In this document: positions 1 through 64,000 of the stretch, one piece after another
Numbering within the stretch: position 1 is the stretch's first letter
Layout: each line of letters opens with the position of its first letter
Assembly: GCF_008124625.1 (NCBI RefSeq)
Contig: NZ_VNHM01000003.1
Location: 62,001 to 126,000 of the forward strand
Direction of reading: 5' to 3'
DNA length: 64,000 nucleotides
Source of the DNA: Desulfallas thermosapovorans DSM 6562
Lineage (GTDB): Bacteria > Bacillota > Desulfotomaculia > Desulfotomaculales > Desulfallaceae
Made by a program: the position numbers and the translations under genes
Notes under the pieces: model-generated
What the model was told of the DNA's origin: nothing
The model's input: the letters and a program-made list of their open reading frames with translations, nothing else
Database searches by the model: none

Positions 1-1
1 C

Positions 2-889
2 GCTTATAAAAGCTTTCCCATTTGGGGTAAAGCGGAGACGGATGACGCCTTCATACTGTTAAAAAACGTTGTTGTTTATAACCATGAGCAAAAATATTAT
101 GATTTTGATGAGATTCCGTGGTACTGGGAGATAGCCAAAAAAATAAGTAACAACGAGCTCCGTAATGCATTTGTTAAAGTTTGCTATTTTTACAGCAGGC
201 CTTATATCTTTCACAAAGATAAAAGTACTATAAAGCTGCAGGGAATTATAGCATTAAAAGGCTCAAAAGACCCGGACGATTTCCTTGGTATAAACCAGCC
301 ACTGGATATCAGACTTTACGGAGATTACGATGTCTCCCTGACCAGCGGCATGGGTTCAAGACACAGAGATGGCAGCAATGTTTTATTATTTGAGTCAATG
401 GGAAACGATGTATTGCTTAAGAATAATCACACTTACAAGGCGGTTATTAAAAATGAACAAGACGAGATAATTAAGGAGTTACCCTTAAGGCCGCAGTGGA
501 GGTATCAGGCTTATAGTTTTTTTGATGCAAGACCTTTTTATTATCCCTTCGAACCTGCAATTACAATTAATAGATTCATCAATTTATTAAAGGACAACCA
601 AAGGGAACTGGCCGCAAGCTATATACATTTCAAGTGCAAAGAAACATTCCCCTGGGAAAACTTTGACCACCCATACTTTAGCGAAGCACACCCGGGTGTT
701 GAGTACTATATTGGTAATTACCTGGGGTTTGAAAATGTTTTTTCCATGAATTTACTATACTTTAAACCGGGTGATCAGGTCCGCACTCCGGACCAGTGTT
801 TTGCAAGGCAGGCAATCTATTTTGTTGATCACCTGGGAAAATGGAAAATTATAAACGCGGAGCCCATCGAGATTGATGATTATAATTAA
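2..889 (+). CDS. Hypothetical protein, 5'-truncated by the window edge
   Basis: The reading frame is open from base 2 to the stop at 887-889, giving at least 295 residues; the start lies outside the window. The internal ATG at 350 is not a convincing start because the frame and protein-like composition continue upstream of it without a ribosome site. The product is soluble-looking, rich in aromatic residues (for example PWYWEIAKK near residue 40 and FYYPFEPAI near residue 180), with no membrane segment or recognised catalytic motif. I do not recognise the family. It is followed by insertion-sequence debris, so it may itself belong to an accessory segment. Confidence 0.6.
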   Translation, partial: AYKSFPIWGKAETDDAFILLKNVVVYNHEQKYYDFDEIPWYWEIAKKISNNELRNAFVKVCYFYSRPYIFHKDKSTIKLQGIIALKGSKDPDDFLGINQPLDIRLYGDYDVSLTSGMGSRHRDGSNVLLFESMGNDVLLKNNHTYKAVIKNEQDEIIKELPLRPQWRYQAYSFFDARPFYYPFEPAITINRFINLLKDNQRELAASYIHFKCKETFPWENFDHPYFSEAHPGVEYYIGNYLGFENVFSMNLLYFKPGDQVRTPDQCFARQAIYFVDHLGKWKIINAEPIEIDDYN

Positions 890-905
890 CGATGCTTTAC
901 CAAGA

Positions 906-940
906 AGCGCCGTAAAGCCCCCGGCTTTAGCCGTAGGGAT
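906..940 (+). mobile_element. Possible IS200/IS605-type end remnant
   Basis: A short stretch contains the hairpin CGGCT-TT-AGCCG (922-933) preceded by AAAGCCCC and followed by TAGGGAT. This arrangement resembles the hairpin-bearing right ends and guide-RNA scaffolds of IS200/IS605 (TnpB-type) elements. No tnpA or tnpB is present, so at most this is a scar. The resemblance is from memory of the family and is not conclusive. Confidence 0.25.
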
Positions 941-974
941 ATAAGGCACACCGGGAAACAACTCCGGTAAAAGC

Positions 975-1274
975 CGCAACGGCTACAGTCAGAAAACCAT
1001 ACAAACCAGGCTTGGTAAAACGGAACTCAAGATACCCAGAGATCGTATTGCAGAGTTTGAACCCCAAATTATCAAGAAATATGAAACAACTTCAAACCAG
1101 TTGGAAGATCAAATCATAGCCATGTATGCTAAAGGCATGTCTACCCGCGATATTTTATCGCAAATTCGGTCAAATCGTATCCAAAATTGCCGGCTTTGGC
1201 CTGATGAATTATTTAGGCAAATTAGCGAGAAAGTTATCCTATGGCATAGATTAAGCTTTAATTCAGCCCGGTGA
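975..1274 (+). pseudogene. IS256-family transposase remnant
   Basis: An open frame with no plausible start encodes RNGYSQKTIQTRLG, then ELKIPRDR, FEPQIIKKYE and MYAKGMSTRDI. These are the successive conserved blocks of the N-terminal part of IS256 (mutator-type) transposases. After MSTRDI the similarity fades and the frame closes at TGA 1272-1274, so the N-terminus, the catalytic DDE region and the C-terminus are all missing. No terminal inverted repeats were recognised. It is a dead fragment and indicates past transposition next to the truncated gene upstream. Confidence 0.8.
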
Positions 1275-1290
1275 CACCGGGCGTTTCTTT
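1266..1290 (+). terminator. Rho-independent terminator-like hairpin
   Basis: The perfect stem GCCCGGT-GAC-ACCGGGC (1266-1282) is followed by a T-rich tract. It overlaps the end of the transposase remnant. Confidence 0.5.
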
Positions 1291-1526
1291 ATAGCTTATG
1301 CCTGATTTTCCGGAGCCAAGTACTGACCAATATCTCATATAATTGTGGGAAGGTTAAGCAGTTTCTAAAAAACTTATGCGCACTTGCCAATTAATTATGA
1401 GAGGATTTTGTTTGGAAGGATAATGAACACCTGAGATGATATACCACCTAACACTGAAGGCCGGGAGCGTAACACTACTATTTGAATTTTAATATAATGT
1501 TTGAGGGTAATTAAAGGAGGGATACG

Positions 1527-2484
1527 ATGGGGCTTCAAATTAAGAATCCCGGTATGCTTAATAAATTAGAAGAGATTATATATAATATTATTAACCTTAA
1601 TATACCACTTGGTTTTTTTGCTTTAAGCGTAATATCGGTTGTTATTATTATTTTAATTTTTCACTACATTAATAAAAGATTTTCTCCGGGTAATGTTTTT
1701 CTTCCAGGGCTAATTGTGGGTAAGGATAATAGGCTGAGCATATCCAAACTCCAGGGAGTCCTATGGACAATAGTCGCCATAATTTCCTACATAACCTTAA
1801 AGCTTATCAACGCTTATTGTTTAGTGCCCATGGAAACCCAAATACCACCCAACTTGCTTATACTTATGGGATTGAATTATACCACCCTTGTTTTGGCTAA
1901 AGGTATAACCGGTTATTCAGCCAATAAAGGTGGGATAAAAACAGTATCCACAAAAACTTCATTTGCGGATTTTTACACAACCGACGATGATAATAAGGTT
2001 GACTTGATGAAGTTCCAAATGCTAATTTGGACCATAGCAGCAGTAGTAGTCTATTTTGCCCATTTCTTTGCCCAGTTTCATGGCGATGTCAGCATAATCG
2101 GCTTTACCGGATATTGATAATTCCCTTTTATACTTAATGTTTATCGGACATGGCGCTTACCTGGGTGATAAGGTTGTCAATATAAATAAACCTAAAATAT
2201 CAAGGGTTACGCCTTTGGTAATCAAACCCGATGAACCTTTCAACATAATAGGGCTGTTTGCTGAAAATGAAACTACCTTTACCATGAACAAAAACATGAC
2301 CCTGGATATACTGGGTTGGAATACCTTGCCCAGCGGTCTTGCCAGTGCCCAGGTGTCCATCCCGGTAGGTAGCAAATTAAGTTCCACCCCGGTGGAGATA
2401 ATAGCAACCACGCAAGGCAAAATAACTGATCCTTATTTTGTTGATGTTAAATTGCAGAACTTTAAAAATGGAATAATAGTTTAA
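1527..2484 (+). pseudogene. Membrane protein with C-terminal TIG-like domain, split by a frameshift
   Basis: Two frames, 1527-2114 and about 2101-2484, make one protein of roughly 318 residues. The first frame ends FTGY-stop at 2115-2117. Removing one T from the TTT at 2103-2105 continues it as LPDIDNSLLYLMFIGHGAYLG. Support comes from an internal repeat: SKLQGVLWTIVA...PPNLLILMG in the first half matches MKFQMLIWTIAA...DNSLLYLMF across the shift. Three hydrophobic helices (about residues 27-48, 75-92, 150-170) place it in the membrane. The last 95 residues look like a beta-rich IPT/TIG-type domain (ISRVTPLVIKPDEPFNIIG). A good ribosome site (AAGGAGG) precedes the ATG. Function is unknown. 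A sequencing error would produce the same picture. Confidence 0.7.
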
Positions 2485-2583
2485 CGATATTTAGGATTAT
2501 AACTTCCCGGCTTTAGTCTATGAAGATGAATTTACAGTGGAATTTACGGCATGACGGTAGATGTGGAAGCATAACGATAAAAC

Positions 2584-2631
2584 AAGCAAGGCACTCTGCG
2601 GAATTGTAAAGTAGAGTGCCTTGCTTTATTA
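2584..2631 (+). terminator. Strong intrinsic terminator
   Basis: A 14-bp perfect stem, AAGCAAGGCACTCT (2584-2597) with AGAGTGCCTTGCTT (2613-2626), is followed by a T-rich stretch. It ends transcription of the membrane/TIG gene and also has A/T flanks on the other strand. Confidence 0.8.
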
Positions 2632-2775
2632 TGATTGAATCCAAATTTTCCAGCCTCGTTATGCTCATAATCTTACAGACAAACTGGAATTTTAACCTCT
2701 GTTACTAATTTCATCAATTATTAATAATTTTGAACAACCTCAGGACAAAATATTTCTTGTACACGCGCTCGTTTA

Positions 2776-2961
2776 TCATAAAGTGTTGTCACTCCCTCTC
2801 ACTTTCCGCTTTACTCTCCACCGCACGATGTCGGCGATGAGCTCATAATCTATTGGCTTGCCAAGCGGTAGTTGAATCGTTCCTTTACTGGTCTTGTATC
2901 CTGCGAGCCGCTCCGCAAATTCGAATGTAGCTTCGCTGCCGGGGTATGATAAGCAAAAAGC
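2776..2961 (-). pseudogene. DUF1801 (YdhG-like) protein, C-terminal remnant
   Basis: On the minus strand an open stretch bounded by stop codons encodes YPGSEATFEFAERLAGYKTS, then KGTIQLPLGKPIDYELIADI and VRWRVKRK. This is the characteristic C-terminal block of the small DUF1801/YdhG proteins (GYKTSKGTIQ followed by P-D-L-I-x-x-I-V). The N-terminal half is missing and an in-frame TAG lies just upstream at 2962-2964. It is therefore a decayed gene between the terminator at 2.6 kb and the NRDE gene. Confidence 0.65.
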
Positions 2962-2980
2962 CTAGCGCCCCTCCTGTTAG

Positions 2981-3745
2981 CTATTCTTTCAACAAATTAA
3001 AGACAAAGGTGGAAAACTGCCAGCCAGCTTCGCCAGCTAAAGCCTTCTCATAAAATTGCACTTCTCCACTGGTGCTAACCAGAATAACTGTTTGAAATTG
3101 GGTGCCATAATTGCCGGTATCCACGAATATAGAGGACATCGCTCTCTCCAATTCAAGGGTAAGACCGGTGCGGGGTAATTCTTCATCGGGAGGCACTTCG
3201 GTATCATCCAGGATATTAAATAGCTGCTGGACTGAAAAATCAGCAGCTAAAATGCTGATTAATCGCTCCTTGGCTTTTTTAACTTTAAACCAGGGGGTGT
3301 CCAGCAAAGCGTTGCTTAATCCATACACTCCCGGCTGGATAGAGCGGATTTGGTTTTCTATGTTGGAATAATAATAAAGCCCCGCCTGTGTACCCACTAC
3401 TAAATTAAAAGGATCATATGCTTTTCGCCGGCTCTGGATACCCTGCAGATATTTTACTGGTGCAATGGGGTTTATTAAAAAATCCCGGGTTAAGGTGCCT
3501 CGCGAAATAGCAGCTTTTCTAGGTATGGATAAATCACGATAGTTGGTGAGGAAAGCCATGCGCCCTTCTTTGGTTATACCGGTCCAGGTTCCGCCTTTGG
3601 CTAAATCGACTCCAGCCAAAATGTTCGGGTATGCCGGCCAAAAATGAGCCGCCCTGGACGGCCTGTCCTTGAATTCATCTCTATTACCTAGAAAAATAAA
3701 ATCATATTTGGGATGAAATTTATATGCCATTAGCATAGTACACAT
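2981..3745 (-). CDS. NRDE family protein (TANGO2-like)
   Basis: The 254-residue product begins MCTMLMAYKF, keeping the conserved N-terminal Cys2, followed by LGNRDEFKDRPS, the signature that names the NRDE family. GGTWTGITKEGRMAFLTNYRD follows the family pattern. The fold is the Ntn-hydrolase type, with Cys2 as the candidate nucleophile after Met removal. The biological substrate is unknown; the eukaryotic homologue TANGO2 is linked to Golgi/mitochondrial and haem or lipid homeostasis. The start has a clear GAGGTG site. It is monocistronic, separated from glcD upstream by a terminator. Confidence 0.85.
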   Translation of the reverse strand: MCTMLMAYKFHPKYDFIFLGNRDEFKDRPSRAAHFWPAYPNILAGVDLAKGGTWTGITKEGRMAFLTNYRDLSIPRKAAISRGTLTRDFLINPIAPVKYLQGIQSRRKAYDPFNLVVGTQAGLYYYSNIENQIRSIQPGVYGLSNALLDTPWFKVKKAKERLISILAADFSVQQLFNILDDTEVPPDEELPRTGLTLELERAMSSIFVDTGNYGTQFQTVILVSTSGEVQFYEKALAGEAGWQFSTFVFNLLKE

Positions 3746-3906
3746 GCTTTTTCACCTCAGCGATATTATAACACTTGTGCAATATCGTAACACCAAATGT
3801 GCACATGGGGTATTTAAGCTGGCCGGCCCACTACACAAAGACCTTTTTGATTCCAATAGACAATACCCTTTTTTGTTATTTTATGATTTAAACCCTAATT
3901 ACCCAA

Positions 3907-3942
3907 AAAATCCCCGGCAATTCAACAATCACCGGGGATTTT
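3907..3942 (-). terminator. Intrinsic terminator of glcD
   Basis: AAAATCCCCGG (3907-3917) pairs with CCGGGGATTTT (3932-3942). On the minus strand the stem is followed by a run of T. It sits 23 bp past the glcD stop. Confidence 0.8.
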
Positions 3943-3964
3943 AATATTTTTCCAAACTGTAAAC

Positions 3965-5380
3965 TTAACACAATTCCACAAGTTTGTCAGGGTTAAGTAT
4001 TAAATTAGGATCCAATGCTTTTTTTATTGAAGCTATCATTCTCAGCTCAACCGGATTCATAAACTTGGCCATGGCCTTTTTCCTCTTGGCACCAATGCCG
4101 TGCTCACCGGATAATTTACCCTCGCAGGCATAAGTGACGAAATAAATTTCTTCAAGCACTTTTTCCTTAACTTCATACCAGGTTGCATCATCCAGGTTTT
4201 CTTTCAGTAAGGTTGCGTGCACATTACCGTCGCCCGCGTGACCGAAACAGGGAATTTTAATGGTATACTTTTTAGAAATTTGCTCTATTGCCTCCAGTAA
4301 TTTGGGGATATTGCTTATCGGGACAACGATATCCTCCATACAATATACCGGGCTTGTAACGCGCAGTGCTTCCGCCAGAACTCTCCTTGGTTTCCAGATT
4401 TTATCCTGGTTGGCCTTATCATTACCTATAAATACTTCAAGGCCGCCGTTTTCATAGCAAATACCAGCGATATTTTCGCAATCAGACTCGAGTTGGGCAT
4501 CGCTGTAAGCTTCAACTTCTATAATAATATAAGCACCTGCGTCGTTGTATGGAAGCTTTCGATCAAGGAATGATTCAGCTGACTTGATACACAGATTGTC
4601 CATAAATTCAATGGAAGTGGGGATTACTCCTACAGTGGTCATTATCTTGGGCACAACATTAATGGCAGTTTGCATGTCCGCGAAAGGAACCAGCAAAACC
4701 GAATTATACTTGGGTTTAGGCAAGAGTTTAAGATAAATTTTAGTGACCACGCCCAGTGTACCTTCAGAGCCTACCATTAAATGTACTAAATCATAGCCGG
4801 TTACGTCTTTGACACACTTACCGCCCAGAGTAATTATTTCCCCTGTAGCCAGAACAACTTCAAGACCATATATATGCTTGCTCGTTGTTCCATATTTTAC
4901 TGCCTTATTGCCCCCGGCATTGGTGGCCACGTTTCCCCCGATAAAGGAACTGTCGGCGCTGCAGGGATCACCCGCATACAGATAGCCTTCCTCCTGGGCT
5001 TTCCTTTGCACGTCCCCCGTGGTAACTCCGGGTTCAACAACCATAAACAGGTTTTCGTTATCTATCTCCAATATGCGGTTCATATTTTCGAGGGACAGTA
5101 CAATACCACCAATCATGGGAACCGCCCCTGCTGCAAGGCCCGTACCTGCTCCCCGGGGTGTTACGGGAACAAGTTCACGGTTGGCAAGTTTAAGCACTTC
5201 CGATACTTGCTGTGCATTATCAGGTTTAACAACTACTTCAGGTAAGTGCTTCCACTCGGCTTCGGGAACTTCATCACCGGCATATGTTTCTAATTTTTCT
5301 TGCTCTACAATTACATTACGTGAACCAACAATACTTTGCAAATTTGCTATCATATCTTCGGTCACTTTGTTATAATTCAT
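3965..5380 (-). CDS. glcD: FAD-linked D-lactate/glycolate dehydrogenase (GlcD family)
   Basis: The 471-residue flavoprotein has a PCMH-type FAD-binding domain (PRGAGTGLAAGAVP near residue 74, SSFIGGNVATNAGGNKAVKYG near 142). Its C-terminal FAD-oxidase domain carries CFGHAGDGNVHATLL near 382 and SGEHGIGAKRKKAM near 425. It oxidises a 2-hydroxy acid (D-lactate or glycolate) to the 2-oxo acid and passes electrons to a partner, probably the LutB-LutA iron-sulfur protein encoded upstream. The ATG follows AAGGAGG. It is separated from the lldR gene by 106 bp holding an operator-like palindrome, so it may have its own promoter. D-lactate is the likelier substrate because of the permease in the cluster; glycolate cannot be excluded. 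Confidence 0.85.
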   Translation of the reverse strand: MNYNKVTEDMIANLQSIVGSRNVIVEQEKLETYAGDEVPEAEWKHLPEVVVKPDNAQQVSEVLKLANRELVPVTPRGAGTGLAAGAVPMIGGIVLSLENMNRILEIDNENLFMVVEPGVTTGDVQRKAQEEGYLYAGDPCSADSSFIGGNVATNAGGNKAVKYGTTSKHIYGLEVVLATGEIITLGGKCVKDVTGYDLVHLMVGSEGTLGVVTKIYLKLLPKPKYNSVLLVPFADMQTAINVVPKIMTTVGVIPTSIEFMDNLCIKSAESFLDRKLPYNDAGAYIIIEVEAYSDAQLESDCENIAGICYENGGLEVFIGNDKANQDKIWKPRRVLAEALRVTSPVYCMEDIVVPISNIPKLLEAIEQISKKYTIKIPCFGHAGDGNVHATLLKENLDDATWYEVKEKVLEEIYFVTYACEGKLSGEHGIGAKRKKAMAKFMNPVELRMIASIKKALDPNLILNPDKLVELC

Positions 5381-5437
5381 CGTTAATCCTCCTTGTACAG
5401 TAAACTTATTTGGAGGTAGGAACTAATTATGGCATGG

Positions 5438-5448
5438 TGGTCAGACCT
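5438..5448. promoter_or_regulatory. Predicted LldR operator upstream of glcD
   Basis: TGGTCAGACCT fits the TGGTnnnACCA pattern found twice more in this cluster, with one mismatch in the outer base. It lies 58 bp upstream of the glcD start. FadR-family lactate regulators are known to bind TGGTnnnACCA-like palindromes; assignment here is inference. Confidence 0.5.
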
Positions 5449-5486
5449 AAAATCCAATCCCATTCTATATACACATGTTCTTATTT

Positions 5487-6185
5487 TTATTTACCAAACA
5501 TGTATTCCTCAACACCGGTTAGATGCTGCAGCATGGCTTTGCGTGCAGCGGCGGCATCGGAATTACTTATTGCCCTGTAAATAACCTTGTGTTCACGCAA
5601 TAGACGAGGGGGATTAACCGGGTCCAGATATAGCCGTTGCCGGGCAACAGCCAGTAATGTGGTCATGGTATCGGCAATAGTGTTCATGAGTTTATATAGC
5701 AACGAATTGCCGGCGGCCTGTGCTATGGCAAAATGAAAATTCATATCGGCCATCTCGCCCAGATTACCCTCTTTAAGATCCTGTTCCATTTGCTGCAAAG
5801 CATAGGACATTGCCTTGAGCTGTTTTTCATTACTTCGTTTCGCTGCCAGTACAGCAGCCTCAACTTCGAGTATTTTCCTCAGCTCCATTAACTCGCGGGC
5901 AGTTTCATCATCCATTGCCAGGGTGGAAAAAGATCGAAGTAGAGCATCAGGTGTGGTATCATTAATAAAAGTGCCCTCACCGGGCTTAACTTTAATAATA
6001 CCCATCGCCTCCAAAGCACGTAAAGCTTCCCGCACGGCAGAACGGCCTACCTGCATTTTTTCGGCCATTTCCCTTTCCGTCATTAACCTGTCACCGGGAT
6101 TCAGGACACCTTTGTTAATCATTTCTTTAACTTGTTCAATAATTTCTTCGTATATTTTTCTTGTTTTAATTGGTTTAAAGTACAC
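5487..6185 (-). CDS. lldR: FadR-family transcriptional regulator, probable lactate regulator
   Basis: The 232-residue protein has an N-terminal winged helix of the GntR type (residues about 8-75, with LMTEREMAEKMQVGRSAVREALRALE) and a C-terminal all-helical FCD ligand domain (about 90-225). The latter includes DMNFHFAIAQAAGN and REHKVIYRAISN, whose Asp/His residues normally hold a metal and the acid ligand. A GTG start after GGGAGG is used. The gene lies inside the lactate cluster, after lutBA and before glcD. It most likely represses the cluster in the absence of lactate through the TGGTnnnACC palindromes at 5438, 10990 and 12109. A pyruvate or glycolate sensor (PdhR/GlcC-like) is the main alternative. 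Confidence 0.8.
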   Translation of the reverse strand: MYFKPIKTRKIYEEIIEQVKEMINKGVLNPGDRLMTEREMAEKMQVGRSAVREALRALEAMGIIKVKPGEGTFINDTTPDALLRSFSTLAMDDETARELMELRKILEVEAAVLAAKRSNEKQLKAMSYALQQMEQDLKEGNLGEMADMNFHFAIAQAAGNSLLYKLMNTIADTMTTLLAVARQRLYLDPVNPPRLLREHKVIYRAISNSDAAAARKAMLQHLTGVEEYMFGK

Positions 6186-6317
6186 AATAGTCCTCCCGTT
6201 TAACCTTTCAACAAGCTTGTTATTTAAATGTGTATAATATTACATTATATAACGTTAGGACTATCTATACAAACCCTCACACCTTGGAAACAGAGTTGTT
6301 CATTAAGACACGCCATT

Positions 6318-8483
6318 TCAGGGTAGAAGCTGTTCGGCAAGTATTTCGGCAGTATGCTTCACAGTAATATTTTTGTCGCGGCTGTCCAGTCCCCCGTGCA
6401 ATTGTAAAAGGCATCCGGGACAGTCCAGAGCAAGCAGCTCCGCACCGGAATTAATTATAGATGCCAGTTTCTTTTCCAATATATGCTGAGAAATCTCGGG
6501 GTACTTAATTGAATAAGACCCCCCAAAACCACAACACCTGTCCGGGCCCTCCATTTCCACCAATTCCAACCCGGCAGACTTGAGAAGCTCTCTGGGTTCA
6601 ACCGTAATGCCGAAAACTCCTTTCATATGACAGGAATCATGATAAGTTACTTTTCCGGTGGTTTGCGCCAGCTTCAGGTTTTGTCCACCATTTGACTTTT
6701 CGGCCAGCAAAGCAGCAAAGGTATATACTTTACTGCTAAAATTCCTGGCACGTTCACCCCACTTGGGATCACCGGCAAGAGCTTCCACAAAGTGATGCTT
6801 TAAAGCATGGGCACATGTAGGGCATGCCGTGGTAATATAATCCACACCGGCCTTTTCAAAAGCAGCAATGTTTTGACGTGCCAGTTCCGCAGCTGTTTCT
6901 CTTGATCCCATGTATACTGCAGGCATGCCACAACAAGTTTGCTCCAGGGGAAATACCATTTGCATGCCCATGTGGTGAAGCAGTTTGTATACAGCCACCC
7001 CCAGGCGCGGGTAGATAAAATCTGTTAGGCAGCCGGCAAAAAACCCTACCCTTGGTTGCCATTGCTCTTCTTGGGCCACCTTTTTATCATCGAGTGCAAC
7101 CACAAGATCCCTGAAAGGTTTGTCAGCAATAGCCGGAAGGCTGCGCCCCTCCGTTAAGCCTGCCAGGAATAAGGGCAGGTGACGAACCAGCCCGCCGGTT
7201 TGAAAGGGTTTTTGAGCCGCATGGGCAACTTTTAGCAAGCGGTGAAACAGCTTGCGGTTGGGAAGCACTCTTTGCATAACAAATTTCGGTATACCGGGTA
7301 AGCCCTTTTTATCGACAACGCGGCTGCGCAATTCCCTTATCAAGCCCGGTATATCAATTTTCCCCGGGCAAAACCTCTTGCATCGTTCACAACCAATACA
7401 CAGGTTTTGTATGTCGCTGGCATTTTCAAAACCATTAAAGAATGCAGTAAGAATAGTGCCTATGCCACCGGTATACACATGTCCGTAAACATGCCCGCCT
7501 ACAATTTGAAATACGGGACAAACGTTGAGGCAGGAAGCGCAGCGTATACACTGCAGGGCTTGTTTAAAAACGGGGTCAGCTTGCATTTGGCTGCGGCCAT
7601 TGTCCAGCAACACTATATGCAGCTCTTTTGGCTTAACATTGCCGCCAGCGTCAATCACGGGGGTTGGTCCTGTAATCATCGTTACATAACTGGTAATTTT
7701 TTGGCCCGTAGCGCTGCGTGGAAGTGCTTCCAGAATGGGTTCAACATCTGCGAACTTTTCCACGAGTTTTTCCAGCCCCACAATGGCTACATGTATCGGA
7801 GGCAAAGTCGTGGTAAGCCTACCATTACCTTCATTGGTGGTTATAACCAGTGTTCCCGTTTCAGCCACGGCAATATTGGCACCGGATATGCCCATGCCGG
7901 CTTCTAAAAATTTCCGGCGCAGTTGTTCCCTGGCCACCTTGACCAGGACAGGTATATCTGAAGAAAGCTGCAGGTTAATTTCTCCGGAAAATACATCTGC
8001 GACCTCTCCCCTGGTCATATGGATGGCCGGCATAACCATATGCGACGGTTTTTGTCCGGATAACTGTAATATCCACTCGCCCAGGTCTGTCTCTACAGAT
8101 TCCAAGCCCTTTTCGTTCAAATACTCGTTCAGGTGAATTTCTTCGCTGGCCATGGACTTGGATTTAACAATTTTTTTTACACCCCTGGCCATGGCCAGAT
8201 TTAATATATAGTCCCTGGCTTCCTGAGCATTCTTTGCCCTGTATACCTTCGCGCCGCGAGAAAGCATGTTTTGCGTAAACCGGTCAGCCAGCTCTTCCAT
8301 ACGACCGGCGGCTGACCGTTTAATGGAAGATATCTTCTCCCGCAGTTCTTCAAAATTTTTACCCGTATAAGCTTTTTCCCTTGACACCAGGTAATCATTA
8401 CCGAAACGCCCCAGGGCCCCCCGTAGATTTGGGTTGGCCAAAGCTTCTTTGATATTGTTCTTCATGTCCTGTCGATTAGTCAC
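6318..8483 (-). CDS. LutB-LutA fusion: LUD-domain iron-sulfur lactate oxidation protein
   Basis: About 721 residues. Residues 40-290 form a LUD (LutB-type) domain. Two 4Fe-4S motifs follow, CIRCASCLNVCPVF and CIGCERCKRFCPGKI. The C-terminal half carries two CCG domains (TCCGMPAVYMG and DRCCGFGGSYS), which in Bacillus form the separate protein LutA. The product therefore combines LutA and LutB of the L-lactate dehydrogenase complex, or acts as electron acceptor for GlcD; it is probably membrane-associated but has no membrane helix. The start is set at GTG 8483, preceded by GGGAG at 9-nt spacing and overlapping the lutC stop; ATG at 8492 or 8465 are alternatives. The longest open frame (to 8546) starts inside lutC and is unlikely. 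Confidence 0.85.
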   Translation of the reverse strand: MTNRQDMKNNIKEALANPNLRGALGRFGNDYLVSREKAYTGKNFEELREKISSIKRSAAGRMEELADRFTQNMLSRGAKVYRAKNAQEARDYILNLAMARGVKKIVKSKSMASEEIHLNEYLNEKGLESVETDLGEWILQLSGQKPSHMVMPAIHMTRGEVADVFSGEINLQLSSDIPVLVKVAREQLRRKFLEAGMGISGANIAVAETGTLVITTNEGNGRLTTTLPPIHVAIVGLEKLVEKFADVEPILEALPRSATGQKITSYVTMITGPTPVIDAGGNVKPKELHIVLLDNGRSQMQADPVFKQALQCIRCASCLNVCPVFQIVGGHVYGHVYTGGIGTILTAFFNGFENASDIQNLCIGCERCKRFCPGKIDIPGLIRELRSRVVDKKGLPGIPKFVMQRVLPNRKLFHRLLKVAHAAQKPFQTGGLVRHLPLFLAGLTEGRSLPAIADKPFRDLVVALDDKKVAQEEQWQPRVGFFAGCLTDFIYPRLGVAVYKLLHHMGMQMVFPLEQTCCGMPAVYMGSRETAAELARQNIAAFEKAGVDYITTACPTCAHALKHHFVEALAGDPKWGERARNFSSKVYTFAALLAEKSNGGQNLKLAQTTGKVTYHDSCHMKGVFGITVEPRELLKSAGLELVEMEGPDRCCGFGGSYSIKYPEISQHILEKKLASIINSGAELLALDCPGCLLQLHGGLDSRDKNITVKHTAEILAEQLLP

Positions 8484-9051
8484 CGGATTCATCTCCCGCT
8501 TCATCAACAAAAATGATGTGTAATTGTTCCGGACCGTGCACTCCAATGGTTAAAACGCGTTCAATATCGGCCGTGCGGCTTGGCCCGGATATAAATGAAA
8601 TATATCCGGGCAGGTTGGTGCGCCGCGAATTTAAAACATCCATGGCATCACCAAAATATTCCACAAGCCGTTCTGTACGCACCAGTGCAACATGCACAGG
8701 GGGTAAAGTTGAAACCAGCCGCTGGTTTATGCTGGTACTGTCCTGCACCAGGGTACCGGTTTCGGCTATGGCCAGGTCTACTTCCGACAGGCCCAGACCA
8801 GCGTCTTCACAATGCATCCTTAAATCACCGGTACAAATTTCTATGCCGCCGGCATCAATTACATCAAGGCATTTGTCAACCAATTCAGACCTGGCGGCAA
8901 CCATTTTACCGGCCCCCACTTGTTTAATAATTGCTGCCAGCTGAACTCCTGCCCCTGCAGGGTCGGAAACCCGGTATACCCGGGCGGAGATTGCTTCCGC
9001 TTGTTCCATAAACCGCCGGTACAATATATTCATTCCTTTTTTATCTGACAC
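8476..9051 (-). CDS. lutC: LutC-family LUD domain protein
   Basis: The protein has about 191 residues and one LUD domain; LAIAETGTLVQDSTSINQRL and STLPPVHVALV are the conserved blocks, and they also occur in the LUD half of the fusion protein encoded downstream. LutC is the third subunit of the LutABC lactate oxidation complex. The GTG at 9051 is preferred because GGGGGG lies 7 nt upstream; a GTG at 9096 has no ribosome site. The two starts share an almost repeated sequence (GTGTCAGATAA), a small local duplication. It follows lctP closely and overlaps the next gene, so the genes are co-transcribed. Confidence 0.8.
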   Translation of the reverse strand: MSDKKGMNILYRRFMEQAEAISARVYRVSDPAGAGVQLAAIIKQVGAGKMVAARSELVDKCLDVIDAGGIEICTGDLRMHCEDAGLGLSEVDLAIAETGTLVQDSTSINQRLVSTLPPVHVALVRTERLVEYFGDAMDVLNSRRTNLPGYISFISGPSRTADIERVLTIGVHGPEQLHIIFVDEAGDESGD

Positions 9052-9110
9052 AGTAATTCCCCCCCGCCCGCTCGCATAAATAAAGTTATCTGACACATCC
9101 GTTATCGCAA

Positions 9111-10877
9111 TTAACCACGGGAAACATTAAACTTGTCCAAACTCCGGCCTTGCTTGTTGGCATAGAGACCAAGCAGTAATATAAACAATAATGTCAGAGC
9201 AAGTATTGTTACACCACCGCCGGCAGCATTGGCCGCTGCCTGACCTCCCTCTTGCGTGATCATTTTAACGGCCGGCACCATCCACTCCAAGACGTACGCC
9301 TGCAGAAAAGCAATAATACCAATTATAACAGTAAAGAAAATACTGTGTTTAAAGGTAAATCTAAATAATTCGGCTTCACGCCCCACCAGACCGCAGGAAG
9401 CAGTAGCCACAGCAATACTCTGAGGAGAAATCATTTTGGCCGCAACCCCACCACTGCTGTTGGTAGCAACTGTCAGCACGGGGTTAATATCCATGGATTC
9501 CGCTGTTATTAGCTGCATTTTGCCAAAAAGGGCATTCGATGAGGTATCGCTGCCGGTTATGAATACGCCTACCCAACCCAGAAAGGCCGACATGAAGGGG
9601 AACAGAATGCCTGTTACTGTAAAGGCCTTGCCAAGTGTAGGGGTCATACCGGAATAATTAGCTATAAAAGCAAATCCTAAAACGGAAGCAATGGTTAATA
9701 ATGCATAACGCAAATTCTTTAGATTTTCGAAAAAAATAGCCAAAAATTGGGCAGGTTTAATTTTTAAGATAAATGCTGTTATTATTGCGGATAATAATAT
9801 AGCTGTTCCCGCGGCAGAAAGCCAGTTGAACTTATAAATCACTGCCATTGGCTCACCGCCGACAATAATGGCCTGGTCAAGGCCAGTCATGGGAATTAAT
9901 ATCGTAACCTTATCCAGAATGGCTTTAACAGAATTTACACCCCAGTCGGCAATCATAATGGTAAGTATGATAAAAGGCGACCAGGCTTTAAGAACTTCAC
10001 CGGCAGTATGTTTTTTAATTTGCATGGTCCGGGGAGGTTCCTCGGGAAAACGCCAGATGTTCTTGGGCTTCCAAACACGAAGAAAGAGAACCAGGCAAAT
10101 TATGGAGACAAGTGCCGAGATAATATCGGGAAGCAGCGGTCCCATATAGCTGGCTGAAAACCACTGTGCAATCGCAAACGAACCGCCGGATACTAATATG
10201 GCCGGCATTACTTCTTTAACTCCCTTCCAGCCTGACATAATAAATACCAGCCAGAAAGGCACAAAGAAAGATAGAAAAGGTAATTGACGACCCACCATTT
10301 GCCCGATTACGTGGGCATCTATGCCGGAAACCGCACCTGCGGTAACAATGGGTATCCCAATCCCACCAAAGGCAACCGGAGCGGTATTGGCTATTAAGCA
10401 AATACCGGCGGCATACAGGGGATTAAAGCCAAGACCCACCAGCATGGCTGCGGTGATAGCCACCGGGGTACCAAAACCGGCCGCCCCTTCAATAAACGCG
10501 CCGAAGGAAAATGCTATCAATAAAGCCTGTAACCTGCGGTCTTCCGTAACAGATGCAATAGAATCTTTAATAATTTCAAATTGCCCGGTTTTAACAGTCA
10601 ACTGATACAAAAACACCGCTGTTATAACGATCCACCCAATTGGGAAAAGACCTGTCATAGCACCGTAAATCGAAGAATATACTGCCAACCCCGAAGGCAT
10701 CTGGAAAGCTATAATAGCTACCAGGTTTGCAATAACCAGCGTGGCAAGGCCTGCAACGTGACCTTTCATTTTAACAATAGCCAAAGCAAAGAATAAAAAA
10801 AGTATCGGTATAGAAGAAACCAGGGCTGATATACCGAGATTGTTAAACGGATTAATTACCTGAGTCCAGGTTTCCAT
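9111..10877 (-). CDS. lctP: L-lactate permease
   Basis: The 588-residue, strongly hydrophobic protein has about 13-14 membrane segments. Conserved LctP family blocks are visible: FSFGAFIEGAAGFGTPVAI near residue 123, FGGIGIPIVTAGAVSGID near 170, GSDTSSNALFGKMQ near 443 and NSSGGVAAKMISPQSIAV near 472. It imports lactate (or glycolate) with protons across the cytoplasmic membrane. It opens the polycistron lctP-lutC-lutBA and has an upstream operator-like palindrome at 10990. It is full length for the family. Confidence 0.92.
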   Translation of the reverse strand: METWTQVINPFNNLGISALVSSIPILFLFFALAIVKMKGHVAGLATLVIANLVAIIAFQMPSGLAVYSSIYGAMTGLFPIGWIVITAVFLYQLTVKTGQFEIIKDSIASVTEDRRLQALLIAFSFGAFIEGAAGFGTPVAITAAMLVGLGFNPLYAAGICLIANTAPVAFGGIGIPIVTAGAVSGIDAHVIGQMVGRQLPFLSFFVPFWLVFIMSGWKGVKEVMPAILVSGGSFAIAQWFSASYMGPLLPDIISALVSIICLVLFLRVWKPKNIWRFPEEPPRTMQIKKHTAGEVLKAWSPFIILTIMIADWGVNSVKAILDKVTILIPMTGLDQAIIVGGEPMAVIYKFNWLSAAGTAILLSAIITAFILKIKPAQFLAIFFENLKNLRYALLTIASVLGFAFIANYSGMTPTLGKAFTVTGILFPFMSAFLGWVGVFITGSDTSSNALFGKMQLITAESMDINPVLTVATNSSGGVAAKMISPQSIAVATASCGLVGREAELFRFTFKHSIFFTVIIGIIAFLQAYVLEWMVPAVKMITQEGGQAAANAAGGGVTILALTLLFILLLGLYANKQGRSLDKFNVSRG

Positions 10878-10989
10878 TTAATAAACTAACCCCCTTCTTT
10901 AATAAAATTTCTTTAAAATAAGGTCAACTCTGCAGTGAATTAAAACTCACCTCCTGATATGTAATAATATCTTATATCCTGAATAATTG

Positions 10990-11002
10990 CTGGTATGACC
11001 GG
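10990..11002. promoter_or_regulatory. Predicted LldR operator upstream of lctP
   Basis: CTGGT-ATG-ACCGG differs by one base from the perfect palindrome at 12109-12121. It lies between the FMN dehydrogenase gene and lctP, 113 bp before the lctP start, and suggests an independent regulated promoter for the permease. Confidence 0.6.
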
Positions 11003-11049
11003 TTGGTGTTTATTTTATGGGCCTTATAACGGGGCCCATAAAACACATC

Positions 11050-12066
11050 TTAACAATAGATAACATCACCCGGAACATCATTGACAGAAGCACAACCGGT
11101 AAGAATCATGGCTTGCTTTAATTCACCGGTTATTTTATTGATAATCATACGTACGCCTTCACTTCCTCCGCCAAATGCTCCTACCACCAGCGGTCTGCCC
11201 AACAGCACCGCGTCGGCACCCAAAGCCAGAAGCTTTAACACATCGGTACCAAAGCGCACTCCCCCGTCCGCAAAAATAGTAACTTTACCCTTAACCTCGG
11301 CCGCAATTGCCGGTAGGACTTCGGCAGCCCCCGGGGTATGATCCAGAATTCTCCCACCATGATTGGAAACCACGATGGCCTTTGCTCCCGCATCGACAGC
11401 AATTTTAGCCTCGTCAACAGTCATAATTCCTTTAACTATAAACGGCAGGTTTGTTGATGAAATGATTTCGCGCAGTTCAGCGGGAGTTTTGGGCCCAACA
11501 GGCTGCCCCTTGAGAGCCATCGTCACTAACCCCGCTCCGTCAATATCCATACCAACAGCTACAGCATGAGCTTCTTCAGCCCTGCGAATTCTTTCAATCA
11601 CTTCTTTTTGCCCGCGGGGCTTAATTACGGGAATACCCCAACCCCCTTCGGCAGCTATGGCTTGGACACCTGAGTTATACATTTCCGGGTCGGCCCCGTC
11701 ACCGGAGAACCCAAGACCACCCGCAATCTTGCAACCAGATATAATAGATCCGATAAATTCCCGTTCTGACAGCTTGCCCCCCATATTATAAGGGGTGCCG
11801 GTCATGGGAGCAGCCAGCACAGGAGTATCCAGGGTTAAACCAAATATTTTACAACTGGTATCCGGGTCTTTAACATTATGCAAAGTACGCATATTCAATT
11901 TATAACGGTTTAGTGATTCCAGGTTGGCCTGAAACCCCCGGCCCGTACCAACACCACCCATACCCGGCACTTCTCCCGAACAGGCGCGCCCGTCACAAAC
12001 AGGGCAAACCCTGCAATATCCTTTTAAGTTTTTTTTGGCCTCGGCACGCAAAGTATCTAAATCCAT
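11050..12066 (-). CDS. FMN-dependent alpha-hydroxy-acid dehydrogenase
   Basis: The 338-residue TIM-barrel protein is related to L-lactate and glycolate oxidases: VVSNHGGRILD near residue 234 carries the catalytic His and substrate-binding Arg, and FADGGVRFGTDVLKLLALGA near 268 the FMN phosphate-binding stretch. An N-terminal Cys-rich segment (CRVCPVCDGRACSGEVPG, residues 18-35) is typical of the clostridial branch and could hold a metal centre; this is inference. The likely reaction is L-lactate to pyruvate. It is the first gene of the lactate regulon, with a consensus promoter and a palindromic operator just upstream. Annotation pipelines sometimes call this group type-2 isopentenyl-diphosphate isomerase-like, which fits less well here. 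Confidence 0.8.
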   Translation of the reverse strand: MDLDTLRAEAKKNLKGYCRVCPVCDGRACSGEVPGMGGVGTGRGFQANLESLNRYKLNMRTLHNVKDPDTSCKIFGLTLDTPVLAAPMTGTPYNMGGKLSEREFIGSIISGCKIAGGLGFSGDGADPEMYNSGVQAIAAEGGWGIPVIKPRGQKEVIERIRRAEEAHAVAVGMDIDGAGLVTMALKGQPVGPKTPAELREIISSTNLPFIVKGIMTVDEAKIAVDAGAKAIVVSNHGGRILDHTPGAAEVLPAIAAEVKGKVTIFADGGVRFGTDVLKLLALGADAVLLGRPLVVGAFGGGSEGVRMIINKITGELKQAMILTGCASVNDVPGDVIYC

Positions 12067-12108
12067 TACATATCCTCCTTATCTTTTTACCGATAAGTTG
12101 AAGTTCTG

Positions 12109-12148
12109 CTGGTATGACCAGTATACAAGTATTAAATCGAATTTTCAA
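12109..12148 (-). promoter_or_regulatory. Promoter with overlapping predicted LldR operator
   Basis: On the minus strand TTGAAA (12143-12148) is followed after exactly 17 nt by TATACT (12120-12125), a near-consensus sigma-A promoter. Its -10 box runs directly into the perfect palindrome CTGGT-ATG-ACCAG (12109-12121). Binding there would block RNA polymerase at the start site, consistent with repression by the FadR-family regulator in the cluster. The rest of the 405-bp gap up to hcp holds only the hcp terminator and a copy of GGTGATTTATTGACA. Confidence 0.75.
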
Positions 12149-12349
12149 TAATTTTTTGCAAAAAAGTTTTAGACAAACTAGACAATAATCACTTTTTGGA
12201 CAAATCTTGCAATACCTGGCACCGTCAAACGGCGCCGGTTATTAGGATAGCATACTCTACCACGCTAAAGTAACGGTAAATCCATCTTGACAGTTCATTT
12301 TCAGGTGATTTATTGACAGAGCATGACAAATTAGGCTAATACGTTTACA

Positions 12350-12389
12350 AAAATGCGCTTCTCCGGTACATACCAGAGAAGCGCATTTT
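12350..12389 (-). terminator. Intrinsic terminator of hcp
   Basis: AAAATGCGCTTCTC (12350-12363) pairs perfectly with GAGAAGCGCATTTT (12376-12389). On the minus strand it is followed by T residues and lies about 80 bp beyond the hcp stop. Confidence 0.75.
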
Positions 12390-12471
12390 GGTGCGTGCCG
12401 GCATTATGTTGTTGCGCGTCTAAATGGAAAGCCAAGTTTATGAGTTATAACTAACTATTTAGTATCACAGT

Positions 12472-14178
12472 TTAACAGAAAAGCCTTTTCACAAAATTTA
12501 TCAAGCCGGAGCCGGATTGGGCAGGCTTAGTTTTATTATTGTCCTTATTATTGCCCAGGATGGCGGCCAAATCTTCATCGGGGGTGGTAATGGGCTTGAT
12601 GTCAAAGTTCTTGACCAATACATCCAGCACATTGGGCGTTATGAAGGCCGGCAGGCTCGGGCCCAAACGAATATTCTTAATGCCCAGGTGTAAAAGTGTG
12701 AGCAAGATGGCCACCGCCTTTTGCTCGTACCAAGAAAGCACCAGGGAGAGTGGCAAATCGTTCACGCTGCAATTGAAGGCCTTGGATAGTGCCACAGCGA
12801 TCTGGATGGCCGAATAGGCATCGTTGCACTGGCCTACATCCAACAAGCGCGGGATGCCGCCGATATCGCCCAGTTTTTTGTCAAAGAAGCGGAATTTCCC
12901 GCAAGCCAGGGTAAGAACAACGGTATCCTTTGGCGTCTTTTCCACAAACTCGGTATAATAGTTGCGGCCCGCTTTAGCACCGTCACAGCCGGCCACCAGG
13001 AAAAAGTGTTTGATGGCGCCGCTTTTTACCGCCTCAATTACCTTATCTGCCACGCCCATGACGGCATTGCGGGCAAAGCCCACCATCACGGAGCCCAGGT
13101 TTTCATCAGATGGGAAACCGGGCATTTCCAAAGCTTTTTCAATCACCGGGCCAAAGTCACCGTTCTTGACGTGCTTAACGCCGGGCCACCCTACCAAGCC
13201 GGTGGTAAAGATGTTGCCGGCATAGGACTTCTGGGGTTCCTGGATGCAATTAGTGGTCATCAGGATGGCGCCCGGGAATTCGGCAAACTCCTTTTTCTGG
13301 TTCTGCCAGGCAGTGCCGAAGTGACCGTAAAAGTGATCGTATTTTTTCAATTCCGGATAACCGTGTGCCGGGAGCATCTCGCCATGAGTATAAACATAAA
13401 TCCCTTTGCCCTCGGTTTGCTTGAGCAACTCTTCCAGGTCTTTAAGATCATGGCCGGAAATGAGGATGCACTTACCCTTCTTGTGACCCAGAGGCACTTC
13501 GGTGGGTACCGGGTGGCCATAGGTGCCGGTGTTGGCGTCATCCAGGAGTTCCATGGTCCTGAGGTTGACCTCGCCGCATTTCAGGGCCAAACCCACCCAA
13601 TCGTTCAAGGAAAGGTTTTTATTGGTTAATGCCGCCATTCCTTCGTGAATGAAGGCATAAACCCTATCATCCTCCCGGCCCAGGATTTTAGCATGGTCGG
13701 CATAGGCCGCGATACCCTTGATGCCGTATACGGTAATCTGCTGCAGAGACTGGATATCCGCGTCGGCGTCATGGTCGTTCACCATGCCCACAGTCTCGCC
13801 TTGCTTCACCAGGCCACTTATACCGGCGGCAGGCTGAAAGACGGTACTGGGATCGGAGAAGGTGGTGTTTCCACCGGCCTGAGCTACTTTTTCCTTTAAT
13901 TCTTCCCTGAGCTCGACACAACGGTTGATTAACAATTGGAAGCGCCCCGGGTCGAAATCCACGTTGGTAAGGGTGGAGAACAACGCCTCGACAGTAAATT
14001 TATTAACCTCATCATCGATTACGCCCGCCTTGCGCCCTTCGCAGGCATAAATGGATAATCCCTTAACGGCATGAAGCAGGAGATCCTGCAGGGCCGAAAC
14101 TTCGGGTTTCTTGCCGCAGACACCCATGGCAGTGCAGCCTTTTCCTTTGGCGGTTTGTTCACACTGGTTACAAAACAT
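12472..14178 (-). CDS. hcp: Hybrid cluster protein (hydroxylamine reductase)
   Basis: The 568-residue protein has the N-terminal cluster ligands Cys3, Cys6, Cys15 and Cys21 (MFCNQCEQTAKGKGC, GVCGK). Later conserved blocks are TTNCIQEP, VAGCDGAKAGRNYYTEF, LACGKFRFFDKKLG and DVGQCNDAYSAI, which ligate the Fe-S-O hybrid cluster. Hcp reduces NO to N2O or hydroxylamine to ammonia in the cytoplasm and protects anaerobes from nitrosative stress. The C-terminal 25 residues after AAILG are low-complexity and poorly conserved. The start follows GGGGAGG. It is monocistronic, with a TGTGAT...ATCAC box upstream. No hcr reductase gene is adjacent. Confidence 0.95.
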   Translation of the reverse strand: MFCNQCEQTAKGKGCTAMGVCGKKPEVSALQDLLLHAVKGLSIYACEGRKAGVIDDEVNKFTVEALFSTLTNVDFDPGRFQLLINRCVELREELKEKVAQAGGNTTFSDPSTVFQPAAGISGLVKQGETVGMVNDHDADADIQSLQQITVYGIKGIAAYADHAKILGREDDRVYAFIHEGMAALTNKNLSLNDWVGLALKCGEVNLRTMELLDDANTGTYGHPVPTEVPLGHKKGKCILISGHDLKDLEELLKQTEGKGIYVYTHGEMLPAHGYPELKKYDHFYGHFGTAWQNQKKEFAEFPGAILMTTNCIQEPQKSYAGNIFTTGLVGWPGVKHVKNGDFGPVIEKALEMPGFPSDENLGSVMVGFARNAVMGVADKVIEAVKSGAIKHFFLVAGCDGAKAGRNYYTEFVEKTPKDTVVLTLACGKFRFFDKKLGDIGGIPRLLDVGQCNDAYSAIQIAVALSKAFNCSVNDLPLSLVLSWYEQKAVAILLTLLHLGIKNIRLGPSLPAFITPNVLDVLVKNFDIKPITTPDEDLAAILGNNKDNNKTKPAQSGSGLINFVKRLFC

Positions 14179-14305
14179 TTATAATAACCTCCCCGTATTG
14201 GAATTTCTCTTCATATTCCCAAACAATCAGTGAACTGCTTGGAGCATTTTCTATATGATACTGTAAAGCCGGAGAGGGTGATATGTGATAGAACACGTAT
14301 CCAAT

Positions 14306-14319
14306 GTGATTTTGATCAC
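14306..14319. promoter_or_regulatory. CRP/FNR-family (HcpR-like) binding site candidate upstream of hcp
   Basis: GTGAT-TTTG-ATCAC is a perfect 5+5 bp inverted repeat 128 bp before hcp. It resembles the TTGTGA/TCACAA sites of HcpR and related CRP/FNR-family regulators that control hcp in sulfate reducers. No such regulator gene is in the window. Confidence 0.5.
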
Positions 14320-14344
14320 GCTAAGTACCTGAGAGGCAGCAAAA

Positions 14345-14378
14345 AATGCGTCTCACGACCTTAGTCGAGGGACGCATT
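14345..14378 (-). terminator. Hairpin with T-run on the minus strand
   Basis: AATGCGTC (14345-14352) pairs with GACGCATT (14371-14378), and on the minus strand six T residues follow. It lies upstream of hcp and would insulate hcp from antisense transcription arriving from the padR side. Confidence 0.45.
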
Positions 14379-14536
14379 CGGTTTAAATGTTTCCTGCGCG
14401 TCAAGATTGGTGAGATGTGGGTTTGGACAGTGAATAATAAACTATCAGTGTGTTGAGCAAGTATTTTTATGCCTGGCGATGATAGACTGGTTATTTTCCG
14501 GTGTTCGCCTGGTACAAAAAGGTTCCCGGTGATTTA

Positions 14537-14575
14537 TTGACACACAATATTTATATGTTATATGATATCGATATC
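14537..14575 (+). promoter_or_regulatory. Promoter and self-complementary operator of the padR operon
   Basis: TTGACA (14537-14542) is followed after 18 nt by TATGAT (14561-14566). The perfect 12-bp palindrome GATATCGATATC (14564-14575) overlaps the -10 box. PadR proteins usually repress their own promoter from such a site, so this is the probable autoregulatory operator. The remaining 14179-14536 holds only the hcp control elements. Confidence 0.6.
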
Positions 14576-14615
14576 GATTATCGTTAGTGATACCAACAAA
14601 ATAGATGGTGATAAA

Positions 14616-14999
14616 ATGAGAAAACCTTATCAGGAGCTTATTGACGCATCAAAGTTAAGTGGAGGGTTACTTTTAAGGGGGCTGCTGCCTTTTTATGTGC
14701 TTAGTTTGCTGGCAAGAGAGAAGATGTACGGCAAGCAAATAATTGATCAGATAACAATTATGACCGGGGGCAATTGGAAACCCTCGCCCGGTTCCATTTA
14801 TCCCATTCTGCAAAAGATGGTGAGACTGGGGTTTGTAGCTCACTACATGGAAGATTCCAAGGGGAAATCCACACGGGTCTATGAAATAACTGGTTTAGGA
14901 AGGGATTCACTCAGGGATATGCGTGAAGAAATAAAGCCCAGGCTGAAAAATACAATAGAGCTTTTAAATAAGCATTTAAAAGAATTGGAAAGTAGTTAA
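14616..14999 (+). CDS. PadR-family transcriptional regulator
   Basis: The protein of about 127 residues is a winged-helix PadR regulator: FYVLSLLAREKMYGKQIIDQ is helix 1-2, and PSPGSIYPILQKMVRLGFV is the recognition helix plus wing entry, followed by a C-terminal dimerisation helix (KNTIELLNKHLKELESS). ATG 14616 is chosen because GGTGAT lies just upstream and the longer frame (from 14562) would start inside the promoter palindrome. PadR proteins bind phenolic or other hydrophobic ligands. It is followed at 5 bp by the GH3 gene and then an MFS exporter gene, so it probably responds to the substrate or product of that pair. Confidence 0.85.
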   Translation: MRKPYQELIDASKLSGGLLLRGLLPFYVLSLLAREKMYGKQIIDQITIMTGGNWKPSPGSIYPILQKMVRLGFVAHYMEDSKGKSTRVYEITGLGRDSLRDMREEIKPRLKNTIELLNKHLKELESS

Positions 15000-15004
15000 T
15001 ATTT

Positions 15005-16714
15005 TTGAAAAGAAAGCGTGGTATTATGGCTGTGATTCAAAAAACCCTTGGCTACATTATGGCGGCAGCATCCGGTTATTATAGAAAAAAATTTGAAAAG
15101 GATACCTTGCAGGCGGTGGAAGTTAATCAATTGGTATTAAAGAAAATCCTGAATTTAAACAAAACCTCGGAGTACGGGCGCAAATACCAGTTTTCTTCTA
15201 TAATATCACCTTCAGATTATAAAGAAAAAGTACCTTTAACTTCTTATGAAGACTACCGGCCTTATCTCGAAAGAATGGCCAATGGTGAAGAAAACATTCT
15301 TACTTCGCTGCCTGTTATATATTTTGGATTAAGTTCCGGAACCACAGGCGAGAGTAAGTTAATACCGGTTACTGCTTTAAGCAGAAAAGTGATCAACAGC
15401 CATATGATGTTGTTGACTGAAGGTATGCTGCGGCAGGCCGTACCAGGCGCCCGGTACGGCAGCCGGGGAATGATGATTATGAATGGTGTAAAAACCGGGG
15501 TCACGGCCGGAGGCATTCCCACCGGCGCGGGAACGTCGGGTGGAATGAATTCCATGCGACATATTATACCTTATTTGTGGACATCACCGCCGGAAGTAAT
15601 GCAATTGACTGACCAGCCAACTGCTATTTACCTGCACTTGCTTTTTGCGCTGCAGGAAAAAGACCTGGCTTATATTAACGCGCCTTTCCCTGCACCAATA
15701 TTACAATTATTTCACACTCTGGAGGAACAATGGCCGCATTTAAAACGTGACCTGGCGGAGGGCGGCATAAGCCGGCATTTGAACCTGGAGCCGGAAATCA
15801 GGAACCAGCTTGTCAAGCGGCTGCGGCCTGATGCCGGGCGGGCCGAGCAATTGGAAAAAGAAATTAAAAAAGGTGCGGCAGGTATTGCCTGCCGGCTGTG
15901 GCCCAAGTTGCTCTATATCTGCTGTGTTGCCGGAGGTAGTTTTAGTATCTATATGGATAAACTTCGCCGGTATACCGGCCAAATACCGGTTTATTCCGCG
16001 GTCTACAGTGCTACCGAGGCCATGCTCGGCATATGTACCGGCATTAATGATGTTACTTATGTTATTACACCCCGGACAGCTTACCATGAATTTATCCCGG
16101 TGGATGAGACAGAAAGTTCAAATCCCACTGTGCTGGGTATGGATGAGCTGGAAAAGGATAAAAGTTATGAGGTAGTTATAACAAATCAGGCTGGACTTTA
16201 TCGCTATAGACTGGGAGATGTAGTCAAGGTAGCGGGTTATTATAATAACAGCCCGGTGGTTGAATTTTTGTACAGAAAAGGTCAACTGTTAAACTTAACC
16301 GGAGAAAAGACCCAGGAGAAAGCTGTTCTGGCTGCTTTAAAAAATGCTGCCAAACACTGGGACCGTGACCTGGTTGACTATACCACTGCAGTCGATGTGA
16401 ATGGACCTTTTGGCAGGTATGTAATTTTTGTTGAAGTTCGAAATCCAGAAAAGGCAACAGACATCACAGCGTGGCAAGCAATTTTGCAAAAAGCCCTTGA
16501 GAAAGCCAATCCCCGTTACCGGGCTGCCGTTGAAGCCAGGCGGATAGAAGGTTTGTTGTTGCAACTTGTTCAACCCGGGACTTTTCATCGTTTGCAAAGG
16601 GAGTTAATGTTAAGAGGGGCCTCGGCCAATCAGGTTAAAATTCCCAGAGTGCTTAAAGATAAAAGTTTAATTAACTTTTTATCTGAATCAACTCTAAAAG
16701 TGGGGAACTGCTAA
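15005..16714 (+). CDS. GH3-family acyl-acid amido synthetase-like protein
   Basis: The 569-residue protein carries the three nucleotide motifs of the GH3 (auxin-responsive promoter) family of acyl-adenylating enzymes. They are YFGLSSGTTGESKLIPVT near residue 101 (P-loop-like motif I), VYSATEAMLGIC near 335 (motif II) and GLYRYRLGDVVKV near 397 (motif III). Plant GH3 enzymes adenylate a carboxylic acid and transfer it to an amino acid; bacterial members are mostly uncharacterised. No signal peptide is apparent; the enzyme should be cytoplasmic. The start may be TTG 15005 or ATG 15026; neither has a strong ribosome site. It shares one base with the MFS gene downstream, so the two are translationally coupled. 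Confidence 0.85.
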   Translation: MKRKRGIMAVIQKTLGYIMAAASGYYRKKFEKDTLQAVEVNQLVLKKILNLNKTSEYGRKYQFSSIISPSDYKEKVPLTSYEDYRPYLERMANGEENILTSLPVIYFGLSSGTTGESKLIPVTALSRKVINSHMMLLTEGMLRQAVPGARYGSRGMMIMNGVKTGVTAGGIPTGAGTSGGMNSMRHIIPYLWTSPPEVMQLTDQPTAIYLHLLFALQEKDLAYINAPFPAPILQLFHTLEEQWPHLKRDLAEGGISRHLNLEPEIRNQLVKRLRPDAGRAEQLEKEIKKGAAGIACRLWPKLLYICCVAGGSFSIYMDKLRRYTGQIPVYSAVYSATEAMLGICTGINDVTYVITPRTAYHEFIPVDETESSNPTVLGMDELEKDKSYEVVITNQAGLYRYRLGDVVKVAGYYNNSPVVEFLYRKGQLLNLTGEKTQEKAVLAALKNAAKHWDRDLVDYTTAVDVNGPFGRYVIFVEVRNPEKATDITAWQAILQKALEKANPRYRAAVEARRIEGLLLQLVQPGTFHRLQRELMLRGASANQVKIPRVLKDKSLINFLSESTLKVGNC

Positions 16715-17898
16715 TGAAGGAAAATTTTAAGCCCATAGTGATTTTGTTTACCACATTATTTTTGGTGATGATAGGTTTTGGTATTGTGATACCAATTTTC
16801 CCTTTTTTAATTATTGAGTTGGGTGGAGGGCCAACTGCTCTGGGCTTTTTTATGGCTTCCTTTTCTATAATGCAGTTTATTTTTGCTCCCCTTTGGGGCC
16901 GGTTGTCCGACCGGGTTGGCAGAAGACCGGTATTGTTGATAGGTTTAGGCGGTTATGGCCTTACATTTATTTTATTTGGCTTTGTGTCCGAACTGTGGAT
17001 GATGTTTGCTATAAGAATATTGTCCGGTATCATTTCCTCGGCCACTATACCCACAGCCATGGCGTATATTGCCGACACCACCAGTGGGGAAGAAAGGTCC
17101 AAGGGGATGGGCATATTGGGGGCGGCCATGGGGCTGGGAATGATTGTCGGGCCTGCCCTGGGAGGCTGGCTGGGTCACAATAGCTTTTCCGTCCCCTTTT
17201 TTGTGGCCGGCGGGTTAGCCGTGCTAAATTTACCCTTTGCCATCTTCTTCCTCCCGGAATCCCTTAAGGAACCCGTTGAAAACACGTCCCATGAAAAGAC
17301 CCGAATTACCCTGGCAGTGATAAAAAACCCCCTTTTTATACTGTTTTTCATTGGTTTCATAACAAATTTTACCATGTCTATGTTCCAGGGCACATTTGCC
17401 CTATTTGCTGCGGACGGGGCGGGATTTGGCCCAAAGGAGATGGGGATTTTATTTGCTGTTCTGGGCTTTGTCGGGGTTATTATACAGGGAGGCCTGGTTG
17501 GTAGGCTGGTTAAGAAATTTGGTGATGTAAAATTAATTAGAGCCGGCATGCTTATATCTGCGATAGGCATGCTGCTAATTGTAACGTCTACTAATGTGTT
17601 TTTATTGTTCTTGACTTCTACCATATTTAGCATAGGCAATACTTTGTTGACTCCCAGCTCGTCCAGCCTGGTATCAAAAAATGCACCGGGCGGGAAAGGG
17701 GCCGTTTTGGGAATAATGCAATCCTTTGGTAGTTTAGGACGTATTTTCGGGCCTATGGTGGGTGGGATATTATATGATATTCATATGAATGTCCCGTATT
17801 CCCTGGGAGCGGTACTTTTGCTGCTTGTGCTTTTGCTGGCTGGAAATAAAATCGCGAGGTTTGATATTGATACAGATGGGGCGGCAGCAAGGGGATAG
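16714..17898 (+). CDS. MFS transporter, drug-efflux (TetA/NorA-like) type
   Basis: The 394-residue protein has 12 predicted membrane helices. Between helices 2 and 3 lies the MFS signature WGRLSDRVGRRPVLLIG (near residue 61), and helix 5 has a motif C-like stretch, GAAMGLGMIVGPALGGWLG (near 133), typical of exporters. The ATG overlaps the GH3 stop (TAATG). It is probably the exporter for the compound made or recognised by the PadR-GH3 pair. The substrate is unknown. Confidence 0.85.
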   Translation: MKENFKPIVILFTTLFLVMIGFGIVIPIFPFLIIELGGGPTALGFFMASFSIMQFIFAPLWGRLSDRVGRRPVLLIGLGGYGLTFILFGFVSELWMMFAIRILSGIISSATIPTAMAYIADTTSGEERSKGMGILGAAMGLGMIVGPALGGWLGHNSFSVPFFVAGGLAVLNLPFAIFFLPESLKEPVENTSHEKTRITLAVIKNPLFILFFIGFITNFTMSMFQGTFALFAADGAGFGPKEMGILFAVLGFVGVIIQGGLVGRLVKKFGDVKLIRAGMLISAIGMLLIVTSTNVFLLFLTSTIFSIGNTLLTPSSSSLVSKNAPGGKGAVLGIMQSFGSLGRIFGPMVGGILYDIHMNVPYSLGAVLLLLVLLLAGNKIARFDIDTDGAAARG

Positions 17899-17976
17899 TT
17901 CCTTGCTGCCGGTAAAAACTCATCGCAAATTCTCTGAAATATTCAACGAAAAGAAAACCCACGGGCTGTGGTAGGT

Positions 17977-18114
17977 ATGATGGATCCATCCGCCCGCCCG
18001 TTTATCGACTCTGGTCAGGTCACCTTCACTGTACCATACAAGCGGTTTCTGGAGATGGAGGCCAATATTCCGGGTAGCTTTTTGACCAGGAGTAATGCGG
18101 GAACCGGTGAATAA
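17977..18114 (+). CDS. Putative 45-residue protein
   Basis: A short frame starts at tandem ATGs (17977, 17980) and ends at TAA 18112-18114. It encodes MMDPSARPFIDSGQVTFT, then VPYKRFLEMEANIPGSF. A purine-rich GGTAGG lies directly before the ATG, which is too close to be ideal. It lies 78 bp after the MFS gene and could be its last operon member. The composition looks protein-like, but no family is recognised. The rest of 17899-18355 shows nothing else convincing. Confidence 0.3.
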   Translation: MMDPSARPFIDSGQVTFTVPYKRFLEMEANIPGSFLTRSNAGTGE

Positions 18115-18355
18115 ATAATACTCAAAGCCCACGATAAACCAAACTTAAATACATGAAAACAAGCTAATGTAACCCGTTAATCTATTAACAAATTACCCAT
18201 CAAAGCAATAAACACAACCGGAGGAAAAAAGAATAGTAAAAAATACGTGGGGGAAATTATATTATATAACTTAATCTGTTTCAATTATTATCTCAATCCT
18301 TCATGGGTACCTGTCCCAACCGGGTAAATCCACACCCAAAGGGCGCCGCGACCTT

Positions 18356-19552
18356 TTACACCCTGTTATTGGAGCAGGTCGCCCGCTCTTTTTTTGCTTT
18401 ATCCTTAAGTACCAGATAGGATATCAGCGCCAGCACCCCCGGTATAGCTGACAGCTGGTACATAACAGCATAGCTGGTGGCCTGGGCAACTGCCCCCCAC
18501 ATTACCGCCCCCAGCCCGATGCCTAAATCGAAGGCGGAAAAGAAGGTGCTATTGGCTGCGCCACGCCGTGCGGGAATTACATCCTTCACGGCCAAAGCCT
18601 GCAGGCTGGGCATCATGCCGCCAAATCCAACCCCGTAAAGAACGCCCGCCAGCAGAAACATCCATAATTGCTGGGCCTGGGACAAAACCAACATCGCGGC
18701 AATAATCAGTACCATCCCGGGCAGTACCGCCACATCAAAGCCCCTGCGGTCGGCTAAAATACCGGAAAGTGGCCGGGTAACCGTAAGGGCCAGTGCGTAA
18801 ACGGTAAAAAAGATACCGATATTGGTAATACCCTGCTGGCCCGCATATATAGCTATGAATGAAACCACCGCCCCATAGGTGGTGGCAACCAACAGTAACG
18901 ACACAGAGGGTCTAATGGCCTTTGGTTCAATCAAAGCCTTGACTCCCCGCCCGCTCTGGCCTTTATTTTCCACCCGGGGATACCGGATAAGCACCGCCAG
19001 TACCAGGGCTATAAAAGACAAAATGGTAGATATATAAAACAGGGTGGGAAAACCCGCGCGGTTGAGGATATAAAGCCCGATCACCGGTGCTATGGCCATG
19101 GATATTGTGCTGGTGAGGCCAAAATACCCCATGCCCTCACCCAATCTTTTACGTGGGATTAAATCGGTGGCCACCGTTCCCGCTGCGGTGCTAATGATAC
19201 CCCAGCCAAAGCCATGTAGAAACCTGAAGGCCAGTAAGGCGATTATGCTAAAGGCCCAGTTATACGCCAGAACCGATAACATGAAAACGGCCAGGCCCAG
19301 CAGTAAAGGACCCCGCCGGCCGCTGGAATCTAATACCTGGCCTACAAAGGGGCGCACCAGTAAGGCTGAAACTGTAAAAACTCCTATAATCATGCCCATT
19401 GCCGTCTCCTGGCCGCCCAAATGTTTAGCATAAACGGGCAGAGTGGGTAAAAGCATCTGGAAGGATACAAAGATAAACAAGTTAACCAAAAAGATGATTA
19501 CAAAGTCCCTTGTCCATAAAGCGTTGGTTGAATGTTCCTCAATGGCGTGCAA
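18356..19552 (-). CDS. MFS transporter
   Basis: The 398-residue protein has 12 membrane segments, with the motif GQVLDSSGRRGPLLLG after helix 2 (near residue 70) and GILADRRGFDVAVLPG between helices 8 and 9. The N- and C-halves are both complete. It belongs to the general drug/metabolite exporter branch; the substrate is unknown. A 133-bp piece of this gene (18812-18944) is present again, inverted, at 21347-21479. It is transcribed alone; the 286 bp before it hold the terminator of the sulfite reductase gene. Confidence 0.85.
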   Translation of the reverse strand: MHAIEEHSTNALWTRDFVIIFLVNLFIFVSFQMLLPTLPVYAKHLGGQETAMGMIIGVFTVSALLVRPFVGQVLDSSGRRGPLLLGLAVFMLSVLAYNWAFSIIALLAFRFLHGFGWGIISTAAGTVATDLIPRKRLGEGMGYFGLTSTISMAIAPVIGLYILNRAGFPTLFYISTILSFIALVLAVLIRYPRVENKGQSGRGVKALIEPKAIRPSVSLLLVATTYGAVVSFIAIYAGQQGITNIGIFFTVYALALTVTRPLSGILADRRGFDVAVLPGMVLIIAAMLVLSQAQQLWMFLLAGVLYGVGFGGMMPSLQALAVKDVIPARRGAANSTFFSAFDLGIGLGAVMWGAVAQATSYAVMYQLSAIPGVLALISYLVLKDKAKKERATCSNNRV

Positions 19553-19681
19553 ATAAATATTCCCCTTTCATTATGAAAACTTGCAATCACAAAATTATAT
19601 GGCAAATGAATATAAAAATCAATCTGTTCACACCACTAATGTATGATAACCTTCTGTCCCAGTTGGAGATATATTGAATTG

Positions 19682-19711
19682 AGGGCCTCCATTCTACCGA
19701 ATGGAGGCCCT
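19682..19711 (-). terminator. Hairpin terminator of the sulfite reductase gene
   Basis: AGGGCCTCCATT (19682-19693) pairs perfectly with AATGGAGGCCCT (19700-19711). It lies downstream of the minus-strand reductase gene. The T-tract is weak. A related stem (21591-21624) terminates hydA. Confidence 0.6.
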
Positions 19712-19838
19712 GTGTTCCTTAAGCCGTTATTCTATGTCTTATGTAGTCTATTTAGACAGTTTTTGCGGCGTAGCAAAAACAGCGTCTGTTTCCTGGCAAA
19801 CACATACCTCTTATGCTTCATTAATGCTTAGGTTAATT

Positions 19839-20462
19839 TTACCTTTTAAATTTCTCAATACCTATTCTATTTATTACAGAAGCTAATCTTTCCTTGGGTT
19901 TAGCATTATCCTTATATATCGCGATAATGTGCTTGGTATAATTGATTAGCTCATCCGGAGCTACATCCTTATCCAACAATTCGCCTAAAATTTGATTGCC
20001 GCCTTTACCGCCAATATATAATTTATATCCGTTCTTTGTTCCTATAAAACCTATATCATTACATCTAGCCTCCATACAATTTCGGGGACAACCACTGATG
20101 GCTATCTTAACTGCATTCGGCATCTCCCGGCCAGAAAACTCTTTATCTACATTTAGACCGTCATTTAATGCATTTTGCAATGCAAACTCACATAAATTGC
20201 CGGGACACGTTTTTACATTGCGTACAGTTGGTCCCACAGGGGCTATACCCAAACCGACAGAAGCCAGTTCTTGCTTAACTTGCTCCACTTTATCTTCCGC
20301 CGTTAAAATTACGATATGCTCACCAGTTGTGAATTTGGCCAGACCGGCACCTTCATTTACCAATTGTGCAATTTTAAGTAATTGTTCTCCATTAACTAGC
20401 CCGGCAGGTGTGGCAGGTATAACGGCAACTGCACCATTTGTTTGTTTTACAATGCCTTCCAT
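19839..20462 (-). CDS. Small siroheme/4Fe-4S nitrite/sulfite reductase (assimilatory-type)
   Basis: The 207-residue protein has an N-terminal ferredoxin-like half domain (GAGLAKFTTGEHIVI, residues about 38-52) and the siroheme-[4Fe-4S] half with TCPGNLCEFA (near 104) and SGCPRNCMEARCND (near 142). The pattern C-x4-C and C-x3-C matches the low-molecular-weight sulfite reductases of Desulfovibrio and clostridial sulfate reducers. It reduces sulfite (or nitrite) in the cytoplasm with electrons from an unknown donor. The ATG follows AAGGAGG with ideal spacing. It is monocistronic. Two short pieces of a diverged copy of its 3' half lie at 21291-21346 and 21480-21572. Confidence 0.85.
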   Translation of the reverse strand: MEGIVKQTNGAVAVIPATPAGLVNGEQLLKIAQLVNEGAGLAKFTTGEHIVILTAEDKVEQVKQELASVGLGIAPVGPTVRNVKTCPGNLCEFALQNALNDGLNVDKEFSGREMPNAVKIAISGCPRNCMEARCNDIGFIGTKNGYKLYIGGKGGNQILGELLDKDVAPDELINYTKHIIAIYKDNAKPKERLASVINRIGIEKFKR

Positions 20463-20563
20463 TTATTATATCCTCCTTAATTATGTAGTATTAGTTACGA
20501 AAGATAGGATATAATAAAAAATTACTTCTGCCTATGACGTACGTCACATTTAATTTTTTTATA

Positions 20564-21412
20564 TCAACATTTGGCTCCTTCCTTAACTTTCTCTAACGTT
20601 GCAGCGATTTCCCTTTGCTGGGCATTAATTTCCTCATTTTGGGCTGTTAGTTCCTCCTGCTGTGCTGTAAGTTGCAGGTTTTGTTCTTTTAAACTTTCTC
20701 TTTCAAAGTTTATTGTCTGAACCATGTCATTATATGCAGCAGCTAAAATCCCTACTTCATTTTTTTTAAAGTCACCGTTAACGATATTGTAATTACCGCC
20801 GGTGTTATTTTTAATAGCTTCGATAATTTTATTTATGGGCCGTATATAATTTTGCCAGTAAGCATAACTCAAATATAAAGACAGGGATGCCGCCAGAAAA
20901 GGTATTATTAAAAGGAATGACCTGATATTGTTGGTAGTATCCATTAAATGATGCATTGAGTTCAGGGAGGAATCATGCAATTTATTTTCTAAGTTACCCA
21001 GAGCTAACTGCAACTTGTTGTGGTCAATATGACCCGGTCCCCCCGGCAGCAAGTCGTTTTGTGAGGTATAATCTCCTGCTATTACTTTTTCTGCAATTTC
21101 TTCATTTTTTTCAATTTCATTACCAACCAACTGCACCACCTCACTCACCTCAGGTGCTAAATGGGGGTGTGTGCGGGACAGATCTTCCAGTTTAATAATT
21201 CCATTTTGGATATTAGATATATAATCGTGCGCCTGGGTTAGATATAACTGATTACCGCTGATAATAAAGTCCTTAATTGCATTTTCATTGATATAATTGA
21301 TTAACTCACCCGGAGCTACATCCTTATCCAGCAATTCGCCTAAAATAGTCAAGTCTTTGATTGAACCAAAGGCCATTAGGCCCTCTGTGTCGTTACTGTT
21401 GGTTGCCACCAC
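20564..21412 (-). pseudogene. Truncated sensor protein (transmembrane, HAMP-like, coiled coil)
   Basis: The open frame runs 282 residues, but only about residues 42-282 look like one protein: an extracytoplasmic helical domain, one membrane helix (FLLIIPFLAASLSLYLSYAY, near 168), a HAMP-like segment (RPINKIIEAIKN...NEVGILAAAYNDMV) and a coiled coil (QQEELTAQNEEINAQQ). The first membrane helix and any kinase, cyclase or methyl-accepting output domain are missing. Residues 1-17 are read antisense through an MFS fragment, and GELLDKDVAPGELINY comes from a sulfite reductase fragment. It is therefore the middle of a histidine kinase or chemoreceptor gene, cut at both ends and attached to mosaic DNA. 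The coiled coil ends GAKC at the stop. Confidence 0.7.
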
Positions 21413-21575
21413 CTATGGGGCGGTGGTTTCATTCATAGCTATATATGCGGGCCAGCAGGGTATAACCAATATAGGTATACATATTATTACGGTATACAAA
21501 GAAAATGCCTACCCCAAGGAAAGATTAGCTTCTGTAATAAATAAGGTAGGTATTGAGAAATTTAAAAGATAAAAT
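21291..21575. repeat. Mosaic of sulfite reductase and MFS gene fragments in alternating orientation
   Basis: Three segments are joined without spacers. 21291-21346 matches 19937-19991 (part of the sulfite reductase gene, same orientation, about 3-4 differences). 21347-21479 matches 18812-18944 of the MFS gene in inverted orientation with about 5 differences in 133 bp. 21480-21572 matches the sulfite reductase 3' end (19842-19935) in inverted orientation and is more diverged. Together they create a plus-strand frame (21297-21572) whose middle is MFS peptide and whose end is NKVGIEKFKR-stop, as in the reductase. This is not a functional gene. Confidence 0.9.
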
Positions 21576-21590
21576 CAACCCTTACATCCC

Positions 21591-21624
21591 AAAAGGTCCC
21601 CATTCTTTTGAATGGAGACCTTTT
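21591..21624 (-). terminator. Intrinsic terminator of the hydrogenase operon
   Basis: AAAAGGTCCCCATTC (21591-21605) pairs with GAATGGAGACCTTTT (21610-21624) with one mismatch, and lies 27 bp after the hydA stop. Confidence 0.8.
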
Positions 21625-21650
21625 TGGTAATGGTATCTACATATGAATGT

Positions 21651-23372
21651 TTAATATTTGCTGCGGGCGGTGTAGCTGGTGTGCAACAGTGCATGGGATT
21701 TATGGCCCAGGGGTTCGCCCAAGAATTCCTTGTACAGAGCTTGTACCGCCGGGTTGTCGTGGGATTTACGCATGGGCATGGCCAGGTCTGCCCGGTATAT
21801 GCCCGCCGATCTTTTCTCCCTGATTTCTTTGTTGGTGGGGATGGGCTGGCCGCCGCCGCCAATGCAGCCGCCGGGGCAACACATAATCTCGATAAAGTGG
21901 TATTGCTCGCCGGCAACCACCCTGTCCAGTATTTCCCTGGCGTTGCCCAGGCCATGAGCCACGGCTACTTTCAGGGTAGTGCCTTTGAGGTCCACTGCGG
22001 CTTCCTTGACTCCCTCAAGGCCCCTTACTTCATGTAAATCCAGGGAGGGCAGGGCCTCGCCGGTAACCAGCTCGTAAGCGGTGCGCAGAGCGGCTTCCAT
22101 TACGCCGCCGGTGGAACCGAAGATTACCCCGGCGCCGGTGGAAATGCCCAGCGGGTCGTCATAATTTTCCTCCGGCAGTACGCTAAAGTCAATGCCGGCC
22201 TCTTTTAGCATTTTACCCAGTTCCCGGGTAGTGAGGGCCACGTCCACATCCTGGTAACCGCTGTCCTGCATTTCTTCCCGGCCTGCTTCAAATTTTTTGG
22301 CGGTACAGGGCATAATAGAGACCACGAAAATATTGGCCGGGTCAATACCCGCTTTTTCAGCATAATATGTTTTGGCCAGAGCCCCGAACATCTGCTGGGG
22401 TGATTTGCAGGTGGACAGGTGGGGCAGCATATCCGGGTAAAAATGTTCAATGAATTTAATCCAGCCCGGGCTGCAGGAGGTGATTAAGGGCAGGGTGCCA
22501 CCCTGGTTCAGGCGTTTAATTAATTCGCTGCCTTCCTCCATAATGGTCAAATCTGCGGTGAAATCGGTGTCGAATACTTTATCAAAGCCCAGCCTGCGCA
22601 GTGCCGCCACCAGTTGCCCGGTGACCACGCTGCCGGGCTCCAGGCCGAACATTTCGCCTATGCTCACCCGCACGGCGGGGGCAGTTTGCACCACTACGTG
22701 TTTATTGGGATCTGCCAGGGCGGCCCACACTTGGGCGGTCTGGTCCTTCTCATGGATGGCCGCAGTGGGACAGACCAGGGCGCACTGGCCACAGTTGACA
22801 CAGGCCGCGCTGCCCAGGGGATCCAAGAAGGCCGGGGCAACGATGGTATTGAAACCCCGCTCCTGGGGTGCAATGGCGTTGACCTGCTGCACTTTTTCGC
22901 ACACGCTGACACAGCGCCGGCAGAGGATGCACTTGCGCGGGTCCCGCACCAGGGAAGGACTGGACAGGTCGGGCTCGTAGGGGGATACTTCCCCGGCAAA
23001 GCGCAGCTCGGTGATGCCCAGTTCCGCAGCCAGTTGCTGCAATTCGCAGTTGGTGCTGCGGGGGCAGGACAGGCACTCCTGGGGGTGATTGGACATGATC
23101 AGCTCCAGGTTGAGCTTGCGGGCGTGACGCACTGCCGGGGTATTGGTGCGCACCACCATGCCCTCGGCAACCGGGGTGACGCAGGAGGCCTGGAGCGTAC
23201 GCGCGCCCTGCACCTCCACCAGGCAGATGCGGCAGGCACCCACTTCGTTGATTTCTTCCAGGTAGCACAGGGTGGGTATTTTAATACCCGCTTGTTTGGC
23301 GGCCTCCAGCACCGAAGTGCCGGCCTGGGCCTGAACCTGGACTCCGTCTATGGTTAAATTTACAGCTGCCAT
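21651..23372 (-). CDS. hydA: [FeFe] hydrogenase catalytic subunit HydA
   Basis: The 573-residue protein starts with a [2Fe-2S] domain (CRICLVEVQGARTLQASC), then a His/Cys-ligated 4Fe-4S motif (HPQECLSCPRSTNC). Two further 4Fe-4S motifs follow (CILCRRCVSVC, CVNCGQCALVCP). The H-cluster domain has all three signatures: TSCSPGWIKF (L1, near 300), MPCTAKKFEA (L2, near 355) and MCCPGGCIGGGGQP (L3, near 497). This is the catalytic subunit of a trimeric HydABC enzyme that couples H2 to NAD(H) and ferredoxin. It is the last gene of the operon, 18 bp after hydB. The C-terminal 50 residues form the small-subunit-like tail normally seen in fused enzymes. Confidence 0.95.
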   Translation of the reverse strand: MAAVNLTIDGVQVQAQAGTSVLEAAKQAGIKIPTLCYLEEINEVGACRICLVEVQGARTLQASCVTPVAEGMVVRTNTPAVRHARKLNLELIMSNHPQECLSCPRSTNCELQQLAAELGITELRFAGEVSPYEPDLSSPSLVRDPRKCILCRRCVSVCEKVQQVNAIAPQERGFNTIVAPAFLDPLGSAACVNCGQCALVCPTAAIHEKDQTAQVWAALADPNKHVVVQTAPAVRVSIGEMFGLEPGSVVTGQLVAALRRLGFDKVFDTDFTADLTIMEEGSELIKRLNQGGTLPLITSCSPGWIKFIEHFYPDMLPHLSTCKSPQQMFGALAKTYYAEKAGIDPANIFVVSIMPCTAKKFEAGREEMQDSGYQDVDVALTTRELGKMLKEAGIDFSVLPEENYDDPLGISTGAGVIFGSTGGVMEAALRTAYELVTGEALPSLDLHEVRGLEGVKEAAVDLKGTTLKVAVAHGLGNAREILDRVVAGEQYHFIEIMCCPGGCIGGGGQPIPTNKEIREKRSAGIYRADLAMPMRKSHDNPAVQALYKEFLGEPLGHKSHALLHTSYTARSKY

Positions 23373-23390
23373 GAGTTATTCCTCCATTTA

Positions 23391-25190
23391 TTAATTAACA
23401 GTTGTAATGGCATTGAATTTACATTTTTCAAAGCAAGTGCCGCACTTAATACACTTGTCGGGATCAATGACATGGGGCTGTTTCTTTTCCCCGGTGATGG
23501 CTTCGGTGGGGCATAGCTTGCTGCACAGGCCACAGCCTTTACATGCTTCGGGGTTGATATAGTAAGCCAGCATACTGCGGCAGGCCCCGGCGGGACACTT
23601 CTTATCCCGAATGTGGGATTCGTACTCACTGCGGAAATAACGCAGTGTGCTTAAAACCGGGTTGGGCGCGGTCTGGCCCAGCCCGCACAGGGCGGAGCTT
23701 TTAATGACCTGGCTGAGCTCTTCCAACAGCTCGATGTCGCCTTCCCGGCCCCGGCCTGTTGTAATACGTTCCAGAATTTCCAGCATGCGCTTGGTGCCGA
23801 TGCGACAGGGGGCACACTTACCGCAGGATTCCTCCTGCACAAACTCCAGGAAAAACTTGGCCAGGTCCACCATACACGTATCCTCGTCCACGATGATCAT
23901 GCCGCCGGACCCCATGATGGTGCCCAGCTTGGACAGGGATTCATAGTCCACCGGTGTGTCCAGGTACTCGGCGGGGATACAGCCCCCCGACGGGCCGCCG
24001 GTTTGTACAGCCTTGAACTTTTTACCCCCGGGAATGCCGCCCCCGATATCAAATATAATTTCTCGCAGGGTAGTGCCCATGGGCACTTCCACCAGGCCGG
24101 TATTGTTCACTTTGCCCGCCAGGGCGAACACTTTGGTACCCTTGCTTTTTTCGGTGCCGATGGAGGCAAACCACTGGGCGCCCTTTAAAATGATGGGGGG
24201 CACGTTGGCCCAGGTTTCCACGTTATTGATCACAGTGGGCTTGCCCCATAGCCCAGCCTGGGCGGGGAAGGGGGGTTTTGGCCGCGGTTCGCCGCGCTGC
24301 CCCTCGATGGAGGCCAGCAGGGCGGTTTCTTCGCCGCATACGAAGGCGCCGGCGCCCACCCGGATTTCAACGTCAAAATCAAAGCCGGTACCAAAAATAT
24401 TGGTTCCCAAAAGGCCATATTCACGGGCTTTGGCAATGGCAGTTTCCAACCTTTCCACCGCCAGCGGGTATTCCGCCCGCACGTATATGTAGCCTTTGGC
24501 CGCTCCGATGGCGTAACCGCAAATGGCCATGGCCTCCAGCACGGAATGGGGATCGCCTTCCAGGATGCTGCGGTCCATAAAGGCCCCGGGATCGCCCTCG
24601 TCGGCGTTACACACCACGTATTTGGGACTACCGGTGGCCCGGGCGGTAAATTCCCACTTTAGACCGGTGGGGAATCCAGCCCCGCCGCGGCCCCGCAAGC
24701 CCGACTCTTTGATGGTGTCCACCACCTGCTGCGGAGTCATTTGGGACAGCGCTTGACCAAGGGCGCGGTAACCATCCCTGGCAATATATTCTTCCACGGA
24801 TTCCGGGTTGATCACACCGGTGTTGCGCAGAGCAATACGAGTCTGGCGCTTGAAAAAGTCCAGCTGGTCAAAGCTGGTTACCTTTTCGGTTTGGCCCACC
24901 GGCTGGTGCAGCAGCCGCTGGACCACTTTACCTTTAAGCAGGTGTTCGCTGACAATTTCGGCGGCGTCTTCGGGTTTAAGCTTGCGGTAAAATACACCGT
25001 CCGGGAAAATCATCACCACCGGGCCCAGGTCGCAGGGGCCCATGCAGCCTGTTTCCACCACTTTGACTTCCTTACCCAGCCCGTGTTTATCTATATGTTC
25101 CATTAGCGCGGTTTGCACTGATTTGCAGGCTGAAGATATGCAGCCCGCCCCGGCGCAAACCAGCACGTGGGACCGATACATTTCCATCAC
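23391..25190 (-). CDS. hydB: NuoF-like hydrogenase subunit HydB (flavin/NADH module)
   Basis: The 599-residue protein has an N-terminal thioredoxin-like [2Fe-2S] domain (CAGAGCISSACKS, GCMGPCDLGP). The NuoF core carries the glycine-rich FMN/NADH sites RGRGGAGFPTGLKWEF (near 173) and GAGAFVCGEETALLASIEG (near 283) and the 4Fe-4S ligands SCGKCAPCRIG (near 455). Two C-terminal 4Fe-4S motifs follow (CKGCGLCSKLCP, CIKCGTCFEKC). It is the NAD(H)- and FMN-binding subunit of the bifurcating-type hydrogenase. It is full length, with AGGAGG before the ATG. Confidence 0.95.
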   Translation of the reverse strand: MMEMYRSHVLVCAGAGCISSACKSVQTALMEHIDKHGLGKEVKVVETGCMGPCDLGPVVMIFPDGVFYRKLKPEDAAEIVSEHLLKGKVVQRLLHQPVGQTEKVTSFDQLDFFKRQTRIALRNTGVINPESVEEYIARDGYRALGQALSQMTPQQVVDTIKESGLRGRGGAGFPTGLKWEFTARATGSPKYVVCNADEGDPGAFMDRSILEGDPHSVLEAMAICGYAIGAAKGYIYVRAEYPLAVERLETAIAKAREYGLLGTNIFGTGFDFDVEIRVGAGAFVCGEETALLASIEGQRGEPRPKPPFPAQAGLWGKPTVINNVETWANVPPIILKGAQWFASIGTEKSKGTKVFALAGKVNNTGLVEVPMGTTLREIIFDIGGGIPGGKKFKAVQTGGPSGGCIPAEYLDTPVDYESLSKLGTIMGSGGMIIVDEDTCMVDLAKFFLEFVQEESCGKCAPCRIGTKRMLEILERITTGRGREGDIELLEELSQVIKSSALCGLGQTAPNPVLSTLRYFRSEYESHIRDKKCPAGACRSMLAYYINPEACKGCGLCSKLCPTEAITGEKKQPHVIDPDKCIKCGTCFEKCKFNAITTVN

Positions 25191-25245
25191 TTTTTCCTCC
25201 TATTGTCCGTGGCTTGTTATATTAGATTTTTAGTGTTTGTTTACC

Positions 25246-25605
25246 TTATTTTTCCGGGTTGGTCCAGTCCTTGATTACCTGACCCTGCACCAGATGTTTG
25301 CGCACGATTTCCCGGGCTTTCTCCCGGTCCACATTGATGTAGGTAGTTTTTTCCCCGCCCCGGGCTACTTCCAGCAGCGGTTCGTGCTGGCAGAGGCCCA
25401 CACAGCTGGTCTGGGTCAGAGCTACGTTGTTCAGCCCTTGCTCCTTTAATTCCTCCAACATGGCCTGCACTATTTCCCGCGCGCCGGCGGCAATGCCGCA
25501 GGTGCCCATGCTCACAGTAACTCTCACTTCGTGGTCATTATCCCGCACTTGCATGTCCTGCTGAAGCTTTTGCCGTAATTTATCCAGCTCGTCCAAACTC
25601 TTCAT
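25246..25605 (-). CDS. Small thioredoxin-like [2Fe-2S] ferredoxin
   Basis: The 119-residue protein has the four-Cys pattern of thioredoxin-like [2Fe-2S] ferredoxins: GTCGIAAGAREI and TSCVGLCQHEPL. The same fold occurs as the N-terminal domain of HydB and in the NuoE-like subunit. It lies between the ATPase gene and hydB and overlaps the former by 26 bp, with its own AGGAGG site. It probably serves as an electron-transfer accessory of the hydrogenase. Confidence 0.85.
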   Translation of the reverse strand: MKSLDELDKLRQKLQQDMQVRDNDHEVRVTVSMGTCGIAAGAREIVQAMLEELKEQGLNNVALTQTSCVGLCQHEPLLEVARGGEKTTYINVDREKAREIVRKHLVQGQVIKDWTNPEK

Positions 25606-26152
25606 TGGTTTCCCTCCTCAAATCGATAATTTTTAAGTTCAGGTAATTTTTTAACCACACCAGCACTTCCGGCGTGTGCAGGGGAATGCCTCGCAACAGG
25701 GTTTTTAGCTGGCGGGTTTCAAAAATAAAGGTTTGCCTGTTGTACCGGTGCCGGTAAACCAGGTTTAATTGCCGGTGGCCTGTAATGAGAGTGATCAGAG
25801 TTCCGGTGATGTCACCCAGGGGAGCACGGTCCAGGTGGTCATGGGGAAAGGTCGCCGTAACTGACGTGCCGCCCGGGGGCAGCGCTTTAATCTTCAAATT
25901 ACCGCCACACCGGTCCACCGCCTCCTGCAGTAGGGGAACGCCCAGACCTACGCGCTTAAAACTCTTGGTGGTATAAAAAGGGTCCAGTATTTTGGTTATA
26001 TCCTCCGCGGTGATGCCTCGACCGTTGTCCAGCACTTCAAATTGGAGCAAATTATGCTTGATGTCTTCCCACACACTGATGGTCAGTTCCGTCGCCCCGG
26101 CTTCCAGGGAATTAAAGGCAATGTCCAAAATGTGCTGTGACAATTCTTCCAT
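25580..26152 (-). CDS. HATPase-fold ATP-binding protein of the hydrogenase operon
   Basis: The 190-residue protein has the GHKL ATP-binding motifs: N box HILDIAFNSLEAGATEL (near 7), G1 box EVLDNGRGI (near 37) and a G2-like GLGVPLLQEA. There is no phospho-acceptor His domain, no sensor domain and no membrane helix, so it is not an ordinary histidine kinase; anti-sigma-factor-like kinases are the closest analogues. Similar genes occur in hydrogenase operons of Moorella- and Thermoanaerobacter-like bacteria, suggesting a regulatory role there, but the partner is unknown. It starts 6 bp after the NuoE-like gene, with AAGGAG. Confidence 0.8.
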   Translation of the reverse strand: MEELSQHILDIAFNSLEAGATELTISVWEDIKHNLLQFEVLDNGRGITAEDITKILDPFYTTKSFKRVGLGVPLLQEAVDRCGGNLKIKALPPGGTSVTATFPHDHLDRAPLGDITGTLITLITGHRQLNLVYRHRYNRQTFIFETRQLKTLLRGIPLHTPEVLVWLKNYLNLKIIDLRRETNEEFGRAG

Positions 26153-26158
26153 GGGCGG

Positions 26159-26662
26159 TCACTCCTTTTTATATTTGGCCAGAATACCGTCCAGCTTCTC
26201 GTTATTCACCCTGCCGTACACTTCATCGTCCACTGTAACCACCGGCCCCAGGCCACAGGCACCCAGGCAGCGGACCACATCCACGGAAAAACGGCCATCT
26301 GCAGTGGTGTCACCGGGTTTGACTTGCAAATCTTCCTCCAGTTTATCCAGCAGCTCATTGGCCCCCCGCACGTAGCACGCCGTACCCGCGCAAACGTGAA
26401 TCTTGTGTTTTCCTTTGGGTTTAGTGGTAAACAGCGAGTAAAAGGATACCACCCCGTAAACCTTGGTTAAAGGCACGTTCAGCCCCTCGGCCACCCGCAC
26501 CTGTACCTCCCGGGGCAGGTAGCCCACTTCGTTTTGGGCTTTATGCAGTACCTGAATCAAGCTGCCCGGCTGGCCACGGTAGGGTTCCATTATTTTATCC
26601 ACCTGGGCCATGTGCTCCGGGGTTAACTGGGCTTGGGCATGGCATGTGCAGCCGTTTGACAT
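26159..26662 (-). CDS. hydC: NuoE-like hydrogenase subunit HydC
   Basis: The protein of about 167 residues is a NuoE-type thioredoxin-like [2Fe-2S] subunit. Conserved stretches are VLHKAQNEVGYLP and VYGVVSFYSLF, and the cluster ligands lie in CAGTACYVRGA and RCLGACGLGPVV. It joins HydA and HydB to form the NAD-linked hydrogenase. Start ATG 26662 has AAGGAGG 7 nt upstream, better than the longer frame from 26683. An extra CTCHAQAQ near the N-terminus adds two Cys. Confidence 0.93.
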   Translation of the reverse strand: MSNGCTCHAQAQLTPEHMAQVDKIMEPYRGQPGSLIQVLHKAQNEVGYLPREVQVRVAEGLNVPLTKVYGVVSFYSLFTTKPKGKHKIHVCAGTACYVRGANELLDKLEEDLQVKPGDTTADGRFSVDVVRCLGACGLGPVVTVDDEVYGRVNNEKLDGILAKYKKE

Positions 26663-26919
26663 TATGACAACCTCCTTGTGCAATTAAGATTTTTAGGATG
26701 CTATAAATATTTTTGCTTGCCACTAAATCCAGCGTAAGGCGAGGGCCAGCCAGCCGCCCGGTTTGTGTTTGGAACCGGTGGGCACGTTTTACACTGCTTT
26801 AGCAGCAAAGTTTTAATACCGCTTTTAAGCCGGCGAGGATATGTAATCTGTTAATAAGTTGAACAACTGGTCAAGTTGTGTCTTCCTGGGACAATTGGTA
26901 TCGTTTAACTATTTTTGCA

Positions 26920-27264
26920 TTAAAAATAATCAGATAATATTGCATAAATTTTTCCTGCCGCCTGAAAATTATCCAGGGGTGTGGTAAACAAAGGGATGCA
27001 TTCCCGCTCCGCGGTTTCCAAGGTATCCGGGTCCGGTGTGCGGCCACCGGTAATGATGATACCGCTGAGCTTAACCAGGGCGGCCACCGCCACAATGTTA
27101 CGGTGGCGATGGATGGTGATCCAAAGATCGCCGGGGTTGGCGTGGGCTAGCACGTCACTTAACAGGTCTCCGCAATAGGCGCTCCGGATGGGACGCTTGA
27201 GGGCACGGGGCTTAGTCCGTAGCGTCAGCTGCAACCGGTCCATTATCTCTGCCCACAGGTTCAT
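26920..27264 (-). CDS. DRTGG domain protein, first gene of the hydrogenase operon
   Basis: The 114-residue single-domain protein has a DRTGG-like fold: GDLLSDVLAHANPGDLWITI and KLSGIIITGGRTPDPDTL are the typical blocks. DRTGG domains occur alone or with CBS and HPr-kinase-type proteins and may sense ligands or nucleotides. Stand-alone copies are frequent beside HydABC and HATPase genes in clostridia. The ATG follows AAGGAGG. It is 257 bp upstream of hydC, so hydC may also have its own promoter. Confidence 0.8.
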   Translation of the reverse strand: MNLWAEIMDRLQLTLRTKPRALKRPIRSAYCGDLLSDVLAHANPGDLWITIHRHRNIVAVAALVKLSGIIITGGRTPDPDTLETAERECIPLFTTPLDNFQAAGKIYAILSDYF

Positions 27265-27444
27265 GGTTTCGCGCCCTCCTTGCCGCTGTCATAAATAATT
27301 TTTATTAAAATAACCACCCGTTGATAAGTAAATATTATAAATATTGATAAAAATTTGTTATAATTATCTTAATAAATATCCAATTGAAAATCAATAATTT
27401 TCATACATGTGAAAAAAAATAATTTAATTCCGGCGGCAGGCGTC

Positions 27445-27481
27445 AAATAAACCCCACCTTTCGCGATAGGTGGGTTTATTT
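27445..27481. terminator. Bidirectional terminator-like hairpin
   Basis: AAATAAACCCCACCT (27445-27459) pairs with AGGTGGGTTTATTT (27468-27481) with one bulged C, followed by TGTCTTTT. The same stem core occurs in the larger inverted repeat at 36746-36799. The AT-rich stretch 27290-27420 before it probably contains the hydrogenase operon promoter; I could not fix its boxes. Confidence 0.65.
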
Positions 27482-27510
27482 GTCTTTTACAATTGTTTAA
27501 GCAAGAAAGC

Positions 27511-27642
27511 ATGGAGCGGGGAATAGAAGTAGGTGAGAAAAAAATAATCCTTACGAAGACTATAATAAAGTTTTTGGTGAAGAAATTTGGTTTTGTACCG
27601 AAGGATTTTAAGCAAGGAATAGCAAAACTAGATGTACGGTAG
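27511..27642 (+). pseudogene. Rpn/PD-(D/E)XK nuclease-type C-terminal remnant
   Basis: A 43-residue frame, MERGIEVGEKKIILTKTIIK, then FLVKKFGFVPKDFKQGI, resembles the C-terminal ERGIEKG...LLKKRFG.VPED tail of Rpn-type (transposase_31) recombination-promoting nucleases. The catalytic N-terminal domain is absent. The frame stays open upstream for a few codons (LFKQES), as expected for a truncated gene. Confidence 0.5.
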
Positions 27643-27691
27643 GCTTTGCGACAGCCCCGAAAAGCAAATTAGCTTTAGGGCTTGAGTTTAA

Positions 27692-28829
27692 TTAATTTAC
27701 AACTATTTCAAAAGATGGTATTAAGTCGTTATAATGTTGATATCCTATTAATCCATTGTGTTGTAACCTTCCTAAAAGTATAAATGGGGCTATACCAATC
27801 CCAAGGGAATAATTTATTATCTGCCTTTTATCCCTATAATTGTATTTATCAATAAAAACTCTATACTGCTCTTCCGAAATTAAATAATTACTAGCTAAAT
27901 CGTCGGCCTCATTTTCATAACTAATGTGGATCCTATTGTCCGAGTGATTAATTAAATGTGCCAGTTCGTGGAAGAAGGTAAACCAAAATACATCTGCCCG
28001 TTTTCCTTTCACACTTAACGCAAGTATCGCCTTGTTCTTTCTCCATATTGTTGCCCCGCATATATAAGTTCTTGGGAGATAAGGAACTAAAACCAAGGCA
28101 ACACCACATTCGGCACATAGTCTTTTCATTTCTGGATAAAATTCAGCCGGGTTCTTCAATGTCAATTTTCTAAAAGTCGGCACATAGTCTTTTCATTTCT
28201 GGATAAAATTCAGCCGGGTTCTTCAATGTCAATTTTCTAAAAGTAGGAATAAGATTTTCTAGCTTTCTTTTATTGTATTTATCCACTTCCACCTTTAGCC
28301 CTTCCAATTCTGCCTTTCTAAGCCAAGCCAATATCCCATAGTCAGATGTTTCCCTTACCTGTTTGTGTATTCTAAAAGCCACGTCATATGAGTTTTTTAT
28401 GGAAGAAAGCTCGGCAACACCAAAAAAACTTCTGCAATTAAGAACTCTCTCTATCCTATTCCTAGTTGCCTTTACCCATTTAAATTCACTCATTTCTTTG
28501 TATGGTATCTTCTTTAAAATTTCCAAATCTAACTCTAATTTTATTTCCTCTTGCTCTTCTAATCTAGCTTTATTTAATTGATAATTAGTCTCCAAATTCA
28601 TCCAAAATTGGGCACTAGGTCCTATAACCCTTTCTAATTTCAAAGCTGTTTCATAGGTAATGGGAGCATTACCATTAATAATGTTGCTTAGATGTTTTGG
28701 TGTTATATCTAACCTGGCAGCTAATTCCCTTTGACTCATTCCTAAAAAGATCATATTTTCTTTGATTGTCTCCCCTGGAGGAATTGCAACGCTTGGCATA
28801 AATTGAGCATTATCTTTTTTGTTTACCAT
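27692..28829 (-). pseudogene. HigA-type antitoxin with ImmA/IrrE peptidase domain, split by a tandem duplication
   Basis: Frame one (28829-28170) encodes an XRE helix-turn-helix of the HigA kind (IPPGETIKENMIFLGMSQRE, LSNIINGNAPIT) and a linker. Frame two (28183-27692) encodes an ImmA/IrrE metallopeptidase domain with zinc motif FFHELAHLINH. Both contain PTFRKLTLKNPAEFYPEMKR because 67 bp are duplicated exactly (28111-28244). Sixty-seven is not a multiple of three, so the second copy shifts the frame. Deleting one copy gives a single protein of about 356 residues. Reconstructed, it is a HigA-like antitoxin fused to a peptidase, next to HigB. As it stands, the helix-turn-helix part is made with a short foreign tail and the peptidase may be made from GTG 28183. 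Confidence 0.85.
28111..28244. repeat. Exact 67-bp tandem duplication
   Basis: Copies 28111-28177 and 28178-28244 are identical base for base (both begin CGGCACATAGTC and end TCTAAAAGT). It disrupts the antitoxin-peptidase gene. Such tandem repeats can collapse by slippage or recombination, so the event may be recent and reversible. Confidence 0.97.
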
Positions 28830-29067
28830 GGTAATCCGTCACCTCCTCAATCCTTATAATATCAATACTTTCCAAGTCATAAATGTCAACACCATCCCGC
28901 AAAATCGGTTTAAAGACAAGCCTAAAAGGGTGTACTAAATCCACCGCATATTCATCTGGGAAGTTGGCAGCTTTTTCCACCCGATATGATATTATGTAGT
29001 GCATGATTTGACAGGCGTAAAGCCTCTCCCGCCTATAGAGGCGGGAGCCCTCTGATGGGTATTTCAC
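28810..29067 (-). CDS. HigB/RelE-type toxin with replaced N-terminus
   Basis: The C-terminal 55 residues match HigB-type mRNA interferases: YAVDLVHPFRLVFKPIL and IDIIRIEEVTDYHGKQKR are the conserved core and end. The N-terminal part (PSEGSRLYRRERLYAC) is read through a palindromic dispersed repeat (29002-29050) and is not toxin sequence, so the first helices are missing. The stop overlaps the antitoxin start by 20 bp, the normal order for higBA. The toxin is probably inactive, which would explain why the antitoxin could decay. Confidence 0.7.
   Translation of the reverse strand: MKYPSEGSRLYRRERLYACQIMHYIISYRVEKAANFPDEYAVDLVHPFRLVFKPILRDGVDIYDLESIDIIRIEEVTDYHGKQKR
29002..29050. repeat. Palindromic dispersed repeat, copy 1
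   Basis: CATGATTTGACAGGCGT is followed by the stem CTCCCGCC (29026-29033) / GGCGGGAG (29040-29047). A clearly related sequence occurs at 63238-63284. The hairpin and the TAGAGGCGGGA end resemble IS200/IS605-type termini, but no transposase is present. Confidence 0.6.
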
Positions 29068-29121
29068 TTCATTCCTCTATAATTCTCTCAATCTGTAAAC
29101 CATTCAAACTGCACCCACCCT

Positions 29122-32100
29122 TCACTCTTCTTCAAATCCATGCACCCTAAACTTCAGCGTGCGACAATTTTCCGTCACGGTTCTCACCACATCATCAGGT
29201 GCCCCGTCGGGAATGGTGGCCGCAATATCCAGGGTTATTTCCACACTGGCGCCCATGAGCGAGGTTAAATGGGCGATTACTTCCTGGGCAATGGTGCCGG
29301 CGTCCCGTCCCACCCTGGTACTATCCAGGGTCACGCTGCCGTAAAAGCGCTTGGGCCTGGCAGGGGATTCCTGACCGGTATCCTTCCCTTCATTCAATTC
29401 GCCATCCGGCTCGCCACCAATTCCCGGGCGTTTCGATTCTTCTACACCATCTTTACCATCATCCGGTCTTATAGTATAGCCGGGGCCACCCCGGGCTTTT
29501 TCCGCGGCCTGCTCCCGCTGCCTTTTTTCCTCCTCAATTTGTTTCAAAGCCACTTCGGGTTTTACCAGCAAACTGATACTATCCAGGTATAACTGCCCGG
29601 TGGGCAACACCTGGCCTATCTTCAAGCCCTGGTATCTTCCATCACCAGTTATGTTGGCGGCATAAGCAAAATATTCCAGGCCGCAGATACCCTCGTTGAT
29701 GGCCTGCATCAACACAGTTTCATCCTTCAGCCGGGGCAAATAACAATACGTGGTCAAATAACCCCATAAATTCTTGATGTTAATGTGGGGGGTTTCTTTC
29801 CACAACCACCGGTCCAGCTCCATTCTCAGCAGCGCCGGAGACCATTTGGTAATCAGGTGCTGGGTACTGAGCAGCTTTTTGTTGGCCCGCAGCACCATGT
29901 TTTCACCGCCGCCGGTTATGCGTGAAGTTTCCCATTCAATGGGACCGGTTCCCTCCTGGACGGGTACCAGTAAATAAGCGTAGGCTTCCTGGATTATGGC
30001 ATCCACTGTTTCACTGGTTCTCTTGACGTTGGATACCACCTGCCTGGTTTGAAAGGCATCCAGGTTTAATTCTTCCTTTTCTTTATCAATGGACTTCCAG
30101 GCCAGGTATTGCCTGGCTGCCCGTTCCAGTTCCGGCACCCTGTTTTTATCGGTGGCCACAAACACCAGGGTATTGCGGTACTGGCGGGGGCCTGAGCCCC
30201 TGCTCTCCAAAATTTCCCTGGCCGCCCGCAGGGCCGGTGAATTATCATTGCCGGAGGAATGATAATGTTTATGGTCCAGGACCACCAGCCGGGTATATTG
30301 CTCATCCGCAACATCGGCGCTACTGCCCGGCGCCATGTGCACGCCGGCAAAATCACCTTTGTCCTTGATTTTCAACAGCCGCTTTTTAATCTCCTCATCA
30401 GCGTAATCAACCAGCTGTTCCGCCCGGTCCGCCGCCAGGCGATTGACACTGGGCCGGGTGTCAAACCAGAACCGGGTGTTGTCGCTGTACAGGTAAGTTA
30501 ACTGGTCCACCAGGCGGCGCAACGCATCCCCAAAGGTGGCTGTTGCTTCACCGGGCTGTACACAGCCCAGTTTTAACCGCACCTCCTCCAGCCCCCTGAC
30601 CCGCTGGGCGGCCACGGATGGAGCACTGCCGATAAAAACCGTGCGGGCTACCCGGCGGCAGGCGGAGTAACGGCCCATGTTGGGGTTTTCCCTGTCCAGG
30701 GCAAGGGGTCTTGATACGGGGCCATCAATATCGGCATCGATGACAGCGGGCCATCCATCAGGTAAATACCTGGTCATTTCATGCCGCACCGGCGGGCTGT
30801 CCAGGGGTATTGTGCCGGGCATGATCAAAAGGGATTTATCCTCCCGCTCCCACAACTGGTGGATGGCGGCAGCCATCAACCGCAGCACTCCCCGGGTACG
30901 CTGGAACCGCTCCAAAGTGGACCAGTCCTGGTATAACCGGTCGAACAACTCCGGGTGCACGGGATAGGCAATGACCATCCGGCGCTGGTAATCACTTTCA
31001 CTGCATTCCCGGGGGAATTCCTTTTGCTGCTCCCGGTACATTTTTATGAAGGTGTTAATGACCGCATCCCTGGCGGCATAATCAATGTTAGAGGTAAATA
31101 ACCGGCGCCGTACTATTTCAAAACTTTCCTCCATTGCTGCGGGCTTCCACACCGATTCCAGGCGGCCAAAGGTGTTCTGCAATCTTTCCAGGGCCGCCTG
31201 GCCACCTTCACCGCCAATTTCTATGTCTGAGGCCGGTATGCTGGTAACCACCATGGACTGCCGGGAACGCTTGGCCCCTTCGGTAAGGGCCTGGGCAAAG
31301 GTCATGTTGGCATCAAAACTACCGGCGCATAAACCACTGACACCATAAATATTACGGGCAAAGGCCACCCATTCGTCAATCAATACCAGGGCAGGGCCAT
31401 ATGTATCCAGTAACTGCTTAATAACCCCGGAACCGGGCGAAACCCCCTGCCTGTCCTCCCTGGCCACGATGGCATAGGCTTTCGGCCCGCCAAGCTGATA
31501 AGCTATCTCCCCCCACAATGTATTAACCAGTGTACCGTCGGGTTTTTGCCGCGGCTGGGCCACGGAAAAGTCAGTGCCCACTATAACCGCCCGGTTGCAT
31601 ATGGGCACCTGGCTTAAACCAAGTTTGGTCAATATGGGTTCCAGGCCGGGGATTTGCCCGGGGGCGATCTGTCCCCCCACCAGGTGGTAAAGGGCCAGCA
31701 TGGAGTGGGTTTTACCGCCGCCAAAGGAGGTCTGTAACTGGACCACCGGATCCCCGCCCATTCCCGACAGGCGCTCAATGGCCATTTTCAATAAATGGGA
31801 CAAACCCTCGGTCAAATAAGTGCGCTTAAAGAATTCAGCCGGATCCTGGTATTCCATTTCAGCTTCGTTGTGTAACACCTGGGCCAAATCAGCGGCAAAT
31901 TCAGCCTGCTGGTACCGGCCAGAGGCCACATCGGGATGGGGGGTGATTACTTCACGCCAGGGCTTCAAACCGGGTATGGTGCCGGTTTGGATAACTTCCC
32001 GGGCACTCTTTTTTTTCGCTTTTTTGGCCTCGTCATCAAACCTTTGCCTCAATAAATCACGGCTGAGCTTTTTACTCAACAAAGCATATTCCGAGGATAC

Positions 32101-32490
32101 CGCTTCCAGCAGCCGGGTAATAGTGTCCAGAGCCCGGTATGCGTCATCGACGGTAAAGGGCTGCTGGTGCGCCCAGCGGTTGCGCACTTCTCTCAATTCA
32201 CTGACATAACTGCGCCCGGTATGCCCCAGCTTAACCTGGAAAACCTCGTTCCAGTTGTTCCACATCAACACCAGCAGCGCCTGAACATCCAGTTTGGCGT
32301 ATGCTTCATCGGCATCCTGACCTTCTCTTTTACTTTCCAACCCCACCGTACCGGTCAGTGATGTTTCGGAAACAATCTGCCACCACCGCCGGCCCCATTT
32401 TGCTTTAAGCTCCCTGGCTATGTAAGGACCAAGGCCCCTTCTCAATACTTCCAAACCTTTGCCGACCCGCTCAAGGTTGCTGTAAGACAT
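29122..32490 (-). CDS. DUF499 ATPase with N-terminal Swt1-type HEPN domain (Hma-like defence)
   Basis: The 1122-residue protein begins with a Swt1-type HEPN-like domain (residues about 1-145; EVRNRWAHQQPF carries the R-x4-H-like motif). It continues as a DUF499 ATPase with Walker A LQTSFGGGKTHSM (near 258), Walker B ALVLIDEWVAFARN (near 368) and a long C-terminal region ending in a beta-rich domain. DUF499 ATPases occur with DUF1156 methylases and SNF2-like helicases in defence islands, the Hma (helicase-methylase-ATPase) arrangement. It is full length, but its two partner genes are fused and truncated, so the system is probably inactive. ATP-driven loading or sensing of foreign DNA is inferred from the family. 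Confidence 0.85.
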   Translation of the reverse strand: MSYSNLERVGKGLEVLRRGLGPYIARELKAKWGRRWWQIVSETSLTGTVGLESKREGQDADEAYAKLDVQALLVLMWNNWNEVFQVKLGHTGRSYVSELREVRNRWAHQQPFTVDDAYRALDTITRLLEAVSSEYALLSKKLSRDLLRQRFDDEAKKAKKKSAREVIQTGTIPGLKPWREVITPHPDVASGRYQQAEFAADLAQVLHNEAEMEYQDPAEFFKRTYLTEGLSHLLKMAIERLSGMGGDPVVQLQTSFGGGKTHSMLALYHLVGGQIAPGQIPGLEPILTKLGLSQVPICNRAVIVGTDFSVAQPRQKPDGTLVNTLWGEIAYQLGGPKAYAIVAREDRQGVSPGSGVIKQLLDTYGPALVLIDEWVAFARNIYGVSGLCAGSFDANMTFAQALTEGAKRSRQSMVVTSIPASDIEIGGEGGQAALERLQNTFGRLESVWKPAAMEESFEIVRRRLFTSNIDYAARDAVINTFIKMYREQQKEFPRECSESDYQRRMVIAYPVHPELFDRLYQDWSTLERFQRTRGVLRLMAAAIHQLWEREDKSLLIMPGTIPLDSPPVRHEMTRYLPDGWPAVIDADIDGPVSRPLALDRENPNMGRYSACRRVARTVFIGSAPSVAAQRVRGLEEVRLKLGCVQPGEATATFGDALRRLVDQLTYLYSDNTRFWFDTRPSVNRLAADRAEQLVDYADEEIKKRLLKIKDKGDFAGVHMAPGSSADVADEQYTRLVVLDHKHYHSSGNDNSPALRAAREILESRGSGPRQYRNTLVFVATDKNRVPELERAARQYLAWKSIDKEKEELNLDAFQTRQVVSNVKRTSETVDAIIQEAYAYLLVPVQEGTGPIEWETSRITGGGENMVLRANKKLLSTQHLITKWSPALLRMELDRWLWKETPHINIKNLWGYLTTYCYLPRLKDETVLMQAINEGICGLEYFAYAANITGDGRYQGLKIGQVLPTGQLYLDSISLLVKPEVALKQIEEEKRQREQAAEKARGGPGYTIRPDDGKDGVEESKRPGIGGEPDGELNEGKDTGQESPARPKRFYGSVTLDSTRVGRDAGTIAQEVIAHLTSLMGASVEITLDIAATIPDGAPDDVVRTVTENCRTLKFRVHGFEEE

Positions 32491-32522
32491 AGAAAATCAC
32501 CACTTTTATTTATAAAAGTAAA

Positions 32523-33743
32523 CTAAAATAATTGCCCCTGCCGGGGAGCGCCGGGTATTTGCGCGGCCAGTTCCAACAAACCGGGCCAGGCCACCACCAG
32601 GGCGTTATAGGCCAAAGCTTCCCCGGACCAGCCGTTGCGCTCGCAAATGTTAAAGAGCCGGTAGGCCAGTTCCCGCACCGGTTCCGCCAAAACACCCAGT
32701 TCTTTGAGTAAACGGGCCGCCGCCTCTTCACCGGAACGCTCCAGCGTGATGATCATGTGCTGCACCGCTTCCCAAACCGTCAGGCGATTGTCCCGGGCGG
32801 GGTCCCAGTCGACGGGGTACTCCCGGCGGTCCAAAAGCCTTACCTTGCCGCCCCGGGCACTTAATATACCGGCCGCCACCAAACCTTCCACGCTGGTATT
32901 TTTGGCCTTGGAAAGGGTTTCTGCGTCCCCGAAGGAACCTTCCCGCATGCCGTATTGTTCAAACCAGGCCAGCGCCCAGCGGGTGTCGGCATCATACTCC
33001 CCCTCCTGCTCGGCCAGGTATTCATCCAGCACCTGGTTAATCAGGGCCAGGGCGGTGCGCACCCCCATGGGGGAGCCGTCGGCCTCCAGCACTTTACTGT
33101 AGGAGGAAAATATTGCCATACCCGGCCCGATGGCGGCCTGGGCCAAATCCACCGGGGCAATGCTGCTCCTTTGCAAGCTTTTTAAGGCCCTGGGTAATTG
33201 CCTCTGCAGGGCCGAAAGCAATTCCCGCCGGGTGGCCACCGGGGCCCCGGCCGGGCGCGGGCGGCAGACCAGCACGATGGACGAGGCCAGGGCGTTGGTA
33301 CCCGAAGCCACCGGGCGATTGGAGAGTTCGGTGCGCATGGGCCAGGTGCCGGTAATTTGAAAACCCGCCTCCACCAAACCGTTGAGCATGGTCTCCCAAC
33401 CCGTGGATACCACGCTTTGGTTGCCGCCACCCCCGGTCGAGGCACGTTCTGTTTCGGCCTGTTTGAAGGCATAATATACCGTCACCGGGTACGCCGGGTT
33501 GGCCTTTTCGCGCATTTGCCGGAATGTTTTCTGCAAACCCTGCTCAAAGTGTTCCCTGGCCTTATCCCTGCTGCCCCCGAAACGATAAGGCGTGGCCACC
33601 AGTTCTTCATATTTCGGGGTCAGCATGGTGCGGAACAACCCGGGGTAAATATCCTTTAATACCGGCCTGAGCCAGACATAAAAGAAATCCGCCAGGTCGG
33701 CATAGCCGATGTTGTCGTAATAGGGCGGGTCATTAAATCGGAT
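32523..33743 (-). pseudogene. DUF1156 DNA methylase, C-terminal part only
   Basis: The frame that ends at 32523 can be followed upstream to about 33743, where it reads FNDPPYYDNIGYADLADFFY: the DPPY motif IV of an adenine-type methyltransferase, followed by VWLRP. Downstream blocks include LTPKYEELVATPYRFGG and VVSTGWETMLNGLVEAGFQI, typical of DUF1156 proteins. About 400 residues remain; the N-terminal half with the AdoMet-binding motif is gone. Upstream of the DPPY motif the DNA belongs to the helicase gene in another frame. An ATG at 33638 would give a 371-residue fragment lacking DPPY. Confidence 0.85.
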
Positions 33744-34648
33744 GTATCCACCACATGGACACCGTCGCGGAATTTGCCCTCAAACCGGTCCCCGTCCAGA
33801 AGAGCCATAAACAACTGGAAATCTTCCTCTTTACCGTTGTGGGGAGTGGCCGTCAGCAATAAAAAGTGACGGGTCAAGGTGGACAGCAGCTTACCCAACC
33901 GGTAGCGCTTGGTGGCTTTAACCTCGCCCCCGAAAAAGGAGGCGCTCATTTTATGCGCTTCGTCCACAATAATCAAGTCCCAGCCGGTTTGTCGCAATTT
34001 TTCCTGCACATCGTCATTCCGGCTCAGGTAATCCAGGCGGCACAAAACCAGGTTTTTCTCTTGAAAGGGGTTCCCGCCGGGGCTTTCCTGGAATGTTTGT
34101 CTGGAGATAATGGCAAAGGACAGGTGAAACCGGCGGGCCAGTTCATCCTGCCATTGTTCCACCAGCCCGCCGGGGGCGCAAATAAGGCAGCGTTTCAAGT
34201 CTCCCCGGATAACCAGTTCCCGGATTAACAGGCCGGCCATGATGGTTTTGCCCGCCCCGGGGTCGTCCGCCAGCAAAAAACGCAGGGGCTGCCGGGATAA
34301 CATGGTATCGTAAACAGCGGTGATTTGGTGCGGCAGCGGCTCCACCTCGGAGGTATGGATAGCCAGCAGGGAATCGAAAAGGTGGGCCAGTCTTATGCGG
34401 TGGGCCTCGGAAGCCAGCCGGAACCTGGCCCCGTCCGCGTTCAATTGCCAGGTTTGCCCGGGAGAGACCAGTTCAAGCCCCGGTTCCCTGTCCCGGTACA
34501 GCAGTTCCTGGCCGGTCCGGCCGCGGTGATCTTTATATGTAATTTCCACCGCCGCGGTGCCGTACCAGCGGGCATCAATTATGGTAACGACGGTACCGGG
34601 TAAAATGCCCTTGACCAGTGTACCACGGGTCAAGTCCTCCAAACGCAT
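33656..34648 (-). pseudogene. SNF2-like helicase, N-terminal part only
   Basis: The first about 315 residues are a genuine DEAH/SNF2-type helicase: HQITAVYDTMLSRQPLRFLL, Walker A ADDPGAGKTIMAG (near 127), DEAH box IIVDEAHKM (near 226) and motif III LLTATPHNGKEED. At VVDTSDLM (about 33735) the sequence leaves the family and the rest (TRPITTTSAMPTW...) is the methylase coding sequence read in the wrong frame. The second RecA lobe and the C-terminus are missing, so translocation should be abolished. Confidence 0.88.
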
Positions 34649-34821
34649 AACGGCCTTAAACCTCCCTGCGCGGTTTTATGTATTATAAAGGTGATTTTTG
34701 TTAAACTATGTATCCCTTTGTACACTTATTACTTCGGATAAATATTAGAAAATCCTGCAAAATACTGACATTATTCAATATATGCATGCCAAGACAGCCG
34801 ATTGTATTTTTAATTAAACAC

Positions 34822-34860
34822 AAAATCCCTGCCAGGTTTTGAACACTGGCAGGGATTTTT
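34822..34860. terminator. Strong bidirectional terminator
   Basis: AAAATCCCTGCCAG (34822-34835) pairs perfectly with CTGGCAGGGATTTT (34846-34859). It stands in the 641-bp gap between the helicase fragment and the GalT-like gene, which otherwise contains a methyltransferase gene tail and AT-rich DNA. Confidence 0.8.
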
Positions 34861-34887
34861 GCTTTACCGGCAAACCAGTACAAGCAC

Positions 34888-35066
34888 TAAACAAAGTTGC
34901 CCAATGGGCGCGGAATAATTCTTATCTCTATATTTTATCGCGGGCTTTTACGTTTAGGTTTTGACAATTACGGCGCTGCCATGCAAATCGCAAAGGGGAA
35001 CAACAAAAATATTATTCTCCCTGCAATAACGGTCCACCGCCTTGCCTGCACCATAAAACTGTGCAT
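34888..35066 (-). pseudogene. Orphan 3' end of a TylF-like methyltransferase gene, copy a
   Basis: On the minus strand it encodes QFYGAGKAVDRYCRENNIF, then VVPLCDLHGSAVIVKT-stop (stop at 34954-34956). This is nearly identical to the last 35 residues of the methyltransferase encoded at 40646-41491, and similarity continues about 65 bp past the stop. The rest of the gene is absent. Confidence 0.85.
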
Positions 35067-35289
35067 TTTAAACCTTAAATCTTAACTGGCCGGGCAAAAC
35101 CCTCACCCCGTTTGGGCCTTACCACCGGGCCAATATTTAGATTAAATTATATCACAACGGAGTTTTTTCAAAAGCATTGGTGCCGCTTTACAGTGCTATA
35201 ATTTAATCAAGTTTAACAAAAACTATTTTACATTACCAATTTTGATGAATAATTCGCCTCTACAGGCGGTTTGATTAAGGAGTTGTCAC

Positions 35290-36426
35290 ATGCAGGTCTT
35301 CGAGTTACCCCGGATGGCGGAAAAACTCCCCGCCCGGGAAAAAAAGTTGTGGCAGAGGATTTATACCGTAGATGTTCTGGAAGGCAAACTCGAACTGGTT
35401 TCAGAGATGCGCAGCTGGGTGGAGAAAAAGTTCGGCAGCACATCCGAAGTGGAAAACCAGAAAATTGTCCGGGTGACCAATTTGGTCACCGGGGAAGGGG
35501 CGTTGTTCAACAACCTCCGGAGCAAACGCCCCGTGACTCGTTTTTCCGAACAAGAACTGGATGCGTTGGTTGAAGAACACCGGCGGGGTTGCCCCTTTTG
35601 CATACCGGAGGAGCGCACCCCGGGGGACAGTTTCGGGCGCATACGGGGGAAATATTGTATCACAGCAGCCAATCTGACTAAATATGACGGTTACCATAGT
35701 TTAATCATCCCCCGGGAACACCACCCGCTGAGGTTCAATGAAGACATGGTGGAGGATTATTTCCGGGTGGCGGCCCGGTGGTTCCGGGAGGTGCAGGCCT
35801 GTGCAGCGTCGAAAGGCGGTCATGACACGACGTTTTACCCCTTTTTGATGTGGAACTGCCTGTGGCCCGCCGGTTCTTCCGTGGTCCACGGGCATCTCCA
35901 GTTGACCGTAACCCCCCAACGTCATTATTCCAAGGTGGAACAGCTGCGGCAGTGCAGTCTCGAGTACGCCCGCCACTATGGCAATAATTACTTTCATGAT
36001 TTATATAACCTGTATAAAGCACTGGAACTGGGTTGGGCCGAAGGGGAAACCGGGCTAATGTCCATACTTACCCCCGTAAAGGAGAAAGAAGTTTGGATAT
36101 TACTGCCCCCGGGCCGGGCAACATTGGATAAACTGGGGCTGGTTGGCCGGGCGGTATGCCGGGTGTTGAACCGGCTCCAACAGCAGGCCGGCCTGCAAAG
36201 TTTCAACGTGGCTGTTTACCTTCCACCACTGGCGGGGGAAGCGGTAACCGCCGGCTGGCAAGGTTTCCCCGTAATGGCCCGCCTGGTGGACCGGGGTAAT
36301 GTGTTCAACCGCACCGCGGATTTCGGCGCCATGGAGTTGTTTGCCACCGGCGTGATCAGCTCCGACCCCTTTGCCGTGGCCGGGTTCATTCGATCTCGCC
36401 AACATGTTCACCGGAAAAATCTATGA
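35290..36426 (+). CDS. Galactose-1-phosphate uridylyltransferase-like (HIT superfamily) protein
   Basis: The 378-residue protein has the HIT-type nucleotidyl transfer motif VVHGHLQLTVTPQRHYS (near 199), with the two His of the active site. CPFCIPEERTPGD near 98 provides zinc-type Cys, and YDGYHSLIIPREHHPLRF near 130 the first half domain. It probably transfers a nucleotide between sugar phosphates or degrades a nucleotide sugar. The start has AAGGAG at 7 nt. The last residues (SRQHVHRKNL) run into a PIN gene fragment on the other strand, so the natural C-terminus may be cut. It is isolated between decayed genes. Confidence 0.75.
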   Translation: MQVFELPRMAEKLPAREKKLWQRIYTVDVLEGKLELVSEMRSWVEKKFGSTSEVENQKIVRVTNLVTGEGALFNNLRSKRPVTRFSEQELDALVEEHRRGCPFCIPEERTPGDSFGRIRGKYCITAANLTKYDGYHSLIIPREHHPLRFNEDMVEDYFRVAARWFREVQACAASKGGHDTTFYPFLMWNCLWPAGSSVVHGHLQLTVTPQRHYSKVEQLRQCSLEYARHYGNNYFHDLYNLYKALELGWAEGETGLMSILTPVKEKEVWILLPPGRATLDKLGLVGRAVCRVLNRLQQQAGLQSFNVAVYLPPLAGEAVTAGWQGFPVMARLVDRGNVFNRTADFGAMELFATGVISSDPFAVAGFIRSRQHVHRKNL

Positions 36427-36606
36427 GCTTGTCACGGGCTTATGGTTACCAGTTTCAATAATACTGGCAACAGGCAAAATTAAGGTTTCCCCACAGCCTA
36501 TAATACTTAGAAATTCTTCTTCTATTTCCATGTATATGTCGCAAAAATCGGGTAACCTTAGTAAACAGCAAAGTATAGAGGTATCGACAAAGTGAACCTG
36601 TCTCAA
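36421..36606 (-). pseudogene. PIN-domain toxin, N-terminal fragment
   Basis: RQVHFVDTSILCCLLRLP carries the first catalytic Asp of PIN nucleases, and GETLILPVASIIETGNH the following strand with the conserved Glu. After GNH the frame ends within seven codons at the boundary with the GalT-like gene, so the second half with the other acidic residues is lost. A TTG start (36606) preceded by GGGAG overlaps the stop of the small gene upstream (TTGA), as is usual in toxin-antitoxin pairs. Confidence 0.7.
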
Positions 36607-36743
36607 TGCCCCAGTCTCCCTTCCGCCCACCGCATCAGGTCTTCTTTCTTTTTCACGGCGGGAGACTGCAAATTAACGAACCCCTGCATAACTATCACAA
36701 CCACGCCTGTGGAAAACTCCAATGCATAAATTTGTAAAATCAT
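36603..36743 (-). CDS. Small protein upstream of the PIN fragment, possible antitoxin
   Basis: A 46-residue frame (MILQIYALEFSTGVVVIVMQ, then SPAVKKKEDLMRWAEGRLGH) ends by overlapping the PIN start by four bases. The overlap suggests co-translation with the PIN toxin. No ribosome site is evident at ATG 36743, and an inverted repeat begins directly upstream, so the N-terminus may be altered. The family is not recognised. Confidence 0.35.
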   Translation of the reverse strand: MILQIYALEFSTGVVVIVMQGFVNLQSPAVKKKEDLMRWAEGRLGH

Positions 36744-36745
36744 TT

Positions 36746-36799
36746 GTAAGCGTCAATAAACCCCACCTATCGAGAAAGGTGGGGTTTATTGACGCTTAC
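36746..36799. repeat. 23-bp perfect inverted repeat
   Basis: GTAAGCGTCAATAAACCCC continuing to 36768 pairs without mismatch with 36777-36799, around an 8-nt loop. The inner stem AATAAACCCCACCT also occurs at 27.45 kb. It is located between the copper-amine-oxidase-like gene and the PIN remnant and could serve as a terminator in either direction, although the T-run is poor. Confidence 0.8.
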
Positions 36800-36848
36800 G
36801 TAATTTCAAAGGGTCTTTGCGCTAATTCCCAATAAAATATCAAATACC

Positions 36849-38333
36849 TTATAAAACTATATGAACAGACTGGGTGGAGGAAAACCACATTACATGAGCT
36901 CCCAGAGATTCAGATATATAGCGAATAGGAACCAGAACTCTATTATTGGTTAAGACTGGTGGAGAGTCGATTCCTGGAATGGTTTTTCCAATTACCATAT
37001 TTAAAGACTGATCTTTAATTTTTATATTTACTGTTTTATTACTGCTTATCCACTCTACTTCCGTGCCTAACCCCTCCGCAACAACCCTCAAGGGGACCAT
37101 TGTTCTATTATTAATAATTGCAGGGGCCACATCAATATGTTTTACTACTTCATTCACTTTAATTATTTTTTCCCCGATTTTTAAGTTAACTTGCTTTAAT
37201 TCTTGAGACTTTAGAACACCGTACATGCTGAATTTATCGGTGTAAAAAGTAAATTTTTTAGTATCTGGATTATAGACCCCGCCTAACTTAATCGCTACAA
37301 TTAAATCGTTTTCATTTTTTTCATACCTAATACCAGTTAGCTTACTAATGTCCTCCTCTGCTATCTTCGCATCTGAAAGGTCAATTGTCACTGCCACAGG
37401 ATCACCAAATTGATTACTTATTTCGCCCGTAGACGCTTGACTATTATTTAAGACAACTTCCATTGATAATTCAAATATTCTTCCGCCAACATCAAAAAAA
37501 TTATTTCCTTGACCTATTTCAGCTTGAGCTAGAATTTTGGCTCGTTCCTCGGCTGGTATTTCCTTAATTCCTATTTCAATCCCAACTATATTTTCCTTTA
37601 GCTCATCTTTTATTTCTTGGTTGATCAATGACTGGGGCGAAAACTCAAGCGATATTCCTTCTTTTTGAATCGTCAAAGATTTGCTTTCCTTTGCTAAAAC
37701 CTCCAAAATTCCCGAACTGATCTGCGCCTTTTCGTCTGTATTAGACAAAATGAGCACTGCTTAGCCTGTTTTTGCGAAAACATTATTTATTTGCGCATCT
37801 GCTTCTGTCTTGACATAATCAGACAGCATTGATGGAACCAGCGTTTGCGAAGCCGGGGGTAACTTGCTTTCACCTCCATTGCCCCCACCACCTGAGCTAC
37901 CTCCATCGCCAGTCGATGGGGCGGGCTTAATTGCAACTTCGGCGGAAAGGCTTAACTGCTTAACCTCACCGTTTCCCCAATACTCCACCTGGCCGGCCTT
38001 AACATTATCAAATCTTTGCCCCCTAACAGTGCCGCTTACATAGAATTCAACAATTTTACCGCTCAGGTCATTGCCAACTACCGGCAGCTTTGTTTTTAAC
38101 CCCGGCCCCCCGAACCACCCGCGTTCAGTTATTAAAATGGTAGCCACAACATCATTATCCACCTTGGCAATCACTTCTGTGCCAACCGGTGCGGGCTCTC
38201 CATTAATATATACTTCTCCATAGCACAATGCGGGCAAAACAGGGGGGGTACCTTGAGCCTGTGCATTAATAACAAGGCCGGTTACTAATAGCAAAGCCAG
38301 GGCAACAACGCCCAATAATTTCCTCATCTGCAA
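36849..38333 (-). pseudogene. Secreted protein with copper-amine-oxidase-type stalk domain, broken by an in-frame stop
   Basis: The frame from ATG 38333 encodes a signal peptide (MQMRKLLGVVALALLLVTGL), a beta-rich domain and a Gly/Ser linker, and ends at TAA 37761-37763. The same frame then continues without interruption for 303 codons to 36849 (AVLILSNTDEKAQISSGILE and onward). The downstream part ends with a Cu_amine_oxidN1-type domain (INNRTMVPLRVVAEGLG, NNRVLVPIRYISESLGA), a surface stalk module of clostridia. VFAKTG-stop-AVLIL therefore marks a single-codon nonsense change in a protein of about 494 residues. The apparent start at GTG 37757 has no ribosome site. The protein would act outside the cell; its function is unknown. 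Confidence 0.8.
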
Positions 38334-38351
38334 TGATCCTTTCTTTTAAAT

Positions 38352-39445
38352 TTATTGGTGCAAAGTAGGTGAGGGACTAGAACCACCGCTCCCTCTCCCA
38401 CCGCCGGGAATTGGTACGATTTCCCCAGGATCTATCACAGTAGAGTATTCACGGTCTTCTCCACAAAGGTATATCCAGTATCCATCCAAGCGATACATAA
38501 AATTATTTTTCTGCCAGTCAGTTAAATCCAATGGTGACTCGTACCAATTATAACTATAGCCTCTTTGTTTATTGCTGTTAAATACATTGGGCGCAAAAAT
38601 GCTGGTTACACCACTTCCATTATGGTATCTCAAGTTACTTAAAATGTTTTTCAGGTTACCATCGGTACCAGTTCCTATCAGGTTCCACCCTTTAATTATA
38701 TCCTTGGATGCAAAAGTGTCTTGGGGGTCATAATCTTCCTTCCAATCAAATCCAATTAGCGTTGGTTTTGATGTTTTGATAAAAACGGCACTGGCCGGAT
38801 TATGCATTTCAGATCTAATATCTTCTTCCTTATATAGCCAACCAGCATCTCCATTAATTACAGCGTGCGAAAGCCAGGCCTCTATATCTTCCTCCTGCAA
38901 ATACACATTTTTTACGAGCTTAGGCACTGAAATTAAGTTCCACCCTTTACCCAACATGATGGAAAAGTCGTACCGGTCTTTAGTGGTGAAAGAAAAACTG
39001 TATCCGTTTTCTATGGCGTAACCTTCAGTGTTACTTTTGAATTATCGACCCCTGCAGTCCAATTATCAGCTTTCCCTCTAAGAGTTATACTGCTGGAATC
39101 AGATTTAATAAAGATAGAATCCATTCCGGTCATAGGTTCGAATTCCGCCACTTGCACAAATTTATCGGCTCCGATGTCTTCTCTGTCTGGCTTGTCGGTG
39201 AATTCAACACCTGAGGGCAATGTTAACTTAATCTGAATTGCATCGACATTATCCGCGTATGCTTTGGCCTGCACCGTTGTAGTTCCTGCATTTTGTGCTT
39301 CACCAGATTTAATATAACTGTAGCTACTGCTAAACTTTGCATAGTCATTGTCAGCTGAAAAACCTGCTCCCGGCATAGCCACTGTGAACAGAAAAATCAG
39401 CCCCATCGCCAGCGAAATAATTCTTTTTACCCTTGAACCGCTCAA
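38352..39445 (-). pseudogene. Secreted protein broken by a one-base frameshift
   Basis: Frame one (39445-39011) has a signal peptide (VKRIISLAMGLIFLFTVAMP) and a cohesin-like beta domain (VQAKAYADNVDAIQIKLTLP). It ends KVTLKVTP-stop. Near 39025 the other frame takes over as EGYAIENGYSFSFTTKDRYD and runs through GKGWNLISVPKL to 38352. Adding one base at about 39028 (CTnGAAGGT) joins both into about 364 residues. TTG 39445 follows GGGGAGGGG. The second half contains two GWNLI repeats (GKGWNLISVP, KGWNLIGTGT) and a Gly/Ser-rich end. It lies directly upstream of the stalk-domain gene, probably in one operon of secreted proteins. Confidence 0.75.
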
Positions 39446-39478
39446 AACATTTCCCCTCCCCTTGATTAGTACAGGTAT

Positions 39479-39525
39479 TGAAAAAAAACAACGTAGAACA
39501 TGATTCCTGTCATGTCTACGTTGTT
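39479..39525 (-). terminator. Intrinsic terminator upstream of the secreted-protein genes
   Basis: AACAACGTAGA (39487-39497) pairs with TCTACGTTGTT (39515-39525), extended by ACATGA/TCATG. On the minus strand eight T residues follow. It ends transcripts from the VapBC/methyltransferase side about 35 bp before the secreted-protein start. Confidence 0.7.
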
Positions 39526-39589
39526 ATTTACAGTCTTCGATATTTTCTTGGAAAATCCTTCATGGGGTGGGAAATTTTTTGGATTTCTA

Positions 39590-39719
39590 TATTAGCAGGC
39601 TTTTACGTTTCAGCTTTTGACAATTACAGCGCTGCCATTCAAATCGCAAAGGAGAACAACAAAAATATTATTCTCCCTGCAATAACGGTCCACCGCCCTG
39701 CCTGCACCATAAAACTGTA
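39590..39719 (-). pseudogene. Orphan 3' end of a TylF-like methyltransferase gene, copy b
   Basis: The minus strand encodes YGAGRAVDRYCRENNIFVVL, then LCDLNGSAVIVKS-stop (stop at 39610-39612), a diverged copy of the end of the methyltransferase at 40646-41491. It is more diverged than copy a. The rest of the gap 39446-39834 shows only the terminator. Confidence 0.8.
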
Positions 39720-39834
39720 AAAACCCCGAAAACCCGCGTGAGACAAGGGCTTGGAAGGGCTTTTTAACTTTTCATTGTAGTTCTAGTAGATATGATTGGT
39801 AACATTATCCATATGGTTAGGAAATATAAGCTTA

Positions 39835-40221
39835 TTACTCATAAAGATTTTCCGTAGATTCCAACAATCTATTCAGCTTTTTATCAAAAGTATATACCTG
39901 ATATTTTCCCAACTTGTGGTAGGCATATAATAATGTATCTACAAAATCCAATTTCCTCTCGGCGTAAACCTTTAACGCCTCCTCAATCATTCCAAAGTCG
40001 CTAACTTCTAAATTACAATATTCAAAAAGCTCTAATAATACGCTGGTTATTTTCCTCCTTTCCACTTTATAAAGCTTTTCCAACACATAAACAATCTCTG
40101 CTATAACTTCATTCGGAAGAAAGACCATATCATTCTCAAGTATTTCGGCGGCCTTCTCTGATAAATCATCCGAATCGTTTAATAAATACCTTAAAACAAT
40201 ATTGGCATCAACTATTTTCAT
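39835..40221 (-). CDS. PIN-domain toxin (VapC-like)
   Basis: The protein of about 128 residues starts MKIVDANIVLRYLLND (first catalytic Asp), has LPNEVIAEIVYVLEKLY with the conserved Glu, and ends DFVDTLLYAYHKLGKYQVYT and FDKKLNRL with the remaining acidic residues. It is complete for a PIN nuclease, which would cleave tRNA or other RNA. The ATG at 40221 gives a 14-bp overlap with the antitoxin gene; the longer frame (40254) would start inside it. Confidence 0.85.
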   Translation of the reverse strand: MKIVDANIVLRYLLNDSDDLSEKAAEILENDMVFLPNEVIAEIVYVLEKLYKVERRKITSVLLELFEYCNLEVSDFGMIEEALKVYAERKLDFVDTLLYAYHKLGKYQVYTFDKKLNRLLESTENLYE

Positions 40222-40456
40222 GTTTATCCACTGCCGCTTTTGCCCATGCACCATCTTCCAAAGCCTGCAGTCCCTTGTTTTTGTACTGCTCTAATAAGCC
40301 TCTGGCTCTTTTCGGTGTCTGGTCTATGCCAGCTTCCCCATGCTCATTTTCATAGGGTAAAATTAGTATCTCAACTTTTTTATTCCTTAGGCTTTCGGGT
40401 ATATCTATTATGCTTGCTAATATATTGCTATTCGCAACTTTCCTGACAAAGTTCAA
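40208..40456 (-). CDS. VapB-like antitoxin
   Basis: The 82-residue protein has an N-terminal strand-rich segment (SNILASIIDIPESLRNKKVE) of the kind seen in antitoxins paired with PIN proteins, and a C-terminal ARGLLEQYKNKGLQALEDGA that would wrap the toxin. It precedes and overlaps the PIN gene, the normal order. The family assignment rests mainly on this context. Confidence 0.7.
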   Translation of the reverse strand: MNFVRKVANSNILASIIDIPESLRNKKVEILILPYENEHGEAGIDQTPKRARGLLEQYKNKGLQALEDGAWAKAAVDKHENS

Positions 40457-40645
40457 TGGGATTCACTCCTTTCATTAAATGAAAAAGAATAATAATTTTT
40501 TTAGTTATACTACAATATATTATACCATTTGACAGTTTACTGTAGCACATAAGCCCATTATCCAAAAGGGAAATTTTAATAAACAAAGTAGTCCAATGAA
40601 CCAGAATAGTTCTTATCCTTATATTTTATCGCGGGCTTTTACGTT

Positions 40646-41491
40646 TTAAGTTTTGACAATTACGGCGCTGCCATGCAAATCGCAAAGGGGAACAACAAAA
40701 ATATTATTCTCCCTGCAATAACGGTCCACCGCCTTACCTGCACCGGAAAACTGTGCACTATTATAATCATGAATAATAATGTACCCGCCCTTGGTCACCC
40801 GGGGGTGAAAGTATTTCAAGCCCTCATACGTGGGCTGGTACAAATCTGCATCCAGGCTTACCAGTGCAAATTCTTCCACCAGGCCTTCCGCAGTATTTGG
40901 AAAGTACCCTTTCTTTATGATGGCCTGTTCCGGAAAAGGCAGCATGCTGCAAACCATTTCCACGCTGGTATCGCTGAACTTTCCTGTTTTAGCACGGGAA
41001 TATTCATTTTCACTTTCAATTTTTATATCCCGCTCGTCAAAGCCTTCAAAGGTATCAAACAAATATATTTTTCTGTCAGGGAATATCCTGTTCATTTCTG
41101 CCGCGAACTTACCCTGAAATACTCCCAGTTCCGCCAGGGCTCCTTCAATATTACGATTTTTGATCTCTTTCGCTATAAGCCTTAAAACTGCAAGCCTGAT
41201 ATCAAACTGTTCCCGAAATTCGGTAATGCTGGTGATCCGGCAGTTGATTGCAAGATTTATTAACTGCTCCCTTACCTGGAGACAGGCTTCTTTATTAAGA
41301 ATCGCTATGTACACACAATCAGGTTGTATCTCCTTGAGCCTCTCTACGTTAACAACAGGTATGCCCTCAACCATAGTTCCATGCAATTTCTTGTTATTAT
41401 CACAGAATGCTACAACTTGCACATCAGAACCCAGGAGATGGCGCAACATTTTGCCTCCCTGGCCTGCACCCCAAATTACTGTCTTGTTCAT
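40646..41491 (-). CDS. TylF/MycF-type methyltransferase with N-terminal Rossmann domain
   Basis: The 281-residue protein has an N-terminal nucleotide-binding-like domain (VIWGAGQGGKMLRHLLGSDV) of the kind found on sugar-modifying enzymes, followed by a TylF-like AdoMet methyltransferase (GALAELGVFQGKFAAEMN near 133; LFDTFEGFDERD; LVSLDADLYQPTYEGLKYF; GGYIIIHDYNS). It probably methylates a sugar or small molecule, perhaps for surface glycans. The ATG follows AGAAGGAG. Its 3' end and about 65 bp beyond are repeated twice nearby, at 34.9 and 39.6 kb. Confidence 0.8.
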   Translation of the reverse strand: MNKTVIWGAGQGGKMLRHLLGSDVQVVAFCDNNKKLHGTMVEGIPVVNVERLKEIQPDCVYIAILNKEACLQVREQLINLAINCRITSITEFREQFDIRLAVLRLIAKEIKNRNIEGALAELGVFQGKFAAEMNRIFPDRKIYLFDTFEGFDERDIKIESENEYSRAKTGKFSDTSVEMVCSMLPFPEQAIIKKGYFPNTAEGLVEEFALVSLDADLYQPTYEGLKYFHPRVTKGGYIIIHDYNSAQFSGAGKAVDRYCRENNIFVVPLCDLHGSAVIVKT

Positions 41492-41518
41492 GTCCTAAAT
41501 CTCCTTCTGTAGTATCGA

Positions 41519-41722
41519 TCATGTAATATCCAATAAGCCTTTACGGCCCCGCCTCACGCCATTGGCTAGATTCAATGCTTTTCGCCATGTTTTTTCGGTT
41601 TCATACTTGAAAAATTCATATAAAGGTTGGATACGGAAACTGTCCAGGTATTTATCCAAATCCTCGACGGTGGCAATTTGGTAAGACTGCCACAGTTCAA
41701 CCACCCGGTGATATTTGTCCAT
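41519..41722 (-). pseudogene. Short Fic-like protein with internal deletion (tentative)
   Basis: The 67-residue product begins MDKYHRVVELWQSYQIATVE, then DLDKYLDSFRI, which resembles the very N-terminus of Fic-family proteins. The remaining half (YEFFKYETEKTWRKALNLAN) resembles the C-terminal helices of such proteins. The Fic core with its HPFxxGNGR motif is absent. This reading as N-terminus joined to C-terminus by an internal deletion is from memory of the family and is tentative. It precedes the methyltransferase gene by 28 bp. Confidence 0.4.
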
Positions 41723-41793
41723 TCAAATCCCTGCTTCTATGTGTTAATTTTGTTTCATTATACCACAATTTGGATATGCCCGGACTTAGCATT

Positions 41794-43059
41794 TCATACC
41801 GCTTTGCCGGTCTCCTCCAGCCTGTCCAGCAATTTTACATAATTCAAAAGGTGCGTGGTGATTAAAAAATGCTCGCGCACCCTTTCCTTGCCCGCCTCCA
41901 TCATTTCCCGGGCCAGGGTGGGGTTTCTCAATATGCGCAGTACCTTGTCGGCACATTCCTCCACGGTATCCACCAGATACCCGGTAACACCGTCAATTAT
42001 CTGGTACTTTATACCGCCTACGTTCCCCCCCACCACGGGCGTCCCCTTCCACAAGGCCTCGGAGACAGTCAACCCGAAGCCTTCCCGCAGGGATTTCTGC
42101 AAAATAACGTCCGAAGCGGTTTGGAAGGCGTTCACTTCACGATTGGACACACCGTTGAAATTTGTTACCACTTTAATGTCGTAATCCTCACCTGCCCGCC
42201 TCAAAGTCCGGTACAGGTAATCCCAGCCCTCAGGGTCATCCGAAGCCATGGAGCCCACCAGGGCCAGCTGGACACTGGGGTATTCCTTTTTCACTATTTT
42301 GTAAGTATCAATTACCCCCAGCGGGTCCTTCCACGGGTCGAACCGGGAAATCTGAGTAATAAGCGGTCTATGAATATCGACCCCGAACCGCGCAATAACC
42401 TGTTTGGCCTCATCGAGATCCATTTCCAAATTCTTTGTGCTCAAAGGATCAATTGACGGGGTGATAAAAGTAAGGTTGCGCAATTTTTCCTTTTCCTGGA
42501 CAAATTCTTCCATGGTAAAAATACAAGCATCATACTTTTTGATGTAATTGTATAAAAAGTTCCAGTATTCGGGATTGGGAGTAGAGGTATCGATATGGCA
42601 GCGCCAAACCCATTTGGCATTTTGCCTGGTTTTCGGTGCCAGGTACTCCACCAGCGCTGCGGGCTGGGGGTCGTGAATAAGGATAAAGTCATAATCCCAC
42701 GCCTCCACAGTGGTGGCGTTTAATTCATTGTATTTTAGATAAATCTTTTTATCCTCTGAACTAAGGTGCCCCTCCTCTCCCTGCAGGCGATTATGAAATG
42801 CCTTGGTGACATTATAAAACTCGTTGGCACCCTTGATTACCCACCAATCCATGTCCAAACCCATATCCTTGCCCAGAGGCACCATGGAGTGAAGTATCTC
42901 GGCCACCCCGCCACCGTATGAGGTGGCATTCACCATGGCTATTCTCTTTCCTTGCATTTTATTTACGAAATAATCTAATTGTGCCTTGGTGCCGGTATCG
43001 ATAATTGCCAGATAATCTTCATATTTTTTAGCTTCGGTTTTTACTAGTTCCACAGACAT
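41794..43059 (-). CDS. treT: Trehalose synthase TreT-type glycosyltransferase (GT4)
   Basis: The 421-residue GT-B protein has NATSYGGGVAEILHSMVPL (near 40) at the donor-acceptor cleft, as in TreT and trehalose phosphorylases. Other family blocks are WRCHIDTSTPNPEYWNFL, ITQISRFDPWKDP (near 235), QKSLREGFGLTVSEALWKG (near 325) and PVVGGNVGGI. TreT makes trehalose from NDP-glucose and glucose. The gene diverges from treZ across 73 bp, so both may share a control region. GAGG precedes the ATG closely. Confidence 0.85.
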   Translation of the reverse strand: MSVELVKTEAKKYEDYLAIIDTGTKAQLDYFVNKMQGKRIAMVNATSYGGGVAEILHSMVPLGKDMGLDMDWWVIKGANEFYNVTKAFHNRLQGEEGHLSSEDKKIYLKYNELNATTVEAWDYDFILIHDPQPAALVEYLAPKTRQNAKWVWRCHIDTSTPNPEYWNFLYNYIKKYDACIFTMEEFVQEKEKLRNLTFITPSIDPLSTKNLEMDLDEAKQVIARFGVDIHRPLITQISRFDPWKDPLGVIDTYKIVKKEYPSVQLALVGSMASDDPEGWDYLYRTLRRAGEDYDIKVVTNFNGVSNREVNAFQTASDVILQKSLREGFGLTVSEALWKGTPVVGGNVGGIKYQIIDGVTGYLVDTVEECADKVLRILRNPTLAREMMEAGKERVREHFLITTHLLNYVKLLDRLEETGKAV

Positions 43060-43132
43060 AACCTCTTTATAATCATTTTTATTTATAACGGATATACTTA
43101 ACCATAAAAATACACAAGGGGCTATCTATACT

Positions 43133-44953
43133 ATGTTCAAAATGGGCGCAAATATTATTAACCGGGAAAAAAGTGCAGTTTCTTTTAGAGTTTTTGCCCA
43201 CAACAGGCGCAAAGTAAGCGTTGTGGTAAAAGCGGGCGATAAAAAAACCGAAATTCCCATGGTTGAGGAAACGCCCCATGTATACAGCACCACCATCGAA
43301 GGTATGGGACTGGAGCTTTTATACAAGTTTAAGTTAGACGACGAGCAGGAGTACCCCGATCCCTATTCCTGTTACCAGCCCCTGGGCGTGCACGGTTTTT
43401 CCCAGCTGGTGGACCACGAAAAATACCGGTGGCGGGACGGCCTTTGGCAGGGCAGAAACCTTAATGAACTGGTGATCATGGAAATTCACGTGGGTACCTT
43501 TTCCGCCACCGGTACCTTTACCGGTGTTGCCGAAAAATTGGACTATCTTGTGGAATTGGGGGTGGGCGCCATTGAGCTGATGCCCGTGACCCAGACCCCC
43601 GGCAGGTGGAATTGGGGGTATGACGGGGTAAACCTTTTCAGCGTTAATCACAATTACGGCACTCCTGGTGATTTAAAACGCCTGGTTGATCTTTGCCACC
43701 AAAAGAACCTGGCGGTTATTCTGGATGTTGTCTATAACCATTTCGGCCCGGAGGGAAATTATCTGCCGCTTTACGGTCCTTATTTCACGGGCAAGCACGA
43801 AACGCCCTGGGGGAAGGCAGTTAATTTCGATGACCTTTATAGCGAATATACCCGAAAAATGGTTTTGGACAGTGTCCGGTACTGGTTGGAGGTTTACCAT
43901 TTTGACGGGTTGAGACTGGACGCGGTACATGCCATCAAAGACTCAAGCCCCATCCACATTTTGCAGGAAATAAGCCTGGTGGCCAAAAACATTGCCACTA
44001 AACAAAACCGGGAAAAATTTATTATTGCCGAAAGTGATGAAAACAATGCCCGCCTCATTACCCCCCTGGATCAAGGCGGCCTGGGCATGGATGCCCAGTG
44101 GATGGATGATTTTCACCATTGTATCCACACGGTACTCACCGGAGAGCGGGAAGGGTATTACATGGATTACGGGCGGGTTAAAGATTTGGAGAAGGTGTAC
44201 AAAAACTATCTATATACCGGCCAGTTTTCAAAATTCTGGGGCAAGCCCCGGGGAACGGACGGTTCGGCGCGCCCGGGCCGGCAGTTTTTGGTGGCCATAC
44301 AGAACCACGACCAGGTGGGCAACAGGGCCCGGGGGGACCGGCTTGCCACCCTGGTGGAATTTCCTTATTTAAAGGCAGCCGCCGGGTTGTTGTTTTTTTC
44401 AGCTTACCTGCCCATGATTTTTATGGGGGAAGAATACGGGGAGAAAAACCCCTTTTTGTTTTTTACCGATTACCAGGATCCCGTTTTGCAAAGGGCTGTA
44501 TCCCGGGGTAGAAAAAAGGAATTTGCCGGTTTTACCTGGGAAAATGTGCCCGATCCCCAGGATCCCCGGTCCTTTTATAAATCAAAATTAACCCCCAATA
44601 ATCGTTGGGAAAAGCAGCAGCAAAAGCTTTTTAACTTTTACAGGGATTTAATTGCCCTGCGCACTTCCCATCCGGTGTTAAAAAACCTGGACAAAAACAA
44701 CTTGCAGGTGGAGGTGGACGATAACAGCCGGGTGGTCAAAATAACCCGGTGGAACCGGAATATAAAGCTAACGGGCATGTTTAACCTGGGAACCGGCGAT
44801 GTTGTTATTCAGGATGTGCCGGGCCGGGAGATTATTAATTCCCTGTGCCCTTCCTACGGTGGGGAAAACGAGACAAAGGAAGGTGTTTTACGCCCGGGAC
44901 AGGTGGTCATCTGGGAAAGCGCGGGAACAATACCGGGAACAGTATCAAATTAA
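43133..44953 (+). CDS. treZ: Malto-oligosyltrehalose trehalohydrolase
   Basis: The 606-residue GH13 protein has an N-terminal beta domain and the barrel with EIHVGTFSATGTF, VVYNHFGPEGNYL, FDGLRLDAVHAI (Asp nucleophile, near 262), FIIAESDEN (Glu acid) and QNHDQVGNRARGDRL. The TreZ-type end is FMGEEYGEKNPFLFFTDYQDP. It releases trehalose from malto-oligosyltrehalose. The partner synthase TreY is not in the window, which is unusual unless it lies elsewhere. It starts at ATG 43133 with AAGGGG upstream; transcription ends at the terminator at 45.08 kb. Confidence 0.92.
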   Translation: MFKMGANIINREKSAVSFRVFAHNRRKVSVVVKAGDKKTEIPMVEETPHVYSTTIEGMGLELLYKFKLDDEQEYPDPYSCYQPLGVHGFSQLVDHEKYRWRDGLWQGRNLNELVIMEIHVGTFSATGTFTGVAEKLDYLVELGVGAIELMPVTQTPGRWNWGYDGVNLFSVNHNYGTPGDLKRLVDLCHQKNLAVILDVVYNHFGPEGNYLPLYGPYFTGKHETPWGKAVNFDDLYSEYTRKMVLDSVRYWLEVYHFDGLRLDAVHAIKDSSPIHILQEISLVAKNIATKQNREKFIIAESDENNARLITPLDQGGLGMDAQWMDDFHHCIHTVLTGEREGYYMDYGRVKDLEKVYKNYLYTGQFSKFWGKPRGTDGSARPGRQFLVAIQNHDQVGNRARGDRLATLVEFPYLKAAAGLLFFSAYLPMIFMGEEYGEKNPFLFFTDYQDPVLQRAVSRGRKKEFAGFTWENVPDPQDPRSFYKSKLTPNNRWEKQQQKLFNFYRDLIALRTSHPVLKNLDKNNLQVEVDDNSRVVKITRWNRNIKLTGMFNLGTGDVVIQDVPGREIINSLCPSYGGENETKEGVLRPGQVVIWESAGTIPGTVSN

Positions 44954-45071
44954 AGAATTTGTCCGGTGAATTAACTTTGGTAACGGGTGTTGAAAGAAAG
45001 CCAAACCGGCGCTAAATTTAAAATGGACTTTGTACGAACCCTTCAAGAAATTTTTTAAGATAGAATGCACA

Positions 45072-45100
45072 AAAAAGCCGGGTGACCAGCCCGGCTTTTT
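45072..45100. terminator. Bidirectional terminator between treZ and the GH57 gene
   Basis: AAAAAGCCGGG pairs with CCCGGCTTTTT around TGACCAG. It serves the two convergent genes. Confidence 0.85.
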
Positions 45101-45115
45101 AGCAACGTTTTGTAT

Positions 45116-47098
45116 TTATTGCATATAAAGCTCCTGTTGATCCCCTTGCCGGTTCAGCTTAAAGGGCACCCCCGTTGTTTCCCCGCGGGGCTTTTCACGG
45201 CGCAAAAAGTAATCTTCCACATCCTGTTCATCCATGGCATCGATTTTATCCAGCATGGCCGGAAACAGGGGCGGGTAAATTTTATACAGGTAATGGTACA
45301 TTTTATCCACCAGGTATTCGGTGTCCGGGCTCTTGGACCAGATGGCCTGGATATAATCCGTGGCCATGTATACACCCTGGGAATACTCCCGCAGCAGTTT
45401 TAGGAAATCCTCCAATCCCGCCGCCCCCCGCCGGTTAACAACAAACATCTGCCGGGCTCTGTCCAGGGCCATCTCCTTCCATTGTTCAACCGGGTCGAAT
45501 AAGGCGTAGACTGCCTGCAAGTCCTTCCCCTTTTCCCTGGCGTATTGGTCCAAACCATAGCGCAGGTAGTTAAGGCGGTTATCGATAAACACTTTCAGGG
45601 TTTCACAAAGTCCCACAAAGTTGCGGGAAGCAATCTCTTTATATTGCCGGCTTAAATTTATATAAGATGGAGATTGCTGCAGTTTATCCAGTAAAATACC
45701 CGCCAGTAAATACCCCAGCAGGCAGGGCCGCTTTTGCCTGCCCTCCGTCGGCCGCCAACCCCAGTTACAGGCTCTTTTCATCAACCGCAAGTAAAGTACC
45801 GCCTGGCTGTCCAGGCTTTGCCGGGCCAGGTCGTACCGGGTTTCGCCCAACTGCTCCACGTTAGCCGGGATATTTGTAGATATGCCAAAGTTGTCCAGCA
45901 AAGTATCAAATATACCGCAGTAGTATTTACCGTTCTCCCAGAAAACCAGCGGGTGGTCGTAATTCCCGGTTTTACGAGTGTCATAACCGCCGGCGCCGCT
46001 TGCCCCCAGGGGCGGGTAATGACCATCCGCCCGCAGCACCAGCCTTATCTCCGGCGCCCAGGATATCTCGTTAAACTTGATTTCCGGAAGCTTGTCCAAT
46101 CCTTCCCGGGCCAGCACCTCATCAATATAGCGGTCGGGGGTTACAAAATGCACTTTGTACTTGTCGCCGGACTCGGCTATTATTTGCCGCCAGGCCTTTT
46201 CCATTATCTCCAGGGCAATATCGCCAAAATCCATCAATTCCAAATCCTGGACATACAGTAGCAAACCACCCTCGGGCGCCCTTTCCAGTTCCCGGCGCAG
46301 CACTTCTTTATAAATGCCCACCCCGGTGTCCATGTCGATGGGGTATTCCTCCCGCTCCCCGTGCAGGTACTCGTTGTCAAATACCGGGAAATCCCCCAGC
46401 ATGTATCCCTGGGATTTTACCTCATCCCTTTTCATTTTGGTAATGGGCCGCCAAATCTCCTGGGAAATGGGGAAGTTGCGGGGCAGTGCAATAATATTCT
46501 TCCGGGCGGTGCGGATTATAAAGGGCCGGTAAATGTAATCCCCTTCACCTGCCATTTCAAACCAGGTCTTGTTTTCATCCAGGTGGGGGAATATAACATA
46601 ATCGATATTGGCCTTTGCTATGGCTTCCATCTTGTCGTACACCAGGGAATCCTCCGGCGGAAATAGCCCGTTATACTTGGGGTAAGGCACCTGCATACAG
46701 TTATGCAGGTATTGCCGGTTCCAGACAATTTCCTGGGTGATTTCTTCGGGGCGCAGCAGTGCGTTATGGGCATGATGGGCATGGCCGTATATTGGGTGCA
46801 GCCTGCCCCGTCCGTAATCCTCCTTTAAGTTAGCAAATGACCCGGGCATGACGTCTTTGACCTGTACCAAAAGCTCGTTGGTATATTCCACGCACATTGG
46901 CGCATCGAGGGTGTCCCCCAGTTTACTGCACAGGGAGTAAATATCCCGCCCTTCTTTTTTCCTTTTTTTCAGGTAGTTTTCATCCAGAAAGGATTCCTTC
47001 ATGGGGTTTTTCTCGTCCAGGTAAGTCAACAGGGTTTCCGGCAGATCCCACAGCAGTTCATGGGCATGAAAGGCCAGTATTACATATACATTTTTCAT
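45116..47098 (-). CDS. Glycoside hydrolase family 57 protein
   Basis: The 660-residue protein begins VILAFHAHELLWDLPETLL, the His-containing first motif of GH57. GRLHPIYGHAHHAHNALL near 100, PYPKYNGLFPPEDSLVYDKM near 140 and DYVIFPHLDENKTWFEM follow. GH57 members act on alpha-glucans as amylases, amylopullulanases or 4-alpha-glucanotransferases; the exact specificity cannot be read here. No signal peptide, so cytoplasmic. It forms an operon with the GH13 gene upstream, 98 bp away, suggesting turnover or remodelling of a storage glucan that feeds trehalose synthesis. Confidence 0.85.
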   Translation of the reverse strand: MKNVYVILAFHAHELLWDLPETLLTYLDEKNPMKESFLDENYLKKRKKEGRDIYSLCSKLGDTLDAPMCVEYTNELLVQVKDVMPGSFANLKEDYGRGRLHPIYGHAHHAHNALLRPEEITQEIVWNRQYLHNCMQVPYPKYNGLFPPEDSLVYDKMEAIAKANIDYVIFPHLDENKTWFEMAGEGDYIYRPFIIRTARKNIIALPRNFPISQEIWRPITKMKRDEVKSQGYMLGDFPVFDNEYLHGEREEYPIDMDTGVGIYKEVLRRELERAPEGGLLLYVQDLELMDFGDIALEIMEKAWRQIIAESGDKYKVHFVTPDRYIDEVLAREGLDKLPEIKFNEISWAPEIRLVLRADGHYPPLGASGAGGYDTRKTGNYDHPLVFWENGKYYCGIFDTLLDNFGISTNIPANVEQLGETRYDLARQSLDSQAVLYLRLMKRACNWGWRPTEGRQKRPCLLGYLLAGILLDKLQQSPSYINLSRQYKEIASRNFVGLCETLKVFIDNRLNYLRYGLDQYAREKGKDLQAVYALFDPVEQWKEMALDRARQMFVVNRRGAAGLEDFLKLLREYSQGVYMATDYIQAIWSKSPDTEYLVDKMYHYLYKIYPPLFPAMLDKIDAMDEQDVEDYFLRREKPRGETTGVPFKLNRQGDQQELYMQ

Positions 47099-47196
47099 TT
47101 GGTCACCTCTGCAGGTTTTTATCCAATTGTATTAATTTTACTTTTAACTTGTTTCTATCGTTTACTCGTTTCATGGCCCAAAGCGGGCCGCTTTGG

Positions 47197-49431
47197 TCAG
47201 GCCGGCTGGTATTTATAAATAAACCCGCTATAAGGGGGCAGCACAAAATGCTGTGCCTGCCCGTTGTCGTCAATTATGATACTGTCCGGGTCCCGGGGGT
47301 CCTTGTTGCCGTAAGGCGGCAGGTCATTGATATGATCGATGTCACCCAGTTTGACCCACCGGCCCGGGCCAAAGGGCACATGCAAGGGAACATCGTGGCC
47401 TTCAAAATTAAGCATAACCAGTATTTGCTCCGCCGGGTCCTTGTCGTTCTTTACCTTCCAACCCACCACCCTTTTATGGCCGCCCCTGTTGCTATCCATC
47501 CAGGGACCCACCAGCCAGCTGAATTTACCCTCTTCGATGGGGTTATACCCGCTGATCCTCAGTGCTTCATATCTCTTGCGCAGGTTGATCAGCGCCCGGG
47601 CCCACCGGTAAAAGCTATTGTTGTCACCGGCATATTTACTCCAGCTTACCTTGATCCGGTTTCTTTCCCTTTCCACACCGTATTCCTGGCCCATATAGAT
47701 CATGGGCTGCCCCAGTGCCACCATGGTGGTCATCAACCCCAGGCGGGCCTTTCTTTCTTTAATTTTGGGTTCCTGTAAATGCTTCCCGCCTGTGGCCACT
47801 TCATATTGCACGCTGTTCTCGTCATGGCTCTCGCAGTAATTGATCACATTGTTGGTATGGGCGGCAAACCTGTCTTTACTGAAATAAATCATGCTGCCCA
47901 GGTGATCCGTACCATTGCCCACCCCTTCGAATACCCCTTCCCGCAGCAGGGCCTTTACTTTGTCGTGAAAAAGGTTGGACCACTGGGCATAACCGTTGTA
48001 GCCTTCAATATTCAGGTCCTTTTCATTGGGCAAATTCTCGGCAATCATAATACAATCGGGTTTAAAACCCTTGTCTTTGATTTCATGGGCCAGCCGGTGA
48101 AGTAGTTTATGGTTTAAAAAGTAACTGTGGGTAGCGTCAAACCGGAAACCGTCAATATGGTATTCCTTGATAAACAATTTGCAGGAATCAATAAGCATGT
48201 TATCCACTTCGTCTTTTCCCGTGGCCACTTTATTACCCCACATGGTCTTGCCCGCAAAATAAAAACCGCCGTCGCCGGAGCCGTCGTCAATGAGGTTCCA
48301 TAGAGGGTTGAAATCGTTGGAGGTATGGTTGAACACCTGGTCCATTATCACAGCCAGGCCGTGCCGGTGGGCTTCATTGACCATTTCCCGGAAGTCATCC
48401 GGGGTGCCGAAGTCCTTTTCCACGGCCATAAAGGTGCAGGGCTCGTAACCCAGCCCCCGCTTCACGGGTACTTCCGCCGTGGGCATTAACGCCAGGGCGG
48501 TTACGCCCAGTTTATTAAAATAACCGTCCTTGATACGCTTGGTAACCCCTTTGAAGGTGCCCTGGATATCTTCGGGTATTTCGGGGTCGTTATCGGTAAA
48601 GCCGTAAATATTTAATTCATAAAGGATCAAATCCTTGATATCCGGAGTTTTCCAGTCTCCATCGGTCCACTCGAATTTGGTCGGGTCCACCACCACGGCA
48701 TTGCGATATTTATAATCATCGCTGAACAACCTGGTGTAGGGGTCGGTTACATATCGTTCATTTTCGACAGTACCGCCCTGGATATAGAATTTATACTCGA
48801 TGGGGGAGTCTGTTTCGGGGTTTATCCTGGCCAGCCAGATGTTGGGCTGGTAGTAATAACCGTTATAAAGCTCCATGGCAATGAATTTATCAGGCCGGGG
48901 CGTGGGGTGTCCCGGGCACTGCCAGTCATTAAAATTTCCCACCAGGTAAACCCGGGCGGCATAGGGGTGGAAGAAGCCGAAATTTACCGTGCCGTCGGTT
49001 AATAAATTCGCTCCCAGCATGGAGGTCACACCAAGACCGGAAACATCGGTATCGGGGAGGTAAAAATTTCCCCGGGGCACCAGGTGGCTGATCCGTCGAT
49101 AATAATCTTTGATATTACCCACGGGCTCCGCCGGGCGAACATTATAGATATTGTGCCTGTTCGCCATGGACCAGATTTCGCGCCCCAGATGGGCGTGAAA
49201 TGACCGGTTGAATTTTTCCTCTTCCCAGGGCACGTCCTCACCTTTACCATCTTTGAATATAAAGTGAAAACTGCTGCGGTTATAGGACAGGTCGAAATAA
49301 ACACCGAAATCATCCGTGCCGCTGGGTTCCACTTCCCTTTCCAGGGTAGCCCCGTCACTTACCCATACCCACATCACCGGTTCCAAAAACCCGTTTTTAT
49401 TGTCGTAATGAATCCTAACCTTATGGTGCAT
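47197..49431 (-). CDS. GH13 alpha-amylase family protein (multi-domain, branching-enzyme-like)
   Basis: The 744-residue protein has an N-terminal carbohydrate-binding beta domain, a CBM48-like domain near residues 150-235 (FFHPYAARVYLVGNFNDW) and a GH13 barrel. Barrel motifs include VIMDQVFNHTSND, DGFRFDATHSYF (nucleophile), IMIAENLPNEKDL (acid) and NYCESHDENSV. The end carries VALGQPMIYMGQEYG and a C-terminal beta domain. It is cytoplasmic and acts on alpha-glucan; a branching or amylase activity is likely but unassigned. GGGGGG precedes the ATG. Confidence 0.85.
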   Translation of the reverse strand: MHHKVRIHYDNKNGFLEPVMWVWVSDGATLEREVEPSGTDDFGVYFDLSYNRSSFHFIFKDGKGEDVPWEEEKFNRSFHAHLGREIWSMANRHNIYNVRPAEPVGNIKDYYRRISHLVPRGNFYLPDTDVSGLGVTSMLGANLLTDGTVNFGFFHPYAARVYLVGNFNDWQCPGHPTPRPDKFIAMELYNGYYYQPNIWLARINPETDSPIEYKFYIQGGTVENERYVTDPYTRLFSDDYKYRNAVVVDPTKFEWTDGDWKTPDIKDLILYELNIYGFTDNDPEIPEDIQGTFKGVTKRIKDGYFNKLGVTALALMPTAEVPVKRGLGYEPCTFMAVEKDFGTPDDFREMVNEAHRHGLAVIMDQVFNHTSNDFNPLWNLIDDGSGDGGFYFAGKTMWGNKVATGKDEVDNMLIDSCKLFIKEYHIDGFRFDATHSYFLNHKLLHRLAHEIKDKGFKPDCIMIAENLPNEKDLNIEGYNGYAQWSNLFHDKVKALLREGVFEGVGNGTDHLGSMIYFSKDRFAAHTNNVINYCESHDENSVQYEVATGGKHLQEPKIKERKARLGLMTTMVALGQPMIYMGQEYGVERERNRIKVSWSKYAGDNNSFYRWARALINLRKRYEALRISGYNPIEEGKFSWLVGPWMDSNRGGHKRVVGWKVKNDKDPAEQILVMLNFEGHDVPLHVPFGPGRWVKLGDIDHINDLPPYGNKDPRDPDSIIIDDNGQAQHFVLPPYSGFIYKYQPA

Positions 49432-49605
49432 GATATTTTATCCCCCCTGAATTGTTATGCTATATATTTTTTGCTATTTTGCCAGCGCTATACAACAGAG
49501 GTTCAAGCAATCCACACCCCGCTCAATGGTTATAACATCCAAAAACGGTAACATATTCCCATTAATGTCATATTATAAGATAACTACTAAACAGGGGGTA
49601 TACCG

Positions 49606-50016
49606 ATGTCGGAAAATAAAACCCAGGGCTACCAGTTTACAGACGATATGGCCCGGATGCATGTCCATGAGCATACCGGCCTGACCAGTTGCAACGAGGG
49701 TCACTGTCACATCCACCCGGGGGTAACCGGGCCACCTATACCGGATGGTTCCAGCCATTATCACCAGATTATTGGTCAAACAACCTATGACCGGGGCCAT
49801 TATCATGTTTATAATGCCTGTTCCGGCCCGGCCGTAATGCTGCCGTGCGGCCAGCACACCCATTTTGCTTCATTCCGCACCAGTTTCAACTTAGGCCATG
49901 ACCACATGATCGAAGGTTACGTCAAAGCCGCTCCGGGTGAAACCCACCCGCACAAACCATGCTACTCACCCTATGACACCGGTGAAACGCCCGGCACTGC
50001 AACACAATCCAAATAA
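49606..50016 (+). CDS. YmaF family protein
   Basis: The 136-residue, His-rich protein (MARMHVHEHTGLTSCNEGHC, SSHYHQIIGQTTYDRGHYHV, FNLGHDHMIEG) matches the YmaF family of Bacillus and clostridia. The regular H-x-H pairs suggest metal binding, but no function is established. No signal peptide is present. GGGGGT precedes the ATG, and a strong bidirectional terminator follows. Confidence 0.8.
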   Translation: MSENKTQGYQFTDDMARMHVHEHTGLTSCNEGHCHIHPGVTGPPIPDGSSHYHQIIGQTTYDRGHYHVYNACSGPAVMLPCGQHTHFASFRTSFNLGHDHMIEGYVKAAPGETHPHKPCYSPYDTGETPGTATQSK

Positions 50017-50069
50017 CCGTCATAGGGCAACAGTCCTTCAATCGGGGAATACACTGTAGCTGCACCGGG

Positions 50070-50110
50070 GATAAAAACCCCCGCCGGTGACCCCGGCGGG
50101 GGTTTTTATC
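50070..50110. terminator. Bidirectional terminator between ymaF and folK
   Basis: GATAAAAACCCCCGCCGG (50070-50087) pairs with CCGGCGGGGGTTTTTATC (50093-50110), a perfect 18-bp stem with T-runs on both strands. Confidence 0.92.
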
Positions 50111-50166
50111 TTAGTGATATACTTTTTCCATTGCCGGACCAAGTCCGGGGTCATGTTTAAACCGGT

Positions 50167-50688
50167 TTAATCCAGCCTGGTAATCTCCTGTTCCCCGGCC
50201 AGGCGCCTGGCCAGTACCCGCGCCCTTTCCCCGTCAACCGCAATTTCCGGGTTTAAGTCGGCCAGGGGTACCATAACAAAGGCGCGCTGGCCCATCCGGG
50301 GATGGGGCACCTGCAGATCGGGTTCGTTAATGGTTTGCTGGCCATAAAGCAAAATATCCAGGTCAATGGTGCGGGGACCCCAGCGAATCACCCGCACCCG
50401 GCCCAGGTCGTTCTCAATTTGCTGCAGGCCGGCCAGAAGCTGCCGGGGAGTCAAAGTGGTATTGACCCTGGCCACCGTATTTAAAAAGTAGTCCTGGTCT
50501 GCATAGCCCACCGGGGCGGTACGATAAAGGGGGGCTACGGCTTCCACCACCACACCCGGCAATTCGCTTAAGCGCTCCAGCGCCTCGGCAATGGTGGCCC
50601 GGCTGTCCCCCATATTGGAGCCCAGGCCAATGTAGCACTGCACTGTCTGTTTACCCGGCAATGTTTTCCTACCATACTGTCCACTCAC
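50167..50688 (-). CDS. folK: 2-amino-4-hydroxy-6-hydroxymethyldihydropteridine pyrophosphokinase
   Basis: The 173-residue protein has the HPPK motifs YIGLGSNMGDSRATI (near 19), TAPVGYADQDYFLN (near 61) and RWGPRTIDLDILLYG (near 101), followed by VPHPRMGQRAFVM. It transfers pyrophosphate from ATP to the pterin in folate synthesis. A GTG start overlaps the folB stop by four bases (GTGA), so folB and folK are coupled. Confidence 0.93.
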   Translation of the reverse strand: MSGQYGRKTLPGKQTVQCYIGLGSNMGDSRATIAEALERLSELPGVVVEAVAPLYRTAPVGYADQDYFLNTVARVNTTLTPRQLLAGLQQIENDLGRVRVIRWGPRTIDLDILLYGQQTINEPDLQVPHPRMGQRAFVMVPLADLNPEIAVDGERARVLARRLAGEQEITRLD

Positions 50689-51062
50689 TGCCCGGCCACC
50701 GCCTTAGCTTGAGAGCGAACAATTTCCACGGCCATATAACCAAACTGCCCCGGCACCGGGGCGGCGGGTTTTTTAACCCGTACCAGCACCTGCTGCACGG
50801 CAAATTGCCGCAGCACCGCGCCGGCAATTTGCTCGGCCACCGCTTCTATAAGTTTACAGGGCGTACCGGTTACCACCCGGCGCACCGTTTCGTATACGCC
50901 GGCATAATCCACCGTTTGACCGGGGTCATCGGTCTTTCCCGGCCCGCGCAAATCCAATTGCAGTTCCAGGTCCACCACGAACTGTTGCCCCAGTTCCCGT
51001 TCCTGGGGCAATACACCGTGGTACCCGTAAAAGGTCATACTGCTCATTATTATTTTATCCAT
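50685..51062 (-). CDS. folB: Dihydroneopterin aldolase
   Basis: The protein of about 125 residues has FYGYHGVLPQERELGQQFVV, VDYAGVYETV and KLIEAVAEQIAGAVL, the FolB pattern including the catalytic Tyr/Glu region. It cleaves dihydroneopterin to the substrate of FolK. ATG 51062 with GGAAG upstream is preferred over the longer frame to 51113. It lies between folP and folK. Confidence 0.92.
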   Translation of the reverse strand: MDKIIMSSMTFYGYHGVLPQERELGQQFVVDLELQLDLRGPGKTDDPGQTVDYAGVYETVRRVVTGTPCKLIEAVAEQIAGAVLRQFAVQQVLVRVKKPAAPVPGQFGYMAVEIVRSQAKAVAGQ

Positions 51063-51201
51063 GTATGCTATCGCCTTCCATTGTTTCTTGTACCCGACAC
51101 CTGGCACCACCAAAGCTTACTTGCCGAACAAACCCGTAAAGATTAGCGCCGGCCACGGGAACAGTTCCAGTGTCCCCAAAGCGCGCAATGGACCGTAGGT
51201 T

Positions 51202-51255
51202 AAGACAAGGGAAACATCCTCGAGTCCTAAGACAGGCGAAACGTCCCCGTGTCCT
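51202..51255. repeat. Imperfect 27-bp tandem repeat between folB and folP
   Basis: AAGACAAGGGAAACATCCTC... (51202-51228) is followed directly by AAGACAGGCGAAACGTCCCC... (51229-51255), with about six mismatches. The second unit touches the folP stop codon. The same spacer contains ACACCTGGCACC (51095-51106), also present in the palindrome at 59.8 kb. Confidence 0.7.
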
Positions 51256-52426
51256 ACCGCCGGACCATGGCATCGGTCATGCGGGCCACCCGAACCATTT
51301 CCTTGACGTCGTGCACCCGGACGATATCGGCCCCGTGGGCAATGCCCAGGGCCACGGTGGCGGCAGTGCCCTCCACCCGCTGGTCGGCGGGAAGGTCCAG
51401 CACTTTGCCGATCATGGATTTGCGGGAAGTACCCAGCAGCACCGGTAGCCCCAAACAGCCCAGCTCCCGCAGGCGGCGCATTAGCTCCAGGTTTTGTTCA
51501 AAATCCTTACCCAACCCGATACCCGGGTCAATGATTATGTTTTCCCGAGGGATACCGGCCTCTTCCGCCATGGCGATGCTCTCCCGGAAAAACTGCACCA
51601 TATCACCAATCAAGTCGCGGTACACCGTGTGGTGCTGGTTGTGCATCATCACCAGGGGCACCCGGTACCGGGCCACCACCGAGGCCATGTCCGGGTCGGC
51701 CCGCAGCGACCACTGGTCGTTGATCATGTGGGCCCCCACCTCCAGGGCACGCTGGGCCACCGGAGCCTTGGTGGTATCTATACTGATGGGCACGTCGATT
51801 TCCCGCACCAGTATCTCCAGCACGGGTATCACCCGCTCCAGTTCTTCTTCCACGCTTACCGGTTTATGGCCGGGTCTGGTGGATTCACCCCCCAGGTCTA
51901 TGATATCCGCCCCTTCCTCCACCATGCGGTGGGCGCGGGCAACAGCAGCCTCAACGTTATTATACCTGCCACCGTCCGAGAAGGAATCAGGGGTAACATT
52001 TAAAATACCCATCACCAGCGTCCGTTCCCCCAGGGGCAGCTTTTTACCCCGGCAGTCAAGCTCCCGGGGAGGACGCCTCCCCAGGTTCTTCAAGAGTTCT
52101 TCCAGCTCACCGGCCAGGTCGGCCAGTTTAAAGGGCTGCATGCGCAATTTTTTAATCAGCGCCCGGTACTGTTTTTCAGTGCCCATCAGCAGCACATCGG
52201 TCTTTTCCACCGAGGCGTCCACCACTCCCCGGGCTACGGCCGCATCACCGCCCTTGCCCAGCATTTCCTGTTTAATTATATTGGCCTGCCTGGGTGTCAA
52301 GTCATATATTTTTACCAGCCGGTGCAGTGCCTTGGGCGCCATCACCGCGCCGCCGGCCGGGTCGGTACCGATTTTGTTGAACTCTTCAAGTAGCCCTTTC
52401 CGGCTCATGGTCACCAGGTTATGCAT
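51254..52426 (-). CDS. folP: Dihydropteroate synthase with N-terminal extension
   Basis: The C-terminal 270 residues are a complete DHPS barrel: MGILNVTPDSFSDGG, IIDLGGESTRPGHK, PISIDTTKAPVAQ, IIDPGIGLGKDFEQNLELM and LLGTSRKSMIG. An extension of about 120 residues (APKALHRLVKIYDLTPRQAN, DVLLMGTEKQYRALIKKL) is typical of this enzyme in Moorella/Desulfotomaculum-like bacteria; its role is unknown. The enzyme joins the pterin to p-aminobenzoate. ATG 52426 is chosen; no close ribosome site marks any of the possible starts. folP-folB-folK form an operon. Confidence 0.9.
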   Translation of the reverse strand: MHNLVTMSRKGLLEEFNKIGTDPAGGAVMAPKALHRLVKIYDLTPRQANIIKQEMLGKGGDAAVARGVVDASVEKTDVLLMGTEKQYRALIKKLRMQPFKLADLAGELEELLKNLGRRPPRELDCRGKKLPLGERTLVMGILNVTPDSFSDGGRYNNVEAAVARAHRMVEEGADIIDLGGESTRPGHKPVSVEEELERVIPVLEILVREIDVPISIDTTKAPVAQRALEVGAHMINDQWSLRADPDMASVVARYRVPLVMMHNQHHTVYRDLIGDMVQFFRESIAMAEEAGIPRENIIIDPGIGLGKDFEQNLELMRRLRELGCLGLPVLLGTSRKSMIGKVLDLPADQRVEGTAATVALGIAHGADIVRVHDVKEMVRVARMTDAMVRR

Positions 52427-52564
52427 ATTAAAGTACAGTTTATATCCCCCCTTTGGATGGATGCAAGATGTCCGGATGAACATTTGGTTTTACACCACGC
52501 AATTGTGTATGAAGGGTTTAACCCGCGGCAAGCAGCCAATGGTATTATGACAGGTAGCCCGTCT

Positions 52565-53194
52565 TTAATAAATAAGCATACCGGCGGTTTCCATACGATC
52601 AATCTTGTAGCAGTCATCCCGGGCCGCACAGCGGCTGCAGGGGCGAGCCAGGTCATCGGCCCGGCAGATAAGTTGTCCCAGCGGGCTGGCTCCGGGACCA
52701 CCGGAACGGTGTTCCCGGATGGCAGTGGTTATTATTTTTCGTTCAGCGGGATTAAATGCCGCACGGCCCAGCACTTCAAGGGCCATCCGGGCTCCGGCAA
52801 CGGCGTGGTCTTCGCCGGTTTCGTATTCCACCCAGCGGGCCATATCATGCAAGAGGCCTGCAGCATAAATTATTTCCCTGGCTTGTCCCAGCAGGTCCGC
52901 CACACCGGTAGCCGGTTGTGCAGTTCCCAATTCATTACCAGTTAACCTTTCCAATAAATATATGTCCTTATGCCCACCGGGCACCGTCCCGGAGCCGGAT
53001 GTACACTCCTCCAGCACCAGTATATAGGTGATACGGGCCACATCCAGCATATGCTGCAGGTCATGCCGGCAAAAACGTCTTGTTTGCTCGCACGCAGCGT
53101 TACGCTGGATACATTCTTTATACCTGGGGTCATTGATAATCCTGTTGGCCCGGCGCAAAAATTTCACATTCCCTTCTCGAAAAACATTGACCAC
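52565..53194 (-). CDS. HD-domain phosphohydrolase
   Basis: The 209-residue protein has HDLQHMLDVARI (near 44), AGLLHDMARWVEYETGEDHA (near 112) with the metal-binding HD pair, and AIREHRSGG (near 158). Four C-terminal Cys in RPCSRCAARDDCYK may bind metal. HD proteins hydrolyse nucleotides or other phosphate esters; the substrate is unknown. It may lead the folate operon, 139 bp before folP. GTG 53194 is the first start; an internal GTG with GAAGGG (at 53167) is possible. Confidence 0.8.
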   Translation of the reverse strand: MVNVFREGNVKFLRRANRIINDPRYKECIQRNAACEQTRRFCRHDLQHMLDVARITYILVLEECTSGSGTVPGGHKDIYLLERLTGNELGTAQPATGVADLLGQAREIIYAAGLLHDMARWVEYETGEDHAVAGARMALEVLGRAAFNPAERKIITTAIREHRSGGPGASPLGQLICRADDLARPCSRCAARDDCYKIDRMETAGMLIY

Positions 53195-53381
53195 TTTGGC
53201 CTGGCTGCGCTTTTTTGAAAACTACATGACGGTTGTTATCAAGACGCAGTGGTTTAAATTTTTCCGCAATTTAATTTTACCACCGAAAAAGGTGTTAGTA
53301 TATAATATTTGACTCGGGGAATAAATTTCAGCCCTGTTTTAAAAAGTGTTCAAAAAGACTTTTATAAAAGCGTGGGTTCGG

Positions 53382-53432
53382 TTTATAATCTCCGCGCCGG
53401 CCGGCTTTTGCAGTGCGCACGCGGGCACCAGG
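53382..53432. repeat. Dispersed repeat, copy A (copy B at 59756-59803)
   Basis: TTATAATCTCC, GCCGGCTTTTGC and an ACGC-GG-CCAGG block occur in the same order in both copies, in the gaps beside acyl-CoA metabolism genes. Near both copies the 12-mer ATTTTCGAACAA (here) or TTGTTCGAAAAT (copy B) is found, in opposite orientation. Confidence 0.55.
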
Positions 53433-53452
53433 GTTATTTTCGAACAAGCTGT

Positions 53453-55615
53453 TTAAATGCCGTCACTGTTCTTCTTAACCAGTAGCGCGTCCGCGGCCCG
53501 GACACCCTGTCCCGCGGGGTACACCAGCAGGGGGTTGATATCGATCTCCACTATTTCTTCTTTAAAATCCACAGCCAGGGCCGATACTTTGAGCAACACA
53601 TCCACCAGGGCATCAATGTCGGCCGCCGGGCGTCCCCTGAGACCCTGTAAGATACGCCCGCCCTTGAGCTCGGCCAGCATATCCCGGGCGTCCTGCCGGG
53701 TGATGGGGGCTACCCGGAAAGCCACATCTTCCAGCGCCTCCACAAATATCCCTCCCAGACCCACCATTACCGTGGGGCCGAAAACCGGGTCCTGCACCGC
53801 GCCCACAATCACTTCGGTGCCCGGCGGCAGCATTTCCTCCACCAGCACGCCCCGCACCCCGGCATCCGGGGCATAGCGCCGGGCACTGGCCGTTATTTCA
53901 GCAAAGGCGGCCACTAATTCCTCGTCCGAAGCAATATTTAACCGGACGGCCCCGGCCTCTGTTTTATGCTTGATTTGCGGCGCGTCCACCTTCATAACCA
54001 CCGGATAGCCTATCTCCCGGGCTGCTTGCAGGGCCTGTTCCGGGGTGGCCGCAGTTTTCCCCGCGGCCACCGGAACACCGCAGTGGGCCAGCAGGGCCTT
54101 GGACTCCCGCTCCCCAAAGGGGTGCTGTTGCAGCAACAGCCTCGCTTTATCCCGGTCATAGGCCGGCCGGTATGGCCCGGACTGAGCCTCATTCAGTCGT
54201 TTTTGCCGGGTTTGGGAGAATTGTACCAGCGAAGCCAGTGCCCGCACCGCCTGCACGGGTTCCTCTATGATGGGTATTCCGGCCTGTTTTAATATTTTAT
54301 AGGCATGCACGTTGGATTCATTGCCCTCGGAACACCAGGTGATCATAACCATGGGTTTACCGGTGCTATTATATACCTCGACGATATCACGGGCCATTTC
54401 TTCGGCCCGGGGGCCGGACAGGGCAAAAAAGGATAGTATAGAATGTATCCCGGGGTCCTTAACTATTGTTTCCAGACACTGTTTTAGCAATCCCGGGTCA
54501 TTCATTATTTGCCCGGTGATATCCACGGGATTTTGCGCCGAGGCAAACCCCGGCAGCATACTTTCCAGATGCTCCCGGTTTGGGGGCGATATTTCCGGCA
54601 CCACCAGCCCCAATTCATCACATTTATCCGCCATCAGCACCCCGGCCCCACCCGAGGTGCTTACTATACCCACCCGGTTACCTGCAGGCAGTTTACCACC
54701 GGCAAAAAGGTCCACCAGGGCCACCAATTCTTCCATACTGTCAATGCGTATAATACCGGTCTGGCGGAAAAAGGCATCGTAAACCCGGTCCGCACCGGCC
54801 AGCGACCCGGTATGGGAACTGGCGGCCCTGGCACCCACAGCGGATTTGCCCACTTTAATCAATATAACGGGCTTGCCCACCTGCAGGGCTTTCTCGGCAA
54901 CCCGGCGCAGTTTGGCGCCATCCTTGGCCCCTTCCATATAGCCGCCAATTACCCTGGTTTCCGGATCCGATAACATGTATTCCAAAAAATCGCTGAACTC
55001 CAGGCTGGCCTCATTGCCGACACTGACAAAATAATTAAAACCAACGCCCCGCTGGGTGGCCAGCATATAAATGACGGCACCGAAGGCCCCGCTCTGGGTG
55101 ATAAACCCCAGCAGCCGCGAAGATACCTGCCCCGCATGTATGGGCACCGTGGCAAAGGTGGCCATCACTCCGTTGGCGGCATTAAGCAAACCCAGGCAGT
55201 TGGGGCCGCACATTTTGATATTATATTCCCGGGCAATGGCTGCAATTTCCTGCTGCAGCGCTACCCCTTTAGTTCCCACTTCGGCAAAACCGGAGCTGAA
55301 AACCACTGCCGAGCGCACCCCCCTGACACCACAGGCCCGTAACATACCTGGTACACTGGCCGCCGCCACCGCAATGATGGCCATATCTATCTCCCCGGGG
55401 ACTTCATCCAGGGAAGAATAACATTTAATTCCGGCTATCTCGTTATATTTGGGATTAACGGGATAAATGCGCCCCCGGTAACCGTGCTTTAATAGAAGTT
55501 CCAAAGGACGGCCATTGGGTTTGCTAAAATCAGTGGAGGCACCGATCAGGGCAATGGATTGAGGATCAAAAAGCGGCTTTAATTCGTCAATTAACTGTTG
55601 GGCTGTTTGTGTCAA
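53453..55615 (-). CDS. ADP-forming acyl-CoA synthetase (acetate-CoA ligase), fused alpha-beta
   Basis: The 720-residue protein combines a CoA-binding domain (LIGASTDFSKPNGRPLELLL), a succinyl-CoA-ligase-like flavodoxin domain with the phospho-His block ARAASSHTGSLAGADRVYDA (near 262), and a C-terminal ATP-grasp domain (YPVVMKVDAPQIKHKTEAGA, GLGGIFVEALEDVAF). It interconverts acyl-CoA + ADP + Pi and acid + ATP, so it can yield ATP from acetyl-CoA. A TTG start with AGGAG 9 nt upstream is used. No downstream partner shares the transcript. Substrate range (acetate, propionate, others) is open. Confidence 0.9.
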   Translation of the reverse strand: MTQTAQQLIDELKPLFDPQSIALIGASTDFSKPNGRPLELLLKHGYRGRIYPVNPKYNEIAGIKCYSSLDEVPGEIDMAIIAVAAASVPGMLRACGVRGVRSAVVFSSGFAEVGTKGVALQQEIAAIAREYNIKMCGPNCLGLLNAANGVMATFATVPIHAGQVSSRLLGFITQSGAFGAVIYMLATQRGVGFNYFVSVGNEASLEFSDFLEYMLSDPETRVIGGYMEGAKDGAKLRRVAEKALQVGKPVILIKVGKSAVGARAASSHTGSLAGADRVYDAFFRQTGIIRIDSMEELVALVDLFAGGKLPAGNRVGIVSTSGGAGVLMADKCDELGLVVPEISPPNREHLESMLPGFASAQNPVDITGQIMNDPGLLKQCLETIVKDPGIHSILSFFALSGPRAEEMARDIVEVYNSTGKPMVMITWCSEGNESNVHAYKILKQAGIPIIEEPVQAVRALASLVQFSQTRQKRLNEAQSGPYRPAYDRDKARLLLQQHPFGERESKALLAHCGVPVAAGKTAATPEQALQAAREIGYPVVMKVDAPQIKHKTEAGAVRLNIASDEELVAAFAEITASARRYAPDAGVRGVLVEEMLPPGTEVIVGAVQDPVFGPTVMVGLGGIFVEALEDVAFRVAPITRQDARDMLAELKGGRILQGLRGRPAADIDALVDVLLKVSALAVDFKEEIVEIDINPLLVYPAGQGVRAADALLVKKNSDGI

Positions 55616-55865
55616 TGCAAATCACTCCTATATGCCTTTATTTGTATTGTTCCTTTGGGCATTGTTGGCGACCAAGTATGGGCTTTGGCCAGCCTCGAAT
55701 TATGCATAGTACAGGATTTCGAATATTTAGACAATAACGCGTTCGAATATTTAGATAATATCACGGGACCTATAGAAAAACAAGAAGTACCGGTTAATTG
55801 TTATCCATATAATGCAATATGTTGAAAAAAAACCTGTCATTTACCATCCCGCCTTTTAGACAGCA

Positions 55866-55890
55866 CAAAAAAGCCACCCCGGAGGGTGGT
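55866..55890 (-). terminator. Intrinsic terminator of the acyl-CoA ligase gene
   Basis: GCCACCC (55873-55879) pairs with GGGTGGT (55884-55890), with a T-run on the minus strand. The spacer to the next gene (55616-55865) holds only a short direct repeat, TTCGAATATTTAGA, twice. Confidence 0.75.
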
Positions 55891-55899
55891 TGCATTCAA

Positions 55900-57555
55900 T
55901 TATTTACCGGACTGCTCCAACTTCTTTAATTCCTCTTCCACCAGCTTGCGCCTTAAAAGCTTACCCACCGCCGACTTGGGCAGTTCTTGCCTGAACTCAA
56001 CCGCTTTGGGTGCTTTATAAGGAGCCAGCCTTTCCCGGCAAAAGGCAATCAGTTCCTGTTCCGTAGCAGTCTGGCCTTCCTTCAATACCACATAAGCCTT
56101 CACCGTCTCCCCGCGGTAGGCGTCCGGCACACCGGCCACCACCGCTTCCTGTACCTTGGCATGTTCAAACAAAACCTCTTCCACTTCCCGGGGATAAATA
56201 TTATAACCACCGGCAATAATCAGATCCTTTTTCCGGTCCACGATATAAAAATACCCGTCTTCATCCATTCTGGCCATATCTCCGGTATACAGCCAGCCGT
56301 TTTTCAGGGTTTGGGCGGTTTGCTCGGGCCGGTTCCAGTAACCCGCCATTACCTGGGGACCTTGGATCACCAGTTCCCCCACTTCGCCCACGGGCAGCAC
56401 CCGGGTGCCGGTTTCGATATCCACCACCGCAGCGTGGGTCCCCGGGTAGGGCACCCCTATGGAACCCCGTTTGTTCGGGCCAAATTCGGGATTGCAGTGG
56501 GTCACCGGTGATGATTCGGACAGCCCGTATCCTTCGGTCATTGTTGAGCCGGTGCCCTCCAACAGTTTGTCAAAGCTGTACCCTATTTCAAGGGGCAGCG
56601 GCCCACCCCCGGAATTATAAGCCATTACACTGGCGTAATCCTTATAATCCTTAAATTCCGGGCTGTTTAACATGGCCACAAACATGGTGGGTACCCCGGG
56701 GAAAAAGGTGGGCTTATACTGGCTAATCAGTTGGGCTATTTCCCCGGGCACGAACCGGGGCACCAGAAGCATGGTGGTAGCTGACGCCACAGCCAGGTTC
56801 ATACAACAGGTCATACCATAAACATGGAAAAAGGGCAGCACACTCATAATTAACTGTTTCTTTGCATCGTTATTAAAAAAATGGTTGGTTTGCATGGAGT
56901 TGGCGTACAGGTTCAAATGGGTCAGCATGGCCCCTTTGGACACGCCGGTGGTGCCGCCGGTATACTGCAGCACTGCCAAATCCCGCGCCGGGTCTATTTC
57001 CACCGCCGGGGCCGGGGTTCTGTCCACCGCGTAAAGGTCCGGAAACCAAATTGTATCACCGGGCAACGCTTCGGGCTTGCCGGTAAACCCGGTTAATAAA
57101 ACCTTCTCCAGGGGCGTATTGTCCCGCACGTTTTTAACCCGGGGATATAAATCAACCAGGGTTATAATCATCTTGGAGCCCGAGTCGTTTACCTGGTGTT
57201 CAATTTCCCTTTCCACATACATGGGATTGGTGTTTACCACTATGCCCCCCAGGCTCATGGCGGCATAATAAGCAAATACAAAGTCGGGACAGTTGGGCAG
57301 CATAAGCGCGACTCTATCACCCTTGCGCAGGCCCAGTTCGTAAAGGGCCGCTGCTACCCTGACCACACAGCCGGCTAACTGGGCATAGGTTACTTTATGC
57401 CCGTAAAATATCATGGCGGTTTTTTCCGGGTTTTTCCTGGCCGAATCAAATACCAGGGTATGTAATGGCTTTGGTTCAATATTGATTTGCCAGTCTACCC
57501 CTCCCGATTCGTAGATTTTTAAGTATGGTTTAGGAAAGTTTAACAAACGCGACAC
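55900..57555 (-). CDS. Long-chain fatty-acid-CoA ligase (AMP-forming)
   Basis: The 551-residue ANL-superfamily enzyme has the phosphate loop LQYTGGTTGVSKGAMLTHLN (near 196), EGYGLSESSPVTHCNP (near 340), GWLYTGDMARMDEDGYFYIV (near 420) and DRKKDLIIAGGYNIYPREVE. The catalytic Lys is in ELPKSAVGKLLRRKL at the C-terminus. It activates fatty acids to acyl-CoA via acyl-AMP. GTG 57555 is the longest start; TTG 57546, with GGGGG 8 nt upstream, may be the real one. It is transcribed alone. Confidence 0.9.
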   Translation of the reverse strand: MSRLLNFPKPYLKIYESGGVDWQINIEPKPLHTLVFDSARKNPEKTAMIFYGHKVTYAQLAGCVVRVAAALYELGLRKGDRVALMLPNCPDFVFAYYAAMSLGGIVVNTNPMYVEREIEHQVNDSGSKMIITLVDLYPRVKNVRDNTPLEKVLLTGFTGKPEALPGDTIWFPDLYAVDRTPAPAVEIDPARDLAVLQYTGGTTGVSKGAMLTHLNLYANSMQTNHFFNNDAKKQLIMSVLPFFHVYGMTCCMNLAVASATTMLLVPRFVPGEIAQLISQYKPTFFPGVPTMFVAMLNSPEFKDYKDYASVMAYNSGGGPLPLEIGYSFDKLLEGTGSTMTEGYGLSESSPVTHCNPEFGPNKRGSIGVPYPGTHAAVVDIETGTRVLPVGEVGELVIQGPQVMAGYWNRPEQTAQTLKNGWLYTGDMARMDEDGYFYIVDRKKDLIIAGGYNIYPREVEEVLFEHAKVQEAVVAGVPDAYRGETVKAYVVLKEGQTATEQELIAFCRERLAPYKAPKAVEFRQELPKSAVGKLLRRKLVEEELKKLEQSGK

Positions 57556-57743
57556 CCCCAGTTTTTGTTTTTGACCACTCTAGTTATCTATATTGTTAGA
57601 ATATTATATCTAATCCGAAATTTAAAAACAATAGAAATATTTAAAACTTGGAATAATTTTCAGGCCAATATAACAGTTCACATTAAACCACCCGATTCCA
57701 CCTAGCCGGGTTGCCTGGTATACCCTGCGCAACCGGAACAAAA

Positions 57744-57772
57744 AGCCGGGCGTCAAGCAAAAACGTCCGGCT
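57744..57772 (-). terminator. Intrinsic terminator of the DUF362 gene
   Basis: AGCCGGGCGT pairs with ACGTCCGGCT with one mismatch; on the minus strand TTTTTGTT follows. The rest of 57556-57878 is AT-rich and shows no gene. Confidence 0.75.
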
Positions 57773-57878
57773 CCCCTTTATACAACTTTATACAACTTGT
57801 AGTTAATTGCTGATTTGTTCTTTAGTGTGCCAGCGTCTTGACCACACCACTAATCCAATACAATCAATTAAATGAAGT

Positions 57879-59171
57879 CTATATACTGTACAGTCCCATA
57901 TCAAATCCATCCCCGGCTTTGTAGCGGTGGTAAATATAGTGGCGATACTTTACATACTCATTATAATCACACATAATGCCCTCTTCCCGCATCATTTGTT
58001 CAAATTCCTTCAAGTCGGGCGGGCATCCTTTAATGGCAATGGCCTTTTTAATGTTGGGGTTGTCTTTATTCAGTGCACAGGCGCAGCGGCCAAAGAGTAC
58101 TGTTTTGTCGAAGCCCGGGGAGGCCTTCTGCACTTTGCCGCTGACCACTTCCACGTTGGGGAAGGGCTCACCCTTATATGCCGACATAAGCATAATAAGC
58201 AGGGGATTGAATAACATGGAGCAGCCCGTACACATGGTATTATCGTACTTGCGCACCGCCAAACCCTTAATGCCGCGTTTGGCATAACCCAAAGGGCCTG
58301 TGTCGCCGGGAGTCCATTCCCAGTCGTAATCCAGGAATTTAGCGCAGGCGGCCACATCTTCCCCTTGCACATCGATATCAGCCAGGTTGATACTGCCGCC
58401 GCTGCGTTTGGCGAAGTAAACAAGGTGCTCAACATCCGATGCGCTGTAACCCAAAAGGGCGGCCCCCACCACATCGGCGGCCAGGGGGTCCTTGGAAGCC
58501 ACCAGCAGGTTCAGCCGCTCGGCCTTACCGGTGGGTCCGGGTCCCTTGGCGATGCCGAATACGCCGTCTATAATGGTAAGAGCCACCGGAAGCTTTTCGA
58601 TTATATGCGGGAAGGTATGATTAAGGTCGTTTTGGGCCCCGTGACAGAACATTTTGGATTTGCGGTTCAGACAGCCCTTCAGGTTTTTAATACCCAGGGA
58701 AACTTTGGTCTGGTTGTGGGTTTTGAGCACCGGCACGTTGATAATTTTATCCGCCTCCAGCGCCTTCTCCGCCAGTGACAGCTCAAAACCACCGCAGTCC
58801 ACCTTAACAAATTTTTCTTCGTTAAAGTCCACCAGTTTTACGCCGTACTGCTCCTTTAATTTTTGGTAGCCCAGCACCTTGAACATGGCTTGACCCACAG
58901 TTTTAGGTACCATTAACGGGGCTTCCCCGATGGTCAGGTCGGTAAAACCCTCCTCGGCCAGGATACGTACCAGGGCGGCCATAACCGCCGATGTGGTCAC
59001 CACCCCATAAGGGGGAAATGGCAAATCAAAATCCCAGGACACCAGGTTGGGCTTGATCAGTATTTTATCTTCCTTGCTGAACCCTTTTAGCCCCTCGCTT
59101 AAGTCCAGCGATTGGCGCAATGATTGATACGGGTCATTAAACTTGACTACGGAAACAACCGGTTTAGACAT
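57879..59171 (-). CDS. DUF362 domain protein
   Basis: The protein of about 430 residues is a DUF362 member: ILIKPNLVSWDFDLPFPPYG and GEAPLMVPKTVGQAMFKVLG lead into INVPVLKTHNQTKVSLGIKN and LKGCLNRKSKMFCHG. The C-terminal part has scattered Cys (MCTGCSMLFNP, FGRCACALNKDNP, KGCPPDLKEF) that could bind an Fe-S cluster. The function is not known. ATG 59171 (MSKPVVSVVKFND) is chosen, with GGAGG about 15 nt upstream; the longer frame to 59222 lacks a site. It lies between acyl-CoA ligase and MaoC-like genes. Confidence 0.8.
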   Translation of the reverse strand: MSKPVVSVVKFNDPYQSLRQSLDLSEGLKGFSKEDKILIKPNLVSWDFDLPFPPYGVVTTSAVMAALVRILAEEGFTDLTIGEAPLMVPKTVGQAMFKVLGYQKLKEQYGVKLVDFNEEKFVKVDCGGFELSLAEKALEADKIINVPVLKTHNQTKVSLGIKNLKGCLNRKSKMFCHGAQNDLNHTFPHIIEKLPVALTIIDGVFGIAKGPGPTGKAERLNLLVASKDPLAADVVGAALLGYSASDVEHLVYFAKRSGGSINLADIDVQGEDVAACAKFLDYDWEWTPGDTGPLGYAKRGIKGLAVRKYDNTMCTGCSMLFNPLLIMLMSAYKGEPFPNVEVVSGKVQKASPGFDKTVLFGRCACALNKDNPNIKKAIAIKGCPPDLKEFEQMMREEGIMCDYNEYVKYRHYIYHRYKAGDGFDMGLYSI

Positions 59172-59265
59172 TATGATATATGTACACCTCCATAAAATAC
59201 TCCCTAAAAGTAATCTAAACATATATTTATTAATTCTAATAAATCTATTTATTTTTTCTTAATGT

Positions 59266-59703
59266 CTAACCTGTTCTTTTTTTGAGCAACAGCCGTAATA
59301 CTGCCACCGCCACAACTTGACCGCGCTGGTTTTTAATCTCCTGTTTGATATCAACCACTCCGCTGTCCGGCCCTTTATCCTGTTTGCCCACCACCTCCAA
59401 CTCCGCGTGAATAGTGTCACCGATAAAGGTGGGGGCGGTAAAGCGCACTTTATCCATACCATAAAAGGCAATTACCGTTCCTCCCGAAAGATCCCAAAAA
59501 CCTGAAGACACCGAAAGCACCAGTAACCCGTGGGCAATCCTCTGCCCAAAGGAAGTTTCGGCCGCCCATTCCCGGTCCGTGTGCAGCTGATACCAGTCAC
59601 CACTGAAGGCGGCAAACATTACGATATCAGTTTCCGTTATGGTTCGTCCCCGGGACACCCAGCGATCGCCAACCTTTAAATCATCAAAATAATTGCTGAG
59701 CAT
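59266..59703 (-). CDS. MaoC-like (R)-specific enoyl-CoA hydratase-type protein
   Basis: The 145-residue hot-dog-fold protein has VSRGRTITETDIVMFAAFSG and TSFGQRIAHGLLVLSVSSGF, where Asp and His of the hydratase-2 motif would act on acyl-CoA. It probably hydrates enoyl-CoA or acts as a related dehydratase. GGGGGA precedes the ATG. It lies 94 bp before the DUF362 gene and may be co-transcribed with it. Confidence 0.85.
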   Translation of the reverse strand: MLSNYFDDLKVGDRWVSRGRTITETDIVMFAAFSGDWYQLHTDREWAAETSFGQRIAHGLLVLSVSSGFWDLSGGTVIAFYGMDKVRFTAPTFIGDTIHAELEVVGKQDKGPDSGVVDIKQEIKNQRGQVVAVAVLRLLLKKRTG

Positions 59704-59794
59704 TTAAATTCCCCCTCATTACAGAGGTTGTTCGAAAATTTCGGGCGAGATCCACTTATAATCTCCCCGGGCCGGCTTTTGCGGTGCTTACGCA

Positions 59795-59855
59795 GGTGCC
59801 AGGTGTTCCCGGGGTTGAAAGATTTAATCTTTCAACCCCGGGAACACCTGGCACC
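59795..59855. repeat. 61-bp perfect palindrome (30-bp arms)
   Basis: GGTGCCAGGTGTTCCCGGGG continues to GAAAGATT (59824), one central T, then the exact reverse complement to 59855. There is no T-run after either arm, so it is not a typical terminator. It sits in the 341-bp gap between the MaoC-like and DUF134 genes, directly next to dispersed repeat copy B (59756-59803). Nothing else was seen in this gap. Confidence 0.95.
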
Positions 59856-60044
59856 AAGCCTTTTTTTCAAACAAACCTTTACAGTTAGGTAAATACTAGA
59901 TTATTTGTGATTAAATAAACTGTTTTATATGAATATTTTATTAATTACAATTGCCACAATACCATAATTATACAACAAGTTGCCCGGCAATGTATAGAAT
60001 CTGGAAATGGTAGAAGTGGACGGGACCCCTGATAAATGCAGCTG

Positions 60045-60521
60045 TTAGTTATCCTGGTTATTACCCCGGCCTAATTTTTTCGCATGACAGCCATAAGGGC
60101 GGCCATCTTTGTTCACCCTGGACACATCACCGCTCTGGCACTGAGGGCAGGTTATCTCGGAGCCTCGGGGCCCCACACCGCAGGGCAACTCCCACTGGTG
60201 GTCACAGTCAAAGCATTTAAAGTGGCGAACCACCATTTCAAAGTGACCTCCCTCCACACGGATAGCTTTTCCTTCCACCAGGGCTACGGCAACCTTGCCC
60301 CGGGCAGAGGAAAGTATACGGTGATAGGTCGGGCGGGATACACCCATTTTTTCAGCACAGCCCTCCTGCTCTAAACCAAGTAGATCCTTTAGCCTGATGG
60401 CTTCTAATTCCTCCACCGTGAGCTGTACAACATCCAGTTCACTTACCGGTATACCTGCGGGTTTAAAAAAAGTCAGCTCGGGCATAAACTCAACCCGGCG
60501 ACATTTAGGCGGTCTGGACAT
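60045..60521 (-). CDS. DUF134 family DNA-binding protein
   Basis: The protein of about 158 residues starts MSRPPKCRRVEFMPELTFFK, the conserved DUF134 beginning. A sigma-factor-like helix-turn-helix follows (LEQEGCAEKMGVSRPTYHRI, near 64), and a Cys-rich C-terminal segment (FKCFDCDHQWELPCG, ITCPQCQSGDV) forms a probable zinc ribbon. It may regulate metal or redox genes; the target is unknown. ATG 60521 has GAGGAG at 9 nt, better than the longer frame to 60560. Confidence 0.85.
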   Translation of the reverse strand: MSRPPKCRRVEFMPELTFFKPAGIPVSELDVVQLTVEELEAIRLKDLLGLEQEGCAEKMGVSRPTYHRILSSARGKVAVALVEGKAIRVEGGHFEMVVRHFKCFDCDHQWELPCGVGPRGSEITCPQCQSGDVSRVNKDGRPYGCHAKKLGRGNNQDN

Positions 60522-60760
60522 ATTAATGCACTCCTCATATATCAAATAATGGGATTTCACCCGATGCAGTCAGGCTTTGCTTCCACAAAAGTTCCATTTG
60601 CGAAAAAGTTCTATATGCAATAGCATTTCTCCTGCCGCGGGGATTGTTAAATATCTTACTTATTTTTATTATAATATATAATTATGACTAAATGCCACCA
60701 TGACCTGATTTTATATGTGAATTTTTTAATAAAACCCAAGCCGGTACAGCGATGTAAAAA

Positions 60761-60789
60761 AAAAAGACCCCCACCGGGGGAGTCTTTTT
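60761..60789 (-). terminator. Intrinsic terminator of fhs
   Basis: AAAAAGACCCCC and GGGGGAGTCTTTTT form a stem with one bulge, flanked on the minus strand by a run of ten T. Confidence 0.85.
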
Positions 60790-60804
60790 CAGCTATATGC
60801 TTTA

Positions 60805-62565
60805 TTAGAATAAGCCCAGCACTTTGCCGGTTTCGGTGTCCACATCGATTCTCCGGTAAGCCGGGTCGGAGCTGGTACCGGGCATCAGGCTGATGGTACC
60901 GGTCATGGGGCACAGGAACTTGGCACCGGCGAAGATCAGCACGTCGCGCACCGGTAATATCCATCCCTTGGGCACACCCTTGAGGGTGGGATCATGGGAC
61001 AAGCTCAGGTGTGTTTTAACCATCATGGTGGCGAAATCTTTATACTCGGGATTTTCTTCAAAGGCCTTGGCCTTGGCTTCGGCTTCCGGTGTCCAGCTTA
61101 CGCCGTCAGCACCGTAGACTTCCTTGGCAATGACTTCCACCCTCTGGCGCAGAGGCATTTCCAGCGGGTACAGGAACTTGAAGTTGACTTCATCGTTGCA
61201 GGCATCGATAACTGCATCAGCCAGCTCCAGGGCACCGTCGCCACCCTTGAGCCAGTGCTCGGATACGGCACAACGAGCCCCGGCTGCTTCGGCGGCACGG
61301 CGTACCGCCGCGATTTCATCCTTGGTATCGGTATGGAAGGAGTTAATGCAAACCACCGGGTTGATACCGGCTTTGCGGATGGTGTTGATGTGGTGCACCA
61401 TGTTCTCGCAGCCCTTTTCAACCAGCTCGACGTTTTCCTTAACATATTCCTCGGGCAGCGGGCGACCGGCAACAACTTTGGGGCCGCCACCGTGCATCTT
61501 GAGGGCCCGGATAGTAGCGGTGAGCACGGAAACATTGGGTATATGCCCGCTGAAGCGGCACTTGACGTTCCAGAACTTCTCAAATCCGATGTCAGCGGCG
61601 AATCCGCTCTCGGTAACGTGATAGTCAAACATTTTCAGACCAATGCGGTCGGCGATGATGGAGGATTGGCCGATGGCAATGTTGGCGAATGGGCCGGCGT
61701 GTACCAGTACGGGCTGGTATTCGGCAGTGCTCATCAGGGTCGGGTTAATGGCGTTACGCATAAAAGCGGTCATGGCACCGGCCACTTCCAGGTCGGAGGT
61801 GGTTACGGGGTTGCCCTTCTTGTCATAAGCCACGATGATCTTGCCAATGCGTTCCCGCATGTCTTTTAGATCCCGGGCCACGGCCAGGATGGCCATAATT
61901 TCGGAGCTCACAGCAATACCGAACTTGGACTGCATCATGTAGCCGTCCATCCGGCCGCCGATACCGATAATGATGTTCCGGAGGGCCTGGGCACAGAAGT
62001 CGATAATCCAGCCCATCTCTACCCGGGTGGGATCGATATCCAGGCGGCGCAGGTTCCGCTTGGCCAGTTCGGCATCGTCATAGTTTCTTTCGTGTTGCAT
62101 CCTGGCGGTGAGGGCCACCATGGCCAGGTTGTGGGCGTTCATAATATCGTTCAGGTCACCGGTGAGGCCGAGGGAGAATTCGGTCATGGGAATAGCCAGC
62201 GCGTTGCCGCCGCCGGCAGCGGTGCCCTTGATGTTCATGGTGGGGCCGCCGGAGGGCTGGCGAATAGCCGCACCTACGTTCATGCCGCGTTTACCAAGGC
62301 CTTCCACCAAACCCATGGATGTGGTGGTCTTACCTTCACCCAGCGGGGTGGGGGTAATGGCGGTAACTTCGATGAATTTGCCATCGGGCTTGTCTTTTAA
62401 ACGGTCAATAATCTTCATGAAGTCCAGCTTGCAGATTCTGCCGTAAGGAATAACCTCATCCTTCTGCAAGTTCAGCTTCTCTCGCCACTCGTCGGGCGTG
62501 GGCATATTTTTCTCCGCCAGTTCGGCGATTTCAAAATCCTTTAATTTAGTTGCATCGTATGCCAA
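60805..62565 (-). CDS. fhs: Formate-tetrahydrofolate ligase
   Basis: The 586-residue protein has the P-loop [20 protein letters not shown] (near 72), [20 protein letters not shown] (near 102) and GMNVGAAI, the FTHFS signatures. It is about 30 residues longer than the acetogen enzyme; an N-terminal extension is common in Desulfotomaculum relatives. It makes 10-formyl-tetrahydrofolate from formate and ATP in the Wood-Ljungdahl methyl branch or for purine synthesis. A TTG start follows GAGGAGAGG. It is monocistronic with its own terminator. Confidence 0.97.
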
Positions 62566-62756
62566 TTTTTTCCTCTCCTCTCGATTAATCCTTTTTCAAC
62601 CTGATTGATTCTCTGTTACTAACCCCCCTGTAAACCCCCTTTACTATGATTGTTTTTTTACAAGTATTGGGCAATAACCGCAATACTCTGACAATAACAG
62701 AAAAAACAACAGCGGGATACTGCTTTTTATGTTGCTGAAAATTTAATAAAATTATA

Positions 62757-63155
62757 CTATTTTTTGGCGGCCACCCGCTGCAGAAAGCTATCCGCCCGGA
62801 CGATGAACCGCTGGTGAGTTCCCCGCCCAACCAATTCCATTTCATCATAGGCCTCCACTTCAAAAAGCAGTCGCCGCCCGTCCACTTCCAGCAACCTGGA
62901 CTGGGCCCGTACACGACCACCCACAGGGGTGGCGGCGATGTGCTCCACCTCCACCTTGATACCCACGGTGGTATAACCCCGGGGCAGCAGTGGATCTACG
63001 GAGCTTAAGGCAGCCTTTTCCATTAAACCAATCATGGCGGGAGTAGCAAACACGTTAATATCACCGCTGCCATAGGCAATGGCGGTGTTTCCCTCATTAA
63101 CTTCCGCTTGAGCCGTACCGGTTAAGCCGGGGCTAATTTGACCGGTTAAAGACAA
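62757..63155 (-). CDS. FlK-like hot-dog thioesterase
   Basis: The 132-residue protein has the FlK-type pattern VFATPAMIGLMEKAALSSVD (catalytic Thr/Glu region, near 35) and TTVGIKVEVEHIAATPVGGR with the conserved His. Such proteins hydrolyse small acyl-CoA thioesters; fluoroacetyl-CoA is the substrate only in the namesake. A TTG start follows GAGGTG. It lies 191 bp upstream of fhs, transcribed in the same direction. Confidence 0.85.
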   Translation of the reverse strand: MSLTGQISPGLTGTAQAEVNEGNTAIAYGSGDINVFATPAMIGLMEKAALSSVDPLLPRGYTTVGIKVEVEHIAATPVGGRVRAQSRLLEVDGRRLLFEVEAYDEMELVGRGTHQRFIVRADSFLQRVAAKK

Positions 63156-63237
63156 CAGGTATCACCTCAACTTTGCAGCGAGTTCTTAATTCAGACAGGA
63201 ATTCTTTTACTCCATCTGAATTTTAGAACTGCAAATG

Positions 63238-63284
63238 CATGACTTGGCTGGCGTTTGACTCCCCCATGTAGAGGCGGGAAACTT
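63238..63284. repeat. Palindromic dispersed repeat, copy 2
   Basis: CATGACTTGGCTGGCGT is followed by ACTCCCCCATGTAGAGGCGGGA, matching the repeat at 29002-29050 in order and spacing, though the stem is less perfect here. In the same gap GTTCTTAATTCAGA (63182-63195) and TCTGAATTTTAGAAC (63214-63228) form an imperfect stem. The remaining sequence of 63156-63445 shows no gene. Confidence 0.5.
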
Positions 63285-63445
63285 ACGCCGGTAGTTCTTA
63301 TAATACGGCTTTTGTAATGTTGGAACTACCAGTCCTTCGGGTTAGCCAGATTAAATGGAATTTATTCTACATAAGTGACTTTATTTCCTGCTAAAAAGAA
63401 TCTTGCATTATTAATTTCATAAATTTTTCTTCTTTTCCCCAAAGC

Positions 63446-63473
63446 AAAAAGCGGCCCCTGGAGGCCGCTTTTT
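63446..63473 (-). terminator. Intrinsic terminator of ndk
   Basis: AAAAAGCGGCC (63446-63456) pairs with GGCCGCTTTTT (63463-63473); it overlaps the ndk stop codon by two bases. Confidence 0.85.
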
Positions 63474-63924
63474 ATTCATAAATCCAGTTATCTATGTCCC
63501 GTTTGTATTCTATTATTTCTCCCGGCGCAAAAAACAATGCCAGTTCCCTGGCTGCACTTTCGACAGAGTCCGAGCCGTGTACCACATTGCGGCCGATATC
63601 CATGCCAAAGGTGCCGCGGATAGTTCCCTGGGCAGCTTTAAGGGGGTTGGTTGCCCCCATCATTTCCCGGGCCGTGCTCACTGCATCTTTACCCTCCAAA
63701 GCCATGGCCACCACCGGGCCGGAAGTGATATAGTCCACCAGTGGTTCAAAAAACGGCTTGCCGCGATGTTCCCCGTAGTGACGCTCGGCCAATTCCCGGG
63801 ATATATGCAGCATTTTCAGGCCCACAATTTTGAGCCCTTTTTTTTCAAAGCGGGATATGATTTCCCCGATTAAATTTCTCTGTACACCGTCCGGCTTTAC
63901 CATTACATAAGTCCGCTCCAACAA
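63472..63924 (-). CDS. ndk: Nucleoside diphosphate kinase
   Basis: The 150-residue protein has the Ndk pattern: [56 protein letters not shown] and the active-site His in [12 protein letters not shown]. It equilibrates NTP and NDP pools. The TTG start follows AGGAGG at 6 nt. It is located 11 bp after the partial gene at the window edge and is probably in its operon. Confidence 0.97.
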
Positions 63925-63935
63925 ATAAAACCTCC

Positions 63936-64000
63936 TTAAGCTTTATTGGCCTCAATACCTGCTTCCTTCATAATACTTGCAAATTCTTCCGCTTCGAGGG
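63936..64000 (-). CDS. C-terminal end of an unidentified protein (cut by the window edge)
   Basis: On the minus strand the frame ends [20 protein letters not shown] followed by TAA (63936-63938). Codon use and the ndk ribosome site directly after the stop support a real gene. It is too short to identify. Confidence 0.6.

Follow-up and report, generated by a model that had tools for sequence, protein, structure and literature searches.

A mosaic of three abutting pieces of two neighbouring genes was found between a sensor-like ORF and the 3' end of an [FeFe]-hydrogenase gene, both on the minus strand, at 21288-21580 of the window, i.e. the whole stretch of 64,000 nucleotides that was analysed (G000:C3:62001-126000, from a genome of 2.96 Mb in 48 contigs). 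The pieces lie in the order A, C, B; A and B come from a gene with nitrite/sulfite reductase domains and C comes from an MFS transporter gene (Table 1). The reading that we consider best, and hold with moderate confidence, is that the mosaic is the scar of an old illegitimate recombination in which an inverted second copy of the reductase gene, since lost, was cut and rejoined. In a wider sense, we are rather confident that the mosaic is an illegitimate-recombination scar of either kind (end joining or template switching) and functionless.

Results

Structure of the mosaic

The three pieces were delimited by BLAST of the mosaic against the window. This confirmed the three-piece structure described in a first-pass annotation made from the letters alone, whose limits of 21291-21575 were correct to within 5 bases, and which was right about the inverted orientation of the MFS piece and one base too long in giving it 133 bp. 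When the mosaic was compared with the whole genome at an E cut-off of 0.001, four places were obtained, namely the mosaic itself (E 1.2e-151) and the donor stretches of C (2.6e-58), B (2.1e-26) and A (8.7e-19). All donors are located at most 2.7 kb away, on one side and in mixed orientation. Piece B includes, in inverted orientation, the reductase stop codon and 8 bases past it. Base 21479 is a mismatch to the present reductase gene and a match to the relative G005, and was counted to piece B. Piece C is 88% identical to the MFS gene of the relative G006.

Table 1. Coordinates of the mosaic, its donors and the adjoining features (window positions).
Feature	Position	Strand	Description
Piece A	21288-21346	+	Reductase 19933-19991, direct; antisense to the gene on the plus strand; 55/59 identical (93%)
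Piece C	21347-21478	+	MFS 18944-18813, inverted, sense strand now plus; 128/132 identical (97%)
Piece B	21479-21580	+	Reductase 3' end 19932-19831, inverted; 86/101 identical (85%) over 21480-21580
37-base divergent stretch	19896-19932 and 21479-21515		In the reductase gene and in piece B, respectively
Donor 1, reductase	19839-20462	-	207-aa protein with nitrite/sulfite reductase domains; PF01077 E 1.3e-31, PF03460 E 5.3e-07
Donor 2, MFS transporter	18356-19552	-	398 aa; PF07690 E 1.3e-50
Sensor-like ORF	20564-21287	-	Weak CHASE3 and HAMP matches, both below the Pfam cut-off; membrane helix and coiled coil by eye
Chimeric ORF	21297-21572	+	91 aa; read antisense across A, and in the genes' own frames across the MFS residues and the reductase C-terminus
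Hairpin terminator behind B	21588-21627		Probable fourth piece; stem core matches that behind the reductase gene
Reductase terminator hairpin	19684-19709		Counterpart of 21595-21620, 20/26 identical
[FeFe]-hydrogenase gene	21651-23372	-	NCBIfam NF040763

Break point and joins

Pieces A and B meet in the donor reductase gene at 19932|19933 with a gap of 0 and at most 4 bases, the end of A being firm to 4 bases only (last mismatch at 21291). With random placement of two such pieces, a gap of 0 was obtained in 0.3% of the trials and a gap of at most 4 in 2.6%. The two reductase pieces are thus adjacent in the gene and opposite in orientation, as had been noticed at first pass, and judged from this arrangement they look like a single contiguous stretch that was cut once and of which one half was flipped.

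Microhomology was assessed at the two internal joins, A|C and C|B, and was 0 bp in both directions. The description of the junctions as blunt was thereby borne out at the two internal joins, with base 21479 counted to piece B on the basis of G005. Blunt internal joins together with the lack of any missing base between A and B fit religation of cut ends, and two blunt joins are too few to tell end joining from template switching.

The hairpin behind piece B

A hairpin terminator follows piece B, and its stem core is like that of the terminator behind the reductase gene. The pattern CCATTC-N3-8-GAATGG occurs at only two places in the whole genome (2.96 Mb), behind the reductase gene and behind B; a reversed control pattern gave 3 places (per strand) as against 2 for the real pattern, so the count is not above the control and only the location is informative. 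Since the two arms of a palindrome are not independent, the evidential weight was placed on one arm: a single 11-base stem arm matches at 9 of 11 positions, with a chance of about 1e-4 per terminator compared. The spacer between stop codon and hairpin is 22 bases behind B versus 129 in the present reductase gene, and no such hairpin was found in the stretch examined downstream of the reductase genes of G005 and G027. In the most economical interpretation, piece B and the hairpin may be what is left, at its 3' end, of a second reductase copy that once lay on the plus strand; the unlike spacers and the result for G005 and G027 speak against this. The hairpin could also serve the convergent hydrogenase gene.

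Age and unevenness of the divergence

Between the pieces and their donors there are 23 differences over 292 sites, or 24 with base 21479 included. The differences were polarised with G005 for the reductase pieces (88% at the amino acid level) and G006 for the MFS piece (91%). This was done for the 21 of the 24 differences whose columns aligned with the relative, positions 21291, 21569 and 21576 being left out. The change was on the mosaic side at 11/21 sites (A 1, C 2, B 8) and in the present genes at 10/21 (A 2, C 2, B 6). At these 10 sites it is the mosaic, and not the present gene, that has the base of the outgroup, a pattern to which chimeric reads could not give rise. The earlier statements that the event is not fresh and that an assembly artefact is unlikely are both supported by this two-sided distribution.

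Of the 11 changes assigned to the mosaic, 7 fall on third codon positions (one-sided p = 0.039, a weak test), a weak hint that the copy was still a coding sequence during part of its divergence.

The divergence is unevenly distributed. It had been put at 4-5% or more; the measured values are 3% for the MFS piece and 7% and 15% for the reductase pieces. Within piece B, 11 of the 37 bases adjoining the break differ from the present gene as compared to 3 of the next 52 (p = 0.003, with the boundary picked post hoc). Among the present gene, G005 and G027 the same 37 bases show 9, 14 and 10 differences, i.e. in this stretch the mosaic is about as distant from the present gene as are orthologues of other species, and changes have occurred on both copies (6 and 5). 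When all sites are used, divergence is higher in the reductase pieces (19/160) than in the MFS piece (4/132; p = 0.008), and when the 37 bases are removed the difference is not significant (8/120 versus 4/132, p = 0.24). Uneven divergence would be produced by a patch from another allele or by gene conversion that homogenised the rest, neither of which amounts to a firm explanation.

The sensor ORF and the chimeric ORF

The sensor ORF's own 5' end stops at the mosaic, and the listed start of the ORF (21412) falls inside piece C. Its CHASE3 match (E 0.00046) starts at position 26 of the 138 positions of the profile, at residue 43, while the join is located at residue 41-42. This sub-threshold match, which starts just past the join, is the evidence that the left join probably led to replacement or loss of the sensor gene's 5' end. 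A search for sensor orthologues was negative: among the best 7 candidates per genome at 1e-12, one other of 397 genomes of the phylum gave a match, of 29% identity and covering residues 89-234 only. Apart from itself, family hits of the sensor were at 19-31% identity.

Both fusions created by the rearrangement are in frame, the MFS-reductase tail on the plus strand and piece A with the sensor on the minus strand. The chimeric ORF of 91 aa is probably not a gene. No relative of it was found in scans of a genome-contig and a viral-contig collection. Promoter support was rejected, as 3 promoter-like sites were found in 20450-21700 compared to 5.1 expected from shuffled sequences, which is no excess. 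A known RNA family was likewise rejected, with 0 Rfam matches in the window at the gathering score. The mosaic is likely to have no function of its own, and none is supported by the analysis.

Search in related genomes

The mosaic was not found in 112 other genomes, among the best 6 candidates per genome. The scans of the two contig collections also gave no relative of it; these negatives are weak, as the collections may lack the records closest to the genome of the window. A comparison with sister strains had been proposed as a way to find an intact second reductase copy, and no strain with such a copy was found among the relatives searched or in the collection scans. In the stretches compared, other genes than here adjoin the orthologues of the reductase in G005 and G027 and of the MFS transporter in G006. 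With the hydrogenase as query, the other six genomes of the genus gave only 65-71% identity over stretches of more than 200 bases. A 22-base exact match in G013 lies in no reductase reading frame and was taken as chance.

Ku is encoded in all seven genomes of the genus. In G000 the Ku match (C1:203746-204285) and an ATP-dependent-ligase domain (PF01068, C1:202904-203461), both above cut-off, are separated by 284 bases.

Other partial-gene copies in the contig

A search for similar mosaics, also proposed at first pass, was run in the window's contig and was positive. When contig C3 was compared with itself over its full length, 17 repeat pairs within 10 kb were obtained; with one exception (69% identity, near 163 kb) they lie in the first 104 kb. 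A filter (identity of 80% or more, length of 40 bp or more, less than 12 kb between copies) retained 13 pairs in C3, three of which are the present mosaic. In control stretches of 240 kb each, it retained 0 pairs in contig C1, 5 in G005 and 13 in G006. Based on a crude gene map, at least one copy touches an ORF in 10/13 pairs in C3 (7 besides the mosaic), 3/5 in G005 and 6/13 in G006. Contig C3 is richer than C1 and its excess over the relatives is modest; given that each control is one arbitrary stretch, this is a lead and not a rate.

Several of the other pairs in C3 look like gene pieces that were copied into intergenic DNA or next to it, donor and copy being told apart from the ORFs. A second mosaic of neighbouring pieces is seen at C3:3325-3875, composed of 3325-3371, 3404-3561 (79%, which fails the filter) and 3645-3875. 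Its first two stretches are directly repeated at 4704-4750 and 4840-4998, and the third is an inverted copy (231 bp, 90%) of a topoisomerase gene's 3' end at 354-584 and also provides an amidohydrolase ORF with its C-terminus. C3:41961-42033 repeats 73 bp (97%) from the 3' part of a G6PD gene that lies 8.5 kb away, and 44 bases further on the 3' end of a sulfatase gene is copied over about 520 bp (93%; C3:42078-42592); the G6PD ORF is without most of the N-terminal domain in that frame. A 61-bp copy (95%) of a molybdopterin oxidoreductase gene is located at the 3' end of a sodium:solute symporter gene (C3:21933-21993).

Within the window, a 71-bp tandem duplication (98.6%, period 67) is present at 28110-28247, at the junction of two minus-strand ORFs that by eye resemble a helix-turn-helix antitoxin-like part and a metallopeptidase-like part. 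As the period is not a multiple of 3, this may be a recent frameshift that split one gene. Three direct copies (89-92%) of a segment of 136-179 bp are found at 34888-35065, 39583-39718 and 40580-40757, one of which enters a minus-strand ORF. Long palindromes are present at 36746-36799 (93% over 54 bases) and 59795-59855 (98% over 61).

Discussion

The course of events that we infer for the favoured reading is as follows. At an earlier stage, at least the 3' end of the reductase gene and its terminator would have been present a second time, in inverted orientation and convergent to the hydrogenase gene. This copy would have been cut between the bases matching 19932 and 19933, and its inner part (A) rejoined in the opposite orientation together with the 132-bp MFS piece (C), the cut ends being religated by end joining. 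The resulting order would be sensor, flipped A, C, B and terminator, and the left join would probably have taken away the 5' end of the sensor gene. An extra step beyond duplication is needed because a plain inverted duplication puts the MFS piece behind the terminator and not inside the reductase. A reductase copy that is older than the MFS piece would fit the all-site difference in divergence (19/160 versus 4/132, p = 0.008), and this fit is lost without the 37 bases.

Replication template switching usually leaves microhomology. Serial template switching within one replication event (MMBIR/FoSTeS-like), with no second copy at any time, is a serious possibility against which we lean. In that case the nascent strand would have moved from the sensor locus to 19933-19991, from there to 18944-18813 on the other strand, next to 19932-19831 and finally back, copying each of the three stretches in turn. 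Such events are characterised by nearby donors, mixed orientation and clustered switches, features that the mosaic shares with them and with short-range template switching: the donors are all within 2.7 kb and on one side. The similar divergence of reductase and MFS pieces outside the 37 bases also fits one event. The mosaic differs from these events in that the two testable joins have no microhomology and the donor tracts abut; a back-to-back start of two tracts at one donor point is not predicted by template switching, the like terminator behind B demands either a further switch or a coincidence, and the significant all-site difference speaks against a single event. Both a lost second copy and template switching had been put forward at first pass; the abutting ends of A and B and the likeness of the hairpins speak for the former. 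A small-scale 'shatter and rejoin', in which about 1.2 kb of DNA was cut and end-joined in scrambled order and orientation with no base lost at the shared cut, and in which the first 104 kb of the contig would be a hot region for such events with at least three other sites where parts of nearby genes are copied, appears unlikely.

A functional chimeric ORF or antisense transcript, for instance one silencing the reductase and MFS mRNAs, would profit from the in-frame fusions and from the fact that a minus-strand transcript would be complementary over 132 nt to the mRNA of the MFS gene and over about 100 nt to the 3' end of the reductase mRNA. The lack of a promoter excess, the lack of an Rfam match and the absence of the mosaic from the best candidates of the 112 other genomes and from both collection scans make this very improbable. 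A site-specific invertible segment might be suspected since a segment of about 191 bp (A and C) appears inverted with no bases lost at one end. Among inverted repeats in 19500-21750 (seed 8, length at least 12), none that fits the segment ends is listed, and the pair that comes closest (21279-21290 / 21497-21508) would include in the inversion 18 bases of B, and these are not inverted. The pieces come from the interior of genes, and no copy other than the donors is among the places listed by the genome search; with neither fitting terminal repeats nor other copies listed, a mobile element or invertase was rejected as extremely improbable. An artefact of assembly or library preparation, with chimeric reads joining two genes, is compatible with a 48-contig assembly. 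Chimeric reads would equal their donors, however, and the mosaic differs from them at 23/292 sites and sides with the outgroup at 10 of the 21 polarised differences, so we rejected this explanation as extremely improbable too.

Tandem inversion duplication could create an inverted second reductase copy. An inverted chromosome duplication at an interrupted palindrome, as described for E. coli lacking SbcCD and RecA (PMC3315005), could likewise create the assumed copy; compared with that duplication, the mosaic keeps only about 160 bp of the reductase gene, cut and re-ordered, and has no identified palindrome centre. In yeast, a spacer can be inverted via template switching between short inverted repeats (PMC8604942), whereas no fitting pair of at least 12 bases is listed at 21288/21478.

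As regards the joining step, bacterial NHEJ (Ku and an ATP-dependent ligase) resembles the present case in blunt joins without homology, in arbitrary order and orientation of fragments, and in that ku and a neighbouring ligase-domain gene are present in the genome; of the event itself only the product, the mosaic, is seen. One paper states that NHEJ is almost absent in prokaryotes except in a few species, and ascribes much small-scale bacterial diversity to illegitimate recombination (PMC2884548). The mosaic is like the small variable segments treated there in being short, not tied to mobile elements and attributable to illegitimate recombination, and unlike them in that each piece of 21288-21580 can be traced to a gene nearby. 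It is unusual in detail and of a general kind that is already known.

Taken alone, the mosaic is a minor rearrangement, probably a neutral one, by which a single sensor gene may have been disrupted. It is also a well-resolved fossil of illegitimate recombination in a Ku-encoding bacterium, with known donors and a readable cut point in the donor. If further scars in the genome share the blunt joins and abutting ends, they would provide a test of end joining versus template switching in bacterial intergenic DNA.
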